Assembly (NCBI RefSeq): GCF_900114005.1
Contig: NZ_FORM01000001.1
Coordinates: 558,001 to 622,000 of the forward strand
Direction: 5' to 3'
DNA: 64,000 nt
DNA from: Olleya namhaensis
GTDB taxonomy: Bacteria > Bacteroidota > Bacteroidia > Flavobacteriales > Flavobacteriaceae
Below are positions 1 to 64,000 of this stretch, one piece after another. The notes under the pieces are model-generated. The model made no database searches. It had not been told where the DNA came from and saw only the letters and a program-made list of their open reading frames with translations. Positions within the stretch are counted from its first letter, which is position 1; every line of letters starts with the position of its first letter. The translations under genes and the position numbers were made by a program.

Positions 1-1
1 A

Positions 2-817
2 GAACTTCATTTTTACACGTATAATAAGCTAAAAGAAAACACGGAAGGACCAGGAGATAAGCTAGCTTTAAAAACTGTAATTAAAAGTAAAGAAGAATAC
101 GAATTATTATATAAAAATAGGAAAAGTGAAATTGCTTCTGGAGACATTTCACCTTCATATTTATATTTTGCAGATTCGGCAATACCTTTAATAAAATCGT
201 ATTTAGGCGAAGATGTAAAAATCATAATTACGTTAAGAGACCCAATAGGAAGAGCTTTTTCTAATTTTTTACATCAAAAACGTTTACTACTAGAAACACT
301 CCCTTTTACGGAAGCTTTGCAAAGTGAAACCAAACGAAAAGAACAAGGGTTTGGTGATTTTTATCGCTATAAAGAACACTCTTTATATTTTGAAAATTGC
401 ATGAAATACATAAACGCATTTGGAAACGATAATGTTAAAATCGTACTTTTTGAAGACATTATTAAAAACGCAGAAAGCGAAGTAAAATCTATCTGTAATT
501 TTTTAAATGTAGACGCTAATTTTATACCAAAAAATCTAAACACCGTTTTTAATAAAGGAGGTGTTTATAAGGAGAATAAATTAACCGCATTCTTACTAAA
601 ACCGTCCGGATTAAAACAAATGGTTTTAAAACTAATTGGAAGCAAACTCGCTAATAAGTATAAAGCGTATAAAGAAAGTGTGTTACAAAAAAACACAGAA
701 GCTAAACCAGAAATTGAAGCTCAAACTTTAGTAGACTTAAAAGCATATTTTAAACAAGATATCGAGCAGATTAAAAGCTTGAATGTAGATATAACAAAGT
801 GGAAATACTTTAACTAA
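2..817 (+). CDS. sulfotransferase domain protein (5' partial)
   Basis: The reading frame is open from base 2, so the start lies before the window; the 272 visible residues run to a TAA at 817. The segment LRDPIGRAFSNFLH at about residues 77-90 of the visible part matches the 3'-phosphate-binding motif (RDPxxRAxS) of PAPS-dependent sulfotransferases. The 5'-PSB loop must lie upstream. It is the first of a tight + strand polysaccharide gene run, with only 2 bases to the next gene. I infer that it sulfates a sugar of the exopolysaccharide or a related glycan; the acceptor is unknown. Confidence 0.82.
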   Translation, partial: ELHFYTYNKLKENTEGPGDKLALKTVIKSKEEYELLYKNRKSEIASGDISPSYLYFADSAIPLIKSYLGEDVKIIITLRDPIGRAFSNFLHQKRLLLETLPFTEALQSETKRKEQGFGDFYRYKEHSLYFENCMKYINAFGNDNVKIVLFEDIIKNAESEVKSICNFLNVDANFIPKNLNTVFNKGGVYKENKLTAFLLKPSGLKQMVLKLIGSKLANKYKAYKESVLQKNTEAKPEIEAQTLVDLKAYFKQDIEQIKSLNVDITKWKYFN

Positions 818-819
818 AA

Positions 820-1638
820 ATGAAAAAACAACTCTCAATAATAATAGTTAACTATAATGGCGAACGCTTTTTAAAAGACTGTATAACGTCTATAAAAAAC
901 ACATGTCACGATATATCTTATGAGATTATTATTGTAGATAATGCTTCGCAAGACAACAGTATACAGTTATTAGAAACGCAATTTTCTAAAGATATAACAC
1001 TAATAAAAAGTAAAGACAATTTAGGTTTTGCAAAAGGTAATAATCTAGGAGTAAGTAAAAGTGATGGCGACCTTATTTTACTATTAAATAATGATACTAT
1101 TTTAAAACATAGTTTACAACCAGCAATAGATGCTTTTAAAAGTAATGATGTTGGTATTGTGGGAATTAAAATGTTAGGAAAAGATGAAGAATATAGGCAT
1201 TCAGTTGGTTATTTCCCTTCTGCTAGTAGATTAATTAAATTATCGCGTTTATATAATTTTGCTAATGGTTTTAAAACAGGCGATTTTCAAGATGATACGC
1301 CAAAATTAATAGATTGGATTGAAGGTTCTTTTTTAATGACAACAACTGCTATTTGGCATACAGTAAAAGGGCTAGATGAAGATTACTTCATGTATGTAGA
1401 AGATATAGATTTTTGTAAAAAAGTAACAACACACAATTTCAAAGTATTATATTTACCAAATATAGAATACCTTCACTTTGGTGGTTATGGAGCAAGTAGA
1501 GAGCACATGCTAAAAGAAGGTTTTAAAAAGTACATAAACAAGCACTTAAAAACACCTAAAAAACAATTGGCCTTATTAAGTGTAGGTTTTAATTTTATGA
1601 TTAAAGATGTTAAAAAAACTTTTAAAAAAACTTCTTAA
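820..1638 (+). CDS. glycosyltransferase family 2 (rhamnosyltransferase-like)
   Basis: A 272-residue GT-A protein, predicted cytoplasmic or membrane-associated. The nucleotide-sugar fold starts with IIIVNYNGERFLKDC and continues with IIIVDNASQDNS. LLLNNDT near residue 90 stands at the DxD-like metal site. The acceptor part carries DWIEGSFLMT and DEDYFMYVEDIDFCKK, the ED-rich motif common in GT2 rhamnosyl/GlcNAc transferases such as WbbL. It sits between the sulfotransferase and an acyltransferase and overlaps the latter by 32 bases, which implies co-transcription. The donor sugar cannot be read from sequence. Confidence 0.9.
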   Translation: MKKQLSIIIVNYNGERFLKDCITSIKNTCHDISYEIIIVDNASQDNSIQLLETQFSKDITLIKSKDNLGFAKGNNLGVSKSDGDLILLLNNDTILKHSLQPAIDAFKSNDVGIVGIKMLGKDEEYRHSVGYFPSASRLIKLSRLYNFANGFKTGDFQDDTPKLIDWIEGSFLMTTTAIWHTVKGLDEDYFMYVEDIDFCKKVTTHNFKVLYLPNIEYLHFGGYGASREHMLKEGFKKYINKHLKTPKKQLALLSVGFNFMIKDVKKTFKKTS

Positions 1639-2281
1639 AGCCTTTGGTAAAAATTACACACCTGACCAAAGCATACCAGATAAACTGATAGTCTCTATTT
1701 TTAGTAGAAGACTATTTATGTTTTTAAGAGGAATTGTAAAAACTAGGAGGAAAATATTTCTAGGAGAAGGAGTAACTATCTACAATAAAAGCAACTTTAA
1801 ATTTGGTAATGGTTGTACAATAGAAAAACATACCACTTTAGATTGCTATGCAAAAAGTCCAGTAAATTTTGGTAATTCTGTTAAAATAGGCGCTTTTTCT
1901 GCAGTTAGCACAACAAGTCATTTGTCAAAATACGGTATAGGGTTAACCATTGGAAATAACTCAGCTATTGGAGAGTATGCTTATTTTGGGTGCTCTGGAG
2001 GAGTGACCATTGGTAACGATGTTATTATGGGGCAGTACATAAGTTTTCATTCAGAAAATCATAATTTTTTAGATAAAACAAAGCTTATAAGAGAACAAGG
2101 GGTTACCTCGATAGGTGTAGTTTTAGGAAACAACATTTGGGTTGGCTCAAAAGTAACCTTTCTAGATGGTTCTAAGGTGGGAGATAATTGTGTGGTAGCA
2201 GCAGGAGCTGTCGTTAAAGACATATTTCCTAATAATGTAATTATTGGTGGAGTACCAGCAAAAGTATTAAAACAAATATGA
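1607..2281 (+). CDS. hexapeptide-repeat acyltransferase (WcaF/maltose acetyltransferase-like)
   Basis: A 224-residue left-handed beta-helix acyltransferase. Imperfect hexapeptide repeats run from about residue 55 to the end. HSENHNF near residue 148 supplies the catalytic-type histidine, followed by NNIWVGSKVTFLDG and GDNCVVAAGAVVKD, the classic C-terminal coil. The N-terminus is basic and possibly membrane-associating (MLKKLLKKLLKAFGK). The start overlaps the upstream glycosyltransferase by 32 bases; no better ATG lies close downstream before the helix. It probably acetylates a sugar of the exopolysaccharide. It could also serve as the missing acetyltransferase for the amino-sugar genes at 9362-11531, but that is speculation. 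Confidence 0.85.
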   Translation: MLKKLLKKLLKAFGKNYTPDQSIPDKLIVSIFSRRLFMFLRGIVKTRRKIFLGEGVTIYNKSNFKFGNGCTIEKHTTLDCYAKSPVNFGNSVKIGAFSAVSTTSHLSKYGIGLTIGNNSAIGEYAYFGCSGGVTIGNDVIMGQYISFHSENHNFLDKTKLIREQGVTSIGVVLGNNIWVGSKVTFLDGSKVGDNCVVAAGAVVKDIFPNNVIIGGVPAKVLKQI

Positions 2282-3441
2282 GTAAAACAATACTTTACAT
2301 ACATCAGTCTGCCGAATTATATGGCTCAGATAAAACGTTATTGTATTTAGCCAATGGCATTAATATTAATCCAGATTTTAATGTTGTTGTTGTACTTCCT
2401 AATGATGGTCCCTTAAAAAATAAGCTAGAAGAACATAATATTAGAGTTATAATTTCTCCTATTATAAAAGTTTCTAGAAGCATGTTTACTTCAAAGCGTT
2501 TAGTGGTGCTTCCTTTTAAGATAGTAACTGCGGTAAATAAACTAAAAAAATCATTAAAAGACACGAAAATAGATATTGTACATTCAAATACTTTGGCTGT
2601 TTTAGTCGGTGCTTTTTTTGCAAAAAGATATGGAATTAAGCATATATGGCATGTTCATGAAATAATTGAAAAACCAAAACTTGTTAGTAATGTTTTTCCC
2701 GTACTTGTAGATTATTTTTCCACTAAAGTGGTTTATAACTCTAAGGCAACAAAAACCTTTTTATGTAATAAAAGAACGAGATTAGAGGCTAAATCTTATA
2801 TTGTTTTAAATGGATTGGATAGAGAAACAGCAGTAACTAGCAATAAAGAAATAGAAGCTATTAGAAGGGACCTTTTTAAAGCAGATAAAAATGATATTGT
2901 GCTTGGGTTAGTGGGGCGTATAAATAAATGGAAAGGCCAGCAGCTTTTACTGGAAGCCTTCAATAATATAAAATCAGAATTTAATAATTTAAAGCTTGTT
3001 TTTATTGGTTCAGCACCACCTAACCAAGAACATTTTGTAGAAGATTTACAACATAAAATAACAGAATTTAGTTTAGAAAATGATTGTAGAATTGTCCCAT
3101 TTCAAAATAATATATGGAGTATTTGGGATAGTATAGATGTTGCAGTTGTAGCGTCTACTGAGCCTGAACCATTTGGTTTAGTAGCATTAGAAGCGATGTT
3201 AGCTAAAAAACCAGTAATTACAGCAAACCATGGTGGTTTAGTAGAAATTGTACTACCAGAAACAGGGTATCTGTTTGAGCCAGGAAACGTTTCATCTTTA
3301 CAAGATGCAATAAGACAAGTGCTTACTAATAATAAACAAGCAGAAGTTTTTAAACAAAACGGGTATGAAAGAGCTATAAATAAATTTTCTTTACAAACCT
3401 ACGTTGATCGTTTTGTTTTGCTTTATAAGGAAACTTTATAA
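2278..3441 (+). CDS. glycosyltransferase family 4 (GT-B)
   Basis: A 387-residue retaining GT-B glycosyltransferase. The N-terminal acceptor domain contains HSNTLAVLVGAFFAKR and the inter-domain HVHE motif near residue 124. The C-terminal donor domain has GRINKWKGQQLLLEAF and EPEPFGLVALEAMLA (the EX7E-type motif near residue 295). It overlaps the upstream acyltransferase stop by 4 bases (ATGA), so translation is probably coupled. The role is addition of one sugar in the repeat unit on the cytoplasmic face; the sugar is not predictable. Confidence 0.9.
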   Translation: MSKTILYIHQSAELYGSDKTLLYLANGININPDFNVVVVLPNDGPLKNKLEEHNIRVIISPIIKVSRSMFTSKRLVVLPFKIVTAVNKLKKSLKDTKIDIVHSNTLAVLVGAFFAKRYGIKHIWHVHEIIEKPKLVSNVFPVLVDYFSTKVVYNSKATKTFLCNKRTRLEAKSYIVLNGLDRETAVTSNKEIEAIRRDLFKADKNDIVLGLVGRINKWKGQQLLLEAFNNIKSEFNNLKLVFIGSAPPNQEHFVEDLQHKITEFSLENDCRIVPFQNNIWSIWDSIDVAVVASTEPEPFGLVALEAMLAKKPVITANHGGLVEIVLPETGYLFEPGNVSSLQDAIRQVLTNNKQAEVFKQNGYERAINKFSLQTYVDRFVLLYKETL

Positions 3442-3448
3442 TAAAGTT

Positions 3449-4708
3449 ATGATTTATAAAATACTATTACTCGCGCTATTGGTTCTTCTTTCTATTGTAA
3501 GAAATGATTTGGTACTAACTGCAGTACTTGCTTTTACTATTTTGTTTTCATTTGTTGTAAATGTTAAATTAAATATTAAGCTATTAGCTGTTGTCTTGTT
3601 GTTGTTTTTAATATTTATAACAGCATTTATATCTAGTTTTTTTGAAAGTCCAAACTTAAATGATGTTTTAAGAGATGTTTGGTATTTATTAAAACCTATA
3701 TTAATTATTTATGCTGCTTACTTCATAACAAGTAAAATAAAAGATAAAGAATATTTGTTTAGAGCGATCATATATATCGGTATTATCGCAGCGGTATTAC
3801 ATTTATTAAAAGTGGTTCCTGATCTTTTGGGACAATCTAGAAGGATTGCGGAAATTAGAGCATCATCTGGAAAAGGTAATATAGTTGAAATTTTTTCCTT
3901 CACATTTTTGTTCCTTAACAAAGAAGTGAAGTATTTTAAGACAAAAAACATAAAATATGCTTTGTATGCTTTACTGTTATGTTCTATCATATTCTATTTT
4001 TCAAGAACAATGTTATTGCTTTTATTTATGGTAATATTTTCGATGAAAGGCTATTTAAGACTTACATTCAAAAGTTTAAAATACTTAGGTATCTTAATAA
4101 TTGCTTTTTTTGTGTTTTTTGGTGTTTTAAATAGAATGAATTTGAGTGCAGAAGATGTAGGGATTAATGGTTTTTTATATAAAATTAAAATAGCACCTTC
4201 TGAAATTATAAAAACTGATATAGATATTAATAATCACAGAGATTTATGGGATCATTTTAGGGCTTATGAGGCAATTAGAGCTATAGAGACGACTAATAAA
4301 AATGGTTTTAGAGCGGTAGTATTTGGTAATGGCTTAGGAGGCTTAGTAGACCTTGATTTTGAAGTTAAATTGTCAGGAAAAATGTTACAGTTTATACCCA
4401 TAATACATAATGGCTATGTTTTTGTTTTTTTTAAATCAGGAATTATTGGCTTATTGTTGTATTTATTACTTTTATTTATGTTGTATTTAAAAGTTTACAA
4501 TGTAAATGGAAATAACAACTATTTGATAACAAGAAGACTTATTTCAACCATAGGGATTTATTACTTTTTTACTTCGTTAGTAATAACAGGCATGTATAAT
4601 CCTGCTGAAACAATAGCGGTATTTTTGGGAGCGGCATTGTTTTTGGAAACATATTTTAAAAAACAGCAATCAAATAAAAATGAGTTAATGGAAATTAATA
4701 CTATTTAA
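3449..4708 (+). CDS. O-antigen polymerase/ligase-like membrane protein (Wzy/WaaL type)
   Basis: About 419 residues with roughly ten hydrophobic segments. It has the typical large loop (FGNGLGGLV region) followed by IIHNGYVFVFFKSGIIGLLLY, the H-N-x-Y...G..G signature at the end of the Wzy_C loop. A longer frame exists from a TTG at 3404, but that would overlap the upstream gene by 38 bases. The ATG at 3449, 7 bases after the upstream stop, gives a clean N-terminal helix, so I chose it. The likely role is polymerisation of the exported repeat unit at the periplasmic face. A second protein of this class lies at 5785-7023. Confidence 0.78.
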   Translation: MIYKILLLALLVLLSIVRNDLVLTAVLAFTILFSFVVNVKLNIKLLAVVLLLFLIFITAFISSFFESPNLNDVLRDVWYLLKPILIIYAAYFITSKIKDKEYLFRAIIYIGIIAAVLHLLKVVPDLLGQSRRIAEIRASSGKGNIVEIFSFTFLFLNKEVKYFKTKNIKYALYALLLCSIIFYFSRTMLLLLFMVIFSMKGYLRLTFKSLKYLGILIIAFFVFFGVLNRMNLSAEDVGINGFLYKIKIAPSEIIKTDIDINNHRDLWDHFRAYEAIRAIETTNKNGFRAVVFGNGLGGLVDLDFEVKLSGKMLQFIPIIHNGYVFVFFKSGIIGLLLYLLLLFMLYLKVYNVNGNNNYLITRRLISTIGIYYFFTSLVITGMYNPAETIAVFLGAALFLETYFKKQQSNKNELMEINTI

Positions 4709-4709
4709 T

Positions 4710-5813
4710 ATGAAAATAGGAATATTAGGAACGCGAGGAATTCCAAATTATCATGGAGGATTTGAACAGTTTGCAGAGTTTTTTGCTGTATATTTAGCTA
4801 AAAACAACCATGAAGTTTACGTCTATAATTCTTCTACACACCCTTTTAAAGAGAAAAAATTTAAAGGTGTTAATATTATACACTGTAAAGACCCCGAAGA
4901 GAAAATTGGAACTGTAGGTCAATTTATATATGATTTGAACTGCATATTGGATGCTCGAAAAAGAAACTTTGACGTATTATTACAATTAGGCTATACTAGT
5001 AATTCTATTTGGAGGAGACTTTTACCACAGAAGGCTACTATTGTTACAAATATGGACGGCTTGGAATGGAAACGGTCTAAATATTCTTCGAAAGTACGTA
5101 GCTTTTTGAAATATGCAGAAGGTTTAGCTGTAAAATCAAGTGATTTTTTAATTTCAGATTCCATTGGTATTCAAAATTACTTAAAAGAAAATTATAAGGT
5201 TGATTCAAAGTATATCGCTTATGGTGCCGAAGTATTTAATCAACCAGATATTAGCATTTTAAAAGAATATAAATTAGAGGCTAATAACTATAATATGTTA
5301 ATAGCGCGATTAGAGCCAGAAAATAATATAGAAACTATTTTAGATGGTGTTGCAAAATCAAAGAAAAAAACACCTTTTATAGTTGTAGGGAAGCATGATG
5401 TAAATAAGTTTGGAGCATATTTAAAAGAAAAATTTAAAAATCATACTAATATCAAATTTCAAGGCGGGATTTATAATTTAGAACATCTTAATAATCTTAG
5501 ACATTTTTCTAATTTGTATTTCCATGGTCATTCTGTAGGTGGTACAAACCCTTCTTTATTGGAAGCAATGGCTTCTAATTCTTTAATAATTGCTAACAAT
5601 AATCAATTTAATAAATCTATACTTCAAGACAATGCATTTTATTTTGATAATGCTTTAGATGTAGAAAACTATATAAATACTGTAGATAAAATAAACCATT
5701 CAGATAAACTAAAAGCTTGCAAAAAAGCTATTATAGAAAATTTTAGTTGGAATAATATTAACAAACAATATTTAGATTATTTAAATGAATGTAATAAGGA
5801 GTATAATCAATAA
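4710..5813 (+). CDS. DUF1972-type glycosyltransferase (GT-B)
   Basis: 367 residues. The N-terminus MKIGILGTRGIPNYHGGFEQ is the hallmark of DUF1972 glycosyltransferases, often annotated as rhamnosyltransferases. The C-terminal donor domain contains ARLEPENNIETILDG and HGHSVGGTNPSLLEAMA, the acidic EX-type nucleotide-binding motif. One base separates it from the upstream stop, and it overlaps the next gene by 29 bases. It probably transfers a sugar to a lipid-linked intermediate in the cytoplasm. The family match is firm; the substrate is unknown. Confidence 0.88.
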   Translation: MKIGILGTRGIPNYHGGFEQFAEFFAVYLAKNNHEVYVYNSSTHPFKEKKFKGVNIIHCKDPEEKIGTVGQFIYDLNCILDARKRNFDVLLQLGYTSNSIWRRLLPQKATIVTNMDGLEWKRSKYSSKVRSFLKYAEGLAVKSSDFLISDSIGIQNYLKENYKVDSKYIAYGAEVFNQPDISILKEYKLEANNYNMLIARLEPENNIETILDGVAKSKKKTPFIVVGKHDVNKFGAYLKEKFKNHTNIKFQGGIYNLEHLNNLRHFSNLYFHGHSVGGTNPSLLEAMASNSLIIANNNQFNKSILQDNAFYFDNALDVENYINTVDKINHSDKLKACKKAIIENFSWNNINKQYLDYLNECNKEYNQ

Positions 5814-7023
5814 CGACAATTTATTTGTTTATTTAATTGCAATAATATTATCGACATTGTTTATTGGTTATGCGCCAAGCAGCATTGCTCTTGGAGTATT
5901 TGTGGTTGTATCCATTACTTATGGTTTAGTTAATAAAGTAAAAATAAAATATAACACAACACTGTTGTTGCTAATGTCGCTGTACCTTTTTTTAGCCAGT
6001 AGTATACTTTGGACGGTGGATGTTAAATTAACTTTAAAAGGAATTGGCAGGCTTTTAGCTTTATTTTTAATTCCTTTATCATTTCTTTGTTTACCAGAAT
6101 TTAGCAAAAAAAAAAGAAATCTAGTTTTAAAATATTTTACGATAAGTAATTTTTGCTATGGTGTATTATTTATATTATCAGCATGTGTAAACTATTTAAA
6201 AACCAAAAATCTAGATGTTTTTTCGTATCATAAATTAGTTACTGTTTTCGATTTAAATGCAATTTATGTTTCTGTTTTTTTTTCAGTGAGTTTGTATTAT
6301 CTACTTTCAAAAAAACAAAAAAATGTAACAGATAAAATAGGGATACTTTTCTTTATATTTTTATTAATTCTTCTTTCTTCAAAGATGATATTAGCTATTT
6401 TAGCCATATCTCTATTTATCTATTTTATCTATTTTAATAAATTTACAAACACTTATAAAGTAATTGCTTCGGGAGCTTTAATTTGTATGGTTATAGCCTT
6501 GTCGTCAAAGCAGTTAGTCACTAGGCTCCAAGAGGAGGCCAAATTTACAAAATTTAATGAAGTTTTAAAAAAAGAACGATTTGACAGGGTTTATTTATGG
6601 ACGGGTACTTCTTTTCGATTATTCCAATTAAGGTTGCTAAGTGAACAAATACAGGAAGATAAAATTATATTATCCGGTTACGGCTTGTTTGCATCTCGTT
6701 TAAGTCTGAAAGATAAGCATGAATATTATAATACTTATAAAGGATTTCATTATTACAATTATCATAATCAATACGCTCAAATCCTCTCTGAAGGAGGTGT
6801 TTTTGCATTAATATTACTTTTATTGATATTGCTAAACAGTATTAAATCAGCTTTAAGATCAAAAGATTTTTTGTTCATTACATTTAGTATTCTCCTAATT
6901 ATGTTATTTATTACAGAATCTTTTCTTTGGGTTCAGAGAGGTTTAATTTTTTCTTCTGTATTATTGTGTTTGTTTAATCGATCCTGTAAATCTACAGATG
7001 TAAATAAATTACCAACAGATTAA
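5785..7023 (+). CDS. second O-antigen polymerase/ligase-like membrane protein
   Basis: 412 residues with about ten membrane helices. The loop motif HNQYAQILSEGGVFALILLLLI near residue 330 is the Wzy_C/WaaL signature, preceded by ILSGYGLFASRL. It begins inside the upstream glycosyltransferase (29-base overlap); no alternative ATG exists near the start of the first helix. It ends the first sub-operon of the locus, followed by 386 bases without an intact gene. Two Wzy-like proteins in one locus suggest one polymerase and one ligase, or two glycan products; sequence reading cannot decide which. Confidence 0.8.
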   Translation: MNVIRSIINNDNLFVYLIAIILSTLFIGYAPSSIALGVFVVVSITYGLVNKVKIKYNTTLLLLMSLYLFLASSILWTVDVKLTLKGIGRLLALFLIPLSFLCLPEFSKKKRNLVLKYFTISNFCYGVLFILSACVNYLKTKNLDVFSYHKLVTVFDLNAIYVSVFFSVSLYYLLSKKQKNVTDKIGILFFIFLLILLSSKMILAILAISLFIYFIYFNKFTNTYKVIASGALICMVIALSSKQLVTRLQEEAKFTKFNEVLKKERFDRVYLWTGTSFRLFQLRLLSEQIQEDKIILSGYGLFASRLSLKDKHEYYNTYKGFHYYNYHNQYAQILSEGGVFALILLLLILLNSIKSALRSKDFLFITFSILLIMLFITESFLWVQRGLIFSSVLLCLFNRSCKSTDVNKLPTD

Positions 7024-7409
7024 AATAAAAAAATCTTAGTTATTCGGTTTTAGAATTCCTTTTTTAAAATCAAAAGATTAGCCATAAAGTTTCAAGCTTT
7101 ATAAGATGCAATAATTGCATTCTGTATTTCATTTGTTAGGATAGTCGTAAAATCTGACAATAGTTTATTATATTTGTCGTGCTATATTAATAATAGGTAC
7201 CAAATCTTTATGAAAATAATCATGCAAATGCGACTTAACCAGCTCCTTAGACATTTATATATTAATCTTTCTTAAAAAGTCGATTTTAAAAATTTAAACC
7301 AGGCGATACTTAAGCATGGTTTTTTTAAAGTTAGTGTTTTAAAGTGTTTTTTTAATAGAGTTTAATAACTTGTTCTTAACTTGGACTTGTTTAATATTTA
7401 TGTAACAAA
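7024..7409. other. 386-base gap without an intact gene
   Basis: This AT-rich stretch separates the two halves of the polysaccharide locus. It holds the degraded minus-strand coding trace at 7092-7254 and a T-rich region (7318-7380) that probably carries the promoter of the 7410 gene. No strong terminator hairpin or clean TAnnTTTG box is visible. Confidence 0.5.
7092..7254 (-). pseudogene. possible frameshifted small-protein remnant
   Basis: On the minus strand an ATG at 7254 opens a 28-codon frame (MSKELVKSHLHDYFHKDLVP, then IINIARQI) that ends at 7168. In a different frame, directly after it, 7167-7092 reads KLLSDFTTILTNEIQNAIIA then SYKA and a stop. Both parts have a helical, protein-like composition, and together they look like one short gene broken by a frameshift around 7165-7175. 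I do not recognise the family. In DNA this AT-rich, the pattern could also be chance. Confidence 0.3.
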
Positions 7410-8762
7410 GTGAATCATAAACAACATCGTTTTTCTGGATTTATCAAACCAATTGTCTTTGGTGTAGATATCTGTATTATAATATTTTCAATATTTTTAT
7501 TCCCGTTAAAAATCACGAATCTTTATATATTTATAGCATACAGTTTCTGTTTTTGGTTGTTAATTGCTTTTAGAACAGGTTTTTATAACATACAACGTAG
7601 TACTAAAATGATTGGTGTTGTACGTCTTGTGTTTTCACAGATGTCAATTTATGCATTAGTGTTATATGCTTTTATAGGTTTTTTTAAACAACCTAATATA
7701 AGTCGTTCCTATTTAGCGTTTTATTTTGGAGTAACCTTTGCTTTAATTTTTGTTTTTAAACTTTTAACGTATTTGTTGTTATTAAAATATAGATCAGTAT
7801 TTAAAGGTAATATTAGAAAAGTTGTTGTTATTGGAAAAAACAGTAAGTCTAATCAGCTTATAAAAATTTTCAAGAATCGATTAGATTTTGGGTATGAGTT
7901 GAGTAAGCAATTTAACACAAGGTCTGAGACTTTTTCTTTAGACAAATGTTTTAAGTATATCTTAGATAATCAAATTGATAAAATATATTTTTCTGTTTCT
8001 GAGTTGTCTAATAGTCAGATAAATAAATTAGTTAATTTTGCGGATAATAATCTGAGAGAGCTTAAATTTATTCCGGATAATAAAGAGGTTTTTACTAAAA
8101 AATTAAAATACGAGTATTACGATTATATTCCAATTTTGTCATTACGTGAAATTCCGTTAGACGATCCTGTAAATAAGGTTGTCAAACGTATTTTTGATGT
8201 TGTTTTTTCTTCGTTAATAATTGTGTTTGTTTTGTCTTGGCTAACTCCAATTATCGCTATTTTAATTAAGTTAGAGTCAAAGGGGCCAGTGTTTTTTAAA
8301 CAAGCCAGAAGTGGTTTTAGTCATTCTGAATTTGAATGTTTTAAATTTAGATCTATGGCGGTTAATGAAAGTGCAAACTTACAACAGGCTACCAAAAATG
8401 ATATGCGTATTACCAAGATTGGTAAATTTATTAGAAAAACTAGTATTGATGAGTTACCACAGTTTTTTAACGTGTTTTTGGGGCATATGTCTGTAGCAGG
8501 TCCTAGGCCACACATGATAAGTCATACTACGCTGTACTCTAAAAAAGTAGATAAATTTATGGTACGTCATTTGGTAAAACCGGGTATTACTGGTTTAGCT
8601 CAGGTAAGTGGTTTTAGAGGCGAAATAGAAACAGATCATGATATTGTTAATCGCGTTCGTTTTGATATTTTTTATGTTGAAAACTGGTCATTGCTAATGG
8701 ATATTAAAATTGTAATCCAAACTTTTATGAATGCTGTAAAAGGCGAAGAAAAAGCGTATTAG
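7410..8762 (+). CDS. polyprenyl glycosylphosphotransferase, full-length (WbaP/ExoY family)
   Basis: 450 residues with a GTG start. About five N-terminal membrane helices (residues 12-125) are followed by a Rossmann-like CoA-binding region (VVVIGKNSKSNQ). The C-terminal bacterial sugar transferase domain begins KRIFDVVFSS; it contains FKFRSM, the catalytic-dyad motif SIDELPQFFNV, AGPRPH and VKPGITGLAQVSG. It loads the first sugar-1-phosphate onto undecaprenyl phosphate. It is closely similar to the 13967 protein throughout, so the two are paralogs in one locus. The GTG start precedes the first helix by about ten residues, and no ATG is available. Confidence 0.9.
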   Translation: MNHKQHRFSGFIKPIVFGVDICIIIFSIFLFPLKITNLYIFIAYSFCFWLLIAFRTGFYNIQRSTKMIGVVRLVFSQMSIYALVLYAFIGFFKQPNISRSYLAFYFGVTFALIFVFKLLTYLLLLKYRSVFKGNIRKVVVIGKNSKSNQLIKIFKNRLDFGYELSKQFNTRSETFSLDKCFKYILDNQIDKIYFSVSELSNSQINKLVNFADNNLRELKFIPDNKEVFTKKLKYEYYDYIPILSLREIPLDDPVNKVVKRIFDVVFSSLIIVFVLSWLTPIIAILIKLESKGPVFFKQARSGFSHSEFECFKFRSMAVNESANLQQATKNDMRITKIGKFIRKTSIDELPQFFNVFLGHMSVAGPRPHMISHTTLYSKKVDKFMVRHLVKPGITGLAQVSGFRGEIETDHDIVNRVRFDIFYVENWSLLMDIKIVIQTFMNAVKGEEKAY

Positions 8763-8802
8763 CTTATTTTTGAATACAGTTGATTTTTATTGAAATTAAA
8801 TT

Positions 8803-9372
8803 ATGAAATTTTATAAATGCATTAAAAGATTTTGTGATTTTGTAGTTTCATTGATTCTTTTGATTCTTTTTTCTTGGTTTCTCTTAATTTTGATTTTAGT
8901 GGCAAGTTTAGATACTAAGTCATTAGGTGTTTTTGTTCAAAGTAGAATAGGTTATCGTAATAAGTCATTCATTATTTATAAATTAAAAACGTATCGAAGC
9001 AATCAATCTATTTCTAAGATTGGAGCCTTTTTACGTCGTTATAAATTAGATGAGCTCCCGCAATTGTTTAATGTGCTTATTGGAGATATGAGTTTTGTTG
9101 GTCCTAGACCAGATGTTTCTGGATTTGCGGACACGCTTCAAGGGGGTGATGCTATCATTCTTTCTGTAAAACCGGGTATTACAGGACCAGCAACTATATA
9201 TTTCAGAAATGAAGAAGTGTTACTAGCTAAACAAAGTAATCCAGAGTTTTATAATAAGAATATTATCTGGCCCAAAAAGATTGCGCTAAATACTAAGTAT
9301 GTAAAAGAAATGAGTTTTAAACAAGATATTTATTATCTTGTTAAAACTTTTTATATAAAATATGAATTCTAA
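8803..9372 (+). CDS. minimal phosphoglycosyl transferase (PglC-like)
   Basis: 189 residues: only the catalytic domain of the bacterial sugar transferase family. It starts with a re-entrant-type N-terminal helix (residues 10-32). YKLKTYRSN follows at the substrate site, then the dyad motif KLDELPQLFNVLIGDMSFVG and VKPGITGPAT. It lacks the N-terminal membrane and CoA-binding regions of its two larger neighbours, like Campylobacter PglC. It overlaps the next (aminotransferase) gene by 11 bases. This pairing resembles bacillosamine-type diacetamido-sugar modules, so the substrate may be an amino sugar (inference). Confidence 0.87.
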   Translation: MKFYKCIKRFCDFVVSLILLILFSWFLLILILVASLDTKSLGVFVQSRIGYRNKSFIIYKLKTYRSNQSISKIGAFLRRYKLDELPQLFNVLIGDMSFVGPRPDVSGFADTLQGGDAIILSVKPGITGPATIYFRNEEVLLAKQSNPEFYNKNIIWPKKIALNTKYVKEMSFKQDIYYLVKTFYIKYEF

Positions 9373-10507
9373 AATTTGGTTGTCATCTCCACATGTCGAG
9401 GATAAAGAGCTAGATTATGTTAATCAGGCTTTTTTGGATAATTGGATTGCGCCTGTTGGACCTCATATTTTTGATTTTGAATATGCTATTGAAGATTATT
9501 TAGAAGGGTCTAATTTTGTGACAGCTTTAAATTCCGGGACAGCTTCTATACACGTTGCTTTAAAATTATTAGGTGTTAAACAAAACGATATTGTTTTGTG
9601 TCAAAGTTTTACCTTTGTAGCAACTGCAAATCCAATCACTTATTTAGGAGCAACACCTGTTTTTGTTGATAGCGAATCAGAAACTTGGAATATGTGTCCT
9701 AAATACTTAGAGGAAGCTATAAAGGAATGTATAAGGGTTAATAAGAAACCGAAGGCTATTATTTTTGTTGACCTTTATGGTATGCCGGCTAAAATAGATG
9801 AGATTTTACAAATAGGTTCATTTTATAATATTCCAGTAATTGAAGATGCAGCTGAGGCTTTAGGTTCCGAGTACAAAAAGCAAAAGTGCGGGACATTTGG
9901 AGATTTTTCAATATTCTCTTTCAATGGAAATAAAATTATAACGACTTCTGGGGGTGGTGCAATAGTTAGTCGTAACAAAAAAGATAAAGAGAAGGTGCTT
10001 TTTTACGCTACGCAAGCAAAAGAAGTAGCAGTGCATTACCAACATGAAGAAGTAGGCTATAATTATAGGTTAAGTAATGTTTGCGCAGCTATTGGTAAAG
10101 GCCAGATGGAGGTTCTTGATAAGCGCATTACTCAGCGTCGTTTTAATCATTCGTTTTATCAAAAATTATTTAAGGATAATAATGATATTTATGTTTTTAA
10201 ATCGGTCAATACCGATTTTAATTCTAATTATTGGTTAACATGTATTTTGGTTAGTACTGAAGCAAGTTACACAAACCTTGATCTCATAGCCTATTTAACG
10301 ATACATAATATAGAAGCCAGACCTTTATGGAAGCCTTTGCATTTGCAACCTGTTTTTCAAAATAATCTCTATTTTGGAAGTCAAGTTAGTGCTGGTTTGT
10401 ATAATCAAGGTGTTTGCTTACCTTCGGGGTCTAATTTGTCTCCAGAAAACAGGCTTTTTATAGCCGAAGTTTTTGCTAAATTTTTCAAACAATATAGTAA
10501 TGTTTAA
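9362..10507 (+). CDS. DegT/DnrJ/EryC1 aminotransferase (PglE-like)
   Basis: 381 residues, PLP-dependent sugar aminotransferase. WLSSPHVEDKELDYV at the start is typical of the PglE/PseC-type branch. ALNSGTASIHVALK forms the phosphate-binding loop, VIEDAAEALGS supplies the PLP-pairing aspartate, and SFNGNKIITTSGGG holds the internal-aldimine lysine (near residue 187). It would convert a 4-keto-6-deoxy nucleotide sugar to the 4-amino sugar using glutamate. Flanked by a PglC-like transferase and a 4,6-dehydratase, it completes two of the three usual steps of diamino-sugar synthesis; no acetyltransferase is adjacent. Confidence 0.9.
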   Translation: MNSKIWLSSPHVEDKELDYVNQAFLDNWIAPVGPHIFDFEYAIEDYLEGSNFVTALNSGTASIHVALKLLGVKQNDIVLCQSFTFVATANPITYLGATPVFVDSESETWNMCPKYLEEAIKECIRVNKKPKAIIFVDLYGMPAKIDEILQIGSFYNIPVIEDAAEALGSEYKKQKCGTFGDFSIFSFNGNKIITTSGGGAIVSRNKKDKEKVLFYATQAKEVAVHYQHEEVGYNYRLSNVCAAIGKGQMEVLDKRITQRRFNHSFYQKLFKDNNDIYVFKSVNTDFNSNYWLTCILVSTEASYTNLDLIAYLTIHNIEARPLWKPLHLQPVFQNNLYFGSQVSAGLYNQGVCLPSGSNLSPENRLFIAEVFAKFFKQYSNV

Positions 10508-11531
10508 TAATAAATGTGTTTTAATAACAGGTGCTGCAGGATCAATAGGCTCTGCTTTGGCAGACTTTATAATTCAAAAAAAAACATCTAAACTTATTTT
10601 ATTAGACAATGCGGAAACACCTCTTTTTAAATTAGAACAGGTATTGCGATTAAAACTCCCAATTGTTACACAAATAGAATTTGTTCTGGGAAGTATTACA
10701 AATAAATCACTTATTGAAAAGTTATTTGCTAATAGCAAGATTGATTTTGTTTTTCATACTGCAGCATACAAACATGTGCCCGTTTTAGAAAAAAGTCCAA
10801 TTCCAGGGGTAGAAGTAAATTGTATTGGAACCAAAATACTAGCCGATGGAGCCATTAAATACAATGTTAAAAATTTTTTATTTGTATCTACAGATAAAGC
10901 AGTGGAGCCAGCAAATGTAATGGGAGCTACTAAATTGTTGGCAGAAAAATATATTGGTGCCTTAAGTAAGCAGTACATGCAGTCAACAAGATTTGTAACT
11001 TTAAGATTTGGTAATGTTATAGGGTCTAATGGATCTGTAATACCTTTGTTTAAAGAACAGTTATTATTTAATAAAAAACTGACATTAACAGATGTAGCCG
11101 CGACCAGGTACTTTATTAATGTCTCAAAAGTTGTATCTCTTGCTATAGAAAGCTTGAAATTTGCTATTAGTGGTAGTGTGTTTTTGATAGAGATGGGCGC
11201 TCCAAAATCTATTCTTAGTATTGCTAAACAAACAATTAGCGAGTTAAACTTAAACGAAGAGCAAGTAGATATTGAAATTATAGGACTCAGACCAGGCGAA
11301 AAATTACATGAAACCTTAGTAGGTCGTCAGGCAAGTCTTGAAAAAACAGAACATCCTGAAATTTATTTAATTAAAGGTACAGAAACGTTATCGTTTGAAG
11401 AGATAACAGAAGCGTTTAAAACGCTTCAAAATATAGTTGCCCAGCAAAATGATATAGAGGTTGTTCAGTATCTTAAATCAATTTTAAAAACGTTTAAAAG
11501 TCGTAACTCTGAATTTGAAAGCTTAGATTAA
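10500..11531 (+). CDS. nucleotide-sugar 4,6-dehydratase, FlaA1/PseB/CapD type
   Basis: 343 residues, extended SDR fold: GAAGSIGSAL is the NAD-binding glycine loop. VFHTAAYKHVPVLEKSP follows, then STDKAVEPANVMGATK, in which the family replaces the usual catalytic Tyr by Met and keeps the Lys. GLRPGEKLHETL is the CapD/FlaA1 C-terminal signature. The length fits the short soluble class, not the long membrane PglF class. A longer frame from a TTG at 10473 exists, but the ATG at 10500, overlapping the upstream stop by 8 bases, starts directly before the Rossmann strand. The likely reaction is on UDP-GlcNAc, feeding the adjacent aminotransferase. Confidence 0.87.
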   Translation: MFNNKCVLITGAAGSIGSALADFIIQKKTSKLILLDNAETPLFKLEQVLRLKLPIVTQIEFVLGSITNKSLIEKLFANSKIDFVFHTAAYKHVPVLEKSPIPGVEVNCIGTKILADGAIKYNVKNFLFVSTDKAVEPANVMGATKLLAEKYIGALSKQYMQSTRFVTLRFGNVIGSNGSVIPLFKEQLLFNKKLTLTDVAATRYFINVSKVVSLAIESLKFAISGSVFLIEMGAPKSILSIAKQTISELNLNEEQVDIEIIGLRPGEKLHETLVGRQASLEKTEHPEIYLIKGTETLSFEEITEAFKTLQNIVAQQNDIEVVQYLKSILKTFKSRNSEFESLD

Positions 11532-11572
11532 ACATAATCTTAGAAAATATTACTAGTATAAGAGGTTTATTT

Positions 11573-11580
11573 TATATTTG
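11573..11580 (+). promoter_or_regulatory. candidate -7 promoter box upstream of ugd
   Basis: TATATTTG matches the Bacteroidota TAnnTTTG -7 consensus. It lies 92 bases before the ugd start in a 140-base spacer, the largest gap within the second half of the locus. No clear TTG -33 element sits at the expected distance, so support is moderate. Confidence 0.35.
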
Positions 11581-11671
11581 CTGTTGTTGCAATGTTACCT
11601 TTTATCATGAATTTTTCATAACTCTAGGTTTTGCAAGTATTATAGAATTTCATAAAATAAGAAATTAGTCA

Positions 11672-12970
11672 ATGAAAATAGCAGTAATTGGTACAGGTTA
11701 CGTAGGTTTAGTGACAGGAACATGTCTGGCCGAAACAGGTAACGAAGTACTTTGTATAGACATAGATCAAGATAAAGTAAAACAAATGCAAGCTGGAGAG
11801 GTGCCAATTTACGAGCCTCATTTGGATGTATTGTTTGAAAGAAACATTAAAGCCAATAGACTTAAATTTTCAACTAATTTAGAAGAAGGTTTAGAGCACG
11901 GTGATATTATATTTTTAGCATTACCCACGCCTGAAGACGAAGATGGATCTGCTGATTTAAAATATATTCTAGGTGTAGCAGATGACATCGGAAAGTTAAT
12001 TAAAGATTACAAAGTCATTGTAGATAAAAGTACTGTTCCAGTAGGTACTTCAGATAAAGTAAAAGCAGCGATAGCCAAACACGCAAAAGTAGATTTTGAT
12101 GTCGTATCTAACCCAGAATTTTTAAGAGAAGGATTTGCTGTAGACGACTTTCTAAAGCCAGAACGCATCGTTGTGGGGTCAAGTAGTGATCGTGCCACAG
12201 CGCTTATGCAAAAGCTTTACAAGCCCTATGTGAGGTCAGGTAATCCAATAATTATTATGGATGAAAAGTCGGCAGAGCTAACCAAGTATGCGTCTAACTC
12301 GTTTTTAGCAGCTAAAATCACGTTTATGAACGAGATTGCTAACTTTTGCGAAAAAGTAGGTGCAGATGTAGACAAGGTTAGAATTGGTATGGGTACAGAC
12401 TCTAGAATTGGTAAACGTTTCTTGTTTCCAGGAATTGGTTACGGAGGATCCTGTTTTCCAAAAGATGTAAAAGCACTTCATAAATCTGGATTAGATAACA
12501 ATTATAACTTTAAAATATTAGATGCAGTAATTAACGTTAATGCACGACAAAAATTGGTGTTAATTCCTAAAATAGAATCTCATTTTAATAATGATTTAAA
12601 AGGAAAAAACATAGCTGTTTGGGGATTAGCCTTTAAACCAGAAACAGATGACATTCGAGAAGCGCCATCATTATACATGATTGATGCCCTTTTAGAAGCG
12701 GGTTGTAATATTACCGCATTTGATCCTGAGGCTATGCCAAATGTTAAACGTAAATTAGGAGATAAAATTAACTTTGCAGATAGTATGTACGATGCGCTAA
12801 AAAACGCTGATGCTTTAATTATTTCAACAGAGTGGAGTATCTTTAGAACACCAGATTTTAGTAAAATGAAAACGGTAATGTCAAGCCCAACCATTTTTGA
12901 TGGTCGTAATTTGTACGATGTTAAAGACGTCAAAAACGAAGGGTTTAAATATGTGTCAATAGGAAGATAA
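11672..12970 (+). CDS. ugd: UDP-glucose 6-dehydrogenase
   Basis: 432 residues. GTGYVGLVTGTCLAE is the NAD-binding loop at the N-terminus; VDKSTVPVGTSDKV and NPEFLREGFAVDDF are family signatures; GIGYGGSCFPKDVKAL holds the catalytic cysteine near residue 260; GLAFKPETDDIREAPS is the C-terminal NAD/UDP site. It oxidises UDP-glucose twice to UDP-glucuronate. The next gene, one base away on the same strand, is the decarboxylase that uses this product. A GDP-mannose dehydrogenase is unlikely given this partner. Confidence 0.92.
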   Translation: MKIAVIGTGYVGLVTGTCLAETGNEVLCIDIDQDKVKQMQAGEVPIYEPHLDVLFERNIKANRLKFSTNLEEGLEHGDIIFLALPTPEDEDGSADLKYILGVADDIGKLIKDYKVIVDKSTVPVGTSDKVKAAIAKHAKVDFDVVSNPEFLREGFAVDDFLKPERIVVGSSSDRATALMQKLYKPYVRSGNPIIIMDEKSAELTKYASNSFLAAKITFMNEIANFCEKVGADVDKVRIGMGTDSRIGKRFLFPGIGYGGSCFPKDVKALHKSGLDNNYNFKILDAVINVNARQKLVLIPKIESHFNNDLKGKNIAVWGLAFKPETDDIREAPSLYMIDALLEAGCNITAFDPEAMPNVKRKLGDKINFADSMYDALKNADALIISTEWSIFRTPDFSKMKTVMSSPTIFDGRNLYDVKDVKNEGFKYVSIGR

Positions 12971-13960
12971 ATGAGTCAAAAAAGAGTTTTAATTACAGGA
13001 GCAGCAGGTTTTTTAGGGTCACATTTATGCGATCGGTTTCTTGCCGAAGGGTATTTTGTTATCGGAATGGATAATTTTATAACAGGGGACTCAAAAAATT
13101 TAGCGCATTTGTCTTCAAATTCAAGCTTTCTTTTTATTCAGCATGATGTTACAAATTTTATAAATATAGAAGGGGATTTAGATTATATCCTTCATTTTGC
13201 ATCTCCTGCAAGTCCAATAGATTATTTAAAAATTCCTATCCAAACACTTAAAGTGGGTAGTTTAGGGACGCATAATTTATTAGGTTTAGCTAAAGCAAAA
13301 GAAGCAAGGTTACTAATAGCATCAACTTCTGAAGTTTACGGAGATCCATTAGTACATCCTCAAACAGAAGATTATTATGGAAATGTAAACACTATCGGAC
13401 CAAGAGGTGTTTATGATGAGGCTAAACGTTTTCAAGAGTCTATAACCATGGCTTACCATAGGTTTCATGGATTAGAGACTCGTATTGTCAGAATCTTTAA
13501 TACATACGGACCAAGAATGCGACTTAATGATGGTCGTGTAATACCAGCATTTATGGGGCAAGCACTTCGTGGAGAAGATTTGACTGTTTTTGGAGATGGT
13601 ATTCAAACACGTTCATTTTGTTATGTTACAGATCAGGTAGAAGGTATTTATAGATTGTTATTAAGTGATTATGCAAACCCTGTTAATATTGGTAACCCGC
13701 ACGAAATTACAATTAAAGATTTTGCAGAAGAGATTATTAGCCTAACAGGAACAACTCAAAAGGTGATATATAAAGATTTACCTGTAGACGATCCAATGCA
13801 ACGTCAACCAGACATTACTTTGGCTAAAAACCTATTAGGTTGGGAGCCGAAAGTAGGTAGAGCAGAAGGGATGAAAAAAACGTATGATTACTTTAAAAAT
13901 TTAACTGAAGCAGAACTACATAAAAGCGAGCATAAAGATTTTTCAAACTATAACAAGTAA
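12971..13960 (+). CDS. UDP-glucuronate decarboxylase (UDP-xylose synthase)
   Basis: 329 residues of the SDR epimerase/dehydratase family. [14 protein letters not shown] is the NAD loop; STSEVYGDP and [10 protein letters not shown] supply Ser and the Tyr-Lys pair; [10 protein letters not shown] and [14 protein letters not shown] are typical of UXS proteins. It converts UDP-glucuronate to UDP-xylose plus CO2. It starts directly after the ugd stop, so the two form a UDP-glucose to UDP-xylose pathway. This suggests that xylose, or glucuronate left unconverted, is a component of the polysaccharide. Confidence 0.9.
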
Positions 13961-13966
13961 TAGCTT

Positions 13967-15376
13967 ATGGAGTATAAACGCGGAAGGTACTCTTGGTTGC
14001 TAAGACCTTTTCTTATTATTTTTGATCTTGTAGTCATTAATGGTTTAGCGTTTTACTTTTTCAATTTTAATCAATCAAAACTTGATTATTTTACGATAGA
14101 TTTATTTAATAATAAACATGTATTATACTTTATATATGTCACTATTCTTTGGTTGGCATCTTCGTCCTTTCTAAAATTTTACGAAGTTTATAGGTACACA
14201 TCACCCATTAATATTTTTTCAGTTATAATTAAACAGTGCTTAGCATTTACAATAATAGTATATGCTTTTATGGGTGTGTTTAGAAGTATTGATGTACAAT
14301 CGTACACAACATTAGAGTATTTGTTGTCCTGTTTTGTGGGGATTAGTACCGTTAAATTAGTAAGTTTTTATGGCTTAAAGTCGTTCCGTACATTTTTAAG
14401 TGGTAATGTAAGACGTGTTGTTATTATTGGAAAAGGTGAAGGTGCGCAAGAATTGACGCAGTTGTTTACAAAACGTAAAGCTTTAGGGTATAGTATTAAG
14501 GGGATATTTGCTAATTCTGATAATCACGAGTTTACTGGTAATATAGAAGAGAGTTTTAAGTTTTTAAATGAAGACGAAGGAATTGACGAAATCTATTGTG
14601 CAATTGACGAGTTAACAGAAAAACAAGTTAATGATTACGTTAAGTATGCAGAGATTAATCACTGTAATATTAAATTTATACCTACAACCAATAAGCTACT
14701 TACCAAAAGATTAAAAACTGACTATTACAATTACTTGCCTATTTTGTCAATGCCTGAAGTGGCTTTAAATAATGACTTTAATAAATTTATAAAGCGCCTT
14801 TTTGATGTTATTTTTGCTTTACTAATTCTTGTGTTAATCTTGTCTTGGTTAACACCTATTTTGTTTGTTTTAATTAAGTTAGAATCTAAAGGACCATTAT
14901 TTTATAAGCACAAACGTAATGGTATAAACTATAAAGAGTTTTATTGTTATAAGTTTAGATCTTTAAAAATTAATAAAGAAGTAGAAGGGACTTATATTAC
15001 TAAAAATGATAGTAGAGTTACCAAAATCGGGAAGTTTTTACGTCATACTAGTTTAGACGAATTTCCTCAATTTTATAACGTTTTAAAAGGAGATATGAGT
15101 GTGGTTGGTCCTAGACCTCATATGTTATCTTACACGGACGACTACTCTAAAAAAATTGATAAGTATAATTTTATCTTTAGACATAACGTAAAACCAGGTG
15201 TTACTGGATTAGCTCAAATAAGAGGGTTTAGAGGCGAAATTAAAAATGACGAAGACATTATTAATCGTATTAAATTTGATAATTATTATATCGAAAACTG
15301 GTCGCTAGTATTAGACATTAAAATCATTTTTAAAACTATGATTAATGTTTTTAGAGGTCAGAAAGAAGCTTATTAA
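13967..15376 (+). CDS. polyprenyl glycosylphosphotransferase, full-length paralog
   Basis: 469 residues with the same architecture as the 7410 protein: about five N-terminal helices (residues 12-140), a Rossmann-like region (VVIIGKGEGAQELTQ), then the sugar transferase domain from KRLFDVIFAL. That domain contains YKFRSL, the dyad motif SLDEFPQFYNVLKGDMSVVG and VKPGVTGLAQIRGFRGE. The Leu to Phe change beside the dyad and other differences show substantial divergence from the 7410 copy. It follows the UDP-xylose synthase by 6 bases. It is the third initiating transferase of the locus, so it may start a different glycan. Confidence 0.9.
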   Translation: MEYKRGRYSWLLRPFLIIFDLVVINGLAFYFFNFNQSKLDYFTIDLFNNKHVLYFIYVTILWLASSSFLKFYEVYRYTSPINIFSVIIKQCLAFTIIVYAFMGVFRSIDVQSYTTLEYLLSCFVGISTVKLVSFYGLKSFRTFLSGNVRRVVIIGKGEGAQELTQLFTKRKALGYSIKGIFANSDNHEFTGNIEESFKFLNEDEGIDEIYCAIDELTEKQVNDYVKYAEINHCNIKFIPTTNKLLTKRLKTDYYNYLPILSMPEVALNNDFNKFIKRLFDVIFALLILVLILSWLTPILFVLIKLESKGPLFYKHKRNGINYKEFYCYKFRSLKINKEVEGTYITKNDSRVTKIGKFLRHTSLDEFPQFYNVLKGDMSVVGPRPHMLSYTDDYSKKIDKYNFIFRHNVKPGVTGLAQIRGFRGEIKNDEDIINRIKFDNYYIENWSLVLDIKIIFKTMINVFRGQKEAY

Positions 15377-15379
15377 TAA

Positions 15380-16153
15380 ATGACACCATTAGTTTCCATA
15401 ATAACACCAATATATAACTCAGAAGACTTTCTAGAGGAAACAGTAGCTAGTATATTAAATCAATCCTATTCTAATTGGGAGTTGTTATTAATAGACGATT
15501 GCTCTACAGATAATACTCTAGCATTAGCTAATAAGTACAGTAATAAGTATTCTAATATTATAGTCTTAAAAAACCAAACCAATGCTGGTGCGGCAGTCTC
15601 CAGAAACAAAGGGATTACTGCTGCTAGTGGAGATTTTATTGCTTTTTTGGATGCTGACGATTTGTGGAAGCCTAATAAATTGGAAGTTCAAATTAAGTTT
15701 ATGTTAGCTAATAATTGCGCAGTGTCTTACACTAGTTATGAGCAAATTGATCAGTATAGCAAACCGCTTCATAAATTAGTCAAAGTATTACCAAAGCTTA
15801 GCTATAACAAATATTTAAAAACCAATTACATTGGTAACCTAACAGGTGTTTATAATGCTAAAATATTAGGCAAAATAATGGCGCCTAACCTACGTAAACG
15901 TCAAGATTGGTTATTATGGTTGTCTGCCATTAAAAAGTCCGGTAAACCTGCTCTGGGTATTCAGGAGTCTTTGGCTTACTATCGTGTTAGACCCGACTCT
16001 ATGTCTTCAAATAAAATAGAGTTGTTGCAGCATAATTATTGGGTATATAAAAAAGGATTAGGTTTTTCTACTTTTAAATCTTTATACCGAATGCTTATTT
16101 TTATAAGGGAGCAGTTTTTTGTTAAATCAAAATTGATTGTATCTACAAAGTAA
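15380..16153 (+). CDS. glycosyltransferase family 2 (GT-A)
   Basis: 257 residues. SIITPIYNSEDFLEETVASI opens the GT-A fold, LLIDDCSTDNT binds nucleotide, GAAVSRNKGI follows, FLDADDLW near residue 93 is the DxD motif, and KRQDWLLW near residue 173 supplies the catalytic-type acidic residue. It is the last gene of the polysaccharide locus; 412 bases without an intact gene follow. It resembles the WfgS/CPS10-type GT2 enzymes that add sugars to a lipid-linked acceptor. The donor is unknown. Confidence 0.88.
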   Translation: MTPLVSIITPIYNSEDFLEETVASILNQSYSNWELLLIDDCSTDNTLALANKYSNKYSNIIVLKNQTNAGAAVSRNKGITAASGDFIAFLDADDLWKPNKLEVQIKFMLANNCAVSYTSYEQIDQYSKPLHKLVKVLPKLSYNKYLKTNYIGNLTGVYNAKILGKIMAPNLRKRQDWLLWLSAIKKSGKPALGIQESLAYYRVRPDSMSSNKIELLQHNYWVYKKGLGFSTFKSLYRMLIFIREQFFVKSKLIVSTK

Positions 16154-16565
16154 ATTAAAAAGCACTCCATAAATCACAAAAACACATCACGTTTTACAAC
16201 CGTAATAGCATCAAAAACAGCAAGGTGCGGTTTTTACCACAGTACAAAATGAGTATTTTGGGTTGTTTTCGATAAAATGTAAGAAAAAAGCGGTTAAGAA
16301 AAAGCTTTTTTGTAATATAATTCCTAGTTTCGATTTGTGTTATAAAAAGAGGGTTTGTTTTTAGTCGAGCAAATTATCTTTTTTTACACAGCATTAATGT
16401 TTTAACTATCGCTATTTTTTTTATTTTTATTTCGACTTAACATTACTATTTTAATTGATAGAAGACTAACTATTAATTAATCCTCTCGACTAAATTTTAT
16501 CGGCTAATTATTAAATTATTAACCAATCAGTTAAAATAAAATACTGATTTAAAATTTTAGAAATT
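16154..16565. other. 412-base noncoding gap
   Basis: This gap contains copy A of a diverged noncoding repeat (16194-16445) and a short hairpin (AATCAGT at 16525-16531 pairing with ACTGATT at 16543-16549) just ahead of the small secreted-protein gene. No open frame looks coding. Confidence 0.5.
16194..16445. repeat. diverged noncoding repeat, copy A
   Basis: This copy shares the exact 18-mer GTGCGGTTTTTACCACAG (16225-16242) with 20290-20307. It also shares, in the same order, a TGTTTTCGA-AAAA block, a GTAAGAAAAAA block and a later TTTTAACTA-CGCTA block with the stretch at 20250-20520. The GGTTTTTACC core can form a tiny hairpin. Both copies lie in gene-free DNA and have the same orientation. 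Function unknown. Confidence 0.55.
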
Positions 16566-16775
16566 ATGTAAAAATTATTAGGAATAACTTTTGTTGCGGT
16601 TTTTATGATGAGTATGGCATCAAATCAAGAACAAGGGGCGTTTGAAGTTAAAAAAGACTGTTTTACATTAGCTAACAATGCAGCAACTGCGATAGGTCAA
16701 ATTTATAATATGGATCATGAAACTGAGTATTATGTGTTTGAGCAACTTTTTGATGATTGTATAGCTAATAATTAA
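16566..16775 (+). pseudogene. small secreted protein with a stop at codon 2
   Basis: ATG at 16566 is followed at once by TAA, then by 67 open codons to a TAA at 16773. The open frame reads KLLGITFVAVFMMSMAS, an excellent signal peptide core. A mature part of about 50 residues follows with two cysteines (KKDCFTLANNA and FEQLFDDCIANN). If TAA were AAA, the protein would begin MKKLLGITF, a standard export signal, so I infer one nonsense substitution. Rescue from ATG codons at 16605, 16608 or 16614 would remove most of the signal. A hairpin terminator follows. I do not recognise the family. Confidence 0.6.
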
Positions 16776-16781
16776 AAATAA

Positions 16782-16819
16782 AATATTGACTGATCTTTAT
16801 AGGTCAGTCAATATTTTTT
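16782..16819 (+). terminator. hairpin terminator before the GLPGLI gene
   Basis: AATATTGACTGA (16782-16793) pairs perfectly with TCAGTCAATATT (16804-16815) around a 10-base loop, followed by TTTTA. This 12-bp stem with a T-run is a convincing intrinsic terminator. It ends only about 12 bases before the ATG of the next gene. Confidence 0.8.
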
Positions 16820-16831
16820 ACTCATTTATAT

Positions 16832-17548
16832 ATGAAAATCAATATAATTATATTTTTATTTTTTTACTCATTTGTTTGCTTTGGACAAAGCGAAAATGGT
16901 ATAGCTATTTATTTAAAAAAGTCAATTACTGAAGAAACTAATGTTTCTGTAGAGGTAAAAGGGCATATAAAATTAATGGAAGAGAATTTGTCTAAATTAG
17001 AATATCAACTATCTTTTAATAAGCATTTTACTCTATTTAAAGAGAATGTTTTTTTGGAATCATCGGAGGTTGATGGAATGGGATTGAAAATGGCAAGAAT
17101 TGTAGCAGGGATCCAGGGTGATATTTATTTTAATTTAAATACCAAAGAGACTGTTATAAGAAAAGATTTTTTAGGAGAAATTTTTTTGGTAAAATCACAA
17201 GACACAATAAACAGTTGGACGTTAACTAAAGAGTCAAAAAACGTAGGTAGTTACAAATGTTTTAAAGCTACAAAAAAAGAAATAGTAGAAACTAGAAGGG
17301 GAGATGTCGAGGTTGAGGTTGTTGCTTGGTATACTCCAGAAATAAATATTAATTCTGGACCTGAAGGTTATGCTGGTTTACCTGGATTAATTATGGAATT
17401 AACAAAGGGACGTATTGTGACTTATTTAAAATCTATTTCATTTAGTAATGATCAAATAAAAATAGAATTACCCAAAAAAGGAAAAAACATCTCTCAAATT
17501 GAGTTTAATAAAGTAGTTAAAAAAGCTACAAATATGTCTAGAAATTAA
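16832..17548 (+). CDS. GLPGLI family exported protein
   Basis: 238 residues. A signal peptide (IIIFLFFYSFVCFGQS, cleavage near residue 19) is followed by a beta-rich protein of the GLPGLI family, named after the motif seen here as GYAGLPGLIMELTKG near residue 190. WYTPEI precedes it, as usual. These proteins are common in Bacteroidota, often beside TonB-dependent receptor-like proteins, and their function is not established. Here it lies 8 bases upstream of such a gene, so the two are probably co-translated. The start is directly behind a strong terminator hairpin, so expression needs read-through or a promoter inside the hairpin region. Confidence 0.9.
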   Translation: MKINIIIFLFFYSFVCFGQSENGIAIYLKKSITEETNVSVEVKGHIKLMEENLSKLEYQLSFNKHFTLFKENVFLESSEVDGMGLKMARIVAGIQGDIYFNLNTKETVIRKDFLGEIFLVKSQDTINSWTLTKESKNVGSYKCFKATKKEIVETRRGDVEVEVVAWYTPEININSGPEGYAGLPGLIMELTKGRIVTYLKSISFSNDQIKIELPKKGKNISQIEFNKVVKKATNMSRN

Positions 17549-17556
17549 TTAGAGAT

Positions 17557-20244
17557 ATGGTTTGTAACCTTAAGTTCAATGTTGTAATATTCCTGCTTCT
17601 AACAGCAGGATTTTCTCTACAAGCCCAAACCATTACCATACAAGGTAAAGTCTTGGACAGTTTACAGCAACCCTTGCAATATGCTAATCTATTAGCAGTG
17701 CCAAGTGCAGACGGTGTAGATGTTACTTTTGCAATCACAAATCAGGATGGGGTTTATAACTTAAAGTTACAAAAAAATCAAAATTATACCGTCACAACAA
17801 GTTATTTAGGGTTTTTACCCAATATTGAAGATCTTAATTTAGAAAAAGACACCTTCAAAGATATCGTTTTAAAAGAAAATCTAAACCAATTAGATGAGGT
17901 GACTATAAAGTATACACCGCCAATGGTGGTAAAAAAGGATACTATTATTTATTTAACGGATAAATTTGTAACAGGCGAAGAGCGTAAACTTAAGGATGTC
18001 CTTAAAAAATTACCAGGTGTAGACGTGGATCGTAGCGGTAATGTCACGGTTAATGGTACTAAAGTCACTAAAGTTTTAGTGGAGAATAAAACCTTTTTTA
18101 CGGGTAATAGTAAATTAGCAATTAATAATATTCCTGCGGATGCAGTAGATAAAGTTGAGGTTTTAGACAACTATAGTGATGTGGCTATGTTAAAAGGTTT
18201 GCAAGATAGCGATGACATGGCTTTAAATATCAAATTAAAAGAGGACAAAAAAAACTTTATGTTTGGAGACATAGAGGCTGGTGCAGGTATTAAAGACCGC
18301 TATGTGTTGCACCCAAGTGTTTTTTATTACAGCCCCAAAACCAATGTTAACGTTATTGGTGATCTTAATAACACAGGGGTTAAAAGTTTTACCATAAAAG
18401 ACTATTTAGAGTTTGAAGGTGGTATTGGTAAGTTGTTAACGGATGCAGGAAGCTATTTTAAACTATATCGCAGCGATTTTGCGCAGTTTTTAGATAATCA
18501 AGACTATAAGTCTAGCACCAACCAATTTGGGGCATTTAACATCAGGCAATCCATTAACGCTGCTACAGATTTAAGTGCTTACGCGATTGTTAATAACGAA
18601 AAAAACACGACAGCAAGTAATACCCTAAATACCTATCAAAACATTGATCAACCATTTACGGAGCAACGTTTTGCTAACAATGCGTTGGATAATTTTTTTA
18701 CAATAGGAAAAGTAACTTTAGAGTATAAGCCAACCGTAAAAGAAGACCTAAATGTAAGCACGGTAGTAAAAGTGACTAATAACAAAGGTTTAGGGGTAAT
18801 AAATACTATTAATCCATCACAGGATAATACCATTAGCACCACTAACAATGTTACAGGATTAAATCTAAAGCAAAATCTAAGTTATAGCAGGAAGCTATCT
18901 AAAACGCACACTGCAACGTTGCAAAGTACATATAGTTATCAAAACGATCAGCCTATAACTAATTGGTTGACGGACCAACAAATATTACAGGGTTTAATAC
19001 CCTTGCAAACGGATATAAATTATAATATAAAGCAGACTAAAACAGTAAATACCAATAGTGTCAATACTATTTTAAAAGACTATTGGGTGCTAAATAATTT
19101 TAATCACGTTTACATGTCTTTGGGTATAAATGCAGCATTTAATAGTTTTAATACTACAGATTTACAACAGCTTAGTGATGGGACTATTAATAATTTTGAA
19201 ACTGCCGGTTTTAATAATCGGTTGCATTATAATTTAATAGATACGTATTTAGGCTTGGAGTACAAGTTTCAAATAGGGATTGCGACATTTAAGCCTGCAG
19301 CATATCTTCATTTTTATAACTGGCAACTCAATGCCTTTTCCAATCGTAATGCTAACTCTAAAACGTTGTTATTACCGCAATTTACAAGTAAAATAGAATT
19401 TAGTAATTCTGAGAAAATAAGTGTAAAATACAAGCTAGATGCTACTTTTCCTGCTGTTAACAGGATCGCTAATAATTTTGTGTTAAACAATTTTAATAGC
19501 GTCTATAAAGGGGATGCTAATTTAAGCAACACATTATTCCATTCGGCAAGTATTAGTTATCATAGATTTAGTTTGTTTAGAGGGTTAAATTATAACCTAA
19601 GTACAACGTATAATAAGCGTATAAAAAGCATAAAAAACACAATACAATTACAGGGTATCGAGCAGTTTAGTACATCTGTTATGTTTGATCAGCCAGAGCA
19701 AACTGTTAATGTATCCGGTCGTATTTCTAAAAGTATTAAAAAGCTAAAGCTGAAATTTAATTCTAGATGGAGTTATAATGATTACTATCAAATTGTAAAT
19801 CAAAATACTAGTTTAAATAGTTCTAAAGATTTTAATAATACGCTAAGCTTAGAAACCAATTTTAAAAACCATCCCAATATTGAGGTTGGTTATAAGTATG
19901 TCACTAGTAATTATAAATCTAGAGGAAATCTTACTCAATTTTTAAACACCAGTTTTTTTACCAATTTAGAATATGATTTTTTAAACAACTTTATTTTTAA
20001 AGCAGACTACAGCTTAGATACCTTTAATAACAAAACAACAAACAACACCAATCAATTTGATATGGCTAATGCCAGCTTGTTTTATCAAACCGAAGATAGT
20101 CCGTGGGGTTTTGAGCTTAGTGCTACTAATATTTTTGATGTTAAATTTAGACAAACCAATAACTTTAGTGACTTTTTGATTCAGGATAGTCAATCTTTTA
20201 TTTTACCAAGAATTATCATGTTTAAAGTAGCTTACAAATTGTAG
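17557..20244 (+). CDS. TonB-dependent receptor-like outer membrane protein
   Basis: 895 residues. A signal peptide ends near FSLQAQ (about residue 24). A carboxypeptidase-regulatory-like beta-sandwich follows (residues 26-110, ITIQGKVLDSLQQPLQYANL). Then comes a plug-like region (LKDVLKKLPGVDVDRSGNVT and IPADAVDKVEVLDNYSD, residues 145-215). A long run of alternating beta-strands ends in FKVAYKL, an aromatic/hydrophobic outer-membrane insertion signal. I see no clear TonB box. It forms a two-gene unit with the GLPGLI protein. The substrate is unknown. Confidence 0.85.
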   Translation: MVCNLKFNVVIFLLLTAGFSLQAQTITIQGKVLDSLQQPLQYANLLAVPSADGVDVTFAITNQDGVYNLKLQKNQNYTVTTSYLGFLPNIEDLNLEKDTFKDIVLKENLNQLDEVTIKYTPPMVVKKDTIIYLTDKFVTGEERKLKDVLKKLPGVDVDRSGNVTVNGTKVTKVLVENKTFFTGNSKLAINNIPADAVDKVEVLDNYSDVAMLKGLQDSDDMALNIKLKEDKKNFMFGDIEAGAGIKDRYVLHPSVFYYSPKTNVNVIGDLNNTGVKSFTIKDYLEFEGGIGKLLTDAGSYFKLYRSDFAQFLDNQDYKSSTNQFGAFNIRQSINAATDLSAYAIVNNEKNTTASNTLNTYQNIDQPFTEQRFANNALDNFFTIGKVTLEYKPTVKEDLNVSTVVKVTNNKGLGVINTINPSQDNTISTTNNVTGLNLKQNLSYSRKLSKTHTATLQSTYSYQNDQPITNWLTDQQILQGLIPLQTDINYNIKQTKTVNTNSVNTILKDYWVLNNFNHVYMSLGINAAFNSFNTTDLQQLSDGTINNFETAGFNNRLHYNLIDTYLGLEYKFQIGIATFKPAAYLHFYNWQLNAFSNRNANSKTLLLPQFTSKIEFSNSEKISVKYKLDATFPAVNRIANNFVLNNFNSVYKGDANLSNTLFHSASISYHRFSLFRGLNYNLSTTYNKRIKSIKNTIQLQGIEQFSTSVMFDQPEQTVNVSGRISKSIKKLKLKFNSRWSYNDYYQIVNQNTSLNSSKDFNNTLSLETNFKNHPNIEVGYKYVTSNYKSRGNLTQFLNTSFFTNLEYDFLNNFIFKADYSLDTFNNKTTNNTNQFDMANASLFYQTEDSPWGFELSATNIFDVKFRQTNNFSDFLIQDSQSFILPRIIMFKVAYKL

Positions 20245-20637
20245 GAAAAACACAGTAATTACGGTTGTAAACACTTAAAAAACACCAAAGTGCGGTTTTT
20301 ACCACAGCAAGAATTGAGCGAAACAGCATGTTTTCGACAAAAGGCATAAAAAAACCGATTAATTTATTAGCTATCTGTAAGAAAAAACATAGTTTAGCTT
20401 TGTCAATTAGAAACTCGTTTGATTTAGTCATTAAAAAACCAATTTTTGACGCATTTTAATTTTAACTAGCGCTAGTATTTTAATTTTTGGTTGACACACT
20501 GTGTTTATTTGATGTTTGATATCAAATTAAATACTGGTTAGACATGCTTTTATAGTACTTATGTATCATGTAAATACAGTTCAATAGCCCTAGAAGTATA
20601 TTATCTGCTTGTGTTTTTATTTTCAATACCTAAGGGC
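20245..20637. other. 393-base noncoding gap
   Basis: Between the outer membrane protein (+) and the convergent CapK-like gene (-). It contains copy B of the diverged repeat (20250-20520). The rest (20521-20637) shows no coding frame and no strong terminator. Confidence 0.5.
20250..20520. repeat. diverged noncoding repeat, copy B
   Basis: Second copy of the element at 16194-16445, sharing the 18-mer at 20290-20307 and several shorter blocks in order. TAGCTTTG within it (around 20394) matches the Bacteroidota -7 box, but the equivalent site in copy A is TCGATTTG, so a shared promoter role is uncertain. It lies just after the TonB-type gene, so the two copies bracket the module at 16566-20244. 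Confidence 0.55.
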
Positions 20638-21945
20638 TTAAAATCCAGACCTAAACTGTTTCAGTTTACCACTAACTTCCCGTTCTAAAACAGCTTTCTG
20701 TGCAAAAATCAAATTTAAATTAGGTTCCAAATACTTATCTACAGCTAATTGTACTGCTTTTTGCTGCGTTTTACTTAAGGCTTCGGTAGCAACATAATCA
20801 ATTTTAAAGGTATCAATTTCAATTTGTTCAATTATAAACTCTTTTACATTAGCTTCTTTGGTCATGACGGTTTTAGTCACATAATAAAAGGTTAAGCCTG
20901 CTGCAATTTTTCCGCTTGGAAGCGAAATAAAGTCACTTGTACGTCCTGTTAAAGATTCTAAAATTGGATGCTGTAACGTGCTTTTTGCGGACAGTTGCCC
21001 TAAATCGCCTAGCTCGTATCTTATAAAGGGATGTGCACGGTTGTATAAGTCTGTAATTACTATTTTTCCGGGTTGACCAAAAGGTACTGGTTGATTGTTG
21101 TTATCTAATATTTCGATGTATAAATGGTTAGAGTTAACCATCCAATTGTCGTTTTTGTCTTCAAAAGCAATTAACCCTAATTCGGCTGCACCGTATTCGT
21201 TAACAATACTAATATTAAACTGTTTTTCTAACAATTTTTTGTCGTCTTCAAATAACATTTCAGAAGTGACAATACAAACTTTTAAAGTGGGACAAACGTC
21301 TTTTAAAATAATGTTTTTACGTTCTAGATATTTCGCAAATTGTACAATAGCACTTGTGTAACCGTTAATGTAATTAAACTTAGTACGCATAAATTTGTGC
21401 AGTACTTTGTCTAAAGCAGCATCGCTCAAATCAAATACTGAAAACCGAAACCGATTCCCTAACCAATCCTTTAACCGTTCTTTATAATATGCTTTTGTGT
21501 CTAACGGAATGCCATAAAAACGCGCCTGTTTAGAGGTGTTTAAGTCAATATTAAACCAACTATAGCGTTGCATAAACGTCACCCAAGTCATGGCATGTGC
21601 AAAATTATCTTTAGCAAATTCAAACGGGGTTCCGGAAGAGCCTGATGTTTTATGTTTGTGTACCGTTTTTACAGTGTATTTGTCAGACAAACGATCAGCC
21701 AAAGGCTGCTGTAAGTCGGTTTTAGTCAACACAGGTAATGTATGCCAATCTGAAGTGTTTATATCGCCACATAATACCTTGTAAAAAGGGGTGTGCTCTA
21801 AATGAAACGCAACAATAGCCTGCAACTGTTTGCTTAAATAGTTGGCATAATCAGCTTTGGTAAACCCATCAATAATAGCCTGTGTTTTTTTAGCTTCATT
21901 AACAGGGAATCCTTTTAACCGTAAAGACCATTCAAATTGTTTCAA
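20638..21945 (-). CDS. CapK/PaaK-like adenylate-forming enzyme
   Basis: 435 residues. The ANL-superfamily core is present: TSGSSGTPFEF near residue 98 (ATP phosphate loop), NEYGAAELG near residue 252 (A5 motif) and YELGDLG near residue 322 (A7-type aspartate). The shape matches phenylacetate-CoA ligase-like proteins of the CapK group, often found near polysaccharide genes. It probably activates an acid with ATP; the acid is unknown. It stands alone on the minus strand, divergent from purD. A true phenylacetate-CoA ligase is unlikely because no other phenylacetate pathway gene is seen beside it. Confidence 0.78.
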   Translation of the reverse strand: MKQFEWSLRLKGFPVNEAKKTQAIIDGFTKADYANYLSKQLQAIVAFHLEHTPFYKVLCGDINTSDWHTLPVLTKTDLQQPLADRLSDKYTVKTVHKHKTSGSSGTPFEFAKDNFAHAMTWVTFMQRYSWFNIDLNTSKQARFYGIPLDTKAYYKERLKDWLGNRFRFSVFDLSDAALDKVLHKFMRTKFNYINGYTSAIVQFAKYLERKNIILKDVCPTLKVCIVTSEMLFEDDKKLLEKQFNISIVNEYGAAELGLIAFEDKNDNWMVNSNHLYIEILDNNNQPVPFGQPGKIVITDLYNRAHPFIRYELGDLGQLSAKSTLQHPILESLTGRTSDFISLPSGKIAAGLTFYYVTKTVMTKEANVKEFIIEQIEIDTFKIDYVATEALSKTQQKAVQLAVDKYLEPNLNLIFAQKAVLEREVSGKLKQFRSGF

Positions 21946-22019
21946 TGCAATATATTTTTTGTAAAATAAAGAAATAAAAAACTATTGGATTTAAAGTCAA
22001 TCAAATTCTTTTAAATAAT

Positions 22020-22027
22020 TATTTTTG
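22020..22027 (+). promoter_or_regulatory. -7 promoter box of purD
   Basis: TATTTTTG fits TAnnTTTG and ends 30 bases before the purD ATG, giving a leader of about 25 bases. The -33 element is not clear. Its position shows that the longer frame starting with TTG at 22025 would begin inside the promoter. Confidence 0.5.
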
Positions 22028-22057
22028 TGGAAACAACAACAACACAACATTACTACG

Positions 22058-23329
22058 ATGAATATTTTAATTTTAGGATCAGGAGGAAGAGAACACACAA
22101 TTGCATGGAAGCTTAAACAAAGCCCAAAATGTAACTCACTTTTTGTAGCACCAGGAAACTCTGGAACAGCACAAATTGCAAAAAATGTCCCTGTTAGTGT
22201 AACCGATTTTCAAGCGATAAAAGATGTGGTATTAAACAACAATATTACCATGGTAGTGGTTGGTCCTGAAGATCCTTTAGTATTAGGTATTCATGATTTT
22301 TTCTTGGCAGATAAAGCACTTAAAAATGTGGCAGTTATTGGACCACAACAAGCAGCTGCAACTTTAGAAGGTAGTAAAGAGTTTGCAAAGGAGTTTTTAT
22401 ACAGACACAATATCCCGACAGCCGCTTACCAAAGTTTTAATAAAGAAACTGTGGAAGATGGGTATGCGTTTTTAGAAACTTTAAGTCCTCCTTTTGTATT
22501 AAAGGCAGATGGTTTGGCAGCAGGTAAAGGGGTTGTTATTTTAAATGATTTAATTGAGGCTAAAGCCGAATTAAAAAGTATGCTTGTAGATGCTAAGTTT
22601 GGCGAAGCAAGTACTAAAGTTGTTATTGAAGAATTTTTAGACGGGATAGAATTAAGTTGTTTTGTACTAACAGATGGTAAAAACTATAAAGTATTACCAA
22701 CAGCTAAAGACTATAAACGTATCGGAGAAGGTGATACAGGTTTAAATACAGGAGGAATGGGAGCAGTGTCTCCAGTGCCTTTTGCTAACCAAGCGTTTTT
22801 AGATAAAGTAGAAGAGCAAGTGGTTAAACCAACGATTGCTGGTTTGCAAAAAGACAATTTACCATACAAAGGGTTTGTGTTTATTGGATTGATAAAAGTA
22901 GGTGATGAGCCTAAGGTTATCGAGTATAATGTGCGTTTGGGTGATCCTGAAACAGAAGTCGTTTTGCCAAGACTTAAAAATGATTTAGTTGAGGTTTTTC
23001 AAGCTATTGCTAATCAAACGTTAGATCAAATTACTATTGAGGTAGACCCAAGAGCAGCAACTACAATTATGCTAGTGTCTGGTGGTTATCCGGAAGCGTA
23101 TCAAAAAGGAAAAGTAATTACAGGAGTAGAAAACGTAACCGATTCTATTGTGTTTCATGCAGGAGCACAAAATAAAGATGGCGCTATTGTAACCTCTGGA
23201 GGTCGTGTTATGGCTGTAACTAGTTATGGAAACACGTACGAAGAGGCCATAAAAAAATCTTACCAAAGCATAGATAAACTTAGCTTTGATAAGATGTATT
23301 ATAGAAAAGATATAGGGTTTGACCTATAA
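22058..23329 (+). CDS. purD: phosphoribosylamine--glycine ligase
   Basis: 423 residues. ILGSGGREHTIAWKLKQ is the diagnostic N-terminus. The ATP-grasp region contains VLKADGLAAGKGVVIL, EEFLDGIELSCFVL and NTGGMGAVSPVPF. YNVRLGDPETEVVLPRL carries the metal-binding residues. It joins phosphoribosylamine and glycine in purine synthesis, cytoplasm. The frame extends upstream to a TTG at 22025, but the ATG at 22058 gives the standard MNILILGSGG start and leaves room for the promoter box. It ends 3 bases from the convergent DUF6341 gene. Confidence 0.95.
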   Translation: MNILILGSGGREHTIAWKLKQSPKCNSLFVAPGNSGTAQIAKNVPVSVTDFQAIKDVVLNNNITMVVVGPEDPLVLGIHDFFLADKALKNVAVIGPQQAAATLEGSKEFAKEFLYRHNIPTAAYQSFNKETVEDGYAFLETLSPPFVLKADGLAAGKGVVILNDLIEAKAELKSMLVDAKFGEASTKVVIEEFLDGIELSCFVLTDGKNYKVLPTAKDYKRIGEGDTGLNTGGMGAVSPVPFANQAFLDKVEEQVVKPTIAGLQKDNLPYKGFVFIGLIKVGDEPKVIEYNVRLGDPETEVVLPRLKNDLVEVFQAIANQTLDQITIEVDPRAATTIMLVSGGYPEAYQKGKVITGVENVTDSIVFHAGAQNKDGAIVTSGGRVMAVTSYGNTYEEAIKKSYQSIDKLSFDKMYYRKDIGFDL

Positions 23330-23332
23330 GTT

Positions 23333-23560
23333 TTATAGATATGAGTGTGAAGAGATACTTTTGTCTTCTTCATTATTAGCTGCGTAACCTTTTAATTGGA
23401 TCATCCAATATACAAAAGCTACAAATCCGATAGTGATAAAAATCCAAGACATAAAGTTTGCTGCCCACCAGTTTTCTAATTCTAATGCTTTTAGCATGTC
23501 AAAAGGAGCAAATAATACGTCAACAAATAGGCTTTGTATAGCTTCAAAAAAATCTTTCAT
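23333..23560 (-). CDS. DUF6341-like small membrane protein
   Basis: 75 residues. The N-terminal half is amphipathic (MKDFFEAIQSLFVDVLFAPF and LKALELENWW). One transmembrane helix follows at about residues 36-55 (FMSWIFITIGFVAFVYWMI) with a charged tail. I recognise it as a small protein conserved in Flavobacteriaceae near purD and upp; function unknown. It is divergent from the DUF6427 gene with only 46 bases between the starts, so the two may share control. Confidence 0.75.
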   Translation of the reverse strand: MKDFFEAIQSLFVDVLFAPFDMLKALELENWWAANFMSWIFITIGFVAFVYWMIQLKGYAANNEEDKSISSHSYL

Positions 23561-23606
23561 AATTATATAATAGTATATTTATAATACAAAAATACAAAAA
23601 GAGTTA

Positions 23607-24530
23607 ATGATTACAACTATTTTTAGCAAATCCAAACCAATTAATTTTTTAATTGTTTTTAGTATTACACTAATTGCTTGTTTATTGTTGCCTTTTAAGT
23701 ACCCAAATGTAGTAGGTCAGGAACCTGTTATTTGGATTTTAGGAGGGATTTTTTTAATCGCTTTTTTGTCAATTTTAGTGCTTGATTTTATAGTATCTAA
23801 AAACCTATTATCACAACAAAATAACTACGAAATTTTACTATTTGCTTTGTTTTTTCTAGCTATACCTCAGGTGTTTTCGGATTACAAAATCATGGTATCT
23901 AACTTTTTTATATTGTTAGCCTTGAGGCGTTTAATTAGTGTTAGGTCTAAGAAAGAAGTTATTAAAAAATTGTTTGACACAGGTTTGTTAATTGGTGTTG
24001 CGACGTTGTTTTATTTTTGGGCAATTGTATTTTTTCCATTAATATTTATCGCATTATTATTGTTTTCTGAAACCACAGTAAAACACTATTTGGTTCCGTT
24101 TATAGGTTTGGCAGCAGTTGCTGTTTTGGCTATTTGCTATTCTATAATTTTTTATGATGATTATTTTTTAGCACTACACATTAACCCAGCAGTTAATTTT
24201 GATTTTAGTAATTATAACTCACTTCAGTTTATAACTGTTATAACCATGTTGCTTTCTTTTGGGATATGGTCGTCTTTATTTTATCTAAAAGATATTAGAA
24301 AAAAAATGCGAAGCTTCAGGCCATCTTATAAATTACTATTTTTTTCATGCATGTTTGCTGCAGCAATAACGGTATTTGCACCTCAAAAAAATGGTAGCGA
24401 ATTTTTGTTCCTATTTGCACCATTAGCAGTTATTATTACCAACTACATAGAAACAATTGAGGAAAAATGGTTTAAAGAAGTCTTTTTAGGACTACTAATT
24501 ATTATTCCAGTCGTGTTATTAGTGTTGTAA
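23607..24530 (+). CDS. DUF6427-like polytopic membrane protein
   Basis: 307 residues with about eight hydrophobic segments, starting at residue 10 (FLIVFSITLIACLLLPF). Short basic loops such as LRRLISVRSKKEVIKK and YLKDIRKKMRSF are probably cytoplasmic. No catalytic motif is visible. Its position between the DUF6341 gene and upp matches a gene order I associate with Flavobacteriaceae. The 3' end overlaps the convergent upp 3' end by 12 bases. Function unknown. Confidence 0.78.
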   Translation: MITTIFSKSKPINFLIVFSITLIACLLLPFKYPNVVGQEPVIWILGGIFLIAFLSILVLDFIVSKNLLSQQNNYEILLFALFFLAIPQVFSDYKIMVSNFFILLALRRLISVRSKKEVIKKLFDTGLLIGVATLFYFWAIVFFPLIFIALLLFSETTVKHYLVPFIGLAAVAVLAICYSIIFYDDYFLALHINPAVNFDFSNYNSLQFITVITMLLSFGIWSSLFYLKDIRKKMRSFRPSYKLLFFSCMFAAAITVFAPQKNGSEFLFLFAPLAVIITNYIETIEEKWFKEVFLGLLIIIPVVLLVL

Positions 24531-25178
24531 TTTTGCACCAAACGCTAAGTCTCCAGCATCTCCTAAACCAGGAACAATATAGCCTTTGTTATTTAAGCTT
24601 TGATCTATTGCAGCAATCCATAGATTAGTGTCTTCTGGTAGATTTTCTTCTAAAAACGCGACACCAGGCTCTGCACCAATAGCAGCTACAATATGGACAT
24701 TTTTTGGTTTTCCAAAAGGCTCTAATGCTTTATAAGTTGCAATTAAAGATTGTCCGGTAGCCAACATGGGATCTGCAAGAATTAGTGTTTTTCCTGTTAA
24801 ATCAGGACACGCTAGATACTCAACAACAATTTCAAAACTTTCTGGACTGTCTAAATGATGTCTGTATGCAGATATAAAAGCATTTTCTGATTTGTCAAAA
24901 TAGTTAAGTAGTCCATTGTGTAATGGGACGCCTGCTCTAAGTATAGAACATAAAACAACATCATTTTTTGGAGTTTCTGTTGTTATAGTTGCTAAAGGAG
25001 TAGTAATAGATCTCGTTTCAAATTCTAAAGCTTTGCTTAATTCATAACCCAAAACTTCACCAATACGTTCAATGTTTCGTCTAAAACGCATGCTGTCATT
25101 TTGGACAGAAACATCTCTGATTTCAGCAATAAATTGATTTAAAATAGAATTTTCTTTTGATAAATTATGAATATGCAT
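24519..25178 (-). CDS. upp: uracil phosphoribosyltransferase
   Basis: 219 residues. SILRAGVPLHNGLL is the pyrophosphate-binding loop, LADPMLATGQSLIATYKAL the PRPP-binding motif near residue 130, and GYIVPGLGDAGDLAFGAK the uracil-recognition C-terminus. It converts uracil and PRPP to UMP (pyrimidine salvage, cytoplasm). Divergent from the DUF4254 gene with a 111-base spacer that contains a possible minus-strand TAACTTTA box near 25200. Confidence 0.95.
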   Translation of the reverse strand: MHIHNLSKENSILNQFIAEIRDVSVQNDSMRFRRNIERIGEVLGYELSKALEFETRSITTPLATITTETPKNDVVLCSILRAGVPLHNGLLNYFDKSENAFISAYRHHLDSPESFEIVVEYLACPDLTGKTLILADPMLATGQSLIATYKALEPFGKPKNVHIVAAIGAEPGVAFLEENLPEDTNLWIAAIDQSLNNKGYIVPGLGDAGDLAFGAKLQH

Positions 25179-25289
25179 GACTATTGGATCTTTAAAAAGT
25201 AAAGTTACTCTATTATTTAAAAAGCCAAAACACGTACCAACTAAAATTCATTTTAATTTATGTAATTTTACAGTCTTAAAAATTAGAGG

Positions 25290-25898
25290 ATGTTTACAGA
25301 TAAAGCAAATACCATATTTCAGGACGTTATAAAAAAGTACCATATTATTAATACAGTGGACCAACCGTTTACTAATATTTACGATAAAAGCACACATTTA
25401 TTAGAGCACCTTTTATACCGTAAATGTTGGATAGATACTGTACAATGGCATTACGAGGATATAATTCGTGATCCACAAATAGATCCAGTTGCAGCCTTAA
25501 CGTTAAAGCGTAAAATTGATGCTTCTAACCAAGATCGTACGGATATGGTGGAGTATATTGATAGTTATTTTTTAGAACAATATAAAAACGTAACACCTAA
25601 AAGTGATGCGACTATTAATACAGAAAGTCCGGCTTGGGGAGTTGATAGATTATCAATTTTAGCTTTAAAAGTATACCATATGGAAGAAGAAGCAACAAGA
25701 ACCGATGCTTCTGAGACACATAAAGCAGCTTGTCAAATAAAATTTGATATTTTATTAGAGCAACGTGTAGATTTAAGTACTGCAATTGATACGTTATTAA
25801 CGGATATCCAAAATGGAGACAAGTACATGAAAGTGTATAAACAAATGAAAATGTATAATGACGACGAGCTTAATCCTGTATTAAGAAATCAAAAATAA
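25290..25898 (+). CDS. DUF4254 domain protein
   Basis: 202 residues, predicted all-helical and soluble. CWIDTVQWHYEDIIRDP near residue 50 and a conserved-looking SPAWGVDRLSILALKVYHM near residue 113 fit DUF4254, which is found in Bacteroidota immediately upstream of heptosyltransferase-like GT9 genes. Exactly that neighbour follows 36 bases later. A possible TAATTTTA box lies at 25263-25270. Function unknown; context suggests cell-envelope glycan work. Confidence 0.8.
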   Translation: MFTDKANTIFQDVIKKYHIINTVDQPFTNIYDKSTHLLEHLLYRKCWIDTVQWHYEDIIRDPQIDPVAALTLKRKIDASNQDRTDMVEYIDSYFLEQYKNVTPKSDATINTESPAWGVDRLSILALKVYHMEEEATRTDASETHKAACQIKFDILLEQRVDLSTAIDTLLTDIQNGDKYMKVYKQMKMYNDDELNPVLRNQK

Positions 25899-25934
25899 TA
25901 AGACACACTTGTCTTTTATATAAGACGTTTCTAG

Positions 25935-26960
25935 ATGTCAAAAACACTAAAACATATTTTAGTCATTCGTCTCTCAGCAATGGGAGACGTTGCTATGACT
26001 GTACCTGTGTTACGCGCTTTTAATAAGCAATATCCTGGTGTTAAATTAACAGTTTTAACACGTCCTTTTTTTGCACCTTTTTTTAGAGATTTAAAAAATG
26101 TTGAGGTGTTTGCTATAGATTTAAAAGACCAACATAAAGGTGTTTTGGGACTTTTTAAATTGTCAAAAGCAATACGTAAGCTAAAGGTGGATGCTGTTGC
26201 GGACTTGCACAATGTGTTAAGAACAAAAATATTAAAGTTGTTTTTAATAGGGAAAACTGTAAAACAGTTGGATAAAGGTCGTAACGAGAAAAAAGCATTA
26301 GTTTCTGGTGATTTATTTGCGCCTTTAAAAAGCACTCACCAACGTTATGCGGATGTTTTTGAGGCTTTAGGGTTTAAATTGGACTTAAGTAACCCTGAGT
26401 TTTCTGATAAGAAAGCCATTCCGAAAACTATTTTAGAAGCTGTTGATACGCAAAACAGGAAACAATGGATTGGTATTGCGCCTTTTGCTCAATACGCCTC
26501 TAAAATGTATCCTTTGGAGCAAATGAAGACTGTTATTGCGGAATTACAGAAAGATTACATTATTTTTCTATTTGGAGGCAAGGCTGATAAAGCACAGCTA
26601 GATACATTGCTGGTAGATAATAAAAGCGTTATTAATGTCGCTGGACAATATGGATTAAACCAAGAGTTGGATTTAATCTCTAATTTGGACGTTATGATTA
26701 GTATGGATTCTGGTAACGCGCATTTAGCAGCTATGCTAGGTGTAAACGTGGTTACTATTTGGGGGGTAACACATCCGTATGCTGGTTTTGGTGCGTTTAA
26801 CCAACCAAATGCTAATAATGTAGTGCCAGATATAGAAGCCTATCCAAAATTGCCAACTTCTATTTATGGTAATAAATATCCCGAAGACTATAAAACGGTA
26901 GCGGGGACGATACAACCGTTGCAAATTATAGACCGAGTAAAAGCGGTGTTAAAAGCATAA
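25935..26960 (+). CDS. glycosyltransferase family 9 (heptosyltransferase-like)
   Basis: 341 residues of the GT9 GT-B fold. ILVIRLSAMGDVAMTVPVLRA is the family N-terminus. The C-terminal donor domain includes DVMISMDSGNAHLAAMLGV and VTIWGVTHPYAG, the ADP-heptose-binding type loop. It transfers a heptose or related sugar to a lipopolysaccharide core, cytoplasmic face of the inner membrane. It is paired with the DUF4254 gene. The stop codon merges with the A-run of the bidirectional hairpin at 26963-26988. Confidence 0.88.
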   Translation: MSKTLKHILVIRLSAMGDVAMTVPVLRAFNKQYPGVKLTVLTRPFFAPFFRDLKNVEVFAIDLKDQHKGVLGLFKLSKAIRKLKVDAVADLHNVLRTKILKLFLIGKTVKQLDKGRNEKKALVSGDLFAPLKSTHQRYADVFEALGFKLDLSNPEFSDKKAIPKTILEAVDTQNRKQWIGIAPFAQYASKMYPLEQMKTVIAELQKDYIIFLFGGKADKAQLDTLLVDNKSVINVAGQYGLNQELDLISNLDVMISMDSGNAHLAAMLGVNVVTIWGVTHPYAGFGAFNQPNANNVVPDIEAYPKLPTSIYGNKYPEDYKTVAGTIQPLQIIDRVKAVLKA

Positions 26961-27126
26961 AAAAAGCCTCAATTTACATTGAGGCTTTCTGATTTTAACT
27001 ACTAATATGAAATTAATATTATCCCTTAAACTAACAAATTTTAGCGTTATAATCTGTTACAAATGTAGCCGATGTTCTGCTTATCGTCTTTATTGAAGGT
27101 CGGTTTTAAAGTGCTTTCGATTAAAA
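26960..27126 (-). repeat. duplicated RNA-like element, copy 1 (terminator-ended)
   Basis: This copy matches 27384-27551 in the same orientation. A block of about 80 bases (about 26988-27066) has only about three differences. A 34-base block ending in TGCTTTCGATTAAAA (27093-27126) is identical, and a variable middle of about 30 bases separates them. Read on the minus strand the element ends in the hairpin AAAGCCTCAA/TTGAGGCTTT plus seven T, a proper terminator. That polarity suggests a small RNA or a 3' UTR structure. A 29-codon frame on the + strand is not kept in copy 2. Confidence 0.6.
26963..26988. terminator. bidirectional hairpin terminator
   Basis: AAAGCCTCAA (26963-26972) pairs with TTGAGGCTTT (26979-26988). 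Seven A on the left make it strongest for minus-strand transcription; it can also serve the GT9 gene on the + strand, where the T-run is short. Confidence 0.75.
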
Positions 27127-27383
27127 GCTATTAAAAGGGGTGAATAACTGTTTTTTGATTGTTTTCTATTCAAAAAGAAATTACTATCACGATTTAAACA
27201 CTTATTGAATGCTAATTCAATACTAGATTGTCTAGTATAAATTGAAATGTTATATAAAGTCCTTGCCTGCGTAATTACGTTTTTTTTATTGATCTTATAT
27301 ATTGGTTTGCATTGCTAATATTGAAGTAGAGGATAAAATAATGGTCAAGTGGACGGAATTTTTTTATTGTAAATATAGGACAC

Positions 27384-27551
27384 AAAAAAAAGCCTCAATA
27401 TAAATTGAGGCTTCTGATTTTAACTACTAATATAAAATTAATATTATCCCTTAAACTAACAAATTTTAGTGTTATAATCTGATACAAATCTATGGGATTG
27501 ACTACTTATTCTATTTTTTGAAGGTCGGTTTTAAAGTGCTTTCGATTAAAA
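27384..27551 (-). repeat. duplicated RNA-like element, copy 2 (terminator-ended)
   Basis: Second copy of the element at 26960-27126. On the minus strand it starts 33 bases after the stop of the PaaE-like reductase and ends with the hairpin AAGCCTCAA/TTGAGGCTT (27390-27398 and 27405-27413) plus eight T. The loop sequence differs from copy 1 while the stem is kept, which favours a structural role. It may be the reductase 3' UTR, an independent small RNA, or a mobile miniature element. Confidence 0.6.
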
Positions 27552-27584
27552 TCATTTAAAATCGACTAACTGCACAACTATGTA

Positions 27585-28640
27585 TTATACGTCGTCATAA
27601 TCCACAGTTAAAGCAGGTGTTGTAGGATGTGCTTGACAAGTAAGTATTAAGCCTTCTGCAACTTCTGCATCTGTTAATATGTTGTTTTGTCTCATAACTG
27701 CTTTACCATCTACAACTCTAGCAATACAACTACTACATACACCGCCTTGGCAAGAATATGGTGCATCTAAGTCTTGTTTTAATGCAGCTTCAAGTATGGT
27801 TTGTTTTTGCGACATGATAAACGTTTCAGACTCATCATCTACAGTAACCGTAATTTCAGAGTTGCCTTCACTTGTGTTTACAGTCTCAGTTGTTGCTTGT
27901 GTAGCGGCTGTAAATAATTCAAAATGAATACTGCTTTTGGCAATATCATTTTCAATTAACACCTCTTTTGCAGTGTTAATCATAGCTTCTGGTCCACAAA
28001 GGTAAAAGTTATCTATGGTAACATGTTTGTATTTGTTTTTAACAATTAAGTTAACTGTACTTTTTTCGATACGTCCAAATAAGGCATTCTCTTCTTGAGA
28101 TTGGCTGTATAAAAACTGAATGTAAAAACGATCTACATATTTATGGTGTAGGGCTAATAATTCTTCTAAAAATATGGTGTCATTTTGTGTTTTGTTACCA
28201 TATACCAGTACAAAGTGACTTTTAGGTTCTTGTTCTAAAACTGTTTTTGCAATACTTAATATTGGTGTAATACCACTTCCGGCAGCAAAGGCTGCAATGG
28301 TGCGTTCTTCTGTAGGTTTTGGTTCAAAAACAAAACGACCTTGAGGTTTTGCAACGTCTAAAGTGTCTCCAACTTTTAAACTGTTGTTAGCGTAAGTACT
28401 AAAGGTTCCGTTTGGTACTGCTTTAACCGCAACGGTAAGTTTTCCGCTTGACGGAGAAGAACATAATGAGTAATCACGTCTTACTTCTGCATCGTTAATT
28501 TTAGTTTTTAGTGTAATATATTGTCCAGCTTTAAACGCGTAGTCTTGTTTTAAGTGGTCTGGTACATTAAAAGTCAAAGTAACACATTGGTCTGTTTGAC
28601 GTGTGATATCCGAAATAGTTAGTGTATTAAATTGAGACAT
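27585..28640 (-). CDS. FAD/2Fe-2S oxidoreductase (PaaE-like, ferredoxin reductase type)
   Basis: 351 residues in three domains. The FAD domain (residues 1-105) has RRDYSLCSS. The NAD(P) domain (residues 108-235) has AAGSGITPILSIAKTVL, YGNKT and FYLCGPEAMI. The C-terminal plant-type ferredoxin domain (residues 262-351) has PYSCQGGVCSSCIARV and a distal LTCQA, giving the four cluster cysteines. It passes electrons from NAD(P)H to a partner oxygenase or other acceptor. No phenylacetate oxygenase subunits are nearby, so PaaE function is not implied. Divergent from padR with an operator-like spacer. Confidence 0.87.
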   Translation of the reverse strand: MSQFNTLTISDITRQTDQCVTLTFNVPDHLKQDYAFKAGQYITLKTKINDAEVRRDYSLCSSPSSGKLTVAVKAVPNGTFSTYANNSLKVGDTLDVAKPQGRFVFEPKPTEERTIAAFAAGSGITPILSIAKTVLEQEPKSHFVLVYGNKTQNDTIFLEELLALHHKYVDRFYIQFLYSQSQEENALFGRIEKSTVNLIVKNKYKHVTIDNFYLCGPEAMINTAKEVLIENDIAKSSIHFELFTAATQATTETVNTSEGNSEITVTVDDESETFIMSQKQTILEAALKQDLDAPYSCQGGVCSSCIARVVDGKAVMRQNNILTDAEVAEGLILTCQAHPTTPALTVDYDDV

Positions 28641-28656
28641 GGTTTTAATTTTTATG

Positions 28657-28664
28657 TAAAAATA
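28657..28664 (-). promoter_or_regulatory. candidate -7 box of the PaaE-like gene
   Basis: On the minus strand this reads TATTTTTA, one mismatch from TAnnTTTG, and lies 16 bases before the ATG at 28640. Confidence 0.3.
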
Positions 28665-28705
28665 ATGAAGCTTTACCGTTTTGCCCGCTGTTTAGAAAAA
28701 AATTA

Positions 28706-28741
28706 ATACATAAGTTTATTATGCATAAGAAAATTATGTAT
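28706..28741. promoter_or_regulatory. putative PadR operator (nested palindromes)
   Basis: ATACATAA (28706-28713) and TTATGTAT (28734-28741) form a perfect inverted repeat around a perfect 10-base palindrome TTATGCATAA (28719-28728). The site lies between the divergent PaaE-like and padR genes and touches the padR -7 box. PadR dimers bind AT-rich inverted repeats of this kind, so autoregulation is likely (inference). Confidence 0.55.
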
Positions 28742-28746
28742 GTTTG
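28739..28746 (+). promoter_or_regulatory. -7 promoter box of padR
   Basis: TATGTTTG is a perfect TAnnTTTG match. It ends only 4 bases before the ATG at 28751, so the transcript would have almost no leader. It overlaps the putative operator. Confidence 0.5.
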
Positions 28747-28750
28747 TAAT

Positions 28751-29089
28751 ATGGCAAATTCAAAATTATATAAGGGTAGTCTGACCACTATTATTTTAAA
28801 GCTTTTAAATGAAAGCGAAAAAATGTATGGTTACGAAATGACGCAAAAAGTGAAAGCAATTACTAAAGGTGAACTTAATATTACCGAAGGTGCTCTGTAT
28901 CCTGCGTTACATAAGTTAGAGGCCGAAGGGTTGTTGGATGTCGAAGTTAAAAAAGTAGATAACCGTTTGCGTAAATACTACAAACTTACCGAAAAAGGTA
29001 ATAAAGAAACGGTTAGTAAATTGGAAGAACTTAAGGATTATATTAAAACGATGGAGACCTTTATGAGTCCTAAATTTAGTTTAGATTAA
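28751..29089 (+). CDS. PadR family transcriptional regulator
   Basis: 112 residues. The winged-helix domain is clear: YKGSLTTIILKLLNESEKMYGYEMTQ, then ITEGALYPALHKLEAEGLL and the wing VDNRLRKYYKLTEKG, with a short C-terminal dimer helix. An ATG at 28721 would add ten residues that are not conserved-looking and would lie across the operator and promoter. The ATG at 28751 (MANSKLYKG) is therefore preferred. One base separates its stop from the first of four paralogous membrane protein genes, so it heads that operon and probably represses it. Confidence 0.88.
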   Translation: MANSKLYKGSLTTIILKLLNESEKMYGYEMTQKVKAITKGELNITEGALYPALHKLEAEGLLDVEVKKVDNRLRKYYKLTEKGNKETVSKLEELKDYIKTMETFMSPKFSLD

Positions 29090-29090
29090 T

Positions 29091-29714
29091 ATGAAGTTAA
29101 GTCAAGAAAACATACAGTTTATAGATAATTACCTGATTAAACTTAAGGTGAAATTTGTAGATGTTAGATTAGAACTTATTGATCATTTAGCATCAGGATT
29201 TGAAGCGTCAAATAAAGAAGAGCAATTAGTAGACTATCTTAAGTCTAAAATTGATTTTATAAAAGACTTTGAAAAGAAACGTCAAAAAACAATCCATTGG
29301 AGTTATCAAAGAGAAATGTGGCGACGTTTAGCGATGTTTTTTTATAAGCCTAATTATCTTCCCTTTACTATAGCATTTGGATTTGCAGTGTATTGGATGC
29401 AGCAATTGCAGCTAAATACAGCATTTACTTTAATACTTATAGTTAGTCTGTCAATTATACATTTTTGGGCGCTTATAACGGGTTATTCTCATCATAAAAC
29501 CTTTAAAAAGTTGCAAATGGCACAGCCTTTATATTCAATAATGGCTTTACCTTCTTTATTTTTATACACTATGGGAGTAGCTAAACCATGGTTAGAAAAC
29601 CAATATTTTTTTATCGCCTTTTGGTTTTTAGCAATTTTATTTAACATAGCTGGAGGCATCGAGTTACGTAACAAAAAGAATAAGATTTTAGAGTATTCAA
29701 AAACTATTATCTAA
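29091..29714 (+). CDS. HAAS-like membrane protein, paralog 1
   Basis: 207 residues. The N-terminal helical domain MKLSQENIQFIDNYLIKL, then VDVRLELIDHLASG, is shared with the three following genes, but this copy lacks the later F-E-D-A...FG part and is about 20-30 residues shorter there. Four hydrophobic segments follow (about residues 90-105, 110-130, 145-162, 168-190). The D-x-R-x-E-L-x-D-H-L motif resembles the HAAS/DUF1700 helical domain that accompanies PadR regulators in other bacteria. It is probably an inner-membrane protein with a cytoplasmic N-domain. Function unknown. Confidence 0.78.
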   Translation: MKLSQENIQFIDNYLIKLKVKFVDVRLELIDHLASGFEASNKEEQLVDYLKSKIDFIKDFEKKRQKTIHWSYQREMWRRLAMFFYKPNYLPFTIAFGFAVYWMQQLQLNTAFTLILIVSLSIIHFWALITGYSHHKTFKKLQMAQPLYSIMALPSLFLYTMGVAKPWLENQYFFIAFWFLAILFNIAGGIELRNKKNKILEYSKTII

Positions 29715-29717
29715 ATA

Positions 29718-30398
29718 ATGAAGTTAACCAAAGACCAAATACAATACATAGATACCTACGTTGAAAAAAGCGGTATAGAATGGTTTGATTTAAAAATCGA
29801 ATTAGTTGACCACTTGGTTGATGCTGCTGCTCAAATTTTAGAAGACAATCCAAAGTTGCCTTTTGAGGATGCAGTAACAAAAGCGAAAATAGCTTTTGGG
29901 ACAAAAGGCTTCAGACCGTTAATAACTAATAGAACTAAGCAAATTGAAAAATCTTTTTATAAAAGGGTTTTTAAGTACCTAATATCCTTTTTTAGTTTGC
30001 CTAAAATTATTATTACAGCAGCTTTAATGTATGTATTAATCACCCTTTTTAATGTTGTTGAGGTTAAAGTATACTTTTTTAATAGTTTAGTAGGTGTATT
30101 ATTTGCTTTTACTATTCTTTCATTTTGGTGGTCTTATAGGCGTAAAACAATAGATAATAAAAAACATTTGTCATTAAGTTATATGCAATCCGTTTCGCAG
30201 TTTGTAAATATGTTGACTCAGTTATTTAGTTTTTCTCTTACACTTTTTAAATCAAGTTTTGTTGAAGGTCAAGGCATACTTTGGTTTATTGTTTTATGGG
30301 TGATTTCTTTTCTGTTTTGTATTGCGTCAGAAGTTGTGTCAAGACAAATTTATAAAGACCAAAAAGCACTGTATTATCAATATAAAATAGCAGCATAA
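29718..30398 (+). CDS. HAAS-like membrane protein, paralog 2
   Basis: 226 residues. MKLTKDQIQYIDTYVEKSG and FDLKIELVDHLVDA give the shared N-terminal helices; LPFEDAVTKAKIAFG (near residue 48) is the second half of the domain. Four hydrophobic segments follow between about residues 97 and 210. The first 35 or so bases of the gene are nearly identical to those of paralog 3, which indicates a fairly recent tandem duplication or conversion. It starts 3 bases after paralog 1. It is probably an inner-membrane accessory or sensor for the ABC transporter encoded downstream (inference). Confidence 0.78.
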   Translation: MKLTKDQIQYIDTYVEKSGIEWFDLKIELVDHLVDAAAQILEDNPKLPFEDAVTKAKIAFGTKGFRPLITNRTKQIEKSFYKRVFKYLISFFSLPKIIITAALMYVLITLFNVVEVKVYFFNSLVGVLFAFTILSFWWSYRRKTIDNKKHLSLSYMQSVSQFVNMLTQLFSFSLTLFKSSFVEGQGILWFIVLWVISFLFCIASEVVSRQIYKDQKALYYQYKIAA

Positions 30399-30404
30399 TT
30401 TTTA

Positions 30405-31121
30405 ATGAAGTTAACCAAAGAGCAAATACAATACATCGATAATTACCTTATTAAAAATGAGGTAAAATACTGGGATGTACGATTAGAATTGTTAGATCAT
30501 ATTGCATTGTCAGTAGAGGATTATATGAATATTAACGGGATGTCTTTTGATAAAGCCTTACTGGTAACCCACCAAGCGTTTGGTAACCAAACTAAAGTAC
30601 ATGGTATTTATCATGGTAAGTTAATGAAACAAGGTTTGTATGCCGACAACCAGGGCTTTAAGGATTTTGAAAAACAAAAGCAAAAAGACATTGGTAAAAA
30701 GTATAGACGGTTACATTGGCAAGGGTTAAAACAACTAATTAAATCGCCAAAGTTTTTACTAGAGTATCTATTATTTTGTGTGATGTTTTACCTCTGTTTT
30801 ATTTTAAATATTAAGGCAACTTTGATCTTAGGATTTATAATTTTAACAATACCTACTTTTTATAGTGGTTACCATTCGGCTATAAGTAAAATGGCAAGAC
30901 GATCTTTAAATATTGTATTATCTATTGGGATAATTGGATTACCATGGAATATTTACAATTTGGTATTGTTATCATTTAATGGTTTTTATGATGATCAAGC
31001 CAGTAAACCCTATTACATTTTATTTATACTAACCATTGTGTGCTATCCATTAGTGCGATCAGGTTTGAAAGTATATTTAGAAATTTTTAATGATTATAAG
31101 CAACAGTATAATTTAATATGA
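30405..31121 (+). CDS. HAAS-like membrane protein, paralog 3
   Basis: 238 residues, the longest of the four. MKLTKEQIQYIDNYLIKNE, then WDVRLELLDHIALS and MSFDKALLVTHQAFG, form the N-terminal helical domain. A charged linker (KDFEKQKQKDIGKKYRR) precedes about four membrane segments between residues 118 and 225. The FEKxxQK linker is also present in paralog 1, so these two are closest in that region. Its TGA stop overlaps the ATG of paralog 4 (ATGA), a sign of translational coupling. Confidence 0.78.
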   Translation: MKLTKEQIQYIDNYLIKNEVKYWDVRLELLDHIALSVEDYMNINGMSFDKALLVTHQAFGNQTKVHGIYHGKLMKQGLYADNQGFKDFEKQKQKDIGKKYRRLHWQGLKQLIKSPKFLLEYLLFCVMFYLCFILNIKATLILGFIILTIPTFYSGYHSAISKMARRSLNIVLSIGIIGLPWNIYNLVLLSFNGFYDDQASKPYYILFILTIVCYPLVRSGLKVYLEIFNDYKQQYNLI

Positions 31122-31807
31122 AGTTAACCCCACCTCAAATAGAAAACCTATATGCCTTTACAAGGCAACATTACGTGGAGCATTACGATTTACAAACCGA
31201 ATTAGTAGATCACTTAGCTAACGATATTGAGTCTGTTTGGCAAACGCAAACCAGCTTGTCTTTTGAAGATGCTAGAGATAAAGCTTTCAAAAAATTTGGA
31301 GTCTTTGGCTTTATGGACGTGTTAGAACGTCGTCAAAAAGCAATGAATAAACGCTACTTTAAATACTTATGGACAGAACTTAAGCAATGGTTTACGTTTC
31401 CTAAATTAATTACTACGCTAGCTTTATTTTTTGGTATTTATTTAGGGTTGTCTACCATTTTTGCAAAATCGTTTTTAATTGGTCTTTTTGTAATAATATG
31501 TGTTTTTACAATCTATAAAAGCACACAGTTAAACAGACAATTTAAACAGCGTAAAGCATTGTCCAATAAAAAATGGATGTTAGAAGAAATAATATTTAAA
31601 CAAGCAGGTGGATCTGCCATAATACTGTTAACCCAATTACCACAATGGTATAATTTTTCGGACAACATTTTTGATAATCCGTACATTGTTTTTGCTGTCT
31701 CTATTTTCTCTACACTGTTTTGTTTGTGGATGTATATTAGTTTTGAGGTTATACCAAACAAAGCAGAACAACTTTTAAATGAAACCTATCCAGAATTTTG
31801 TTTGTAA
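31118..31807 (+). CDS. HAAS-like membrane protein, paralog 4
   Basis: 229 residues. MKLTPPQIENLYAFTRQHYV, then YDLQTELVDHLANDI and LSFEDARDKAFKKFG, keep the domain pattern but are more diverged than copies 2 and 3 (Tyr-Ala replaces the common Ile-Asp). Four membrane segments lie between about residues 100 and 215. It is followed after 53 bases by the DUF5687 permease. Four such copies in a row between PadR and an ABC transporter is unusual. The function is inferred only from context. Confidence 0.76.
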   Translation: MKLTPPQIENLYAFTRQHYVEHYDLQTELVDHLANDIESVWQTQTSLSFEDARDKAFKKFGVFGFMDVLERRQKAMNKRYFKYLWTELKQWFTFPKLITTLALFFGIYLGLSTIFAKSFLIGLFVIICVFTIYKSTQLNRQFKQRKALSNKKWMLEEIIFKQAGGSAIILLTQLPQWYNFSDNIFDNPYIVFAVSIFSTLFCLWMYISFEVIPNKAEQLLNETYPEFCL

Positions 31808-31860
31808 CATTTTTACACATTTGTATACTTATCTATTAAACCAACCAAACATTAACCACT

Positions 31861-33339
31861 ATGATTAGTAAATTTTTAAGTCTAGAATGGAAATCTTTTA
31901 TACGGTCTTCCAACTTTGGTAAAGGCTTAGCTATAAAAATATTGATGGGGTTTTTTGCCTTATATTTTATAGCTGTCTTTTTGTCTTTAGGTGTTTTTAT
32001 TTATCCAGCGCTTAAAAATACGTTTCCAGACAAAGATCCTTTTGTGGTGGTCAATACATTATTGTTTTTCTGGTTTTTAGCAGATTTAATGCTACGCTTC
32101 TTCTTGCAAAAACTTCCAGTTATGAGCGTAAAACCTTTATTAACCGTGCCAATTAAAAGGCGTACAGTGGTTAATTATGTTTTAGGTAAGTCTGCGTTAT
32201 CTTTTTTTAACTTTCTGCCTTTATTTGCAATTGTGCCATTTAGTATTGTTTTAATAACTAAGGATTACGATGTTACTAGAGTTATTACATGGTTGTTAGC
32301 GATGCTATTACTAACGTTGATTAATAATTTTTTAAATTTTATTATTGAAAGTTTCTCGGCAGATACAGAGTTTTCGTTCCTTCCAATCATACTTTTTGCA
32401 GGAGCATTATTTGGGTTAAACCATTTTAATATTGTCAATTTTGCTGACTTATTATCATCAGCCATGTTAGCTATTACTAATAATCCTTTGTATTTATTGG
32501 TGCTTTTGGCGATATTAATTGGGCTATTTGTTTTTAATCATAAAATACTGATCAAAAAATTATACTTAGACAATTCACTTAAAACAAAAATAAAAGAAGT
32601 CACGACTTCAGATTTAGGTTGGACTAAACGTTTCGGAGAGGTTGCACCATTTATGCAATTAGATTTAAAACTAATCTGGCGTAATAAACGTCCAAGGTCT
32701 GCAGTGTTTATTTTGGTAATTGGACTTTTGTATGGATTGTTTTTTTACCCACAACCAATGTACAGAGATATGCCAATAATGTATGGTTTTATTGGTGTGT
32801 TTGTAACAGGGATATTTTTAATCAACTTTGGGCAATTTATTCCTGCATGGGATAGTGGTTATTACAAAATGTTAATGAGCCAGAACATCAAGTATGAGCA
32901 GTATTTAAAATCTAAATATACCTTAATGATGTTAAGCGTTATTATCATGTTTGTGTTAAGTATACCGTATGTGTATTTTGGATGGAAAATCTTAGTTGCA
33001 CATTTTGCAGCAGCCGTCTATAATATTGGTATTAATACTTACGTAATTATGCTTGGTGGGTCTTTTAACCGAAAAAAAATAGACCTAAACCAACGCGCAG
33101 CTTTTAACTACCAAGGGACTGGAGCAGTACAATGGATTATTGGTATTCCGTTGTTATTAATTCCGCTAGCCATTTTTGGATCGTTAACCTATTTTGTAGG
33201 TTTTTATGCAGGTATTTCTGCACTAATAGCTTTAGGATTAATAGGTATTATATTTCATCAAAAAACAATGCGCTTTATTACCAAAAAGTACTTGGCTTCT
33301 AAATATGAGATGGTCAAAGCTTTTAATGAAGACAATTAA
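31861..33339 (+). CDS. DUF5687 ABC-type permease
   Basis: 492 residues with about twelve hydrophobic segments. The start (MISKFLSLEWKSFIRSSNFG) and the cytoplasmic motif LLTVPIKRRTVVNYVLGKSAL match DUF5687 proteins, which act as ABC-2-like membrane subunits in Bacteroidota. The central charged region (residues 240-275, KTKIKEVTTSDLGWTKRFGE) is probably cytoplasmic. It is encoded 37 bases before its likely ATPase. The substrate is unknown; regulation by PadR suggests small toxic molecules or lipids. Confidence 0.85.
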   Translation: MISKFLSLEWKSFIRSSNFGKGLAIKILMGFFALYFIAVFLSLGVFIYPALKNTFPDKDPFVVVNTLLFFWFLADLMLRFFLQKLPVMSVKPLLTVPIKRRTVVNYVLGKSALSFFNFLPLFAIVPFSIVLITKDYDVTRVITWLLAMLLLTLINNFLNFIIESFSADTEFSFLPIILFAGALFGLNHFNIVNFADLLSSAMLAITNNPLYLLVLLAILIGLFVFNHKILIKKLYLDNSLKTKIKEVTTSDLGWTKRFGEVAPFMQLDLKLIWRNKRPRSAVFILVIGLLYGLFFYPQPMYRDMPIMYGFIGVFVTGIFLINFGQFIPAWDSGYYKMLMSQNIKYEQYLKSKYTLMMLSVIIMFVLSIPYVYFGWKILVAHFAAAVYNIGINTYVIMLGGSFNRKKIDLNQRAAFNYQGTGAVQWIIGIPLLLIPLAIFGSLTYFVGFYAGISALIALGLIGIIFHQKTMRFITKKYLASKYEMVKAFNEDN

Positions 33340-33376
33340 TCAATTCAATTAAATCAACCTTTACAACTACTACATC

Positions 33377-34087
33377 ATGATAACAACAACAAATCTTTCA
33401 AAAAAATATAGCGGAAAAGAAGTATTAAATATTTCTAGTTTAGACATTCCTAAAGGTCAAAGTTTTGGGCTTGTAGGTAATAATGGAGCAGGAAAAACAA
33501 CCTATTTTAGTTTGCTTTTAGATTTAATAAGACCAACAACAGGAGATATTAAAAACAATGGTATTTTAGTAAGTCAAAGTGAAGACTGGAAACCGTTTAC
33601 TTCTGCATTTATAGACGAAAGTTTTTTGATAGGCTATTTAACCCCAGAAGAATACTTTTATTTTATCGGTGATTTACGTGGTCAAAACAAGCAAGATGTA
33701 GATAATTTAGTGGCTCAGTTTGCAGATTTCTTTCATGGCGAAATTCTTGGTCAGAAAAAATATCTTCGTGATTTAAGTAAAGGAAACCAAAAAAAGGCAG
33801 GTATTGTTGCTGCGCTTATAGGTAATCCTGAAGTGATTATTTTAGACGAACCTTTTGCTAATTTAGATCCAACAACACAAATTAGACTAAAGGAAATTAT
33901 TAAAGATTTAGCGGAGACAAAAGGAGTAACAGTGTTGGTATCTAGTCATGATTTAATGCATGTTACAGATGTGTGCGAGCGTATTGTTGTGTTAGATAAG
34001 GGGCACGTAATTAAGGATATACAAACTAGTGAGGCTACTTTAAAAGAATTAGAAGCACACTTTTCGGGTGCGGTAGACGTGGCTTAA
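33377..34087 (+). CDS. ABC transporter ATP-binding protein
   Basis: 236 residues. Walker A is GNNGAGKTT near residue 35. The Q-loop region lies around SQSEDWKPF. The signature is degenerate, LSKGNQKKAG instead of LSGGQ. Walker B is VIILDEPFANLDP near residue 155, and the switch histidine is in VLVSSHDLMHV. Together with the DUF5687 permease it makes one ABC-2-type transporter driven from the cytoplasm. Last gene of the PadR-headed unit; the next gene follows after 123 bases. Confidence 0.93.
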   Translation: MITTTNLSKKYSGKEVLNISSLDIPKGQSFGLVGNNGAGKTTYFSLLLDLIRPTTGDIKNNGILVSQSEDWKPFTSAFIDESFLIGYLTPEEYFYFIGDLRGQNKQDVDNLVAQFADFFHGEILGQKKYLRDLSKGNQKKAGIVAALIGNPEVIILDEPFANLDPTTQIRLKEIIKDLAETKGVTVLVSSHDLMHVTDVCERIVVLDKGHVIKDIQTSEATLKELEAHFSGAVDVA

Positions 34088-34210
34088 AAGTAAGTTTCAG
34101 TTCATTTTTTCGAAAAAAGTAAAAAAGATGCTTATTTTTACGGACTTGCAGTCTGTATTAATACTATTTTCTGCATTAATTAGTTATGTATTACACAAAA
34201 TACAACCGCA

Positions 34211-36757
34211 TTGAAGATAGCATTAAAAATTTGTATAGTTTCGGGATTAATCTTAGCAACAGTCACTAGTTGTTCAAGAAAAAAAAACAGCTTCATAAAT
34301 CGTAGTTTTCATGCAGTTACTGCAGAATATAACGCTTTGTTTAATGGTTTTGAAGCCTTAAAACAAGGTCGAGATAATCTAAACAACGACTACAAGGACA
34401 ACTATTGGGAGATTTTACCGGTAGAGCGTATGCAAGTTAGTGAAGAGATTGTATTACCTGGTCAATCAAAAAATCAAGATTTTACAAAAGCAGAAGAAAA
34501 AGCGGTAAAAGCAATTCAGAAACACGGAATGAATATTCAGGGTAAAGAATATAACCCGCAAATTGACGAAGCTTATTTATTGTTAGGAGAAGCAAGATAT
34601 TTTGATCAACGTTTTGTGCCAGCATTAGAAGCTTTTAATTACATCCTTTACAAATATCCAGCGTCAGATAAGATTAACACTGCAAAGGTATGGAGAGAAA
34701 AAACCAACATGCGTTTAGAAAATGACGAGTTGGCTATTACAAATCTTAAACGTCTTATCGAGCAAGAAGAGTTAGAAGGACAAGAATTAGCAGATGCGAC
34801 TTCAATCTTAGCACAAGCTTATATTAACACAAAATCTTTAGACAGCGCATTAACCCAAATTAAAATTGCATCAAAAGCAACTAAAGTTAATGACGAAAAA
34901 GGACGTTTCAACTTTATAAAAGGACAACTTTACAATGTGCTAACTTATAAAGACAGTGCTAACCTTGCATTTGATGAGGTTATTGACTTAAACCGAAAAA
35001 TTCCACGTCGTTACTTAATGGCGGCTCAAATAGAAAAAGCAAAAAACTTTGATTACGATAAAGGTGATAAAATAGCATTTTTAAAGCACTTAAGTAAGTT
35101 AGAAAAAGATAGAGAAAATCGTCCATATTTAGATAAGATTTATCATCAAATTGGCGAGTATCATTTAGCTAATAAATCAGATTCTTTAGCGGTTGCGTAT
35201 TACAATAAGTCTTTAAGAGAAAAATCTAAGGATAGAATTTTAGTTGCTAAAAACTATGAGACTTTAGGCGATTTTTACTTTGACAGAAACAACTACAAAT
35301 TTGCAGGTGCGTACTTTGATAGTACAATGACAAGCATGGTAGAAAACAGTAAGCCATTCCGTACTATTAAGCGTAAACGCGAAAACTTAGATGATGTTAT
35401 TTATTACGAAGGTATTGCTGAGGTTAATGACAGTATTCTTAGACTAGTAAAAATGCCGGAAGCAGAACGTTTAGCGTTTTTTACAGACTACACCAATACA
35501 TTAAAACAGCGCTTAGAAGCAGCAAAAGAAAAATTAGAAATAGAAGCACGTAAAAGTGGATTAGCAACAAATGACAATTTGTTTAATAATACAATCACAC
35601 CAAGAGGTGGTTTGCCAGGAGCGGGTTCTAACTTTTACTTTTATAATCCAAGTACTGTTGCATATGGTAAAAACGAATTTTCACGTATTTGGGGAGAACG
35701 TAAAAACGAAGACAATTGGAGATGGTTTTCTGCCAGAGCAGGAGGATTTGCTAATCAATCGGATTTAGATGTCTCTGCATTGGAGGATGAAGATAATGTG
35801 TTATTAAATCCTGACTTTTATATGTCGCAACTACCTTCAACAGAAAAAGAGTTAGACAGCATTAAAAAAGATCGTAATTATGCGTATTACCAATTAGGGT
35901 TAATCTATAAAGAGAAGTTTAAAGAGTATAACTTGTCTAAAAGTAAATTTTTAAACTTATTAGATAGTAATCCAGAAGAGAAATTAGTCTTGCCATCAAA
36001 ATATAATTTGTTTAAGATTTACGAGATCTTAGGACAAAATGATGAGGCTTCTATCGCCAAAGCAGACATTATTGCTAATCATGCAAATTCTAGATATGCT
36101 GAGATTTTGAAAAACCCAGAATTAGCAGCAACAAGAGATGATAGTAGTCCGGAAAGTTTATATGAAGACACTTATAAGTTATTAGAAGGACAAGAATACC
36201 AGCAAGTCATTACGCGTTCTAAAAAGTACATGTCCTTTTTTGATGGTGATGGTATGGTTCCTAAATTTGCATTGCTTAAAGCAACTGCAGAGGGAAGATT
36301 AAACGGATATCAAGCCTATGTTGATGGGCTTAACGATGTTGCTTTAACATTTGCTAATACAGAAGAAGCCATTCAGGCGCAATCTATTATAGCTAGCTTA
36401 AAATCGGTTAGTGATAAAACGTTTAAGCCAGATACTGAGTCTACTAAGTTTAAAGTTGTGTTTCAGTTTAGTAACAATGAGTTAGAAGCTATTAGTAGCT
36501 TCAAAGAGATTTTGGATGAGGTAACGCAAAAAATTACGTATTATAATATGTCAACGTCTGTAGATATATTTAATGCAGAAACAACATTTGTTGTTGTGCA
36601 TGGTTTAAAAAGTGTTGAAGGCGCAAAAGGCTTTGCAGATATATTGAAAGCAGAGGATAAGTATAAAATTAGCAGACCTTATTTTGGAATTTCGTCTGAT
36701 AACTATAAGACGCTTCAAATACATAAAAATCTAAACGAATATTTAGCAATTAAATAA
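34211..36757 (+). CDS. sprE: gliding motility/type IX secretion lipoprotein SprE (PorW)
   Basis: 848 residues. The TTG start at 34211 is chosen because it alone gives a complete lipoprotein signal, MKIALKICIVSGLILATVTSC, with Cys at residue 21. TPR-like helical repeats fill residues 55-400 and 540-720. A conserved opening, SFHAVTAEYNALFNGFEAL, is typical of SprE/PorW. In Flavobacterium johnsoniae SprE is needed for gliding and type IX protein secretion. The protein sits in the periplasm anchored by lipid. It is followed after 12 bases by bactofilin, so the two may be co-expressed. Confidence 0.88.
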   Translation: MKIALKICIVSGLILATVTSCSRKKNSFINRSFHAVTAEYNALFNGFEALKQGRDNLNNDYKDNYWEILPVERMQVSEEIVLPGQSKNQDFTKAEEKAVKAIQKHGMNIQGKEYNPQIDEAYLLLGEARYFDQRFVPALEAFNYILYKYPASDKINTAKVWREKTNMRLENDELAITNLKRLIEQEELEGQELADATSILAQAYINTKSLDSALTQIKIASKATKVNDEKGRFNFIKGQLYNVLTYKDSANLAFDEVIDLNRKIPRRYLMAAQIEKAKNFDYDKGDKIAFLKHLSKLEKDRENRPYLDKIYHQIGEYHLANKSDSLAVAYYNKSLREKSKDRILVAKNYETLGDFYFDRNNYKFAGAYFDSTMTSMVENSKPFRTIKRKRENLDDVIYYEGIAEVNDSILRLVKMPEAERLAFFTDYTNTLKQRLEAAKEKLEIEARKSGLATNDNLFNNTITPRGGLPGAGSNFYFYNPSTVAYGKNEFSRIWGERKNEDNWRWFSARAGGFANQSDLDVSALEDEDNVLLNPDFYMSQLPSTEKELDSIKKDRNYAYYQLGLIYKEKFKEYNLSKSKFLNLLDSNPEEKLVLPSKYNLFKIYEILGQNDEASIAKADIIANHANSRYAEILKNPELAATRDDSSPESLYEDTYKLLEGQEYQQVITRSKKYMSFFDGDGMVPKFALLKATAEGRLNGYQAYVDGLNDVALTFANTEEAIQAQSIIASLKSVSDKTFKPDTESTKFKVVFQFSNNELEAISSFKEILDEVTQKITYYNMSTSVDIFNAETTFVVVHGLKSVEGAKGFADILKAEDKYKISRPYFGISSDNYKTLQIHKNLNEYLAIK

Positions 36758-36769
36758 TTTCCCTTTAAA

Positions 36770-37156
36770 ATGAAAAACAAGCAGCAAGAGCAGTTTTCTA
36801 TTCAAAATATAATAGCAAAAGGCACAAAAATAGTAGGAGACTTTTTTAGTGATGGTGATATAAGAGTTGACGGTACAATAGAAGGTAATATAGAAACTTC
36901 TGGAAAAGTTGTTATTGGTAAAGAAGGAGAAATAATAGGAAAATTAAAGTGTAGTAATGCGTATTTTGAAGGTAAACTTACCGGTACTTTAGAGCTTACA
37001 GAAACACTTACGTTAAAATCTACAGCGTATATCGAAGGGGATGTAATTACTCAGAAATTAGCGGTAGAGCCTGGGGCAACTTTTAATGTGTCTTGCGTTA
37101 TGAAAACCACTGTAAAAGATCTAAATAGTGGCTCGAAAACCAAAAAAACAGCTTAA
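36770..37156 (+). CDS. bactofilin (polymer-forming cytoskeletal protein)
   Basis: 128 residues. A short polar N-tail (to residue 20) is followed by a right-handed beta-helix with regular turns: GTKIVGDFFSDGDIRVDGTIEGNIETSGKV in two stretches, then AYIEGDVITQKLAVEPGATF. These repeats are diagnostic of bactofilins, which polymerise without nucleotide at the inner membrane. It lies between sprE and the ATP synthase genes. Its 3' end overlaps the GTG start of atpZ by 29 bases. Confidence 0.9.
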   Translation: MKNKQQEQFSIQNIIAKGTKIVGDFFSDGDIRVDGTIEGNIETSGKVVIGKEGEIIGKLKCSNAYFEGKLTGTLELTETLTLKSTAYIEGDVITQKLAVEPGATFNVSCVMKTTVKDLNSGSKTKKTA

Positions 37157-37367
37157 TCCTTATATTAGGTTTACTTCAATAGCATTCCAAATGGGAATTA
37201 CCATTTGGCTAGGAAGTCTATTGGGTAGTTGGTTGGATACTAATTATGGTAGCGACAATCAATTTTATTTTAAAACAATAACATTAATAGCTGTGTTTAT
37301 AGCCATGTATGCGGTAATCAAACAAGTTATAAAAATCACTAACAATCAAAAAAACAAAAATGAATAA
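37128..37367 (+). CDS. atpZ: AtpZ/AtpI family protein
   Basis: 79 residues, GTG start. Two membrane helices (about residues 14-34 and 47-66) with the motif GITIWLGSLLGSWLDTNYG match the AtpZ/AtpI family that precedes F0F1 ATP synthase operons and is linked to c-ring assembly or ion uptake. It overlaps bactofilin by 29 bases and the next gene by 8 bases. The GTG lies inside the bactofilin gene, and no ATG is available. Confidence 0.8.
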   Translation: MARKPKKQLNPYIRFTSIAFQMGITIWLGSLLGSWLDTNYGSDNQFYFKTITLIAVFIAMYAVIKQVIKITNNQKNKNE

Positions 37368-37731
37368 ACGTATTTTATATGTCGTTGCTTCAATACTTGT
37401 AATATTAGTAGTAGCCTATAATCTTCAAAGCTACTTAACGGACGATAACGTACCGTACTCTTTACAAAAGCTTTATATCTTTCATGGTATTGCTGTTTTA
37501 ATAGTCTATTTAGGTATCGAGATTATACACGATAAAATGCCTAATCAAATAGGGACAGCTTATCTTACATTGATGTTTTTGAAAATAGGAACTTTTATAT
37601 TATTATTTAAAAGCACCATCTTTTCAATCAAAGATTTGACCTTAACAGATCGTTTAGGCTTAGTAATACCGTTTTTTTTGTTTTTAATAGTAGAAACAGC
37701 TTGTATTGCCAAATTATTAAAAAGCAAGTAA
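37360..37731 (+). CDS. small polytopic membrane protein (DUF6168-like)
   Basis: 123 residues with four hydrophobic helices (about 5-22, 40-57, 66-84, 98-117). It occupies the position of atpI between atpZ and atpB in this operon. I recall similar Flavobacteriaceae proteins labelled DUF6168. No catalytic residues are visible. A role in ATP synthase assembly is inferred only from context. It overlaps atpZ by 8 bases, and 135 bases with a promoter follow. Confidence 0.72.
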   Translation: MNKRILYVVASILVILVVAYNLQSYLTDDNVPYSLQKLYIFHGIAVLIVYLGIEIIHDKMPNQIGTAYLTLMFLKIGTFILLFKSTIFSIKDLTLTDRLGLVIPFFLFLIVETACIAKLLKSK

Positions 37732-37795
37732 GTGTGTGAAGTATAGTGTTATAGCGATAAGGTTGGACATAAAAAAAATCTAATTAAAAAAAGCG

Positions 37796-37825
37796 TTTAC
37801 CTTTTTAAATTATTACTTACATTTG
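37796..37825 (+). promoter_or_regulatory. promoter upstream of atpB
   Basis: TACATTTG (37818-37825) is a perfect TAnnTTTG -7 box. TTTAC at 37796-37800 stands 17 bases upstream as a weak -33 element. The predicted leader to the atpB ATG is about 37 bases. This suggests that the core ATP synthase genes can be transcribed independently of sprE, bactofilin and atpZ. Confidence 0.55.
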
Positions 37826-37866
37826 CACAAAATTTACAGACCATAAATTTATTAGTTACAAAAAGT

Positions 37867-38982
37867 ATGATGTTGGCAAAAAAATCTATCAATTTTATAA
37901 CAATATTAGTTCTAATGTTATTTTCAGTCTCTTCTTATGGAGACGATACTAAACAAGAACCAGGGAATCAAGTGAACACTGCTCAAGAAATTAAGGAGTA
38001 TATCAAACATCACTTAAAAGATTCTCACGATTTTCACTTTTTCACTCATAATGAGTCTGGAACGCATTATAGTTTTCCATTACCAGTTATCGTTTGGACT
38101 AAAGATGGTTTAAAAACATTTATGTCTTCTGCTTTTCATCATGATGATAGTGGAAGCGAAATTGTAACTAAAGGAGATACACGTTTAGTAAAACTACACA
38201 GTAAAATATACGAGTTGGATGCAGGAGCAACAACAGTAGCTTTTGATGAGAAACATCATCCAACAAATGCACATAAAGTTATAGATTTTTCAATCACAAA
38301 ATCTGTAGTTGGAATGTTATTAACTGGAGTTTTAATGTTATTAGGTTTTAGTGCATTAGCAAGAGGGTATAAAAAAGGACATTCAGTACCAAAAGGTATT
38401 AGTAGAGTTTTAGAGCCTTTAGTAATATATGTAAGAGATGATATTGCAAAGCCAAATATTGGAGAGAAAAAATACCGTAAATTCATGGGGTTTTTACTAA
38501 CTGTATTTTTCTTTATCTGGATCTTAAACTTATTAGGATTAACACCAATAGGATTTAATGTTACAGGTCAGATCGCAGTAACAGCATGTTTAGCAATTTT
38601 TACAGCAGTTATATATTTATTTAGTGCAAGTAAAGATTTTTGGAAGCACACATTATGGATGCCAGGTGTACCTGTAATTTTACGTCCAATATTAGCAGTA
38701 ATAGAGTTAGTAGGTTTTATTTTAATTAAACCTTTCTCATTATTAGTTCGTTTATTTGCAAACATGACAGCAGGTCACTTTGTTGTAATGAGCTTAATAG
38801 CATTAATGATAACAATGAAAGAATCATTTGGAGCTGTTGGATCAACAGGGATGTCTTTAGTGTTAGCATTATTTATTTCGGTTATTGAAATTTTAGTAGC
38901 CTTTTTACAAGCGTTTATTTTCACGATGTTATCATCGTTATTTATAGGAATGGCAGTCGAAGAACACGACGATCATCACTAA
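37867..38982 (+). CDS. atpB: F0F1 ATP synthase subunit a
   Basis: 371 residues, long for subunit a (usually 230-280). A signal-like helix (residues 8-24) and a His-rich periplasmic-type region (HHLKDSHDFHFFTHNESG) make an N-terminal extension of about 135 residues, which is common in Bacteroidota. The a-subunit core follows with helices from residue 140. SLLVRLFANMTAGHFVV holds the essential arginine of the proton channel, near residue 293. It forms the proton path with the c-ring at the inner membrane. An adjacent second ATG at 37870 could also be used. Confidence 0.93.
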   Translation: MMLAKKSINFITILVLMLFSVSSYGDDTKQEPGNQVNTAQEIKEYIKHHLKDSHDFHFFTHNESGTHYSFPLPVIVWTKDGLKTFMSSAFHHDDSGSEIVTKGDTRLVKLHSKIYELDAGATTVAFDEKHHPTNAHKVIDFSITKSVVGMLLTGVLMLLGFSALARGYKKGHSVPKGISRVLEPLVIYVRDDIAKPNIGEKKYRKFMGFLLTVFFFIWILNLLGLTPIGFNVTGQIAVTACLAIFTAVIYLFSASKDFWKHTLWMPGVPVILRPILAVIELVGFILIKPFSLLVRLFANMTAGHFVVMSLIALMITMKESFGAVGSTGMSLVLALFISVIEILVAFLQAFIFTMLSSLFIGMAVEEHDDHH

Positions 38983-39010
38983 CAAGAATTTGTTTAATTA
39001 ATATTTATAA

Positions 39011-39211
<201 letters not shown>

Positions 39212-39226
39212 TCCTAAAACAAAAAG

Positions 39227-39264
39227 AAACAGCTTTCTGCAACGGTTGGTTGCAGAAACTGTTT
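39227..39264 (+). promoter_or_regulatory. strong hairpin between atpE and atpF
   Basis: AAACAG (39227-39232) pairs with CTGTTT (39259-39264), and TTTCTGCAAC (39234-39243) with GTTGCAGAAA (39249-39258). This gives a 16-bp stem with one bulged C and a 5-base loop. Only TTTT then AAATT follows, so termination would be partial. It probably sets the high c-subunit ratio by stabilising the upstream mRNA or reducing read-through (inference). Confidence 0.7.
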
Positions 39265-39303
39265 TAAATTAAACAAAAAGACAATTATAGTAATCTATAT
39301 AGT

Positions 39304-39804
39304 ATGGAAACTTTATTAAACGATTTTTCAGTAGGCTTGTTTGTAATGCAAGGTGTTATCTTATTAATATTAATTATATTAATGAGAAAATTTGCATGGA
39401 AGCCTATTCTAGACGCTTTACAAACTCGTGAAGACGGTATACAAAATGCATTAGACTCAGCTGAAAATGCTAAGTTAGAAATGCAAAATCTTCAAGCAGA
39501 TAACGAGAAGTTATTAAAAGAAGCACGTGCAGAACGTGAGTCTATGCTTAAAGAAGCAAGAGAATTAAAGAATAAAATGATTGAAGACGCTAAAACGGAA
39601 GCTCAAGCACAAGCAAACAATATGATTGCTCAAGCACAAGCTGCTATTGAAAGCGAAAAGAAAGCAGCTATGGCAGAATTAAAAGGTCATGTTGCAGGTT
39701 TATCTTTACAAATTGCAGAAAAAGTAGTAGGTCAAGAATTATCTAACAAAGACAAACAACTACAATTAGTAGAGTCTATGTTAAATGATGCTAAATTAAA
39801 CTAG
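39304..39804 (+). CDS. atpF: F0F1 ATP synthase subunit b
   Basis: 166 residues. One N-terminal membrane helix (residues 10-28, LFVMQGVILLILIILMRKF) with WKPILDALQTREDGI, then a long charged coiled coil (residues 35-140), typical of the peripheral stalk dimer. It links the membrane sector to delta and alpha. It lies in the usual order between atpE and atpH, with 7 bases to atpH. Confidence 0.93.
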   Translation: METLLNDFSVGLFVMQGVILLILIILMRKFAWKPILDALQTREDGIQNALDSAENAKLEMQNLQADNEKLLKEARAERESMLKEARELKNKMIEDAKTEAQAQANNMIAQAQAAIESEKKAAMAELKGHVAGLSLQIAEKVVGQELSNKDKQLQLVESMLNDAKLN

Positions 39805-39811
39805 TCAAAAC

Positions 39812-40348
39812 ATGGCAGGAGAAAGAGCAGCAATACGTTACGCAAAAGCGGTTTTAAGTTTAGCTACAGATAATAATATAGCTGAGGCTGTAAATACTGA
39901 CATGGAGCTAATAAATAATACAGTAGCGCAAAGTAAAGACTTAAAAGACATGCTTTACAGTCCTGTAATTAGTGCAAGTATTAAAAAATCAGCGTTATTA
40001 GAAATTTTTAAAGGTATTAACCAGGCAACGGTTAATTTAATAGATACCTTAATTACTAATAAGCGTGTAGACCTATTACCACATGTAGCCTCAAAGTTTA
40101 TAACTTTGTTTGAGCAACAAAAAGGTAGTCAAATTGCAACCGTTACTACAGCAGTGCCTTTAACAGAAGCTTTAGAAGCTAAAGTTTTAGCAAAAGTTAA
40201 GGAGCTTACAGGTAAAGAGGCAGCAATTAAAAATATAGTAGATGAAAGCATTTTAGGTGGTTTTATTCTAAGAGTTGGAGATACACAGTATAATGCTAGT
40301 ATCGCTGACCAATTAAGCAAGTTAAAAAGAGAATTTACAATAAACTAA
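39812..40348 (+). CDS. atpH: F0F1 ATP synthase subunit delta
   Basis: 178 residues. The N-terminal helical bundle (RAAIRYAKAVLSLATDNN) binds the tip of alpha; the C-terminal part with DESILGGFILRVGDTQYNAS is the OSCP/delta signature that contacts subunit b. Cytoplasmic. It is separated from atpA by 42 bases holding a dispersed palindromic repeat. Confidence 0.93.
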   Translation: MAGERAAIRYAKAVLSLATDNNIAEAVNTDMELINNTVAQSKDLKDMLYSPVISASIKKSALLEIFKGINQATVNLIDTLITNKRVDLLPHVASKFITLFEQQKGSQIATVTTAVPLTEALEAKVLAKVKELTGKEAAIKNIVDESILGGFILRVGDTQYNASIADQLSKLKREFTIN

Positions 40349-40353
40349 GACTT

Positions 40354-40374
40354 ACCCTGAGTTTGTCGAAGGGT
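40354..40374. repeat. small dispersed palindromic repeat
   Basis: ACCCT and AGGGT flank GAGTTTGTCGA. The unit is a close variant of the widely seen intergenic palindrome CCTTCGACAAGCTCAGG. It sits in the atpH-atpA spacer, 17 bases before the atpA start, so it is transcribed and could fold. Confidence 0.6.
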
Positions 40375-40390
40375 CTAAATATCAATAAAG

Positions 40391-41971
40391 ATGGCAGAAG
40401 TAAAACCAGCTGAAGTATCAGCAATCTTAAAACAACAACTTTCAGGTTTTGAAGCTAGCGCTTCATTAGACGAGGTTGGAACAGTATTAACAGTAGGTGA
40501 TGGTATTGTACGAGCTTACGGATTAGCTAACGCACAATATGGTGAATTAGTAGAATTCGACGGTGGATTAGAAGGTATCGTACTTAACCTTGAAGAAGAT
40601 AATGTAGGTATTGTACTTTTAGGAACTTCAGTAGGAGTTAGAGAAGGATCTACAGTAAAACGTACTAATCGTATCGCATCTGTTAAAGTAGGTGAAGGTA
40701 TTGTTGGACGTGTTGTAGATACACTAGGTAACCCAATTGATGGTAAAGGACCAATTACTGGAACAACTTATGAGATGCCTCTAGAGCGTAAAGCACCAGG
40801 AGTTATCTACAGAGAGCCAGTAACAGAGCCATTACAAACAGGAATTAAAGCTATTGATGCTATGATCCCAGTTGGTAGAGGGCAACGTGAGTTAGTTATT
40901 GGTGACAGACAAACAGGTAAAACTGCAGTTTGTATTGATGCTATCTTAAATCAAAAAGAATTTTACGATGCAGGAGAACCTGTATATTGTATATATGTTG
41001 CAATTGGTCAAAAGGCTGCAACAGTAGCACTTATTGCTAAAACATTAGAAGAAAAAGGAGCATTAGCGTATACTACGATAGTAGCAGCTAACGCATCAGA
41101 TCCAGCAGCAATGCAGGTATATGCACCGTTTACAGGAGCATCTATTGGAGAATATTTTAGAGATACTGGTAGACCAGCTTTAATTGTATTTGATGATTTA
41201 TCAAAGCAAGCAGTTGCTTACCGTGAGGTATCTTTATTATTAAGACGTCCACCGGGACGTGAGGCGTATCCTGGAGATGTATTTTATTTACACTCAAGAT
41301 TATTAGAACGTTCTGCAAAAATCATTAATAATGATGCAATTGCAAGAGAGATGAATGATTTACCAGATTCATTAAAACCAATCGTAAAAGGTGGTGGTTC
41401 TCTTACTGCTTTGCCAATTATTGAAACACAAGCAGGAGACGTTTCGGCATATATCCCTACTAACGTAATTTCTATTACAGATGGGCAAATTTTCTTAGAT
41501 GGAGATTTATTTAACTCTGGTGTTCGTCCAGCAATTAACGTAGGTATTTCTGTATCTCGTGTTGGAGGTAATGCACAGATTAAATCAATGAAAAAGGTGT
41601 CTGGTACTTTAAAACTTGATCAAGCACAATACCGTGAGCTTGAAGCTTTCGCTAAGTTTGGTTCAGATTTAGATGCAGTTACTTTAAATGTAATCAACAA
41701 AGGAAAACGTAATGTTGAGATTTTAAAGCAAGCACAAAACGATCCTTTTAAAGTTGAAGATCAAGTAGCAATTATTTATGCCGGTTCTAAAAACTTATTA
41801 AAAGATGTTCCTGTTGAAAAAGTTAAAGAATTTCAACGTGATTATTTAGAGTTTTTAAATGCTAAACATAGAAATATATTAGATAGTTTAAAAGCTGGAA
41901 AATTAACGGATGAAGTTACAGATGTGTTAACAGTTGTTGCTAAAGAATTATCTGCTAAGTATAGAGCATAG
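40391..41971 (+). CDS. atpA: F0F1 ATP synthase subunit alpha
   Basis: 526 residues. The N-terminal barrel (ADGI-type region [19 protein letters not shown]) is followed by Walker A GDRQTGKT near residue 172, the catalytic-interface arginine segment [10 protein letters not shown] near residue 385, and [21 protein letters not shown]. It forms the noncatalytic nucleotide sites of F1. Length and motifs are complete. The beta subunit gene is not next to it; it must lie elsewhere in the genome. Confidence 0.96.
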
Positions 41972-42029
41972 TATTCTTCCTATCTCTTTTTAAAGAGAAA
42001 CGAGAGTTTGTAAAGTATAACATTTTAAA

Positions 42030-42053
42030 AAGTCCTTTTTTAGGAAAGGACTT
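42030..42053 (+). promoter_or_regulatory. hairpin before the atpG start
   Basis: AAGTCCTTT (42030-42038) pairs with AAAGGACTT (42045-42053) around a 6-base loop, 12 bases before the atpG ATG. No T-run follows. A second small stem, TCTCTTT/AAAGAGA, lies at 41983-41998. They may affect mRNA processing or ribosome access. Confidence 0.5.
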
Positions 42054-42065
42054 AGGATAATAAAA

Positions 42066-42926
42066 ATGGCTAATTTAAAAGAAATACGTAACAGAATAGC
42101 TTCAGTATCTTCAACGATGCAGATTACTAGTGCCATGAAAATGGTATCTGCTGCTAAATTGAAAAAAGCTCAAGATGCTATTACAGCAATGCGACCTTAT
42201 TCGGACAAGTTAACTGAGCTTTTACAAAGTTTAAGTGCAACTTTAGATGAAGATGCAGGAAGTAAATTTGCTGAACAACGCGACGTTAATAATGTATTAA
42301 TTGTATCTATAACTTCTAATAGAGGTTTATGTGGTGCTTTTAATTCTAACATTATTAAGCAAACACAAAACTTGATTTCTAATGTGTATGCAGGTAAAAA
42401 AGTATCTGTTTTAGCAATAGGAAAAAAGTCTAACGATGCATTTTCTAAAAAGGGACTTGTTATCGAAAATCAAAGCAGAATATTTGATGATTTAACATTC
42501 AATAACGTTGCTGATATTGCAGAGATGTTAATGAATAAATTTAATGAAGGCGAATTTGATAAAATTGAAATCGTTTACAATAAATTTAAAAATGCAGCAA
42601 CTCAAATAGTAATGACTGAGCAGTTTTTACCAATTATTCCAATGGAAGGTGAAGTTGATGCTAATTCTGATTATATCTTTGAGCCATCTAAGCTAGAAAT
42701 TATTGAGGAGTTAATACCAAAGTCACTTAAGACTCAATTATACAAAGGTATAAGAGATAGTTTTGCTTCAGAGCATGGTGCGCGTATGACAGCAATGCAC
42801 AAGGCAACAGATAATGCTACTGAGTTAAGAGATCAACTTAAGTTAACTTACAACAAAGCACGTCAAGCCTCTATTACTAATGAGATCCTTGAGATTGTTG
42901 GTGGTGCAGAAGCATTAAATAACTAA
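42066..42926 (+). CDS. atpG: F0F1 ATP synthase subunit gamma
   Basis: 286 residues. The N-terminal helix EIRNRIASVSSTMQITSAMKMVSAAKLKKA and the C-terminal signature TDNATELRDQLKLTYNKARQA...ITNEILEIVGGAEAL form the rotating coiled coil; ITSNRGLCGAFN is the family motif. It is the central shaft of F1. Last gene of the operon, followed by a strong terminator; atpD and atpC are absent here. Confidence 0.95.
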   Translation: MANLKEIRNRIASVSSTMQITSAMKMVSAAKLKKAQDAITAMRPYSDKLTELLQSLSATLDEDAGSKFAEQRDVNNVLIVSITSNRGLCGAFNSNIIKQTQNLISNVYAGKKVSVLAIGKKSNDAFSKKGLVIENQSRIFDDLTFNNVADIAEMLMNKFNEGEFDKIEIVYNKFKNAATQIVMTEQFLPIIPMEGEVDANSDYIFEPSKLEIIEELIPKSLKTQLYKGIRDSFASEHGARMTAMHKATDNATELRDQLKLTYNKARQASITNEILEIVGGAEALNN

Positions 42927-42975
42927 GATAATAGGAGCACATAGTATACTAAGTGTTTTATTTTATAATTTTATT

Positions 42976-43007
42976 AAAACCTTATTCAATTTGAATAGGG
43001 TTTTTTT
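42976..43007 (+). terminator. intrinsic terminator of the ATP synthase operon
   Basis: AAACCTTATTCAA pairs with TTGAATAGGGTTT (one G-T pair) and is followed by seven T. Located 50 bases after the atpG stop. Confidence 0.85.
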
Positions 43008-43028
43008 ATGGAATACGTTTTGATTAAG

Positions 43029-43036
43029 TACCTTTA
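43029..43036 (+). promoter_or_regulatory. candidate -7 box of the lipoprotein gene
   Basis: TACCTTTA, one mismatch from TAnnTTTG, 18 bases before the ATG at 43055 and directly behind the operon terminator. Confidence 0.35.
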
Positions 43037-43054
43037 TACTAAATACAATTTATC

Positions 43055-43528
43055 ATGCAATTTTTTAAATATTTAAGTGTTTCTGTTTTAGCTAGTTTGT
43101 TTTTTGTACAGTGTAGTTCTGCTCAAAAATTAGAGCAAGACGCACCCTTTAAAACTAGTAAGGCGTATTACCAAAAATGGATTGCAGGTATTCAAGGTGG
43201 TGGTTCTGGTATAAATGTATTTATTCCTGTGACAACAGCATTAAACTCTGTAAAATTAGATAGCTTATATTTTAGAGGACAAAAAGTAATATTGCAATCA
43301 CAACCAAGTAATGGTAGTTTGTTTATGGGACGTATAATTACAGAAACCAATCAAAGGGAAGATTTTAAAGCTAGTACTACAGAAATGCCTTTTGAGTTAA
43401 ATGATAATCAAGCAGTAATTAGTTATATAGAAAATGGTATAACCAAGTATTTTAAAATAGATAATATTGTTGAAAAGCAAATGGAACAATATCCAAGTGC
43501 GCCACCAAGAAACCGTAATAAGCAATAA
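43055..43528 (+). CDS. uncharacterised lipoprotein
   Basis: 157 residues. The signal ends in a lipobox, LASLFFVQC with Cys near residue 20, followed by SSAQKLEQDAPF. The mature part is beta-rich (GGGSGINVFIPVTTAL, LDSLYFRGQKVILQS) with a charged proline tail (PSAPPRNRNKQ). I recognise the type as a small lipoprotein widespread in Flavobacteriaceae but know no function. It has its own likely promoter and is followed after 64 bases by the flippase gene. Confidence 0.75.
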   Translation: MQFFKYLSVSVLASLFFVQCSSAQKLEQDAPFKTSKAYYQKWIAGIQGGGSGINVFIPVTTALNSVKLDSLYFRGQKVILQSQPSNGSLFMGRIITETNQREDFKASTTEMPFELNDNQAVISYIENGITKYFKIDNIVEKQMEQYPSAPPRNRNKQ

Positions 43529-43592
43529 CTAGTATTTAGCCTTTATTTTCTTGGTTTCAAACAGACTCTTTTAATTCAAATTATAAAACACA

Positions 43593-45020
43593 TTGAGCGT
43601 TCTAAAAAAGTTTTTTAAAGACACAATAATTTATGGTTTAGCTACGGTTTTACCTCGTCTGATGAATATCCTTTTGGTCAGACTACACACAGGTAAATTA
43701 GAAACAGTTAGCTATTCAGATACGACAGAGTTTTATGTCTATGCCTCTTTTTTTAATGTATTGTTAACTTATGGGATGGAGACCGCTTTTTTTAGATTTT
43801 TTAGTAAATCTCAAGAGAAGGATAAAATTTTTTCGACTACATTTATTAGTTTAATAGTCACTACAGTTACGTTTCTTGTTGTGGTATTGTGTTTTAGTTC
43901 TCAGTTAGCAAATTGGTTAGATTTAAATCAAACGTATTTTAATTTATTAATTGGTATTTTGGTTTTAGATGTATTGGTAGTCGCACCGTTTGCTTACTTA
44001 CGTGCAACAGGACGACCAATGCGCTTTGCAGCTGTTAAGCTTAGTAATATTGTGATTTTTGTAGTGCTAAATTATTTTTTCTTTTGGGCTATACCCAAGT
44101 TTGGTATAAACTTCCCTAATTATGAGCCATCCAATTTAGTACAGTATATTTTTATTTCTAATTTGGCGGCTAGTGCAGTTACTTTGTTATTACTTATACC
44201 TTATTTTTTTAAAGTAAAATTACAGTTTAGTAAAACTATATTTAAGCAACTACTTGGTTATGGATGGCCTATTATGGTTGCAGGTTTAGCCTATGTGGTT
44301 AACGAAAATTTTGACAAATGGATTATTCCTCACTTACTAGATAAGGATATTAATGGTGCTTATAGTGGTTGTTATAAAATAGCAGTATTTATGACCATTT
44401 TTATACAAGCTTTCCGTTTAGGAGCAGAACCTTTTTTCTTTTCTCATGCCAAGGAGAAAAACGCAAAACAGACCTATGCGTTAATAATGAAGTATTTTGT
44501 AATTGCAGGTAGTCTAATGTTAGTATTTATAATTGCTTATTTAGACATTTTTAAAGCGTGGTTGGTAAAAGATTCAAGTTATTGGGAAGCGATGCAGATT
44601 GTTCCTATCGTATTGCTTGCCAATTTATGTTTAGGTATTTATTTTAACTTAGGTATTTGGTATAAGTTGACGGATAAGACTAGGTACGGTATGTATTTGT
44701 CAATTATTGGTGCAATTGTAACCATCAGTTTCAATTTAATTTTGATACCAAAATTTGGTTTTATGGCAGCAGCTTGGGTAACATTGGCGGCGTATGGAAC
44801 TATGATGGTTTTGTCTTATCTTTTAGGTCAAAAGCACTATCCAGTACCTTATAATCTAAAACAGATTCTTGGCTATTTATCCATTGCAATAGTATTGTCT
44901 CTAGTTGCTTTAAGTACCGACGCTAATTATTATATAAATACTATATTAGTTTTAGTATTTTTGGGACTAATAGCGCTTTTTGAAAAAAAAGAAATAATAC
45001 GATTATTAAAAAGTAATTAA
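43593..45020 (+). CDS. polysaccharide biosynthesis flippase (Wzx/MATE-like)
   Basis: 475 residues with about fourteen hydrophobic helices. TTG start at 43593; the frame then reads [23 protein letters not shown] in family style, and no ATG exists upstream. Features such as [24 protein letters not shown] and [18 protein letters not shown] are typical of Wzx-type proteins of Bacteroidota. It flips lipid-linked sugars across the inner membrane. It is encoded 27 kb from the polysaccharide locus and next to dut, an arrangement that seems to be its normal home in this family. Confidence 0.87.
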
Positions 45021-45055
45021 ACGGTTCTGTACTACAGAGCAAATTCAATATTATT

Positions 45056-45490
45056 ATGCAAATTAAAATAATAAATAAGTCCAGTCATGCATTGCCACAC
45101 TATGAAACCATAGCGTCTGCAGGATTAGATTTAAGAGCCAATATAACAGAAGCAATACAATTGCAACCATTAGAACGTACAATCGTTAAAACAGGCTTAT
45201 TTATAGAGTTACCAATAGGTTTTGAGGCACAAGTTAGACCAAGAAGTGGTCTAGCAGCAAAAAACGGAGTAACAGTATTAAATGCACCTGGAACTGTGGA
45301 TGCTGATTACAGAGGAGAGATTGGTGTGATTCTTGTTAATCTATCTAATACAATGTTTACTATTCAAAATGGAGAACGCATCGCACAACTTGTAATTGCT
45401 AAACATGAGCGTGCAGAATGGCTAGAAGTAGAAACATTATCTGAGACCTCTAGGGGTGAAGGTGGCTTTGGAAGTACAGGAGTAAAGTAG
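45056..45490 (+). CDS. dut: dUTP diphosphatase
   Basis: 144 residues with all five dUTPase motifs: SAGLDLRA (1), [12 protein letters not shown] (2), [13 protein letters not shown] (3), [12 protein letters not shown] (4) and the glycine-rich tail [10 protein letters not shown] (5). It hydrolyses dUTP to dUMP in the cytoplasm as a trimer. Cytoplasmic housekeeping gene placed between the flippase and a sugar nucleotidyltransferase; a weak hairpin (ACTGC/GCAGT, 45514-45527) follows. Confidence 0.96.
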
Positions 45491-45541
45491 ATTGAATAAC
45501 ACAATAAAAAATAACTGCTTTAGCAGTAAATAAGATATATT

Positions 45542-46564
45542 ATGAAAATAATAGTACCTATGGCAGGACGAGGATCTCGTCTAAGACCACATAGTTTAAC
45601 AGTGCCAAAACCATTAATTCCAGTAGCAGGACAACCAATTGTACACCGTTTGGTAAAAGATATTGCTAAAGTTTTAAATCAACCAATTACAGAGATTGCT
45701 TTTGTTTTAGGCGATCCAGCTTGGTTTGGAGAGGATGTTGTGGCTAGTTTAAAAGCGTTAGCAACAGGTTTAGGTGCCAAAGCATCTATTTACAGACAAG
45801 ACCAACCTTTAGGGACAGGTCATGCAATAATGTGTGCAAAGGACTCATTATCTGGTCCAGCAGTAATTGCATATGCAGATACGTTAATTAGGGCTGATTT
45901 TAATTTAGATCCAGACGCGGATGCAGTTATCTGGGCTAAACAAGTAGAGCAGCCAGAAGCCTATGGTGTTGTTAAATTAAATGATCAAAAAGAAATTATA
46001 GAACTGGTAGAAAAACCAGAACAGTTTGTTAGCGATTTAGCAGTTATCGGTATTTATTATTTTAAAGAGGTAAGCCAACTTAAGGACCAACTTCAAATCG
46101 TGTTAGATAATAATATTATACATGGTGGAGAATACCAAATTAACGATGGTATTAAAGGTATGATGGCTGAAGGTAAAGTCTTTAAAACAGGAGTAGTTAG
46201 TGAGTGGATGGATTGTGGTAATAAAGCCATAACCTTAGAAACTAACCAACGTATGTTAGGATTTTTGAAAGCAGATGGAGAAGAGCAATTAATAGCATCT
46301 ACTGTTAATAATACAAATTCAACAATTATAGAACCGTGTTATATTGGCGAAAACGTAGTGCTTAAAAACACAACAATTGGACCATTTGTATCTGTTGGAA
46401 ATAACTGTGTTATAGAGGATTCAACAGTTAAAAATAGCCTAATACAAAACCATACTACTATAAAAAACGCTAATTTAGACGAAGCTATGATTGGTAATCA
46501 TGTTAAGTTTGATGGTAAATTCACTAAAATTAGTATTGGAGATTACTCAGTATTAGAATCATAA
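45542..46564 (+). CDS. sugar-phosphate nucleotidyltransferase with beta-helix tail
   Basis: 340 residues. MKIIVPMAGRGSRLRPHSLT and VPKPLIPVAGQPIV form the nucleotide-binding signature (GxGxRLxP...PKP). QPLGTGHAIMCAKDSL and YADTLIRADF lie at the sugar-phosphate site; EWMDCGNKAITLETNQ ends the catalytic domain. Residues 250-340 form a left-handed beta-helix (CYIGENVVLKNTTIGPFV). It makes an NDP-sugar from a sugar-1-phosphate; glucose-1-phosphate thymidylyl- or uridylyltransferase are options. Which nucleotide is used cannot be read. Confidence 0.86.
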   Translation: MKIIVPMAGRGSRLRPHSLTVPKPLIPVAGQPIVHRLVKDIAKVLNQPITEIAFVLGDPAWFGEDVVASLKALATGLGAKASIYRQDQPLGTGHAIMCAKDSLSGPAVIAYADTLIRADFNLDPDADAVIWAKQVEQPEAYGVVKLNDQKEIIELVEKPEQFVSDLAVIGIYYFKEVSQLKDQLQIVLDNNIIHGGEYQINDGIKGMMAEGKVFKTGVVSEWMDCGNKAITLETNQRMLGFLKADGEEQLIASTVNNTNSTIIEPCYIGENVVLKNTTIGPFVSVGNNCVIEDSTVKNSLIQNHTTIKNANLDEAMIGNHVKFDGKFTKISIGDYSVLES

Positions 46565-46596
46565 TAATGTAATACTACAGACTATTACGTAAACCA

Positions 46597-46623
46597 CGTC
46601 ATTAAGAGCATAGCGAAGAATCT
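46597..46623. repeat. decayed copy of a dispersed CGTCATTGCGAG-type repeat
   Basis: CGTCATTAAGAG, then CATAGCGAAGAATCT, resembles the common bacterial intergenic repeat CGTCATTGCGAG...AGCGAAGCAATCT with a few changes. It lies 6 bases before the start of the TPR gene, so it forms its leader. Confidence 0.5.
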
Positions 46624-46629
46624 TTAAAA

Positions 46630-47994
46630 ATGAAAAGACAATTTTACATAGTACTTATTTGCTTCGGGACACTTTTGTTTCCGCAAGTTAGTAGTGCGCA
46701 AGAGGATTTAAATGCTAAACCTGATGACGATTTAGGTGATGTGTCTGATGCATATCAAGAACATTTTTTTGAAGCTTTAAAACAAAAAGGGATTGAGAAT
46801 TACCAACGCGCAGTAGATAATTTACTGGAGTGTATAGAGATGGACGATTCTGATGCTATTTTGTATTTTGAATTAGGTAAAAATTATAATAACTTAAAAA
46901 ACTTTGGTGCAGCAGAAGATGCGCTTAAGATTGCTGTCAGTAAAATTCCGGATAACGAGTGGTTTCTGGATGAGTTATACTCGACTTACATTCAGCAAAA
47001 AGAATACAAAAAAGCCATTAAAACGGTTAAGCAATTAGTTAAATATCATCCTAGTTATAGAGAAGATTTAGCTAATATCTATATGCAAACCGGCGATTTT
47101 AAAGAAGCCTTAAAAGTACTTGACGAGTTAGATGAGGAGTTAGGTATTACTAAAGATCGTGATATTTTAAGAAACAGAATTTATAATGCTACGGGTCAAA
47201 AAAAGGATCAAATAGAAAATCTAGAAGAACGTGTGGATAAGCATCCAGATTCTGAAGACACTTATTTAAGGTTAATATATCGCTATAGTGAAAGTGGCGA
47301 ACTTAAAAAAGCATTTGAAACTGCTAAAAAACTTTTGGAAGTTAATCCAAAGTCAGAGTTAGTGCATTTAGCGCTTTATAAATTTTATCTTCAGGAAGGT
47401 AGCAATGATAAAGCAATCAAATCCATGAAAATAGCTTTACAAAGCAGTCAGATCAATCCAGAATCTAAAATTAAGGTGTTGGCTGATTTTGTCAAATTTG
47501 TGGCTAAAAACCAACAATACGAACAGGACTTGGTAGATGTAACATCTATGTTGACTAAAATTGAATCTAGTGGTAAGACTTTAGTCGAATTAGCGCAGTA
47601 TTATTTACTTAAAGGTGAAAAGCAAAAAGCACTTAATTTTTACGAAGAAGCACTTCAAAAGGAAGAAGAAAATTTTGGTATTTTACGAAACATTATACTG
47701 TTGCATATAGATTTACAACAGTTTACCCAAGCAGAACAAAAAAGTGCTGAAGGATTAGAGATATTTCCATCGCAACCTGTTTTGTATCTAGCTAATGGTG
47801 TTGCTTTAAATTATTTAAACCGTCCAAAGGATGCTATTAATAGCCTAGAAATGGGATTAGATTATATTATTGAAGACACAAAAATGGAAATAGATTTTTA
47901 TAAGCAATTAGCTAAAGCCTATACCGCAAACAACAATTTATCTAAAGCAAAAACGTTTACAGATAAAGCTAACAAATTAGAAGGATCAAATTAA
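46630..47994 (+). CDS. exported TPR protein
   Basis: 454 residues. A signal peptide ends near PQVSSAQ (residue 24). An acidic stretch is followed by about ten TPR units from residue 45 to the end (for example FYEEALQKEEENFGILRNII and NGVALNYLNRPKDAINSLEM). It is probably a periplasmic scaffold. Its TAA stop overlaps the ATG of the DUF4292 gene, so they are translationally coupled. In this operon with an EnvC-like protein it may serve the cell envelope; the precise role is unknown. Confidence 0.83.
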   Translation: MKRQFYIVLICFGTLLFPQVSSAQEDLNAKPDDDLGDVSDAYQEHFFEALKQKGIENYQRAVDNLLECIEMDDSDAILYFELGKNYNNLKNFGAAEDALKIAVSKIPDNEWFLDELYSTYIQQKEYKKAIKTVKQLVKYHPSYREDLANIYMQTGDFKEALKVLDELDEELGITKDRDILRNRIYNATGQKKDQIENLEERVDKHPDSEDTYLRLIYRYSESGELKKAFETAKKLLEVNPKSELVHLALYKFYLQEGSNDKAIKSMKIALQSSQINPESKIKVLADFVKFVAKNQQYEQDLVDVTSMLTKIESSGKTLVELAQYYLLKGEKQKALNFYEEALQKEEENFGILRNIILLHIDLQQFTQAEQKSAEGLEIFPSQPVLYLANGVALNYLNRPKDAINSLEMGLDYIIEDTKMEIDFYKQLAKAYTANNNLSKAKTFTDKANKLEGSN

Positions 47995-48773
47995 TGGCAT
48001 TAAAAACCCGCATATCTTTTGTAATACTGCTTATAGCCGTAATATTTACTGGCTGTAAAGGGGTTAAAACAGTAGTGTCTAATGGAGAGATAAATACTAA
48101 ATTAACCGCTAAACAACTTATTAAAAATAGCACCAAAGCAGGTATTGATTTTACAACGTTATTAGCAAGACTAAAAATAGAGGTTATCCAAAAAGGAAAA
48201 TCGCAAAATCATACCGTTAGTCTTAAAATAGAAAAAGATAAAAAAATATTAATTACGTCTACACCTGTTAGTATTGTTAGGGCGTTAATTTCACCAACTA
48301 GAGTAGCGTTTTATAACAAATGGGACAACACTTATTTTGATGGCGATTTTGCTTATTTAAGTGATCTTTTAGGTACAGATTTAGATTTTGATAAAGTACA
48401 AAATATGTTATTAGGTCAATCTCTTTTTGATTTAAACGATGATAAATACGACCTATCTGCAAACGATAAATCGTATATACTACAACCTAAAAAACAACGC
48501 GAGTTGTTTGAGTTATTTTTATTTGTAAACCCAAGTCATTTTAAAATGGACTCTCAAGAAATAGCGCAACCTCAAGAAAAGCGTATTTTACATATTGATT
48601 ACTTAACGTATCAAGAAGTAGATAAAAAAACAATACCTGAACAAACCAAAATACTAGCTATAGAAGACCAAGAACAACTAGAGATTAATCTTGAGTTAAA
48701 ATCGGTTAAGCTAAACGAGAAGATTCGTTTTCCGTTTACTATTCCTTCTGGTTATAAAAAAATAGAGTTGTAA
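47994..48773 (+). CDS. DUF4292 lipoprotein
   Basis: 259 residues. Lipobox LIAVIFTGC (Cys near residue 21). The mature protein is beta-rich with SLKIEKDKKILITSTPVSIVRALISPTRVAFYNKW in several strands, resembling LolA/LolB-like folds seen in DUF4292 proteins. Probably periplasm-facing lipoprotein. It lies between a TPR protein and the EnvC-like protein, 3 bases from the latter. Function unknown; lipoprotein or lipid handling would fit (inference). Confidence 0.83.
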   Translation: MALKTRISFVILLIAVIFTGCKGVKTVVSNGEINTKLTAKQLIKNSTKAGIDFTTLLARLKIEVIQKGKSQNHTVSLKIEKDKKILITSTPVSIVRALISPTRVAFYNKWDNTYFDGDFAYLSDLLGTDLDFDKVQNMLLGQSLFDLNDDKYDLSANDKSYILQPKKQRELFELFLFVNPSHFKMDSQEIAQPQEKRILHIDYLTYQEVDKKTIPEQTKILAIEDQEQLEINLELKSVKLNEKIRFPFTIPSGYKKIEL

Positions 48774-48776
48774 TTT

Positions 48777-50009
48777 ATGAAGCTTCGTTTACTCCTTTTG
48801 CCAGTTTTCTGTTTTATAGTGCTTGGCAGTACTTCCGCTTTAGCGCAAAAAAATAAAATAGATCAACTAGAAGCACAGCGTTTAGAGATTAAAAACCAGA
48901 TTAAACAAATTAATAATTTGTTGTTTTCAAATCAATCAAAACAGAAAAGTCAGACGTCTTTAATAGAGGATGTTAATTACAAATTAAGCGTTAGACGTAA
49001 CCTAATTAAAGTCACAAACCAACAAGCTAATTTAATTACACGGTCTATAAATACCAATCAAAAAAAGATTTCTAGTTTAAGAGATGAGCTGACTATTTTA
49101 AAGGATAATTACGCAAAAACAATCCGTAATACTTACAAAAATAAAAGCAATCAAAGTCGTGTGATGTTTTTACTATCGTCTAATAATTTTAGACAAGCCT
49201 ACAAACGTTTACAGTACATGAATCAGTACTCTAAATACCAAAAGGAACAAGGCGAGAATATTAAAGAGAAGACGTTAAAATTGCAGTCATTAAATCTAGA
49301 ATTAGGCCAGCAAAAAGCGGACAAAGACAAACTTATTGCAGAAAACAGAGAGGTGCAAAAAGCATTGGAAGTAGATATGAAGCAGCATGAAACTATCATG
49401 GCTTCTATTAAAAAGGACCTAAATAAATATACCGCACAAATTAAAGAAAAGCAAAAAGAGGCTAGAGAGATTGATCGTGAGATTGACCGTATTATTAAAG
49501 AAGCTATTGCTAATTCTAACAAAAAAGCAGGCGCAAAAAACACTACAGCTAAATCGTCCACAACATTTGCTTTAACACCTGAGGCTAAAATTTTGGCAGC
49601 AGATTTTTTAAGTAATAAAGGAAAGTTAGTTTGGCCTGTAGAGAAAGGTCTGGTTAAAGTAAGGTATGGTGTGCAGCGTCATCCTACAGATGCATCACTA
49701 TCAATAAATAGTACTGGTGTGCGTATTGCTACCGAAGAAAATGCAATTGTAAGAACGGTATTTAAAGGCGAAGTTTTAAAAATTATAGTTCAGAAAAGAG
49801 GAAATCCAACGGTTTTAATTAAGCATGGTAATTACATTACGGCGTATCATAACCTAAAGAAAATATCTGTTAAACCCGGTGATAAAGTGGTTTCTAAACA
49901 AGAGATAGGAGAGGTGTTTACCAATGGAGATGGCGAAACTATTTTATGGTTTAGTTTATATAAAAACGACAAATCTGTAAATCCTGCAGAATGGATTTAT
50001 AAGATGTAA
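48777..50009 (+). CDS. EnvC-like murein hydrolase activator (degenerate M23 domain)
   Basis: 410 residues. Signal peptide to about residue 23 (LGSTSALAQ), coiled coil from residue 25 to about 245, and a C-terminal LytM/M23 domain (residues 285-410). The zinc ligands look lost. The HxGxD box reads NSTGVRI, the HxH box near the end reads LWFSLY, and only YHNLKKI remains in part. This fits EnvC/NlpD-type proteins that activate amidases rather than cut peptidoglycan. It probably acts in the periplasm at division. Last gene of the run, followed by a bidirectional terminator. Confidence 0.85.
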   Translation: MKLRLLLLPVFCFIVLGSTSALAQKNKIDQLEAQRLEIKNQIKQINNLLFSNQSKQKSQTSLIEDVNYKLSVRRNLIKVTNQQANLITRSINTNQKKISSLRDELTILKDNYAKTIRNTYKNKSNQSRVMFLLSSNNFRQAYKRLQYMNQYSKYQKEQGENIKEKTLKLQSLNLELGQQKADKDKLIAENREVQKALEVDMKQHETIMASIKKDLNKYTAQIKEKQKEAREIDREIDRIIKEAIANSNKKAGAKNTTAKSSTTFALTPEAKILAADFLSNKGKLVWPVEKGLVKVRYGVQRHPTDASLSINSTGVRIATEENAIVRTVFKGEVLKIIVQKRGNPTVLIKHGNYITAYHNLKKISVKPGDKVVSKQEIGEVFTNGDGETILWFSLYKNDKSVNPAEWIYKM

Positions 50010-50041
50010 CAGGATTGTATTTTACAACATATTAAACAATA

Positions 50042-50070
50042 AAAAACCCAATGCATTGCATTGGGTTTTT
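50042..50070. terminator. bidirectional intrinsic terminator
   Basis: AAAAACCCAATGC (50042-50054) pairs perfectly with GCATTGGGTTTTT (50058-50070) around ATT. A on the left and T on the right serve the convergent EnvC-like (+) and thioesterase (-) genes. Confidence 0.9.
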
Positions 50071-50075
50071 AGTTT

Positions 50076-50588
50076 CTATTCAAACAAAGCTTTAAGCTCT
50101 GTAGCATCGTTAGGTTTTATTTTTCCTGCTAATAGTAAACTTAATTGTTTACGTCTTAAAGCAGCAGCGTATCGTTCTTTTTCTAAATCTGTTTCAGGTA
50201 TTAACTCTGGTACAGCAACAGGTGTTCCGGTTTCGTCCACAGCAACAAACGTATAAATAGCTTCGTTGGCTTTAGATCTATTTCCAGACTCTCTGTCTTC
50301 TACCCATACATCAATATATATTTCCATAGAGCTTTTAAAGGCTCTAGAGACTTTAGCGTCTACAGTTACAACACTTCCTAAAGGGACAGCTTTGTTAAAT
50401 GCGACGTGGTTTACAGAAGCGGTTACAACAATACGTCTAGAGTGTCGTCTAGCGCTAATACTAGCAGCACGATCCATTCTAGCTAGCAACTCGCCACCAA
50501 AAAGGTTGTTTAAAGGATTAGTTTCACTAGGTAAAACTAAATCGGTCATTACTGTTCTAGAGTGTTCGGCAGTTCTTGCGTTCATCAT
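50076..50588 (-). CDS. acyl-CoA thioesterase (hotdog fold)
   Basis: 170 residues. The hotdog domain contains NPLNNLFGGELLARMDRAA (with the active-site Asn/Asp pattern of YciA/BACH-type thioesterases), VTASVNHVAFNKAVPLGSVV and FVAVDETGTPVAVPEL. A charged C-tail of about 45 residues follows. It hydrolyses acyl-CoA in the cytoplasm. A -7 box, TACCTTTG, lies 19 bases upstream. The two ATG codons at the start differ by one residue only. Confidence 0.9.
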   Translation of the reverse strand: MMNARTAEHSRTVMTDLVLPSETNPLNNLFGGELLARMDRAASISARRHSRRIVVTASVNHVAFNKAVPLGSVVTVDAKVSRAFKSSMEIYIDVWVEDRESGNRSKANEAIYTFVAVDETGTPVAVPELIPETDLEKERYAAALRRKQLSLLLAGKIKPNDATELKALFE

Positions 50589-50607
50589 AATTTTTTCTTT
50601 TCAGCCA

Positions 50608-50615
50608 CAAAGGTA
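50608..50615 (-). promoter_or_regulatory. -7 promoter box of the thioesterase
   Basis: On the minus strand TACCTTTG, a perfect TAnnTTTG match, about 20 bases before the ATG at 50588. Confidence 0.5.
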
Positions 50616-50663
50616 AGCGGATTTAAATATCTAGATTGCAGATTTTACAATTTATTAAGAAAT

Positions 50664-50701
50664 AAAAAACCTCAAAGATTTAAAAATCTTTGAGGTTTTT
50701 T
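50664..50701 (-). terminator. intrinsic terminator after the SPOR gene
   Basis: AAAAAACCTCAAAGATT pairs with AATCTTTGAGGTTTTTT around TAAA, a long perfect stem with T-runs in both directions. It lies downstream of the 50722-51657 gene and ahead of the thioesterase promoter. Confidence 0.9.
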
Positions 50702-50721
50702 ATATAAAATAAGGGCTTCGT

Positions 50722-51657
50722 TTAGTCTATTGCTTTAATAAGCAACCAAGCATCTTTGTTTTGTTCTTTTCTAATACTGTTTAAAGCTTTAAAAGCATCT
50801 TCTCTAGACGTATAACTGGCATAAGCTACTTGGTGTAGTCCATGTCTGTTTTTACCTATCTTACGTGCTTTAAATCCTTCGTCTTGTAATTGTACTACTT
50901 TTTTATCAGAGTTTTCTTCTTCTCTAAATGCACCAGCTACAATATGGTAATTACCACTTTGCTTGTTTACATGTAATGTTATAGCAGGTAATGGATTGCT
51001 AATTACAAAAGTAGCTTCTTGTATTTTGCTGTCTAATTGCGCGTTAGCTTCTTCTTGCGCCATTTGATTATGTTGGTCTACACTATTAATATGGTTGTTA
51101 AAGCCAAAACCAAATAACCCTAAAGCAACAACTGCTACAGCTGCATATTTTAAATATGATCTGTTATTACGTTTTTCTGGAGTTACAGTAAGTGGTATAA
51201 CTTTTTCAATAGCTTCTACTTCTTCTTTGTAAACTTCTCTAGTAACTGCAGGAGATACAAATTGAGATAAACCAAAAGCATCCGTTAAATAATTAAGATG
51301 GTATGATGGGCTAAACTCTATTTTACCTGCTTCATTAAATACTAAATCACCAATGTTTTCAAAACTTAATGTTTCACCTTCCGTTAAATAAGACTTTAAA
51401 GACTTAACACGTTTAGATAAGTTTTGTAAAGCAGTTTCAAAAGGTATTTTTTCGACATCTGCTATATAACGTACTAACACCCCATCGTTAGTTTGTATTT
51501 GTTCGTTAAAAGACAAGGTTTTTTTTGGTGGATAAAACGCATTGGTATTATCATGTACTTGCGCAGATTGACGTTGTGTTAAAAACGACCCAAATTCTGG
51601 AATCGTAACACAGTCATATCTGTATAATAAATCGCTTATGTAATGTTCTAATTGCAT
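50722..51657 (-). CDS. HU-CCDC81 and SPOR domain protein
   Basis: 311 residues. The N-terminal part (residues 1-75, YISDLLYRYDCVTIPEFGSF) and the second module (to about residue 150) match the HU-like CCDC81 repeats of Bacteroidota. One membrane helix lies near residues 168-188 (YLKYAAVAVVALGLFGFGF). The C-terminal SPOR domain (residues 235-311, YHIVAGAFREEENSDKKV) binds denuded peptidoglycan. It is likely a cell-division protein at the inner membrane. Confidence 0.85.
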   Translation of the reverse strand: MQLEHYISDLLYRYDCVTIPEFGSFLTQRQSAQVHDNTNAFYPPKKTLSFNEQIQTNDGVLVRYIADVEKIPFETALQNLSKRVKSLKSYLTEGETLSFENIGDLVFNEAGKIEFSPSYHLNYLTDAFGLSQFVSPAVTREVYKEEVEAIEKVIPLTVTPEKRNNRSYLKYAAVAVVALGLFGFGFNNHINSVDQHNQMAQEEANAQLDSKIQEATFVISNPLPAITLHVNKQSGNYHIVAGAFREEENSDKKVVQLQDEGFKARKIGKNRHGLHQVAYASYTSREDAFKALNSIRKEQNKDAWLLIKAID

Positions 51658-51662
51658 AGAAA

Positions 51663-51688
51663 CAAAGTTAGAAAATTTTGAAAACCAA
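51663..51688 (-). promoter_or_regulatory. promoter of the SPOR gene
   Basis: On the minus strand TTG (51688-51686), 15 bases, then TAACTTTG (51670-51663). The -7 box ends 5 bases before the ATG at 51657, so the transcript would be nearly leaderless. Confidence 0.45.
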
Positions 51689-51763
51689 TAAAATTTTGAC
51701 GGTATTAGTTATTAACAGAGTTAAATTTCTTTTCTTGTAGATTCAAAATCAGTGCAATAAACA

Positions 51764-52867
51764 ATGAATGACGATCAATTACGGTATAATTTAGCCCTAC
51801 AACACGTTTCTAAAATAGGAGATACAACAGCAAAAAAGCTAATTAACCATTGCGGAAGTGCAGAAGGTGTCTTTAAAGAAAAAAAACAAAACCTATTAAA
51901 AATTGATGGTATAGGCGAAATTATTTTAAGTGAACTCTACCAATCTAATCATTTGGAAGCAGCAGATAATGAGTTAAAGTTTATTAAGGATGAAAACATA
52001 AAACATCATCATTTTACAGACGAAACCTATCCTGAAAATTTAAAGCATTGTATTGATAGTCCATTAGTATTATTTGAAAGTGGAAACATTAATTTAAATA
52101 ACAAACATATTATAAGTATTGTTGGTGCAAGAAAAATAACAACATCGGGGATTGCTTTTTGCGAAAAACTAGTAGAAGAATTGGCTATTTATAAGCCTAT
52201 TATTGTTTCTGGTTTTGCTTACGGTACGGATATAACAGCGCACAAAGCTGCGGTAAAAAATAATTTACAAACTATAGGCTGTTTAGCACATGGTTTAAAT
52301 CAAATTTATCCTAAAGTGCATAAAAAGTATGTCGCAGAAGTAGAAAATAACGGTGGTTTTTTTACTGATTTTTGGAGTAGTGATAATTTTGACCGGAATA
52401 ATTTTTTAAAACGAAACCGCATTATAGCCGGAATAAGTCAGGCAACTATTGTTATTGAGTCTGCCGAAAAAGGCGGGAGTCTAGTTACTGCAGACATTGC
52501 AAACTCTTATAATAGAGACGTTTTTGCTGTGCCAGGACGTGTTACAGATAGTCAAAGTATTGGTTGTAATAACTTAATAAAACAGCAACGTGCCCATTTG
52601 TTGTCTACACCATTAGATGTCCCTTATATCTTAAATTGGCAATTAGAAAACTTGCAAAAAGCACCAGTGCAAAAACAGTTGTTTATCGCGTTGGAACCTG
52701 ATGAAAAATTGGTTTACAATTATCTAAAAGATAAAGAAAAGGAACTGTTGGATACTATTGCTATTAATTGCAAAATGCCAACGTATAAATTAGCTGGCAT
52801 TTTACTTAATATGGAATTAAAAGGAGTGATTAGACCACTTCCTGGTAAATTGTTTGAGGTTATTTAG
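51764..52867 (+). CDS. dprA: DNA-processing protein DprA
   Basis: 367 residues. A helix-hairpin-helix region at residues 10-60 (ISKIGDTTAKKLINHCGS, GIGEIILSEL) is followed by the Rossmann-like DprA core. This contains SIVGARKITTSGIAFCEKL, VSGFAYGTDITAHKAA, FLKRNRIIAGISQATIV and ESAEKGGSLVTADIA. A C-terminal winged-helix domain (residues 305-367) ends the protein. It loads RecA on incoming single-stranded DNA in natural transformation; cytoplasmic. Convergent with trpS, 9 bases apart. Confidence 0.95.
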   Translation: MNDDQLRYNLALQHVSKIGDTTAKKLINHCGSAEGVFKEKKQNLLKIDGIGEIILSELYQSNHLEAADNELKFIKDENIKHHHFTDETYPENLKHCIDSPLVLFESGNINLNNKHIISIVGARKITTSGIAFCEKLVEELAIYKPIIVSGFAYGTDITAHKAAVKNNLQTIGCLAHGLNQIYPKVHKKYVAEVENNGGFFTDFWSSDNFDRNNFLKRNRIIAGISQATIVIESAEKGGSLVTADIANSYNRDVFAVPGRVTDSQSIGCNNLIKQQRAHLLSTPLDVPYILNWQLENLQKAPVQKQLFIALEPDEKLVYNYLKDKEKELLDTIAINCKMPTYKLAGILLNMELKGVIRPLPGKLFEVI

Positions 52868-52876
52868 GTCCTAAAA

Positions 52877-53845
52877 TTAATACCCAAGTTTTTCTCTTAC
52901 TCTAACTAAAACGTCGTTAGCTACTTTTTTAGCTTTTTCAGCCCCTTTTGCTAAGGCGTCATCTATTTCGTTTAAATTAGACATGTAATGGTTGTAGCGT
53001 TCACGCTCAGTTTCAAAAGTAACCAAGATTAATTCGTATAACGCTTGTTTAGCATGTCCATAGCCGTAATTACCGTTTTCGTAATTAGCTTTCATAGTTG
53101 CTATTTCGCTCTCAGAAGCTAATAATTTATATAAAGCAAAACAGTTACATGTAGACCAATCTTTTGGATCTTCTAGAGCTGTACTATCCGTTTCGATAGA
53201 CATTATTTGTTTTCGTAATTTTTTTTCTGGTAAAAAGATATTAATAGTGTTTCCTTTACTTTTACTCATTTTAGCACCATCCGTACCAGGAATAAGCATG
53301 TTGCTTTCTTGAATTTTACCTTCTGGGATTACAAAAGTTTCTCCTAATTTGGCATGAAATCTTGATGCAACATCACGTGTCATTTCTATGTGCTGTAATT
53401 GGTCTTTTCCAACAGGAATTATATTTGCATCATATAATAAGATATCTGCAGCCATTAGCATTGGATAGGTAAACAATCCAACGTTTACATCTTCTAAACG
53501 GTCCGCTTTGTCTTTAAAACTATGTGCTAAAGTCAAACGTTGAAAAGGAAAAAAGCAACTTAAATACCAAGATAATTCAGTAGTTTGAGGAATATCACTT
53601 TGTCTATAAAACACTGTTTTTTCTATATCTAATCCTAATGCAAGCCAGGTTGCAGCAGTAGAGTAGGTGTTGTTTCTAAGTGTTTCAGCGTCTTTAATTT
53701 GAGTTAAAGAATGCATGTCTGCAATAAATAAAAACGATTCGTTTTTAGCATCATTAGATAATGCTATTGCAGGACGTAACGCGCCCATGATGTTTCCAAA
53801 ATGTGGTGTTCCTGTGCTTTGTATTCCTGTAAGTATTCTTGGCAT
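52877..53845 (-). CDS. trpS: tryptophanyl-tRNA synthetase
   Basis: 322 residues, class I synthetase. The HIGH-type motif is TGTPHFGNIMG near residue 12, the KMSKS motif is KMSKSKGNTI near residue 192, and YPMLMAADILLYDANIIPVGKDQLQH is the tryptophan/ATP pocket. It charges tRNA-Trp in the cytoplasm. A good promoter (TTG, 20 bases, TACCTTTG on the minus strand) lies upstream at 53899-53869. Confidence 0.96.
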   Translation of the reverse strand: MPRILTGIQSTGTPHFGNIMGALRPAIALSNDAKNESFLFIADMHSLTQIKDAETLRNNTYSTAATWLALGLDIEKTVFYRQSDIPQTTELSWYLSCFFPFQRLTLAHSFKDKADRLEDVNVGLFTYPMLMAADILLYDANIIPVGKDQLQHIEMTRDVASRFHAKLGETFVIPEGKIQESNMLIPGTDGAKMSKSKGNTINIFLPEKKLRKQIMSIETDSTALEDPKDWSTCNCFALYKLLASESEIATMKANYENGNYGYGHAKQALYELILVTFETERERYNHYMSNLNEIDDALAKGAEKAKKVANDVLVRVREKLGY

Positions 53846-53868
53846 AATTATAAATATGTTCTAAGTAG

Positions 53869-53899
53869 CAAAGGTAATTTTTTTAGTAGAATACCTCAA
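53869..53899 (-). promoter_or_regulatory. trpS promoter
   Basis: On the minus strand TTG (53899-53897), a 20-base spacer and TACCTTTG (53876-53869), about 24 bases before the ATG. Confidence 0.55.
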
Positions 53900-53909
53900 T
53901 TAATTTAGT

Positions 53910-53917
53910 TAGTTTTG
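53910..53917 (+). promoter_or_regulatory. -7 box of the plsC-like gene
   Basis: TAGTTTTG fits TAnnTTTG and ends 7 bases before the ATG at 53925. It lies close to the divergent trpS promoter. Confidence 0.4.
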
Positions 53918-53924
53918 ACGTATA

Positions 53925-54662
53925 ATGATTGTATTTAAATATATTTTTTGGACATTATACCGTATTTGGTTCTACATCTTAGTAGCATTACCAATTATTA
54001 TCATGTTCCCGTTTTTGTTAGTTTCTATTTTAAAAGAATCTTGGTATCCTTATTTTTTTAAGTTAGCACGTATTTGGGCTAGATTTATTTTAATTGGTAT
54101 GGGGTTTGTTACAAAGACTGAATATCTTCAGAAACCAGAAGCTAATAAAAGTTATATGTTTATAGCGAATCATACCTCTATGGTAGATATTATGTTGATG
54201 CTGGTTACCGCCAAAAATCCATTTGTATTTGTTGGTAAAGCAGAGTTGTCTAAAATACCATTGTTTGGGTTTTTCTATAAAAGAACCTGTATTTTAGTAG
54301 ATCGCAGCAGTGCGCAAAGTAGACAAGCTGTATTTTTAAGAGCTCAAAAACGTTTAAAACAAGGATTGAGTATTTGTATTTTTCCTGAAGGTCTTGTTCC
54401 TGATGAGGAGATTTTATTAGGCGAATTTAAAGACGGTGCTTTCCGTTTAGCGATAAACCACAATACGCCAATAGTACCAATTACTTTTGCTGATAATAAA
54501 AAACGTTTTTCATATACTTTTTTTAGCGGAGGACCAGGTGTTATGCGAGCAAAGATGCATCATTTTATTCCAACAGAAGCTTTAGCCAAAGAGGATACTA
54601 GAGCTTTAAACGATAAGTCTAGACAAGTTATTTTAGAGCAACTAAAAGCGTTTCAAAAATAG
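53925..54662 (+). CDS. plsC: 1-acyl-sn-glycerol-3-phosphate acyltransferase
   Basis: 245 residues. Two hydrophobic segments (residues 5-40) anchor it in the inner membrane. The PlsC motifs are NHTSMVDIML (HX4D, near residue 82), KIPLFGFFYKRTCILVDRSS and FPEGLVPDEE (glycerol-phosphate site), then APIVPITF-like NTPIVPITF. It acylates lysophosphatidic acid in phospholipid synthesis. Convergent with the anti-sigma-like gene, with a hairpin between them. Confidence 0.92.
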   Translation: MIVFKYIFWTLYRIWFYILVALPIIIMFPFLLVSILKESWYPYFFKLARIWARFILIGMGFVTKTEYLQKPEANKSYMFIANHTSMVDIMLMLVTAKNPFVFVGKAELSKIPLFGFFYKRTCILVDRSSAQSRQAVFLRAQKRLKQGLSICIFPEGLVPDEEILLGEFKDGAFRLAINHNTPIVPITFADNKKRFSYTFFSGGPGVMRAKMHHFIPTEALAKEDTRALNDKSRQVILEQLKAFQK

Positions 54663-54692
54663 AAAAGCCACTCTTGGCACAGAGCAGCTTTT
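54663..54692. terminator. bidirectional hairpin between convergent genes
   Basis: AAAAGC (54663-54668) pairs with GCTTTT (54687-54692), and CTCT (54671-54674) with AGAG (54681-54684), interrupted by a CA/CA mismatch. It is a weaker terminator for plsC (+) and the 54727 gene (-). Confidence 0.5.
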
Positions 54693-54726
54693 CAATATAC
54701 TTCCCTAAATATAGGGCACTTAAAAA

Positions 54727-56274
54727 TTAAAATCTATAATTTAACCCGGTATATAAACCAATAATGTAAGGGTTAAAGTCGCCTGAGGTATTGTTAAATG
54801 TATTTAACTGATATTTAAATGTTGGCTCTACATTAAAAATCACTGTATCACTAAACCTAAAATTTAGTCCAATTCCTATATTGGTACTAAAACTAACGGG
54901 ATTGATGTTGTTGGCTTCTCCAATTTTAACATTTGATCCATTTAATTCAGAAACCACTTGATTGTCATTTAAAACAAAAGTACTTAATCCGCCTATTAGA
55001 TGTAATCCAAAACGCTTGTCAAGTAATTTATATTCTAATTCTAACGGAATCTCGTAATAGCTCATGCGCTGACTTATAGCCGCATTAAGGCTTCTACTTA
55101 CTTCCATTGTGTTTACGTTGCTTGCGCTAATCATACTTAATTGTTGTCCAGAAGGTATGGAAACGAAATTAACATTTTTTAAATTTGATTCGTTACCTAT
55201 TGAGGTTATGCTGTTTGACGAACTAAATTTTTCGTAAACAATAATGTCGTCCGTATCATAACTAAGGTTAAGACGGTTAACACCTGATCTAATAGTTAGT
55301 TTTTTGTTTAAGGCATACCCAACTTTAACACCATAACTAGAATTGATTTCACCAGATTTGTTATTGTCGTTAAATTGTTCATCTAAGTGGGACCCTTCTC
55401 CCATAATGTTATAATACACAGGAGCAATATTGGCGTTAACAACCCATTTATTGCTATTTTTTTCTTCGTTATCAACGTCGTCTTCCTTTGCAATGTTTTC
55501 TGCAATAGCATCTTCAATAGATGGTTTTTGTGTTTTTAATGTATCGGTAATTGTTTGTGTTGGAGTTTCGGATACAGTAGTGTTTGATACAATACTTTCT
55601 TTGTTGTTAAGTAGTGTCTTAGTTGTATTTTGAGTTATAACCGTGTTGCTTTGGTTTTCTGTTTTTGTTGTGTTTTCACGAATAACTGTAGTTGGTTTTG
55701 TTGAATTTTTTACCGTTGTTGCGTAAGTGTTTTTTGCTTCACTTTGTGTCGACGGGTTTGAGTGTTGTGCAGCCTTTAAGCTATTGTTGTTGTTATAAGA
55801 AGATTTTTTAACCGCACGACTACTTACGCTATTAGTATTATTGCTAACTTTTTGATCTGTTGGTAATTTATTTTTGTCTGTAGATTTGGGTGTTGTTATT
55901 GTTTTTGAAACTGCAGTTTTATAAGTTTTTGAGTCGTCTTGACTAGTTTTTATTTTGTCGTCAAGAGTAGTATTTAGCGTTTGATCTATTTCTTCTTTAC
56001 TCTTTGTTTTGTTTAATTTTTCAGTATTTACTACAGTTGGTGTAATTGTATTTTGGTCTGTATCAAAAATACTTTTTCCAATAAACATTAGTAATAATGC
56101 GCTGGCAGCAATACCCGATAATTTTAACCAAAATGGAAGGATAAACACTGGTTTGTCTTCCTGTTCTTCGTTTAATTCAGATTGAATTTTTTGCCAGACT
56201 TTTGGGTCTGGTTTAACATCAAAGTCTTTAAACTTTTCCTGAAATAGTCTATCTATGTTCTTCTTGTTACTCAT
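54727..56274 (-). CDS. dual-membrane anti-sigma-like protein (Dma-type) with outer membrane barrel
   Basis: 515 residues. Residues 1-45 are charged and cytoplasmic-looking (VKPDPKVWQKIQSELNEEQE, a feature of proteins encoded after ECF sigma genes). A single helix follows at residues 47-66 (LKLSGIAASALLLMFIGKSI). Residues 70-270 form a low-complexity Thr/Asn/Ser/Lys linker. Residues 275-515 are beta-strands ending YTGLNYRF, the C-terminal signature of outer-membrane barrels. One chain could therefore span both membranes, as described for Dma anti-sigma factors of Bacteroides. It starts directly after the sigma gene stop. Confidence 0.75.
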   Translation of the reverse strand: MSNKKNIDRLFQEKFKDFDVKPDPKVWQKIQSELNEEQEDKPVFILPFWLKLSGIAASALLLMFIGKSIFDTDQNTITPTVVNTEKLNKTKSKEEIDQTLNTTLDDKIKTSQDDSKTYKTAVSKTITTPKSTDKNKLPTDQKVSNNTNSVSSRAVKKSSYNNNNSLKAAQHSNPSTQSEAKNTYATTVKNSTKPTTVIRENTTKTENQSNTVITQNTTKTLLNNKESIVSNTTVSETPTQTITDTLKTQKPSIEDAIAENIAKEDDVDNEEKNSNKWVVNANIAPVYYNIMGEGSHLDEQFNDNNKSGEINSSYGVKVGYALNKKLTIRSGVNRLNLSYDTDDIIVYEKFSSSNSITSIGNESNLKNVNFVSIPSGQQLSMISASNVNTMEVSRSLNAAISQRMSYYEIPLELEYKLLDKRFGLHLIGGLSTFVLNDNQVVSELNGSNVKIGEANNINPVSFSTNIGIGLNFRFSDTVIFNVEPTFKYQLNTFNNTSGDFNPYIIGLYTGLNYRF

Positions 56275-56817
56275 TTATAGTGATTGAGAGTTTAATCCCA
56301 TTTTGTGTGCTAATATTTTCTCTTTTAATAATTGTCTAGCTCTTGCCAAGTTGGATTTTGTGGTTCCGGTGGTTATGGATAGTAGTTCTGCGATTTCTTT
56401 ATGAGAATAACCATCTAAAACATAAAGGTTAAATACTAGCCGGTATCTATCTGGTAATTCTTGTATGTATTGCAATAGATAATCAATACTAACAGCATCA
56501 TCATCTATATCTATTTCTTCGTCTACTATAGCTTCTTCGTTAATTATTTCAAAAACCTTTTGACTTCTATAACGTTGTAAAGCGGTGTTAATAGTGATTC
56601 GTTTCAGCCAACCTTCAAAGCTACCTTTGTTTTTATATTGTTTTATTTTTTTGAAAATAGTAATAAATGCATCCTGCAAATTATCTTCAGCTTCGGCATA
56701 GGAGCTTGAATACTTTAAGCTAACCGAAAATAATTTGCTTGAAAAAAGCTTATATAAATCGCTTTGTGCTTTAGTATCATTGGACTTGCAGTTGTGTATG
56801 AGTTGGTCTAAACCCAA
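56275..56817 (-). CDS. ECF-type RNA polymerase sigma factor
   Basis: 180 residues; the frame starts with TTG at 56817 (MGLDQLIHNCKSNDTKAQ). Region 2 contains YAEAEDNLQDAFITIFKKI and FEGWLKRITINTALQRYR; region 4 contains LPDRYRLVFNLYVLDGYSHKEIAELL and GTTKSNLARARQLL. Both are intact. It directs transcription of an unknown regulon and is probably held by the product of the adjoining downstream gene, whose ATG abuts its stop. No in-frame ATG replaces the TTG. Confidence 0.92.
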   Translation of the reverse strand: MGLDQLIHNCKSNDTKAQSDLYKLFSSKLFSVSLKYSSSYAEAEDNLQDAFITIFKKIKQYKNKGSFEGWLKRITINTALQRYRSQKVFEIINEEAIVDEEIDIDDDAVSIDYLLQYIQELPDRYRLVFNLYVLDGYSHKEIAELLSITTGTTKSNLARARQLLKEKILAHKMGLNSQSL

Positions 56818-56846
56818 TTTTGGATATCGTATTAATTAGTATTTTA

Positions 56847-57248
56847 TTATTGTACAGGTATTTCCATGGTTAAATAAATATCATTTCCTTCATCATCTTC
56901 TCCTTGCCAAAATTTAAAAACATAGGTTTCGGAATTGTTAACTACAAAATTAAACGACTTTTCCATTTCTAAATCAACCGTTTCGCAGCTGGTATTATCA
57001 AGCACAGAGTTAATAACTGCAACAGTTCTAGTATTGCCATCCTTGACATAATATAAGTCGTAAAAGGAGTGACACGTTGTTGGTTTTGTGTAATTTAAGT
57101 CTATTTGATAAGTTTGTCCTTCTTGGAAGTATTCAGGCATGGAGGCGCTATCTATTGGTAGGGTCTCCAGGTGCATATTTTGCTCTTGGTCATCTAAGCT
57201 ACAGGACAAGACAATTAACATTGTCAAAGCGGTTAAAAGCTTTTTCAT
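56847..57248 (-). CDS. small uncharacterised lipoprotein
   Basis: 133 residues. Lipobox MLIVLSC with Cys at about residue 16, then a beta-rich mature part with three cysteines in the middle (TTCHSFYDLYYV, DNTSCETV). No family is recognised. It lies 29 bases upstream of the sigma gene on the same strand, so it may be part of the same unit, for example as a sensor or target. A recA terminator precedes it, so it must have its own promoter. Confidence 0.72.
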   Translation of the reverse strand: MKKLLTALTMLIVLSCSLDDQEQNMHLETLPIDSASMPEYFQEGQTYQIDLNYTKPTTCHSFYDLYYVKDGNTRTVAVINSVLDNTSCETVDLEMEKSFNFVVNNSETYVFKFWQGEDDEGNDIYLTMEIPVQ

Positions 57249-57314
57249 TTTTTGTAAACTAAATATTTGTTATTAAATAGATGCTTAAATTATTAAAAGG
57301 TTGCGTCTTAAACC

Positions 57315-57344
57315 AAAAAAAATCCCGATATAATCGGGATTTTT
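57315..57344 (-). terminator. intrinsic terminator of recA
   Basis: AAAATCCCGAT (57319-57329) pairs with ATCGGGATTTT (57333-57343) around ATA. Eight A on the left give the T-run on the minus strand, 4 bases after the recA stop. Confidence 0.9.
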
Positions 57345-57348
57345 AATT

Positions 57349-58353
57349 TTAGATACTTTCTTTAATAGCTATTTTAATTTTTTCTTCCAGCTCGTCAAAC
57401 AGTTCTGGATTGTCTTTTATAATTAGTTTAACAGCATCACGTCCTTGACCTAATTTGGTCTCTCCGTAACTAAACCATGAACCACTTTTTTTAATGATTT
57501 CTTTTTCTACAGCAACATCTAATATTTCACCTACTTTACTAACACCTTCTCCATACATGATGTCAAATTCTGCCATTCTAAAAGGTGGAGCAACTTTGTT
57601 TTTTACAACTTTTACTCTAGTTTTATTACCTAATACAGCTCCGTTACTATCCTTGATTTGTGTAGATCTTCTAATATCTAATCTTACAGAAGCATAAAAC
57701 TTTAAAGCGTTACCACCCGTTGTTGTTTCTGGATTACCAAACATTACACCAATTTTTTCACGTAATTGGTTAATAAATATTACTGTACAATTAGTTTTGC
57801 TAATAGAGGCAGTTAACTTTCTTAAGGCTTGAGACATTAAACGTGCGTGTAATCCCATTTTAGAGTCTCCCATTTCGCCTTCAATCTCTGCTTTTGGAGT
57901 TAATGCAGCAACAGAATCGACTACAACAATATCAATTGCACCCGATCTAATTAAATTGTCAGCAATTTCTAAAGCTTGCTCTCCGTTATCAGGCTGAGAA
58001 ATAATAAGATTATCAATATCAACACCTAATTTTTCAGCATAAAATCTATCAAAAGCATGTTCTGCATCAATAAATGCAGCAATACCTCCAGCTTTTTGTG
58101 CTTCTGCAATGGCATGAAGCGTTAATGTTGTTTTTCCAGAAGATTCTGGACCATATATTTCTATAACTCTACCTCTTGGGTAACCACCAACTCCTAATGC
58201 AATATCTAAACCTAAAGATCCCGATGGGATAGCCTCTACATCAACAACAGCAGCATCACTCATTTTCATTACCGTACCTTTTCCGTAGGCTTTGTCTAAT
58301 TTGTCTAAGGTTAATTGTAATGCTTTTAGCTTTGCTTCTTTTTCTTTACTCAT
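57349..58353 (-). CDS. recA: recombinase RecA
   Basis: 334 residues. Walker A is GPESSGKTT near residue 68, [17 protein letters not shown] and [21 protein letters not shown] follow, and loop L2 is [23 protein letters not shown] in the usual place. It forms ATP-dependent filaments on single-stranded DNA for repair and recombination. Length and motifs are complete. It has its own terminator. Confidence 0.97.
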
Positions 58354-58533
58354 ACGTCAAGTTTTATTAAAAAAATTTTTCTATGCTAAAATACTACTTT
58401 TTTAAAGAATTTTAATTTTCTCACGCAACCTTTTTAAAGTTTTTGCATCTACTTATTGAAGTGGAAAAGATATGCTATGAAAAAGAAAATTTAATCCGCT
58501 TTTAAAAATGTTAATCCTTTAAATTTTAAGGGT

Positions 58534-58626
58534 ATGAAATATTTAAAAAAGTTAGTACACACAAAAACATTAGGCGTTTCAGTTGCTATTTTTATTAACA
58601 GCAGCTGTAAAGCCGATGGTGGTTAG
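58534..58626 (+). CDS. tiny possible lipopeptide
   Basis: A 30-residue frame with a basic start (MKYLKKLVHTKTLG), a short hydrophobic core (VSVAIFI) and NSSCKADGG at the end, which resembles a lipobox cysteine with a seven-residue tail. A clear terminator follows 55 bases later, which supports a transcript here. The near-palindrome before the ATG could fold over the start. No family is recognised, and chance cannot be excluded. Confidence 0.4.
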   Translation: MKYLKKLVHTKTLGVSVAIFINSSCKADGG

Positions 58627-58681
58627 CTCGGGATATTGTTTAATACATTAAATTAAATAGTAGTAACGAGTTAGTCTATTA

Positions 58682-58716
58682 AAAGTCCTTTGCAAAGCGT
58701 AAAGGACTTTTTTTTT
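58682..58716 (+). terminator. intrinsic terminator after the tiny ORF
   Basis: AAAGTCCTTT pairs with AAAGGACTTT around a 9-base loop and is followed by T-rich sequence. No larger gene on the + strand lies upstream, so it marks a short transcript. Confidence 0.85.
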
Positions 58717-58779
58717 GCCTTTTTTATCAAAATAAGATATTTGATGTCGTGTTTTAAATGGCTATAAGTGGTTAACAAC

Positions 58780-58809
58780 TTGCTTATTTCAACAAAAACA
58801 ATACCTTTG
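58780..58809 (+). promoter_or_regulatory. trhO promoter
   Basis: TTG (58780-58782), 19 bases, then TACCTTTG (58802-58809): a good match to the Bacteroidota -33/-7 promoter pattern. Leader to the ATG about 33 bases. Confidence 0.7.
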
Positions 58810-58846
58810 CAAAAACTTTTTATTAACACTTAAAACTAAGTATAGC

Positions 58847-59911
58847 ATGCAACTGTACAACAAATTAAGCGCTATTGAAAGAGCAGAACTTATTGAAAAA
58901 GCTGGGAAAGACCGTTTGACGTTGTCTTTTTATCAGTATGCTCGCATTAGCAATCCACAAGAATTAAGAGATCAACTATTTATCAAATGGGATAGTCTAG
59001 ACGTTTTAGGACGTATATATATCGCAACGGAAGGGATTAATGCCCAATTGTCTTTACCGGCAGATAGTTTTGACGCTTTTAAAATCCATTTAGATAGTAT
59101 TGATTTTTTAAAAGATGTTAGACTTAACATTGCTGTAGAGCAAGATAACATGTCTTTTTTAAAGCTTAAAGTCAAAGTTCGTGATAAAATAGTAGCGGAC
59201 GGTTTAAATGATGACACGTTTGATGTTACCAACAAAGGGGTACATTTATCAGCAAAAGACTTTAATGAGATGTTAGCTAATCCAAACACGGTGTGTGTGG
59301 ATATGCGTAATCATTACGAAAGCGAAATTGGACATTTTGATGGTGCAGTAACACCAGATGTAGACACTTTTAGAGAATCTTTAGATATTATTGAAGCGGA
59401 TTTAAGAGAACATAAAGAGGGAAAAAACCTGCTAATGTATTGTACAGGCGGTATCCGTTGCGAAAAAGCAAGTGCCTATTACAAACACAAAGGTTTTAAA
59501 AACGTGTATCAGTTAGAAGGTGGTATTATTGAATACACTAGACAGGTAAATGAAGAAGGTATAGACAATAAATTTATAGGTAAAAACTTTGTTTTTGACG
59601 AGCGTCGCTCAGAAAAAATCAGTGACGATGTTATTGCTAAATGCCACCAATGCGGCACGTCATGCGATGCACATGTTAACTGTGCCAATGATGCCTGTCA
59701 TTTATTATTTATCCAATGTGATAATTGTAAAGCAGAAATGGATAATTGTTGTTCTACAACCTGTAAAGAAATACACGCATTGCCTTTTGAAGAGCAGAAA
59801 GAATTAAGAAAAGGACAAGGTAATAGTAATGATATCTTTAAAAAAGGACGTGCAGATCATTTACCGTACAAAAAGGATTTACGTAATATATTTGAGACTT
59901 TTAAAAAGTAA
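58847..59911 (+). CDS. trhO: tRNA uridine(34) hydroxylase (rhodanese family)
   Basis: 354 residues. An N-terminal ferredoxin-like domain (residues 10-100, IYIATEGINAQLSLP) is followed by the rhodanese domain with active-site cysteine in LMYCTGGIRCEKASAYYKHKG near residue 205. A C-terminal cysteine cluster (KCHQCGTSCDAHVNC, then CDNCKAEMDNCC) is probably zinc-binding. It makes 5-hydroxyuridine at tRNA position 34 with oxygen. It has its own promoter and terminator. Confidence 0.92.
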   Translation: MQLYNKLSAIERAELIEKAGKDRLTLSFYQYARISNPQELRDQLFIKWDSLDVLGRIYIATEGINAQLSLPADSFDAFKIHLDSIDFLKDVRLNIAVEQDNMSFLKLKVKVRDKIVADGLNDDTFDVTNKGVHLSAKDFNEMLANPNTVCVDMRNHYESEIGHFDGAVTPDVDTFRESLDIIEADLREHKEGKNLLMYCTGGIRCEKASAYYKHKGFKNVYQLEGGIIEYTRQVNEEGIDNKFIGKNFVFDERRSEKISDDVIAKCHQCGTSCDAHVNCANDACHLLFIQCDNCKAEMDNCCSTTCKEIHALPFEEQKELRKGQGNSNDIFKKGRADHLPYKKDLRNIFETFKK

Positions 59912-59930
59912 AAACATAACGATATAGGCT

Positions 59931-59962
59931 AAAAGCGTGATAATTTTTATCACGCTTTTTTT
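59931..59962 (+). terminator. intrinsic terminator of trhO
   Basis: AAAAGCGTGATAA pairs with TTATCACGCTTTT around a short T loop and is followed by more T. Perfect stem 20 bases after the stop. Confidence 0.92.
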
Positions 59963-59988
59963 ATGTTTTAAAGTCAGACAAATAATCT

Positions 59989-59996
59989 TATCTTTA
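59989..59996 (+). promoter_or_regulatory. candidate -7 box of ricT
   Basis: TATCTTTA, one mismatch from TAnnTTTG. It would give a leader of about 98 bases, which contains AATCTT and AAGATT (60049-60077 region) as a possible stem. Confidence 0.35.
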
Positions 59997-60097
59997 CAAA
60001 TTAGCAAGAGTTGAGGTTTGCTTACGCAGAAACAACTAATTATTAATCTTCATCTTTAGGGTAACACCTTAAGATTCAATATATACACATAAATAGT

Positions 60098-61420
60098 ATG
60101 GCTTGTCAAAGTTGCGCTACAGGAAAAGACGGACAACCAAAAGGTTGTAAAAATAACGGAACATGTGGTACAGATAGTTGCAATAAATTAACCGTTTTTG
60201 ATTGGTTAGCAAATATGTCTGTTCCAAATGGCGAAAAACCATTTGATTGGGTGGAGGTTCGTTTTAAAAACGGACGTAAACATTATTATCATAACGCAGA
60301 AAATTTAACCTTAAGTATCGGAGATATTGTTGCCACTCAGGCGCAATCAGGACATGATATTGGTATGGTTACCCTTACGGGCGAATTAGTGCGTGTTCAA
60401 ATAAAACGTAAACGAATAGATACTAAAAACGATATTTTAAAAATCTATCGTAAAGCCTCTCAAAAAGATATAGATATCTGGAGCCAAGCACGTGACAAGG
60501 AAGAGCCTATGAAGGTTAAAGCACGTCAATTTGCTATCGATTTAAAACTTCAGATGAAAATCTCTGATATAGAGTTTCAAGGTGATAGTAGTAAAGCAAC
60601 CTTTTATTACACAGCTGAAGAGCGCGTGGATTTTAGAGAGCTTATTAAAATATACGCAAGAGAGTTTAGAATACGTATAGAAATGAAACAAGTCGGTTTC
60701 CGCCAGGAAGCGTCTAGACTTGGTGGTATTGGTTCTTGTGGTCGCGAATTATGTTGTTCTACTTGGTTAACAGATTTTAGATCTGTAAGTACAAGTGCCG
60801 CACGTTACCAACAATTATCACTTAATCCTCAAAAATTAGCGGGGCAATGTGGTAAGCTAAAATGCTGTTTAAATTACGAGTTGGATTCGTATTTAGATGC
60901 CTTAAAAGCATTTCCAAAAGCAGACACCAAATTATATACAGAAAAAGGAACTGCAGTTTGTCAAAAAACAGACATTTTTAAAGGGCATATGTGGTATGCT
61001 TATGAAGGAGAATGGATGAATTGGCACCTAATTACTACAGATCAAGCTAGTGAAATTATTGCAATTAATAAAAAAAGAGAAAAAGTTGCAAGCCTTGAAG
61101 AATACGCGGTTGACTTGGTAGAAGACGAGAAAACAGAGTTTGAAAATGTAGTTGGTCAAGATAGTTTAACACGTTTTGATAGTCCAAAAGGCAATAAAAA
61201 ACGTAAAAACAATAGAAGCCGAAATAAAAAGCCGGTTCAGAACAAGGTTGAGGCTAAAAATAACAACACGAATGCTAGTAAAGGGAATACTGCTAATAAA
61301 AGCAATACGCCAAAAGCTAAAAATCAAGCCAATAGTGCAAAGCCTAAGCCTAGGCCAAAACGTAAACCAAACAAAAGGAAACCAGAAAACAATAACAATA
61401 AACCTAATGAGAGTAAGTAG
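60098..61420 (+). CDS. ricT: RicT/PSP1 family protein with extra N-terminal cysteines
   Basis: 440 residues. The PSP1 domain spans about residues 50-290; GSCGRELCCSTWL and GQCGKLKCCLNYE carry the conserved cysteines that hold an iron-sulfur cluster in RicT-type proteins. The N-terminus adds another cluster (ACQSCATGKDGQPKGC, NNGTCGTDSC). The tail (residues 355-440) is Lys/Asn-rich and low complexity, probably disordered and RNA-binding. In Bacillus RicT takes part in RNA processing with RNase Y; here the role is unknown. The end overlaps gldH by 14 bases. Confidence 0.88.
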   Translation: MACQSCATGKDGQPKGCKNNGTCGTDSCNKLTVFDWLANMSVPNGEKPFDWVEVRFKNGRKHYYHNAENLTLSIGDIVATQAQSGHDIGMVTLTGELVRVQIKRKRIDTKNDILKIYRKASQKDIDIWSQARDKEEPMKVKARQFAIDLKLQMKISDIEFQGDSSKATFYYTAEERVDFRELIKIYAREFRIRIEMKQVGFRQEASRLGGIGSCGRELCCSTWLTDFRSVSTSAARYQQLSLNPQKLAGQCGKLKCCLNYELDSYLDALKAFPKADTKLYTEKGTAVCQKTDIFKGHMWYAYEGEWMNWHLITTDQASEIIAINKKREKVASLEEYAVDLVEDEKTEFENVVGQDSLTRFDSPKGNKKRKNNRSRNKKPVQNKVEAKNNNTNASKGNTANKSNTPKAKNQANSAKPKPRPKRKPNKRKPENNNNKPNESK

Positions 61421-61889
61421 AATTGTAGTTGTTTTACTTTTGATTGTATTGTCTTCTTGCGATTCTAAAGCAGTCTTTGACGAGTATAAAAGCGTCTCTA
61501 CTTCTTGGAATAAAGAAGATGTAGTACAGTTTAAAATAAACGCACCAGACTCTATTAAACCGTATAATTTGTTTGTAAACGTTAGAAACACCAACGCTTA
61601 CAAATACAATAACTTATATTTAATTGTTCAAATGGATTTTCCTCACGGTAAAACAGTAACGGATACATTAGAATATAAAATGACAGAGAAAAATGGCGAA
61701 TGGCTAGGTCAAGGTTTGTCTGCTGTTAAAGAAAACAAGTTGTGGTATAAAGATGGGGTTGTTTTTAACGAAGACGGGACGTATACTGTAAGCATCCAAC
61801 AGGCTATGAGAGGTAGTGGAGAGGTTAATGGTGTTGTTAGTCTAGAAGGTATTACAGATGTTGGGTTTAGAATAGAAAAAACAGAGTAA
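61407..61889 (+). CDS. gldH: gliding motility lipoprotein GldH
   Basis: 160 residues. Start at the ATG at 61407, which gives the lipoprotein signal MRVSRIVVVLLLIVLSSC with Cys18. The open frame continues far upstream but only as a shadow of the ricT tail. The mature protein is beta-rich (NLYLIVQMDFPHGKTVTDTL, MTEKNGEWLGQGLSAVKENK) as in GldH, which in Flavobacterium johnsoniae is needed for gliding. It is followed after 65 bases by a penicillin-binding protein, a gene order I associate with Flavobacteriaceae. Confidence 0.9.
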   Translation: MRVSRIVVVLLLIVLSSCDSKAVFDEYKSVSTSWNKEDVVQFKINAPDSIKPYNLFVNVRNTNAYKYNNLYLIVQMDFPHGKTVTDTLEYKMTEKNGEWLGQGLSAVKENKLWYKDGVVFNEDGTYTVSIQQAMRGSGEVNGVVSLEGITDVGFRIEKTE

Positions 61890-61954
61890 AATAGTGTCAC
61901 ACACAGACATAATTTAGTCAAAGTGTATATTTAAAAGAGATATTAAAAGTTAGT

Positions 61955-64000
61955 ATGGCAAAAGCAAAAAAAGCAGAAGTAGTAGGTTTCGAAAAATATA
62001 TCAGATGGTTTTGGATATTATTTTTAGGAGGTATACTGTCAATAGTGTTGTTCTTTTTATTAGCATCTTGGGGTGCTTTAGGTAAATTACCAGATCACAC
62101 ACAATTGGAAAACCCTAAAACAAATTTAGCTACAGAAATTATTTCGTCTGACGGAAAAACATTGGCTAAGTTTTATTTTAATGATAATAGGACGCCTGTG
62201 CCTTTTAATGAGCTGCCTAGCCATTTGGTTGAAGCTTTAATAGCTACTGAAGATGCAAGGTATTATGAGCATTCTGGTATTGATGGACGTGGTACGCTTC
62301 GTGCAATTTTAAAGCCAGGAAGTGGTGGTGCAAGTACAATTTCTCAGCAGTTAGCAAAGCAATTGTTACATGGTGAAGGGTCAACTAATATTTTTACGCG
62401 TATTATTCAAAAAGCTAAAGAGTGGGTTATTGCAATTCGTTTGGAACGTCAATACACTAAAGAAGAAATTATAGCACAGTATTTTAATATTTATGATTTT
62501 GGTAATAACGGTGACGGAATTCGTTCTGCTTCAAATATTTATTTCAACAAAGAGCCAAAAGATTTAAGTATTAAAGAGTCGGCAATGTTAGTTGGGATGT
62601 TTAAAAATTCTTCGTTTTACAATCCAATTCCTTCAAGAAATCCAGTAGGTGTAAAAAATAGACGAAATGTGGTATTGTACCAGATGGAAAATTATGGTTT
62701 TATTTCTAAAGAAGTAAAAGATTCGTTACAAAAAACAGAATTAGATTTAAGGTTTTCGCCGCAAACACACCGTACAGGAACTGCAACTTATTTTAGAGAA
62801 TATCTAAGAGCTTTTATGAAAGATTGGATGAACGATCCAAAAAACAGAAAGCCAGATGGAAGTAAGTATGATATAAATAGCGATGGTTTAAAAATCTACA
62901 CAACTATAGACTCACGTATGCAAAAATATGCAGAGTTAGCGGTTGCTAGGCATATGCCAAGATTGCAAGCAGAATTTTTTGTGCAAAACACACCAGAACG
63001 TAATAAGACTACGCCATTTTTAGATTTAGATAATGACGAGATTGATAAGCTTTTAAAAACAGCTATGCGTCGTGGAGAGCGTTGGAGACTCTTGAAAAAA
63101 GCGGGTAAAAGCGTTAAAGAGATTGAGGCTTCTTTTTACGAACCAACGAAAATGACGGTTTTTAAATGGGAAAAAGATGGAAGACCTAGTGAGGTTGATA
63201 CAATCATGAAGCCTATAGATTCTATGCGTTATTACAAGTCTTTTTTACATCCAGGAATGATGAGTATGGATCCGCAAACAGGACATGTTAAAGCATGGGT
63301 TGGGGGTATGAATTATAGACACTTCCAATATGATCACGTAAAACAAGGGAAGCGTCAAGTGGGGTCTACATTTAAGCCTTTTGTTTATGCAACTGCTATT
63401 AACCAATTACACATGTCTCCATGCGATAAATTACCATTAGCGCCAATAACTATTGAGGCTAACAAATATGGTAATCCAGAACCGTGGACACCAACAAATG
63501 ATGGTGGTGATTATGATGGAGAGGTAACGTTAAAGAAGGCTTTAGCAAACTCTGTTAACACAATTACGGCAAGATTAATGAATAAAGTTGGTCCACAGCC
63601 AGTAGCAGAATTAGCTAAAAATTTAGGAATTACTTCAGATATTCCATTAGTACCATCTATTGCTTTAGGGACGCCAGATATTAGTGTTTACGAAATGGTA
63701 GGTGCATATTCGGCATTTGCTAATCAAGGAGTTTATACTAAGCCGGTTATGATAACCACAATAGTGGATAAAAACGACACCGTTTTATATCAATTTGTTC
63801 CAGAGACTAAAGATGTATTAAGCGAAGAGTCGGCGTATGTAACTGTTAAGCTAATGCAAGGTGTGGTAGAGTCCGGATCAGGTAGTCGTTTAAGAGGTAA
63901 GTGGCGTGCAAATTTGCCAATGTATAAAGAAATTATTACGGGATATCCATATGAGCTTAATAATCCAATAGCTGGTAAAACGGGGACCACTCAAAATCAA
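61955..64000 (+). CDS. class A penicillin-binding protein (PBP1A type), 3' partial
   Basis: 682 residues before the window ends. A membrane anchor (residues 17-45, WFWILFLGGILSIVLFF) is followed by the GT51 glycosyltransferase, with ATEDARYYEHSGIDGRG holding the catalytic glutamate and GGASTISQQLAKQL. The transpeptidase domain has the serine motif QVGSTFKPFVYA near residue 470, the SxN motif LANSVNTITA and finally AGKTGTTQNQ. All motifs are intact up to the last base. It polymerises and cross-links peptidoglycan in the periplasm. Confidence 0.95.
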   Translation, partial: MAKAKKAEVVGFEKYIRWFWILFLGGILSIVLFFLLASWGALGKLPDHTQLENPKTNLATEIISSDGKTLAKFYFNDNRTPVPFNELPSHLVEALIATEDARYYEHSGIDGRGTLRAILKPGSGGASTISQQLAKQLLHGEGSTNIFTRIIQKAKEWVIAIRLERQYTKEEIIAQYFNIYDFGNNGDGIRSASNIYFNKEPKDLSIKESAMLVGMFKNSSFYNPIPSRNPVGVKNRRNVVLYQMENYGFISKEVKDSLQKTELDLRFSPQTHRTGTATYFREYLRAFMKDWMNDPKNRKPDGSKYDINSDGLKIYTTIDSRMQKYAELAVARHMPRLQAEFFVQNTPERNKTTPFLDLDNDEIDKLLKTAMRRGERWRLLKKAGKSVKEIEASFYEPTKMTVFKWEKDGRPSEVDTIMKPIDSMRYYKSFLHPGMMSMDPQTGHVKAWVGGMNYRHFQYDHVKQGKRQVGSTFKPFVYATAINQLHMSPCDKLPLAPITIEANKYGNPEPWTPTNDGGDYDGEVTLKKALANSVNTITARLMNKVGPQPVAELAKNLGITSDIPLVPSIALGTPDISVYEMVGAYSAFANQGVYTKPVMITTIVDKNDTVLYQFVPETKDVLSEESAYVTVKLMQGVVESGSGSRLRGKWRANLPMYKEIITGYPYELNNPIAGKTGTTQNQ

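Follow-up and report, generated by a model that had tools for sequence, protein, structure and literature searches.

The window analysed here comprises 64,000 nucleotides of Olleya namhaensis (contig NZ_FORM01000001.1, positions 558,001 to 622,000). Within it, a PadR-type regulator is followed by four related membrane proteins, which we call T1 to T4, and by a DUF5687 membrane protein with its ABC ATPase; a paaE-like reductase gene is the divergent neighbour. The features of this row are given below.

28706..28746, + strand: double (overlapping) palindrome, ATACATAAG-N4-TTATGCATAAG-N4-TTATGTAT, putative PadR operator and promoter of padR-T
28751..29089, + strand: padR, 112-aa PadR-type winged-helix regulator (Pfam PF03551, E=2.3e-21)
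29091..29714, + strand: T1, 207 aa, HAAS-like N-domain and membrane domain; old T1 group in the tree
29718..30398, + strand: T2, 226 aa, HAAS-like N-domain and membrane domain; placed in the tree on a long branch, basal on the T4 side
30405..31121, + strand: T3, 238 aa, HAAS-like N-domain and membrane domain; match to NF038403
31118..31807, + strand: T4, 229 aa, HAAS-like N-domain and membrane domain; overlaps T3 by 4 nt
31803..31831, + strand: ECF-sigma-type promoter motif of DUF5687-ABC, TGTAAC-N17-TACTTA; its -35 part overlaps the T4 stop codon
31861..33339, + strand: DUF5687 membrane protein, putative ABC permease, 492 aa (Pfam PF18940, 633 bits)
33377..34087, + strand: ABC ATPase, partner of DUF5687, 236 aa (PF00005, E=6.1e-21)

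The longest padR frame runs from 28721 to 29089, and the start conserved across relatives is the ATG at 28751. The product scores 76 bits against the PF03551 winged-helix model (cut-off 27); its best NCBIfam match, the acidobacterial-type PadR model TIGR03433, stays at 75 bits below a cut-off of 101.8. Much of a preliminary description of this row is borne out: a single base, position 29090, separates the padR stop from T1, the four T proteins are paralogues that all start with MKL(S/T) and carry the pattern D-x3-E-L-x-D-H-(L/I), with D24, E28, L29, D31 and H32 invariant, and the PF18940 and PF00005 matches place a DUF5687 protein and then an ABC ATPase downstream. The same description gave each T protein about four membrane helices. 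Simple hydropathy finds two to three strong membrane segments, and four are plausible because the AlphaFold2 model of T4 (pLDDT 95) has long helices after its helical N-domain. Its reading of the ATPase signature LSKGNQ as degenerate has to be dropped, because ATPases of this family normally carry it: LSKGNQ occurs in 96 of 100 orthologues, and all 100 have Walker A and B patterns. For DUF5687, said to have no described function, we likewise found no mention in the literature searched.

How constant is this arrangement? padR adjoins a T gene in all 47 loci of named genomes, in 45 of them within 70 nt; the scan that collected these loci used exact T4 peptide words and favours close relatives. 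In the family survey padR stands with T in 38 of 39 loci, the exception being the T locus of genome G147 (L067); L073, a weak T match, held neither T nor padR nor DUF5687. Outside the family at least 21 T places were counted, a lower bound with seven candidates scored per genome, and 20 of these 21 were opened; padR together with the T N-domain was present in 20/20 loci (18 with T genes and two with permease fusions). DUF5687 was present in none of these 20. As the association recurs in 47/47, 38/39 and 20/20 loci, it is not due to chance, and the pairing of PadR with HAAS-type domains that had been proposed for this locus is real and widespread, in line with the HAAS-PadR dyad reported in PMC11237479. 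The actual unit is padR with T, rather than the whole row with the transporter.

The T family was found in 37 of 149 family genomes. Copy number ranges from one to six T genes per locus among the named loci, with both two and four in Olleya, and T4 is the only nearly constant type across the arrays; in nearly all family-survey arrays it stands last, on the DUF5687 side. Over 28 loci (leaving out L062 and L063, where the last T is T1-type) mean identity is 76% for PadR and 35% for the last T. Their distances are weakly correlated (r=0.22, with 110 of 2000 permutations as high), and mirror-tree correlations among the PadR, T and transporter genes are also weak (r 0.15-0.35; 0.44 for DUF5687 with its ATPase), so strict co-inheritance is not claimed. 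At three loci (L085, L105, L068) padR and its operator persist where T has been lost or is broken. Compared in pairs, T1 to T4 are 26-48% identical over the N-domain and 18-25% identical beyond it, the N-domain being more conserved in 6/6 pairs; D31 and H32 are present in 91 of 92 T N-domain sequences. The tree rules out recent tandem duplication as the source of T1 to T4, which fall into separate old groups. Likely recent duplicates occur elsewhere, namely the upstream pair at L053 and that at L057, and also at L046.

The relationship of this N-domain to known families is remote. Pfam and NCBIfam scans of T1 to T4 gave no match over a cut-off, and the Pfam scan no match to HAAS, DUF1700, DUF1048 or DUF1129 at E<=5; none of these four is among the 25 of 108 Pfam families listed for the 68 T members. 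In the profile search that the preliminary description had called for, T3 alone among the window proteins matches permease prefix domain 1 (NF038403, residues 24-65, E=6.7e-4), with 19.4 bits against a cut-off of 30, and eight of the 68 T members match it weakly at E<=1 (best 5.1e-5). In hhalign profile-profile comparison the T N-domain scores 30.1 over 74 columns (Prob 65) against permease prefix domain 1, represented by the 22 of 29 loci that pass the NF038403 cut-off; the reversed control scores 12.1 and 100 column shuffles reach at most 14.4. Alignment A2 of the T proteins was built from 64 of the 68 T sequences (four fragments left out) and the four window proteins. The same N-domain also begins PadR-linked MacB_PCD/FtsX permeases at L204 and L206. 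Judged by these profiles, the T N-domain is related to the permease-prefix/HAAS domain, though diverged, as had been suspected; that NF038403 belongs to HAAS we infer because PMC11237479 names fusions to MacB/FtsX. The domain is small and helical. A PDB sequence profile search with T had no credible match, Foldseek of the T4 model and of the N-domain alone and VIA-align of the T4 model listed only generic helical matches, and among the matches listed there is no solved HAAS structure, the solved DUF1048 (2O3L) included.

The double palindrome upstream of padR ends in a flavobacterial -7 box, TATGTTTG (28739-28746). It agrees at 32 of 33 informative positions, while the maximum of 50 shuffles is 22, and apart from this site the Olleya genome has the half-palindrome pattern at just two places, both within ORFs. 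Putative operators scoring at least 24 precede padR in 33 of 37 family-survey loci and in 41 of 47 named loci. None was found upstream of 38 DUF5687 genes that lack padR, on which ground direct control of DUF5687 by PadR through its own operator is rejected; among these upstream regions are those of G009, G030 and G147, genomes that have their T locus at another place.

DUF5687 occurs in 115 of 149 family genomes, at one place per genome (a broken copy in G005 gives two overlapping matches), against 37 of 149 for T. padR-T is conversely found without DUF5687 in 16 of the 47 named loci, one of which (L225) stops at a contig end. The DUF5687-ABC pair is near-core in the family and not dedicated to the T array, and the preliminary picture of a single cassette, in which four T genes precede an ABC transporter of their own, is not supported. 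The pair also has its own motif with or without padR-T: TGTAAC lies within 110 nt upstream of DUF5687 in 27 of 31 regions with T and in 28 of 40 without, the latter coming from the 40 genomes opened, mostly best-scoring, of 84 with DUF5687 but no linked T. Of the 55/71 upstream regions with the motif, 50 have it 45-65 nt before the start (shuffles 3%); 16/71 lack it, and seven more motifs before an interposed DUF2059 gene bring the count to 62 of 71 operons. In relatives, the upstream regions of an ECF sigma gene carry TGTAAC in 29/29 readable cases, 28 at 53-59 nt, and the full -35/-10 pattern in 24/29 (shuffles 0.1%); this set comprises the best 30 sigma loci of 74 genomes, one being unreadable. 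On motif evidence the pair likely belongs to the regulon of this core flavobacterial ECF sigma factor. SM6, an ECF motif of F. psychrophilum, is described by a CGT box (PMC9723704), and we do not equate it with the TGTAAC motif. On the + strand no terminator-like site was found in the 53-bp gap between T4 and DUF5687.

Several published systems help to place these observations. The HAAS-PadR dyad, as described in PMC11237479 (2024), consists of a helical N-domain on a multi-TM protein, always beside a stand-alone PadR; the article mentions fusions to uncharacterised 4TM domains and to MacB/FtsX, and proposes that HAAS contacts PadR and transmits a signal. Here, too, a stand-alone PadR-like wHTH gene lies beside a HAAS-type gene. 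The differences are that T has no Pfam HAAS match, forms tandem arrays of one to six genes and in one family stands before DUF5687-ABC, and that the GxP at the third-helix kink, given as conserved in HAAS, is found in only 1 of 92 T sequences. In its stead 50/92 have G-x-x-G; of the permease-prefix sequences only 4 of 22 show the same loose pattern. The single 'Bacteroidet-' in the main text of PMC11237479 concerns PspA/Snf7, not HAAS. Permease prefix domain 1 resembles the T N-domain at the profile level and is weakly matched by T3 and seven other members; there it is fused to a permease, here it sits on separate small membrane proteins. In Listeria, according to PMC6624303, the autorepressed PadR-type LltR is directly followed by a multi-spanning DUF1700 membrane gene (lltR-lmo0600-lmo0601), and in an lltR mutant its own transcript and the DUF1700 gene rise more than 100-fold. 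That locus differs in having one membrane gene, then a DUF4097 exoprotein, and no transporter. For Zobellia galactanivorans, PMC5613140 reports that padR (ZGAL_1768) shares a transcriptional unit with the gene after it, whose function is unknown; the unit lies beside paaE and is induced on six polysaccharides (log2FC>3). Judged by gene order (paaE, padR, next gene, as seen here), ZGAL_1767-1769 is probably the same locus as padR-T. The authors interpret the regulator as a repressor of phenylacetate degradation, and HAAS and DUF5687 go unmentioned in the article's passages on these genes.

Could the T proteins instead serve the transporter, or PadR chiefly its divergent neighbour? If T proteins were regulatory or accessory subunits of DUF5687-ABC, the HAAS-like domain would link transporter activity to PadR by sensing flux, as where it is fused to the permease itself, and the whole row would be one system. 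T does precede DUF5687 in 28 of 30 family loci and 31 of 47 named loci, and L204, L206 and the permease-prefix proteins join the same kind of domain to MacB/FtsX permeases. Most DUF5687-ABC pairs, however, lack padR-T, arrays of up to six T genes occur without the pair, none of the 20 outside-family loci has it, and it keeps a separate promoter motif; we consider this reading unlikely. PadR might also mainly repress paaE, a reductase gene of phenylacetate degradation, with T as passengers or as effectors of the response. The authors of PMC5613140 propose ZGAL_1768 as a repressor of this pathway, and paaE goes down there when padR goes up; the putative operator sits in the shared paaE-padR intergenic region, and paaE is the divergent neighbour in 28 of the 30 family T loci that have DUF5687. 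The probability of this rival is raised by the finding that paaE remains beside padR-T at 13 of the 16 named loci that have no DUF5687, and at L064 and L066. It is nonetheless quite unlikely in our judgement: of 38 loci that lack padR, 32 have paaE at the same position, so paaE does not need PadR; the palindrome overlaps padR's own -7 box; and the operator is kept at L246, L252 and L255 (scores 33, 30 and 33), the three named loci that lack both paaE and DUF5687, of which one, in Balneicella, is not from the family.

It is very doubtful that the T proteins are simply PadR-repressed effectors, such as stress membrane proteins, that do not act back on PadR. In Listeria the DUF1700 protein Lmo0600 has an effect of its own: when derepressed it impairs growth at 6 C, and its deletion restores growth (PMC6624303); yet the constant pairing with padR across families, and the N-domain as the more conserved part of each T copy, both favour contact with PadR.

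We consider it slightly more probable than its negation that padR-T1-T4 works as a one-component switch linked to the membrane and represents the HAAS-PadR dyad in a diverged form of Bacteroidota. PadR would repress padR-T by binding the conserved double palindrome that covers its own -7 box. Each T protein would present a cytosolic HAAS-like helical domain with a near-invariant E-L-x-D-H surface, while its fast-evolving membrane part would sit in the envelope. When the envelope gives a signal, binding by one or more T domains would remove PadR from the operator, and padR-T would be induced. Most likely the paralogues, whose copy number and order are observed, would feed different signals into the one regulator, because the PadR-facing domain is more conserved and the membrane parts differ more. 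DUF5687-ABC has a separate ECF-sigma-type promoter motif, and read-through from padR-T across the 53-bp gap may add to its expression. Several results count against this reading: T has no GxP motif and no Pfam HAAS or DUF1700 match, no solved HAAS structure is among the Foldseek matches listed, distances of PadR and the last T correlate weakly, some loci keep padR and its operator with T gone or broken, 16 of 71 DUF5687 upstream regions have no TGTAAC, and the neighbourhoods of the family arrays (28 of 30 between paaE and DUF5687) are tighter than independent units would require, with paaE kept in 13 of 16 named loci lacking DUF5687. More tentative, and rather less than probable, is the idea of a multi-input array, in which several membrane receptors with a common HAAS-like docking domain and different membrane domains compete for one repressor. 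If true, a lineage would tune its sensing by gain and loss of receptor genes, much as many sensors feed one response regulator, but without kinases.

The locus extends the HAAS-PadR dyad with a Bacteroidota variant in which sensing and PadR binding are predicted features. HAAS-PadR has been proposed as an alternative to two-component systems, and the locus offers it a natural test set: one conserved PadR with its operator, and a partner T gene in one to six copies between relatives. The predicted control of PadR by T lends itself to gene-removal tests in marine bacteria that can be cultured. Two controls, of padR-T and of DUF5687-ABC, are separated that a one-operon reading would merge, and the unstudied DUF5687 transporter gains a likely regulon. 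In marine flavobacteria, the T membrane proteins are probably sensors of cell-envelope state that free the PadR switch.

The genes and coordinates of the preliminary description hold on re-reading: padR, four paralogous genes for HAAS-like membrane proteins (T1-T4), a DUF5687 gene and an ABC ATPase, with the claimed single base between padR and T1. The padR start conserved among relatives lies at 28751, not 28721. T1 and T2 are 3 nt apart, T2 and T3 6 nt, and T3 and T4 overlap by 4 nt before DUF5687 and the ATPase follow. The features concerned are these:

27585-28640, minus strand, divergent: PaaE-like reductase, paaE (TIGR02160, 371 bits, under the cut-off of 420.8)
28706-28746, plus strand: putative PadR operator
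28751-29089, plus strand: padR
3' of T4: DUF5687 gene (PF18940, 633 bits)
34211-36757: PorW/SprE, type IX secretion lipoprotein (NF052312, 803 bits)
C27:125071-125562, same genome: ECF sigma gene (L126/L256; relatives L256-L285), preceded by TGTAAC-N17-TACTWAT

Profile searches with T1-T4 gave matches in 37 of 149 Flavobacteriaceae genomes, and padR lies upstream of T in 38 of 39 opened loci (L067 being the exception), within 70 nt in 35 of the 38. A T4 scan of named genomes returned 47 loci, all with padR upstream and 45 with it within 70 nt; the nearest relatives of the window T4 are from Olleya (77-85% identity). Copy number varies, with one T frame in 12 of these loci, two in 18, three in 10, four in 5, five in 1 and six in 1, some frames being split or partial. 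Phylum-wide, at least 41 of 392 genomes have a T match, including two L208 genes that the local profile did not match. Outside the family 21 places were found and 20 opened; in all 20 padR adjoins a T gene or T-domain, and in all 20 DUF5687 is absent within about 5 kb. There, padR lies downstream of T in L191 and in L190, which also has a padR fragment, while in L204:5001-7697 and L206:4986-7697 it precedes a ~900-aa MacB_PCD/FtsX permease that begins with the T N-domain. At L201:4308-5558, next to padR, lies a gene for a T-like protein with a GldM N-terminal domain at its end. Four family genomes (L069-L072) carry a second, separate dyad of padR (MYSKEL/MYSREL-type) and a 142-148-aa T-like protein.

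The proposed HAAS relation of the T N-domain is borne out as a similarity to permease prefix domains. Aligning 65 T N-domains with 22 permease-prefix N-domains in hhalign scored 30.1 (Prob 65, 74 columns), against 12.1 for the reversed alignment and a mean of 9.2 (sd 1.8, maximum 14.4) for 100 column shuffles; the NCBIfam permease prefix domain 1 matches 8 of 68 family T members (best E 5.1e-5). Several results speak against strict membership: Pfam gave no HAAS-type match in T1-T4 and none for the 68 family members among the 25 of 108 families listed, the NCBIfam match to T3 reached 19.4 bits (cut-off 30), and GxP, conserved in HAAS according to the accessible text describing HAAS-PadR (PMC11237479), occurs in just 1 of 92 T N-domain sequences. 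D31 and H32 are conserved in 91 of the 92. AlphaFold2 predicts helices with confidence (pLDDT 95 for T4 as a whole, 88 for the N-domain alone), with a break between helices 49-58 and 66-91 at an FG-x-x-G-F stretch; structure searches of both and a PDB sequence profile gave no solved relative among the matches listed. For these reasons the domain is best termed HAAS-like, a diverged branch, rather than filed as a strict HAAS member.

How might this unit be controlled? A 41-bp element, ATAC(A/C)TAAG-N4-TTATGCATAAG-N4-TTATGTATATTTG, spans the padR promoter and ends in TAnnTTTG, the flavobacterial -7 box (PMC9723704, accessible text). It scores 32 of 33 in the window (shuffles at most 22), and at least 24 in 33 of 37 family-survey padR loci and 41 of 47 named loci; none of the 38 DUF5687 genes lacking padR has such a score upstream. 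The second-type dyads of L069-L072 are without it. In the same genome the half-palindrome pattern occurs at the padR promoter, at two sites inside ORFs and nowhere else. Such a dyad, lying across the -7 box, is what a repressor controlling its own promoter would use, which suggests PadR as the binding protein.

The transporter has a separate promoter motif. TGTAAC lies within 110 nt upstream of 55 of 71 DUF5687 genes (shuffles 3%): 27 of 31 loci with T and 28 of 40 without, the latter drawn from 84 genomes, mostly the best-scoring. By count from the listing, 50 of the 55 have it 45-65 nt before the start; usually 17 nt and TACTAA/TACTTA follow. The -35 part in the window overlaps the T4 stop codon. 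At 7 of the 16 DUF5687 loci without the motif, an interposed DUF2059 gene bears it. A small secreted-type gene (Pfam DUF2059 for L098) heads the DUF5687-ABC operon in L044, L040, L085, L087, L088, L095 and L098. The promoter pattern has 13 sites in the same genome versus 1 for the reversed control: six at 23-33 nt before a start codon, five inside long ORFs and two farther from a start. Behind the six lie the gene of an ECF sigma factor and, as its apparent regulon, those of DUF5687, an M16 peptidase, a DUF4199 protein and two proteins that match no Pfam family. This core sigma gene is present in 74 of 80 family genomes; among the 30 best loci from the 74, all 29 readable have TGTAAC before it (28 at 53-59 nt) and 24 the full pattern (shuffles 0.1%). 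Since the two upstream regions share this pattern, the ECF sigma factor, presumably autoregulated, most likely has DUF5687-ABC in its regulon, whether or not padR-T is present. Scored against the copy in the window, the DUF5687 hits in L034-L065 fall into two sets (E about 1e-213 to 1e-240 and 1e-90 to 1e-145), which are interspersed among loci and perhaps represent two subtypes.

The order paaE-[padR-T]-DUF5687-ABC-PorW/SprE holds for 28 of the 30 T loci having DUF5687, and from paaE to PorW/SprE also in both padR-only loci and in 29 of 38 with neither padR nor T; therefore, to judge by gene order, the module seems to be gained and lost at a single place in the chromosome. Loci with padR only or with a truncated T (L085, L105, L068, L045, L066) look like decay stages. 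Distance correlations among PadR, T and the transporter genes were weak. The copies themselves appear old from their sequences. A tree of 85 T proteins, its bootstrap not fully settled, puts T4 together with almost every other last copy in the family survey (the exceptions, L062 and L063, end in a T1-type), T1 and T3 apart from this group, and T2 on a long branch. Two of three named Olleya loci have two T genes and one, L213, has four, with nucleotide matches to T1, T2 and T4 of the window; its first T is unmatched and T3 is absent. N-domain identity exceeds that of the remaining protein in all six window T pairs. The conserved PorW/SprE neighbour downstream of DUF5687-ABC may hint at the process in which the transporter takes part.

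For a padR locus of Zobellia galactanivorans, by its gene order probably the same one as here, the authors propose repression of phenylacetate degradation (PMC5613140); the accessible text of that account has no mention of the transporter. PadR could likewise act mainly on the divergent paaE. This gained some credit because, of the 16 named loci that lack DUF5687 (mostly Tenacibaculum), 13 still have paaE, so that the site is probably older than the disappearance or lack of DUF5687 in them; as a neighbour of padR-T, paaE is no less constant than the transporter. We nevertheless consider it unlikely, as the operator is retained in all three named loci with neither paaE nor DUF5687 (L246, L252, L255; scores 33, 30 and 33). 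Each of the Tenacibaculum loci L229, L231, L223, L238 and L242 has an array of between four and six T-like frames; paaE is in the locus, DUF5687-ABC is not.

The literature searched yielded no mention of 'DUF5687' or 'permease prefix domain', and the nearest experimental case is Listeria LltR/Lmo0600 (PMC6624303, accessible text). We lean slightly towards a mechanism, held a little less firmly since paaE was seen to persist without DUF5687, in which PadR would repress padR-T, the T N-domains would bind PadR and the membrane domains would sense the envelope and release it. Separate T copies may then bring different inputs, and read-through from padR-T may add to expression of the separately promoted transporter.
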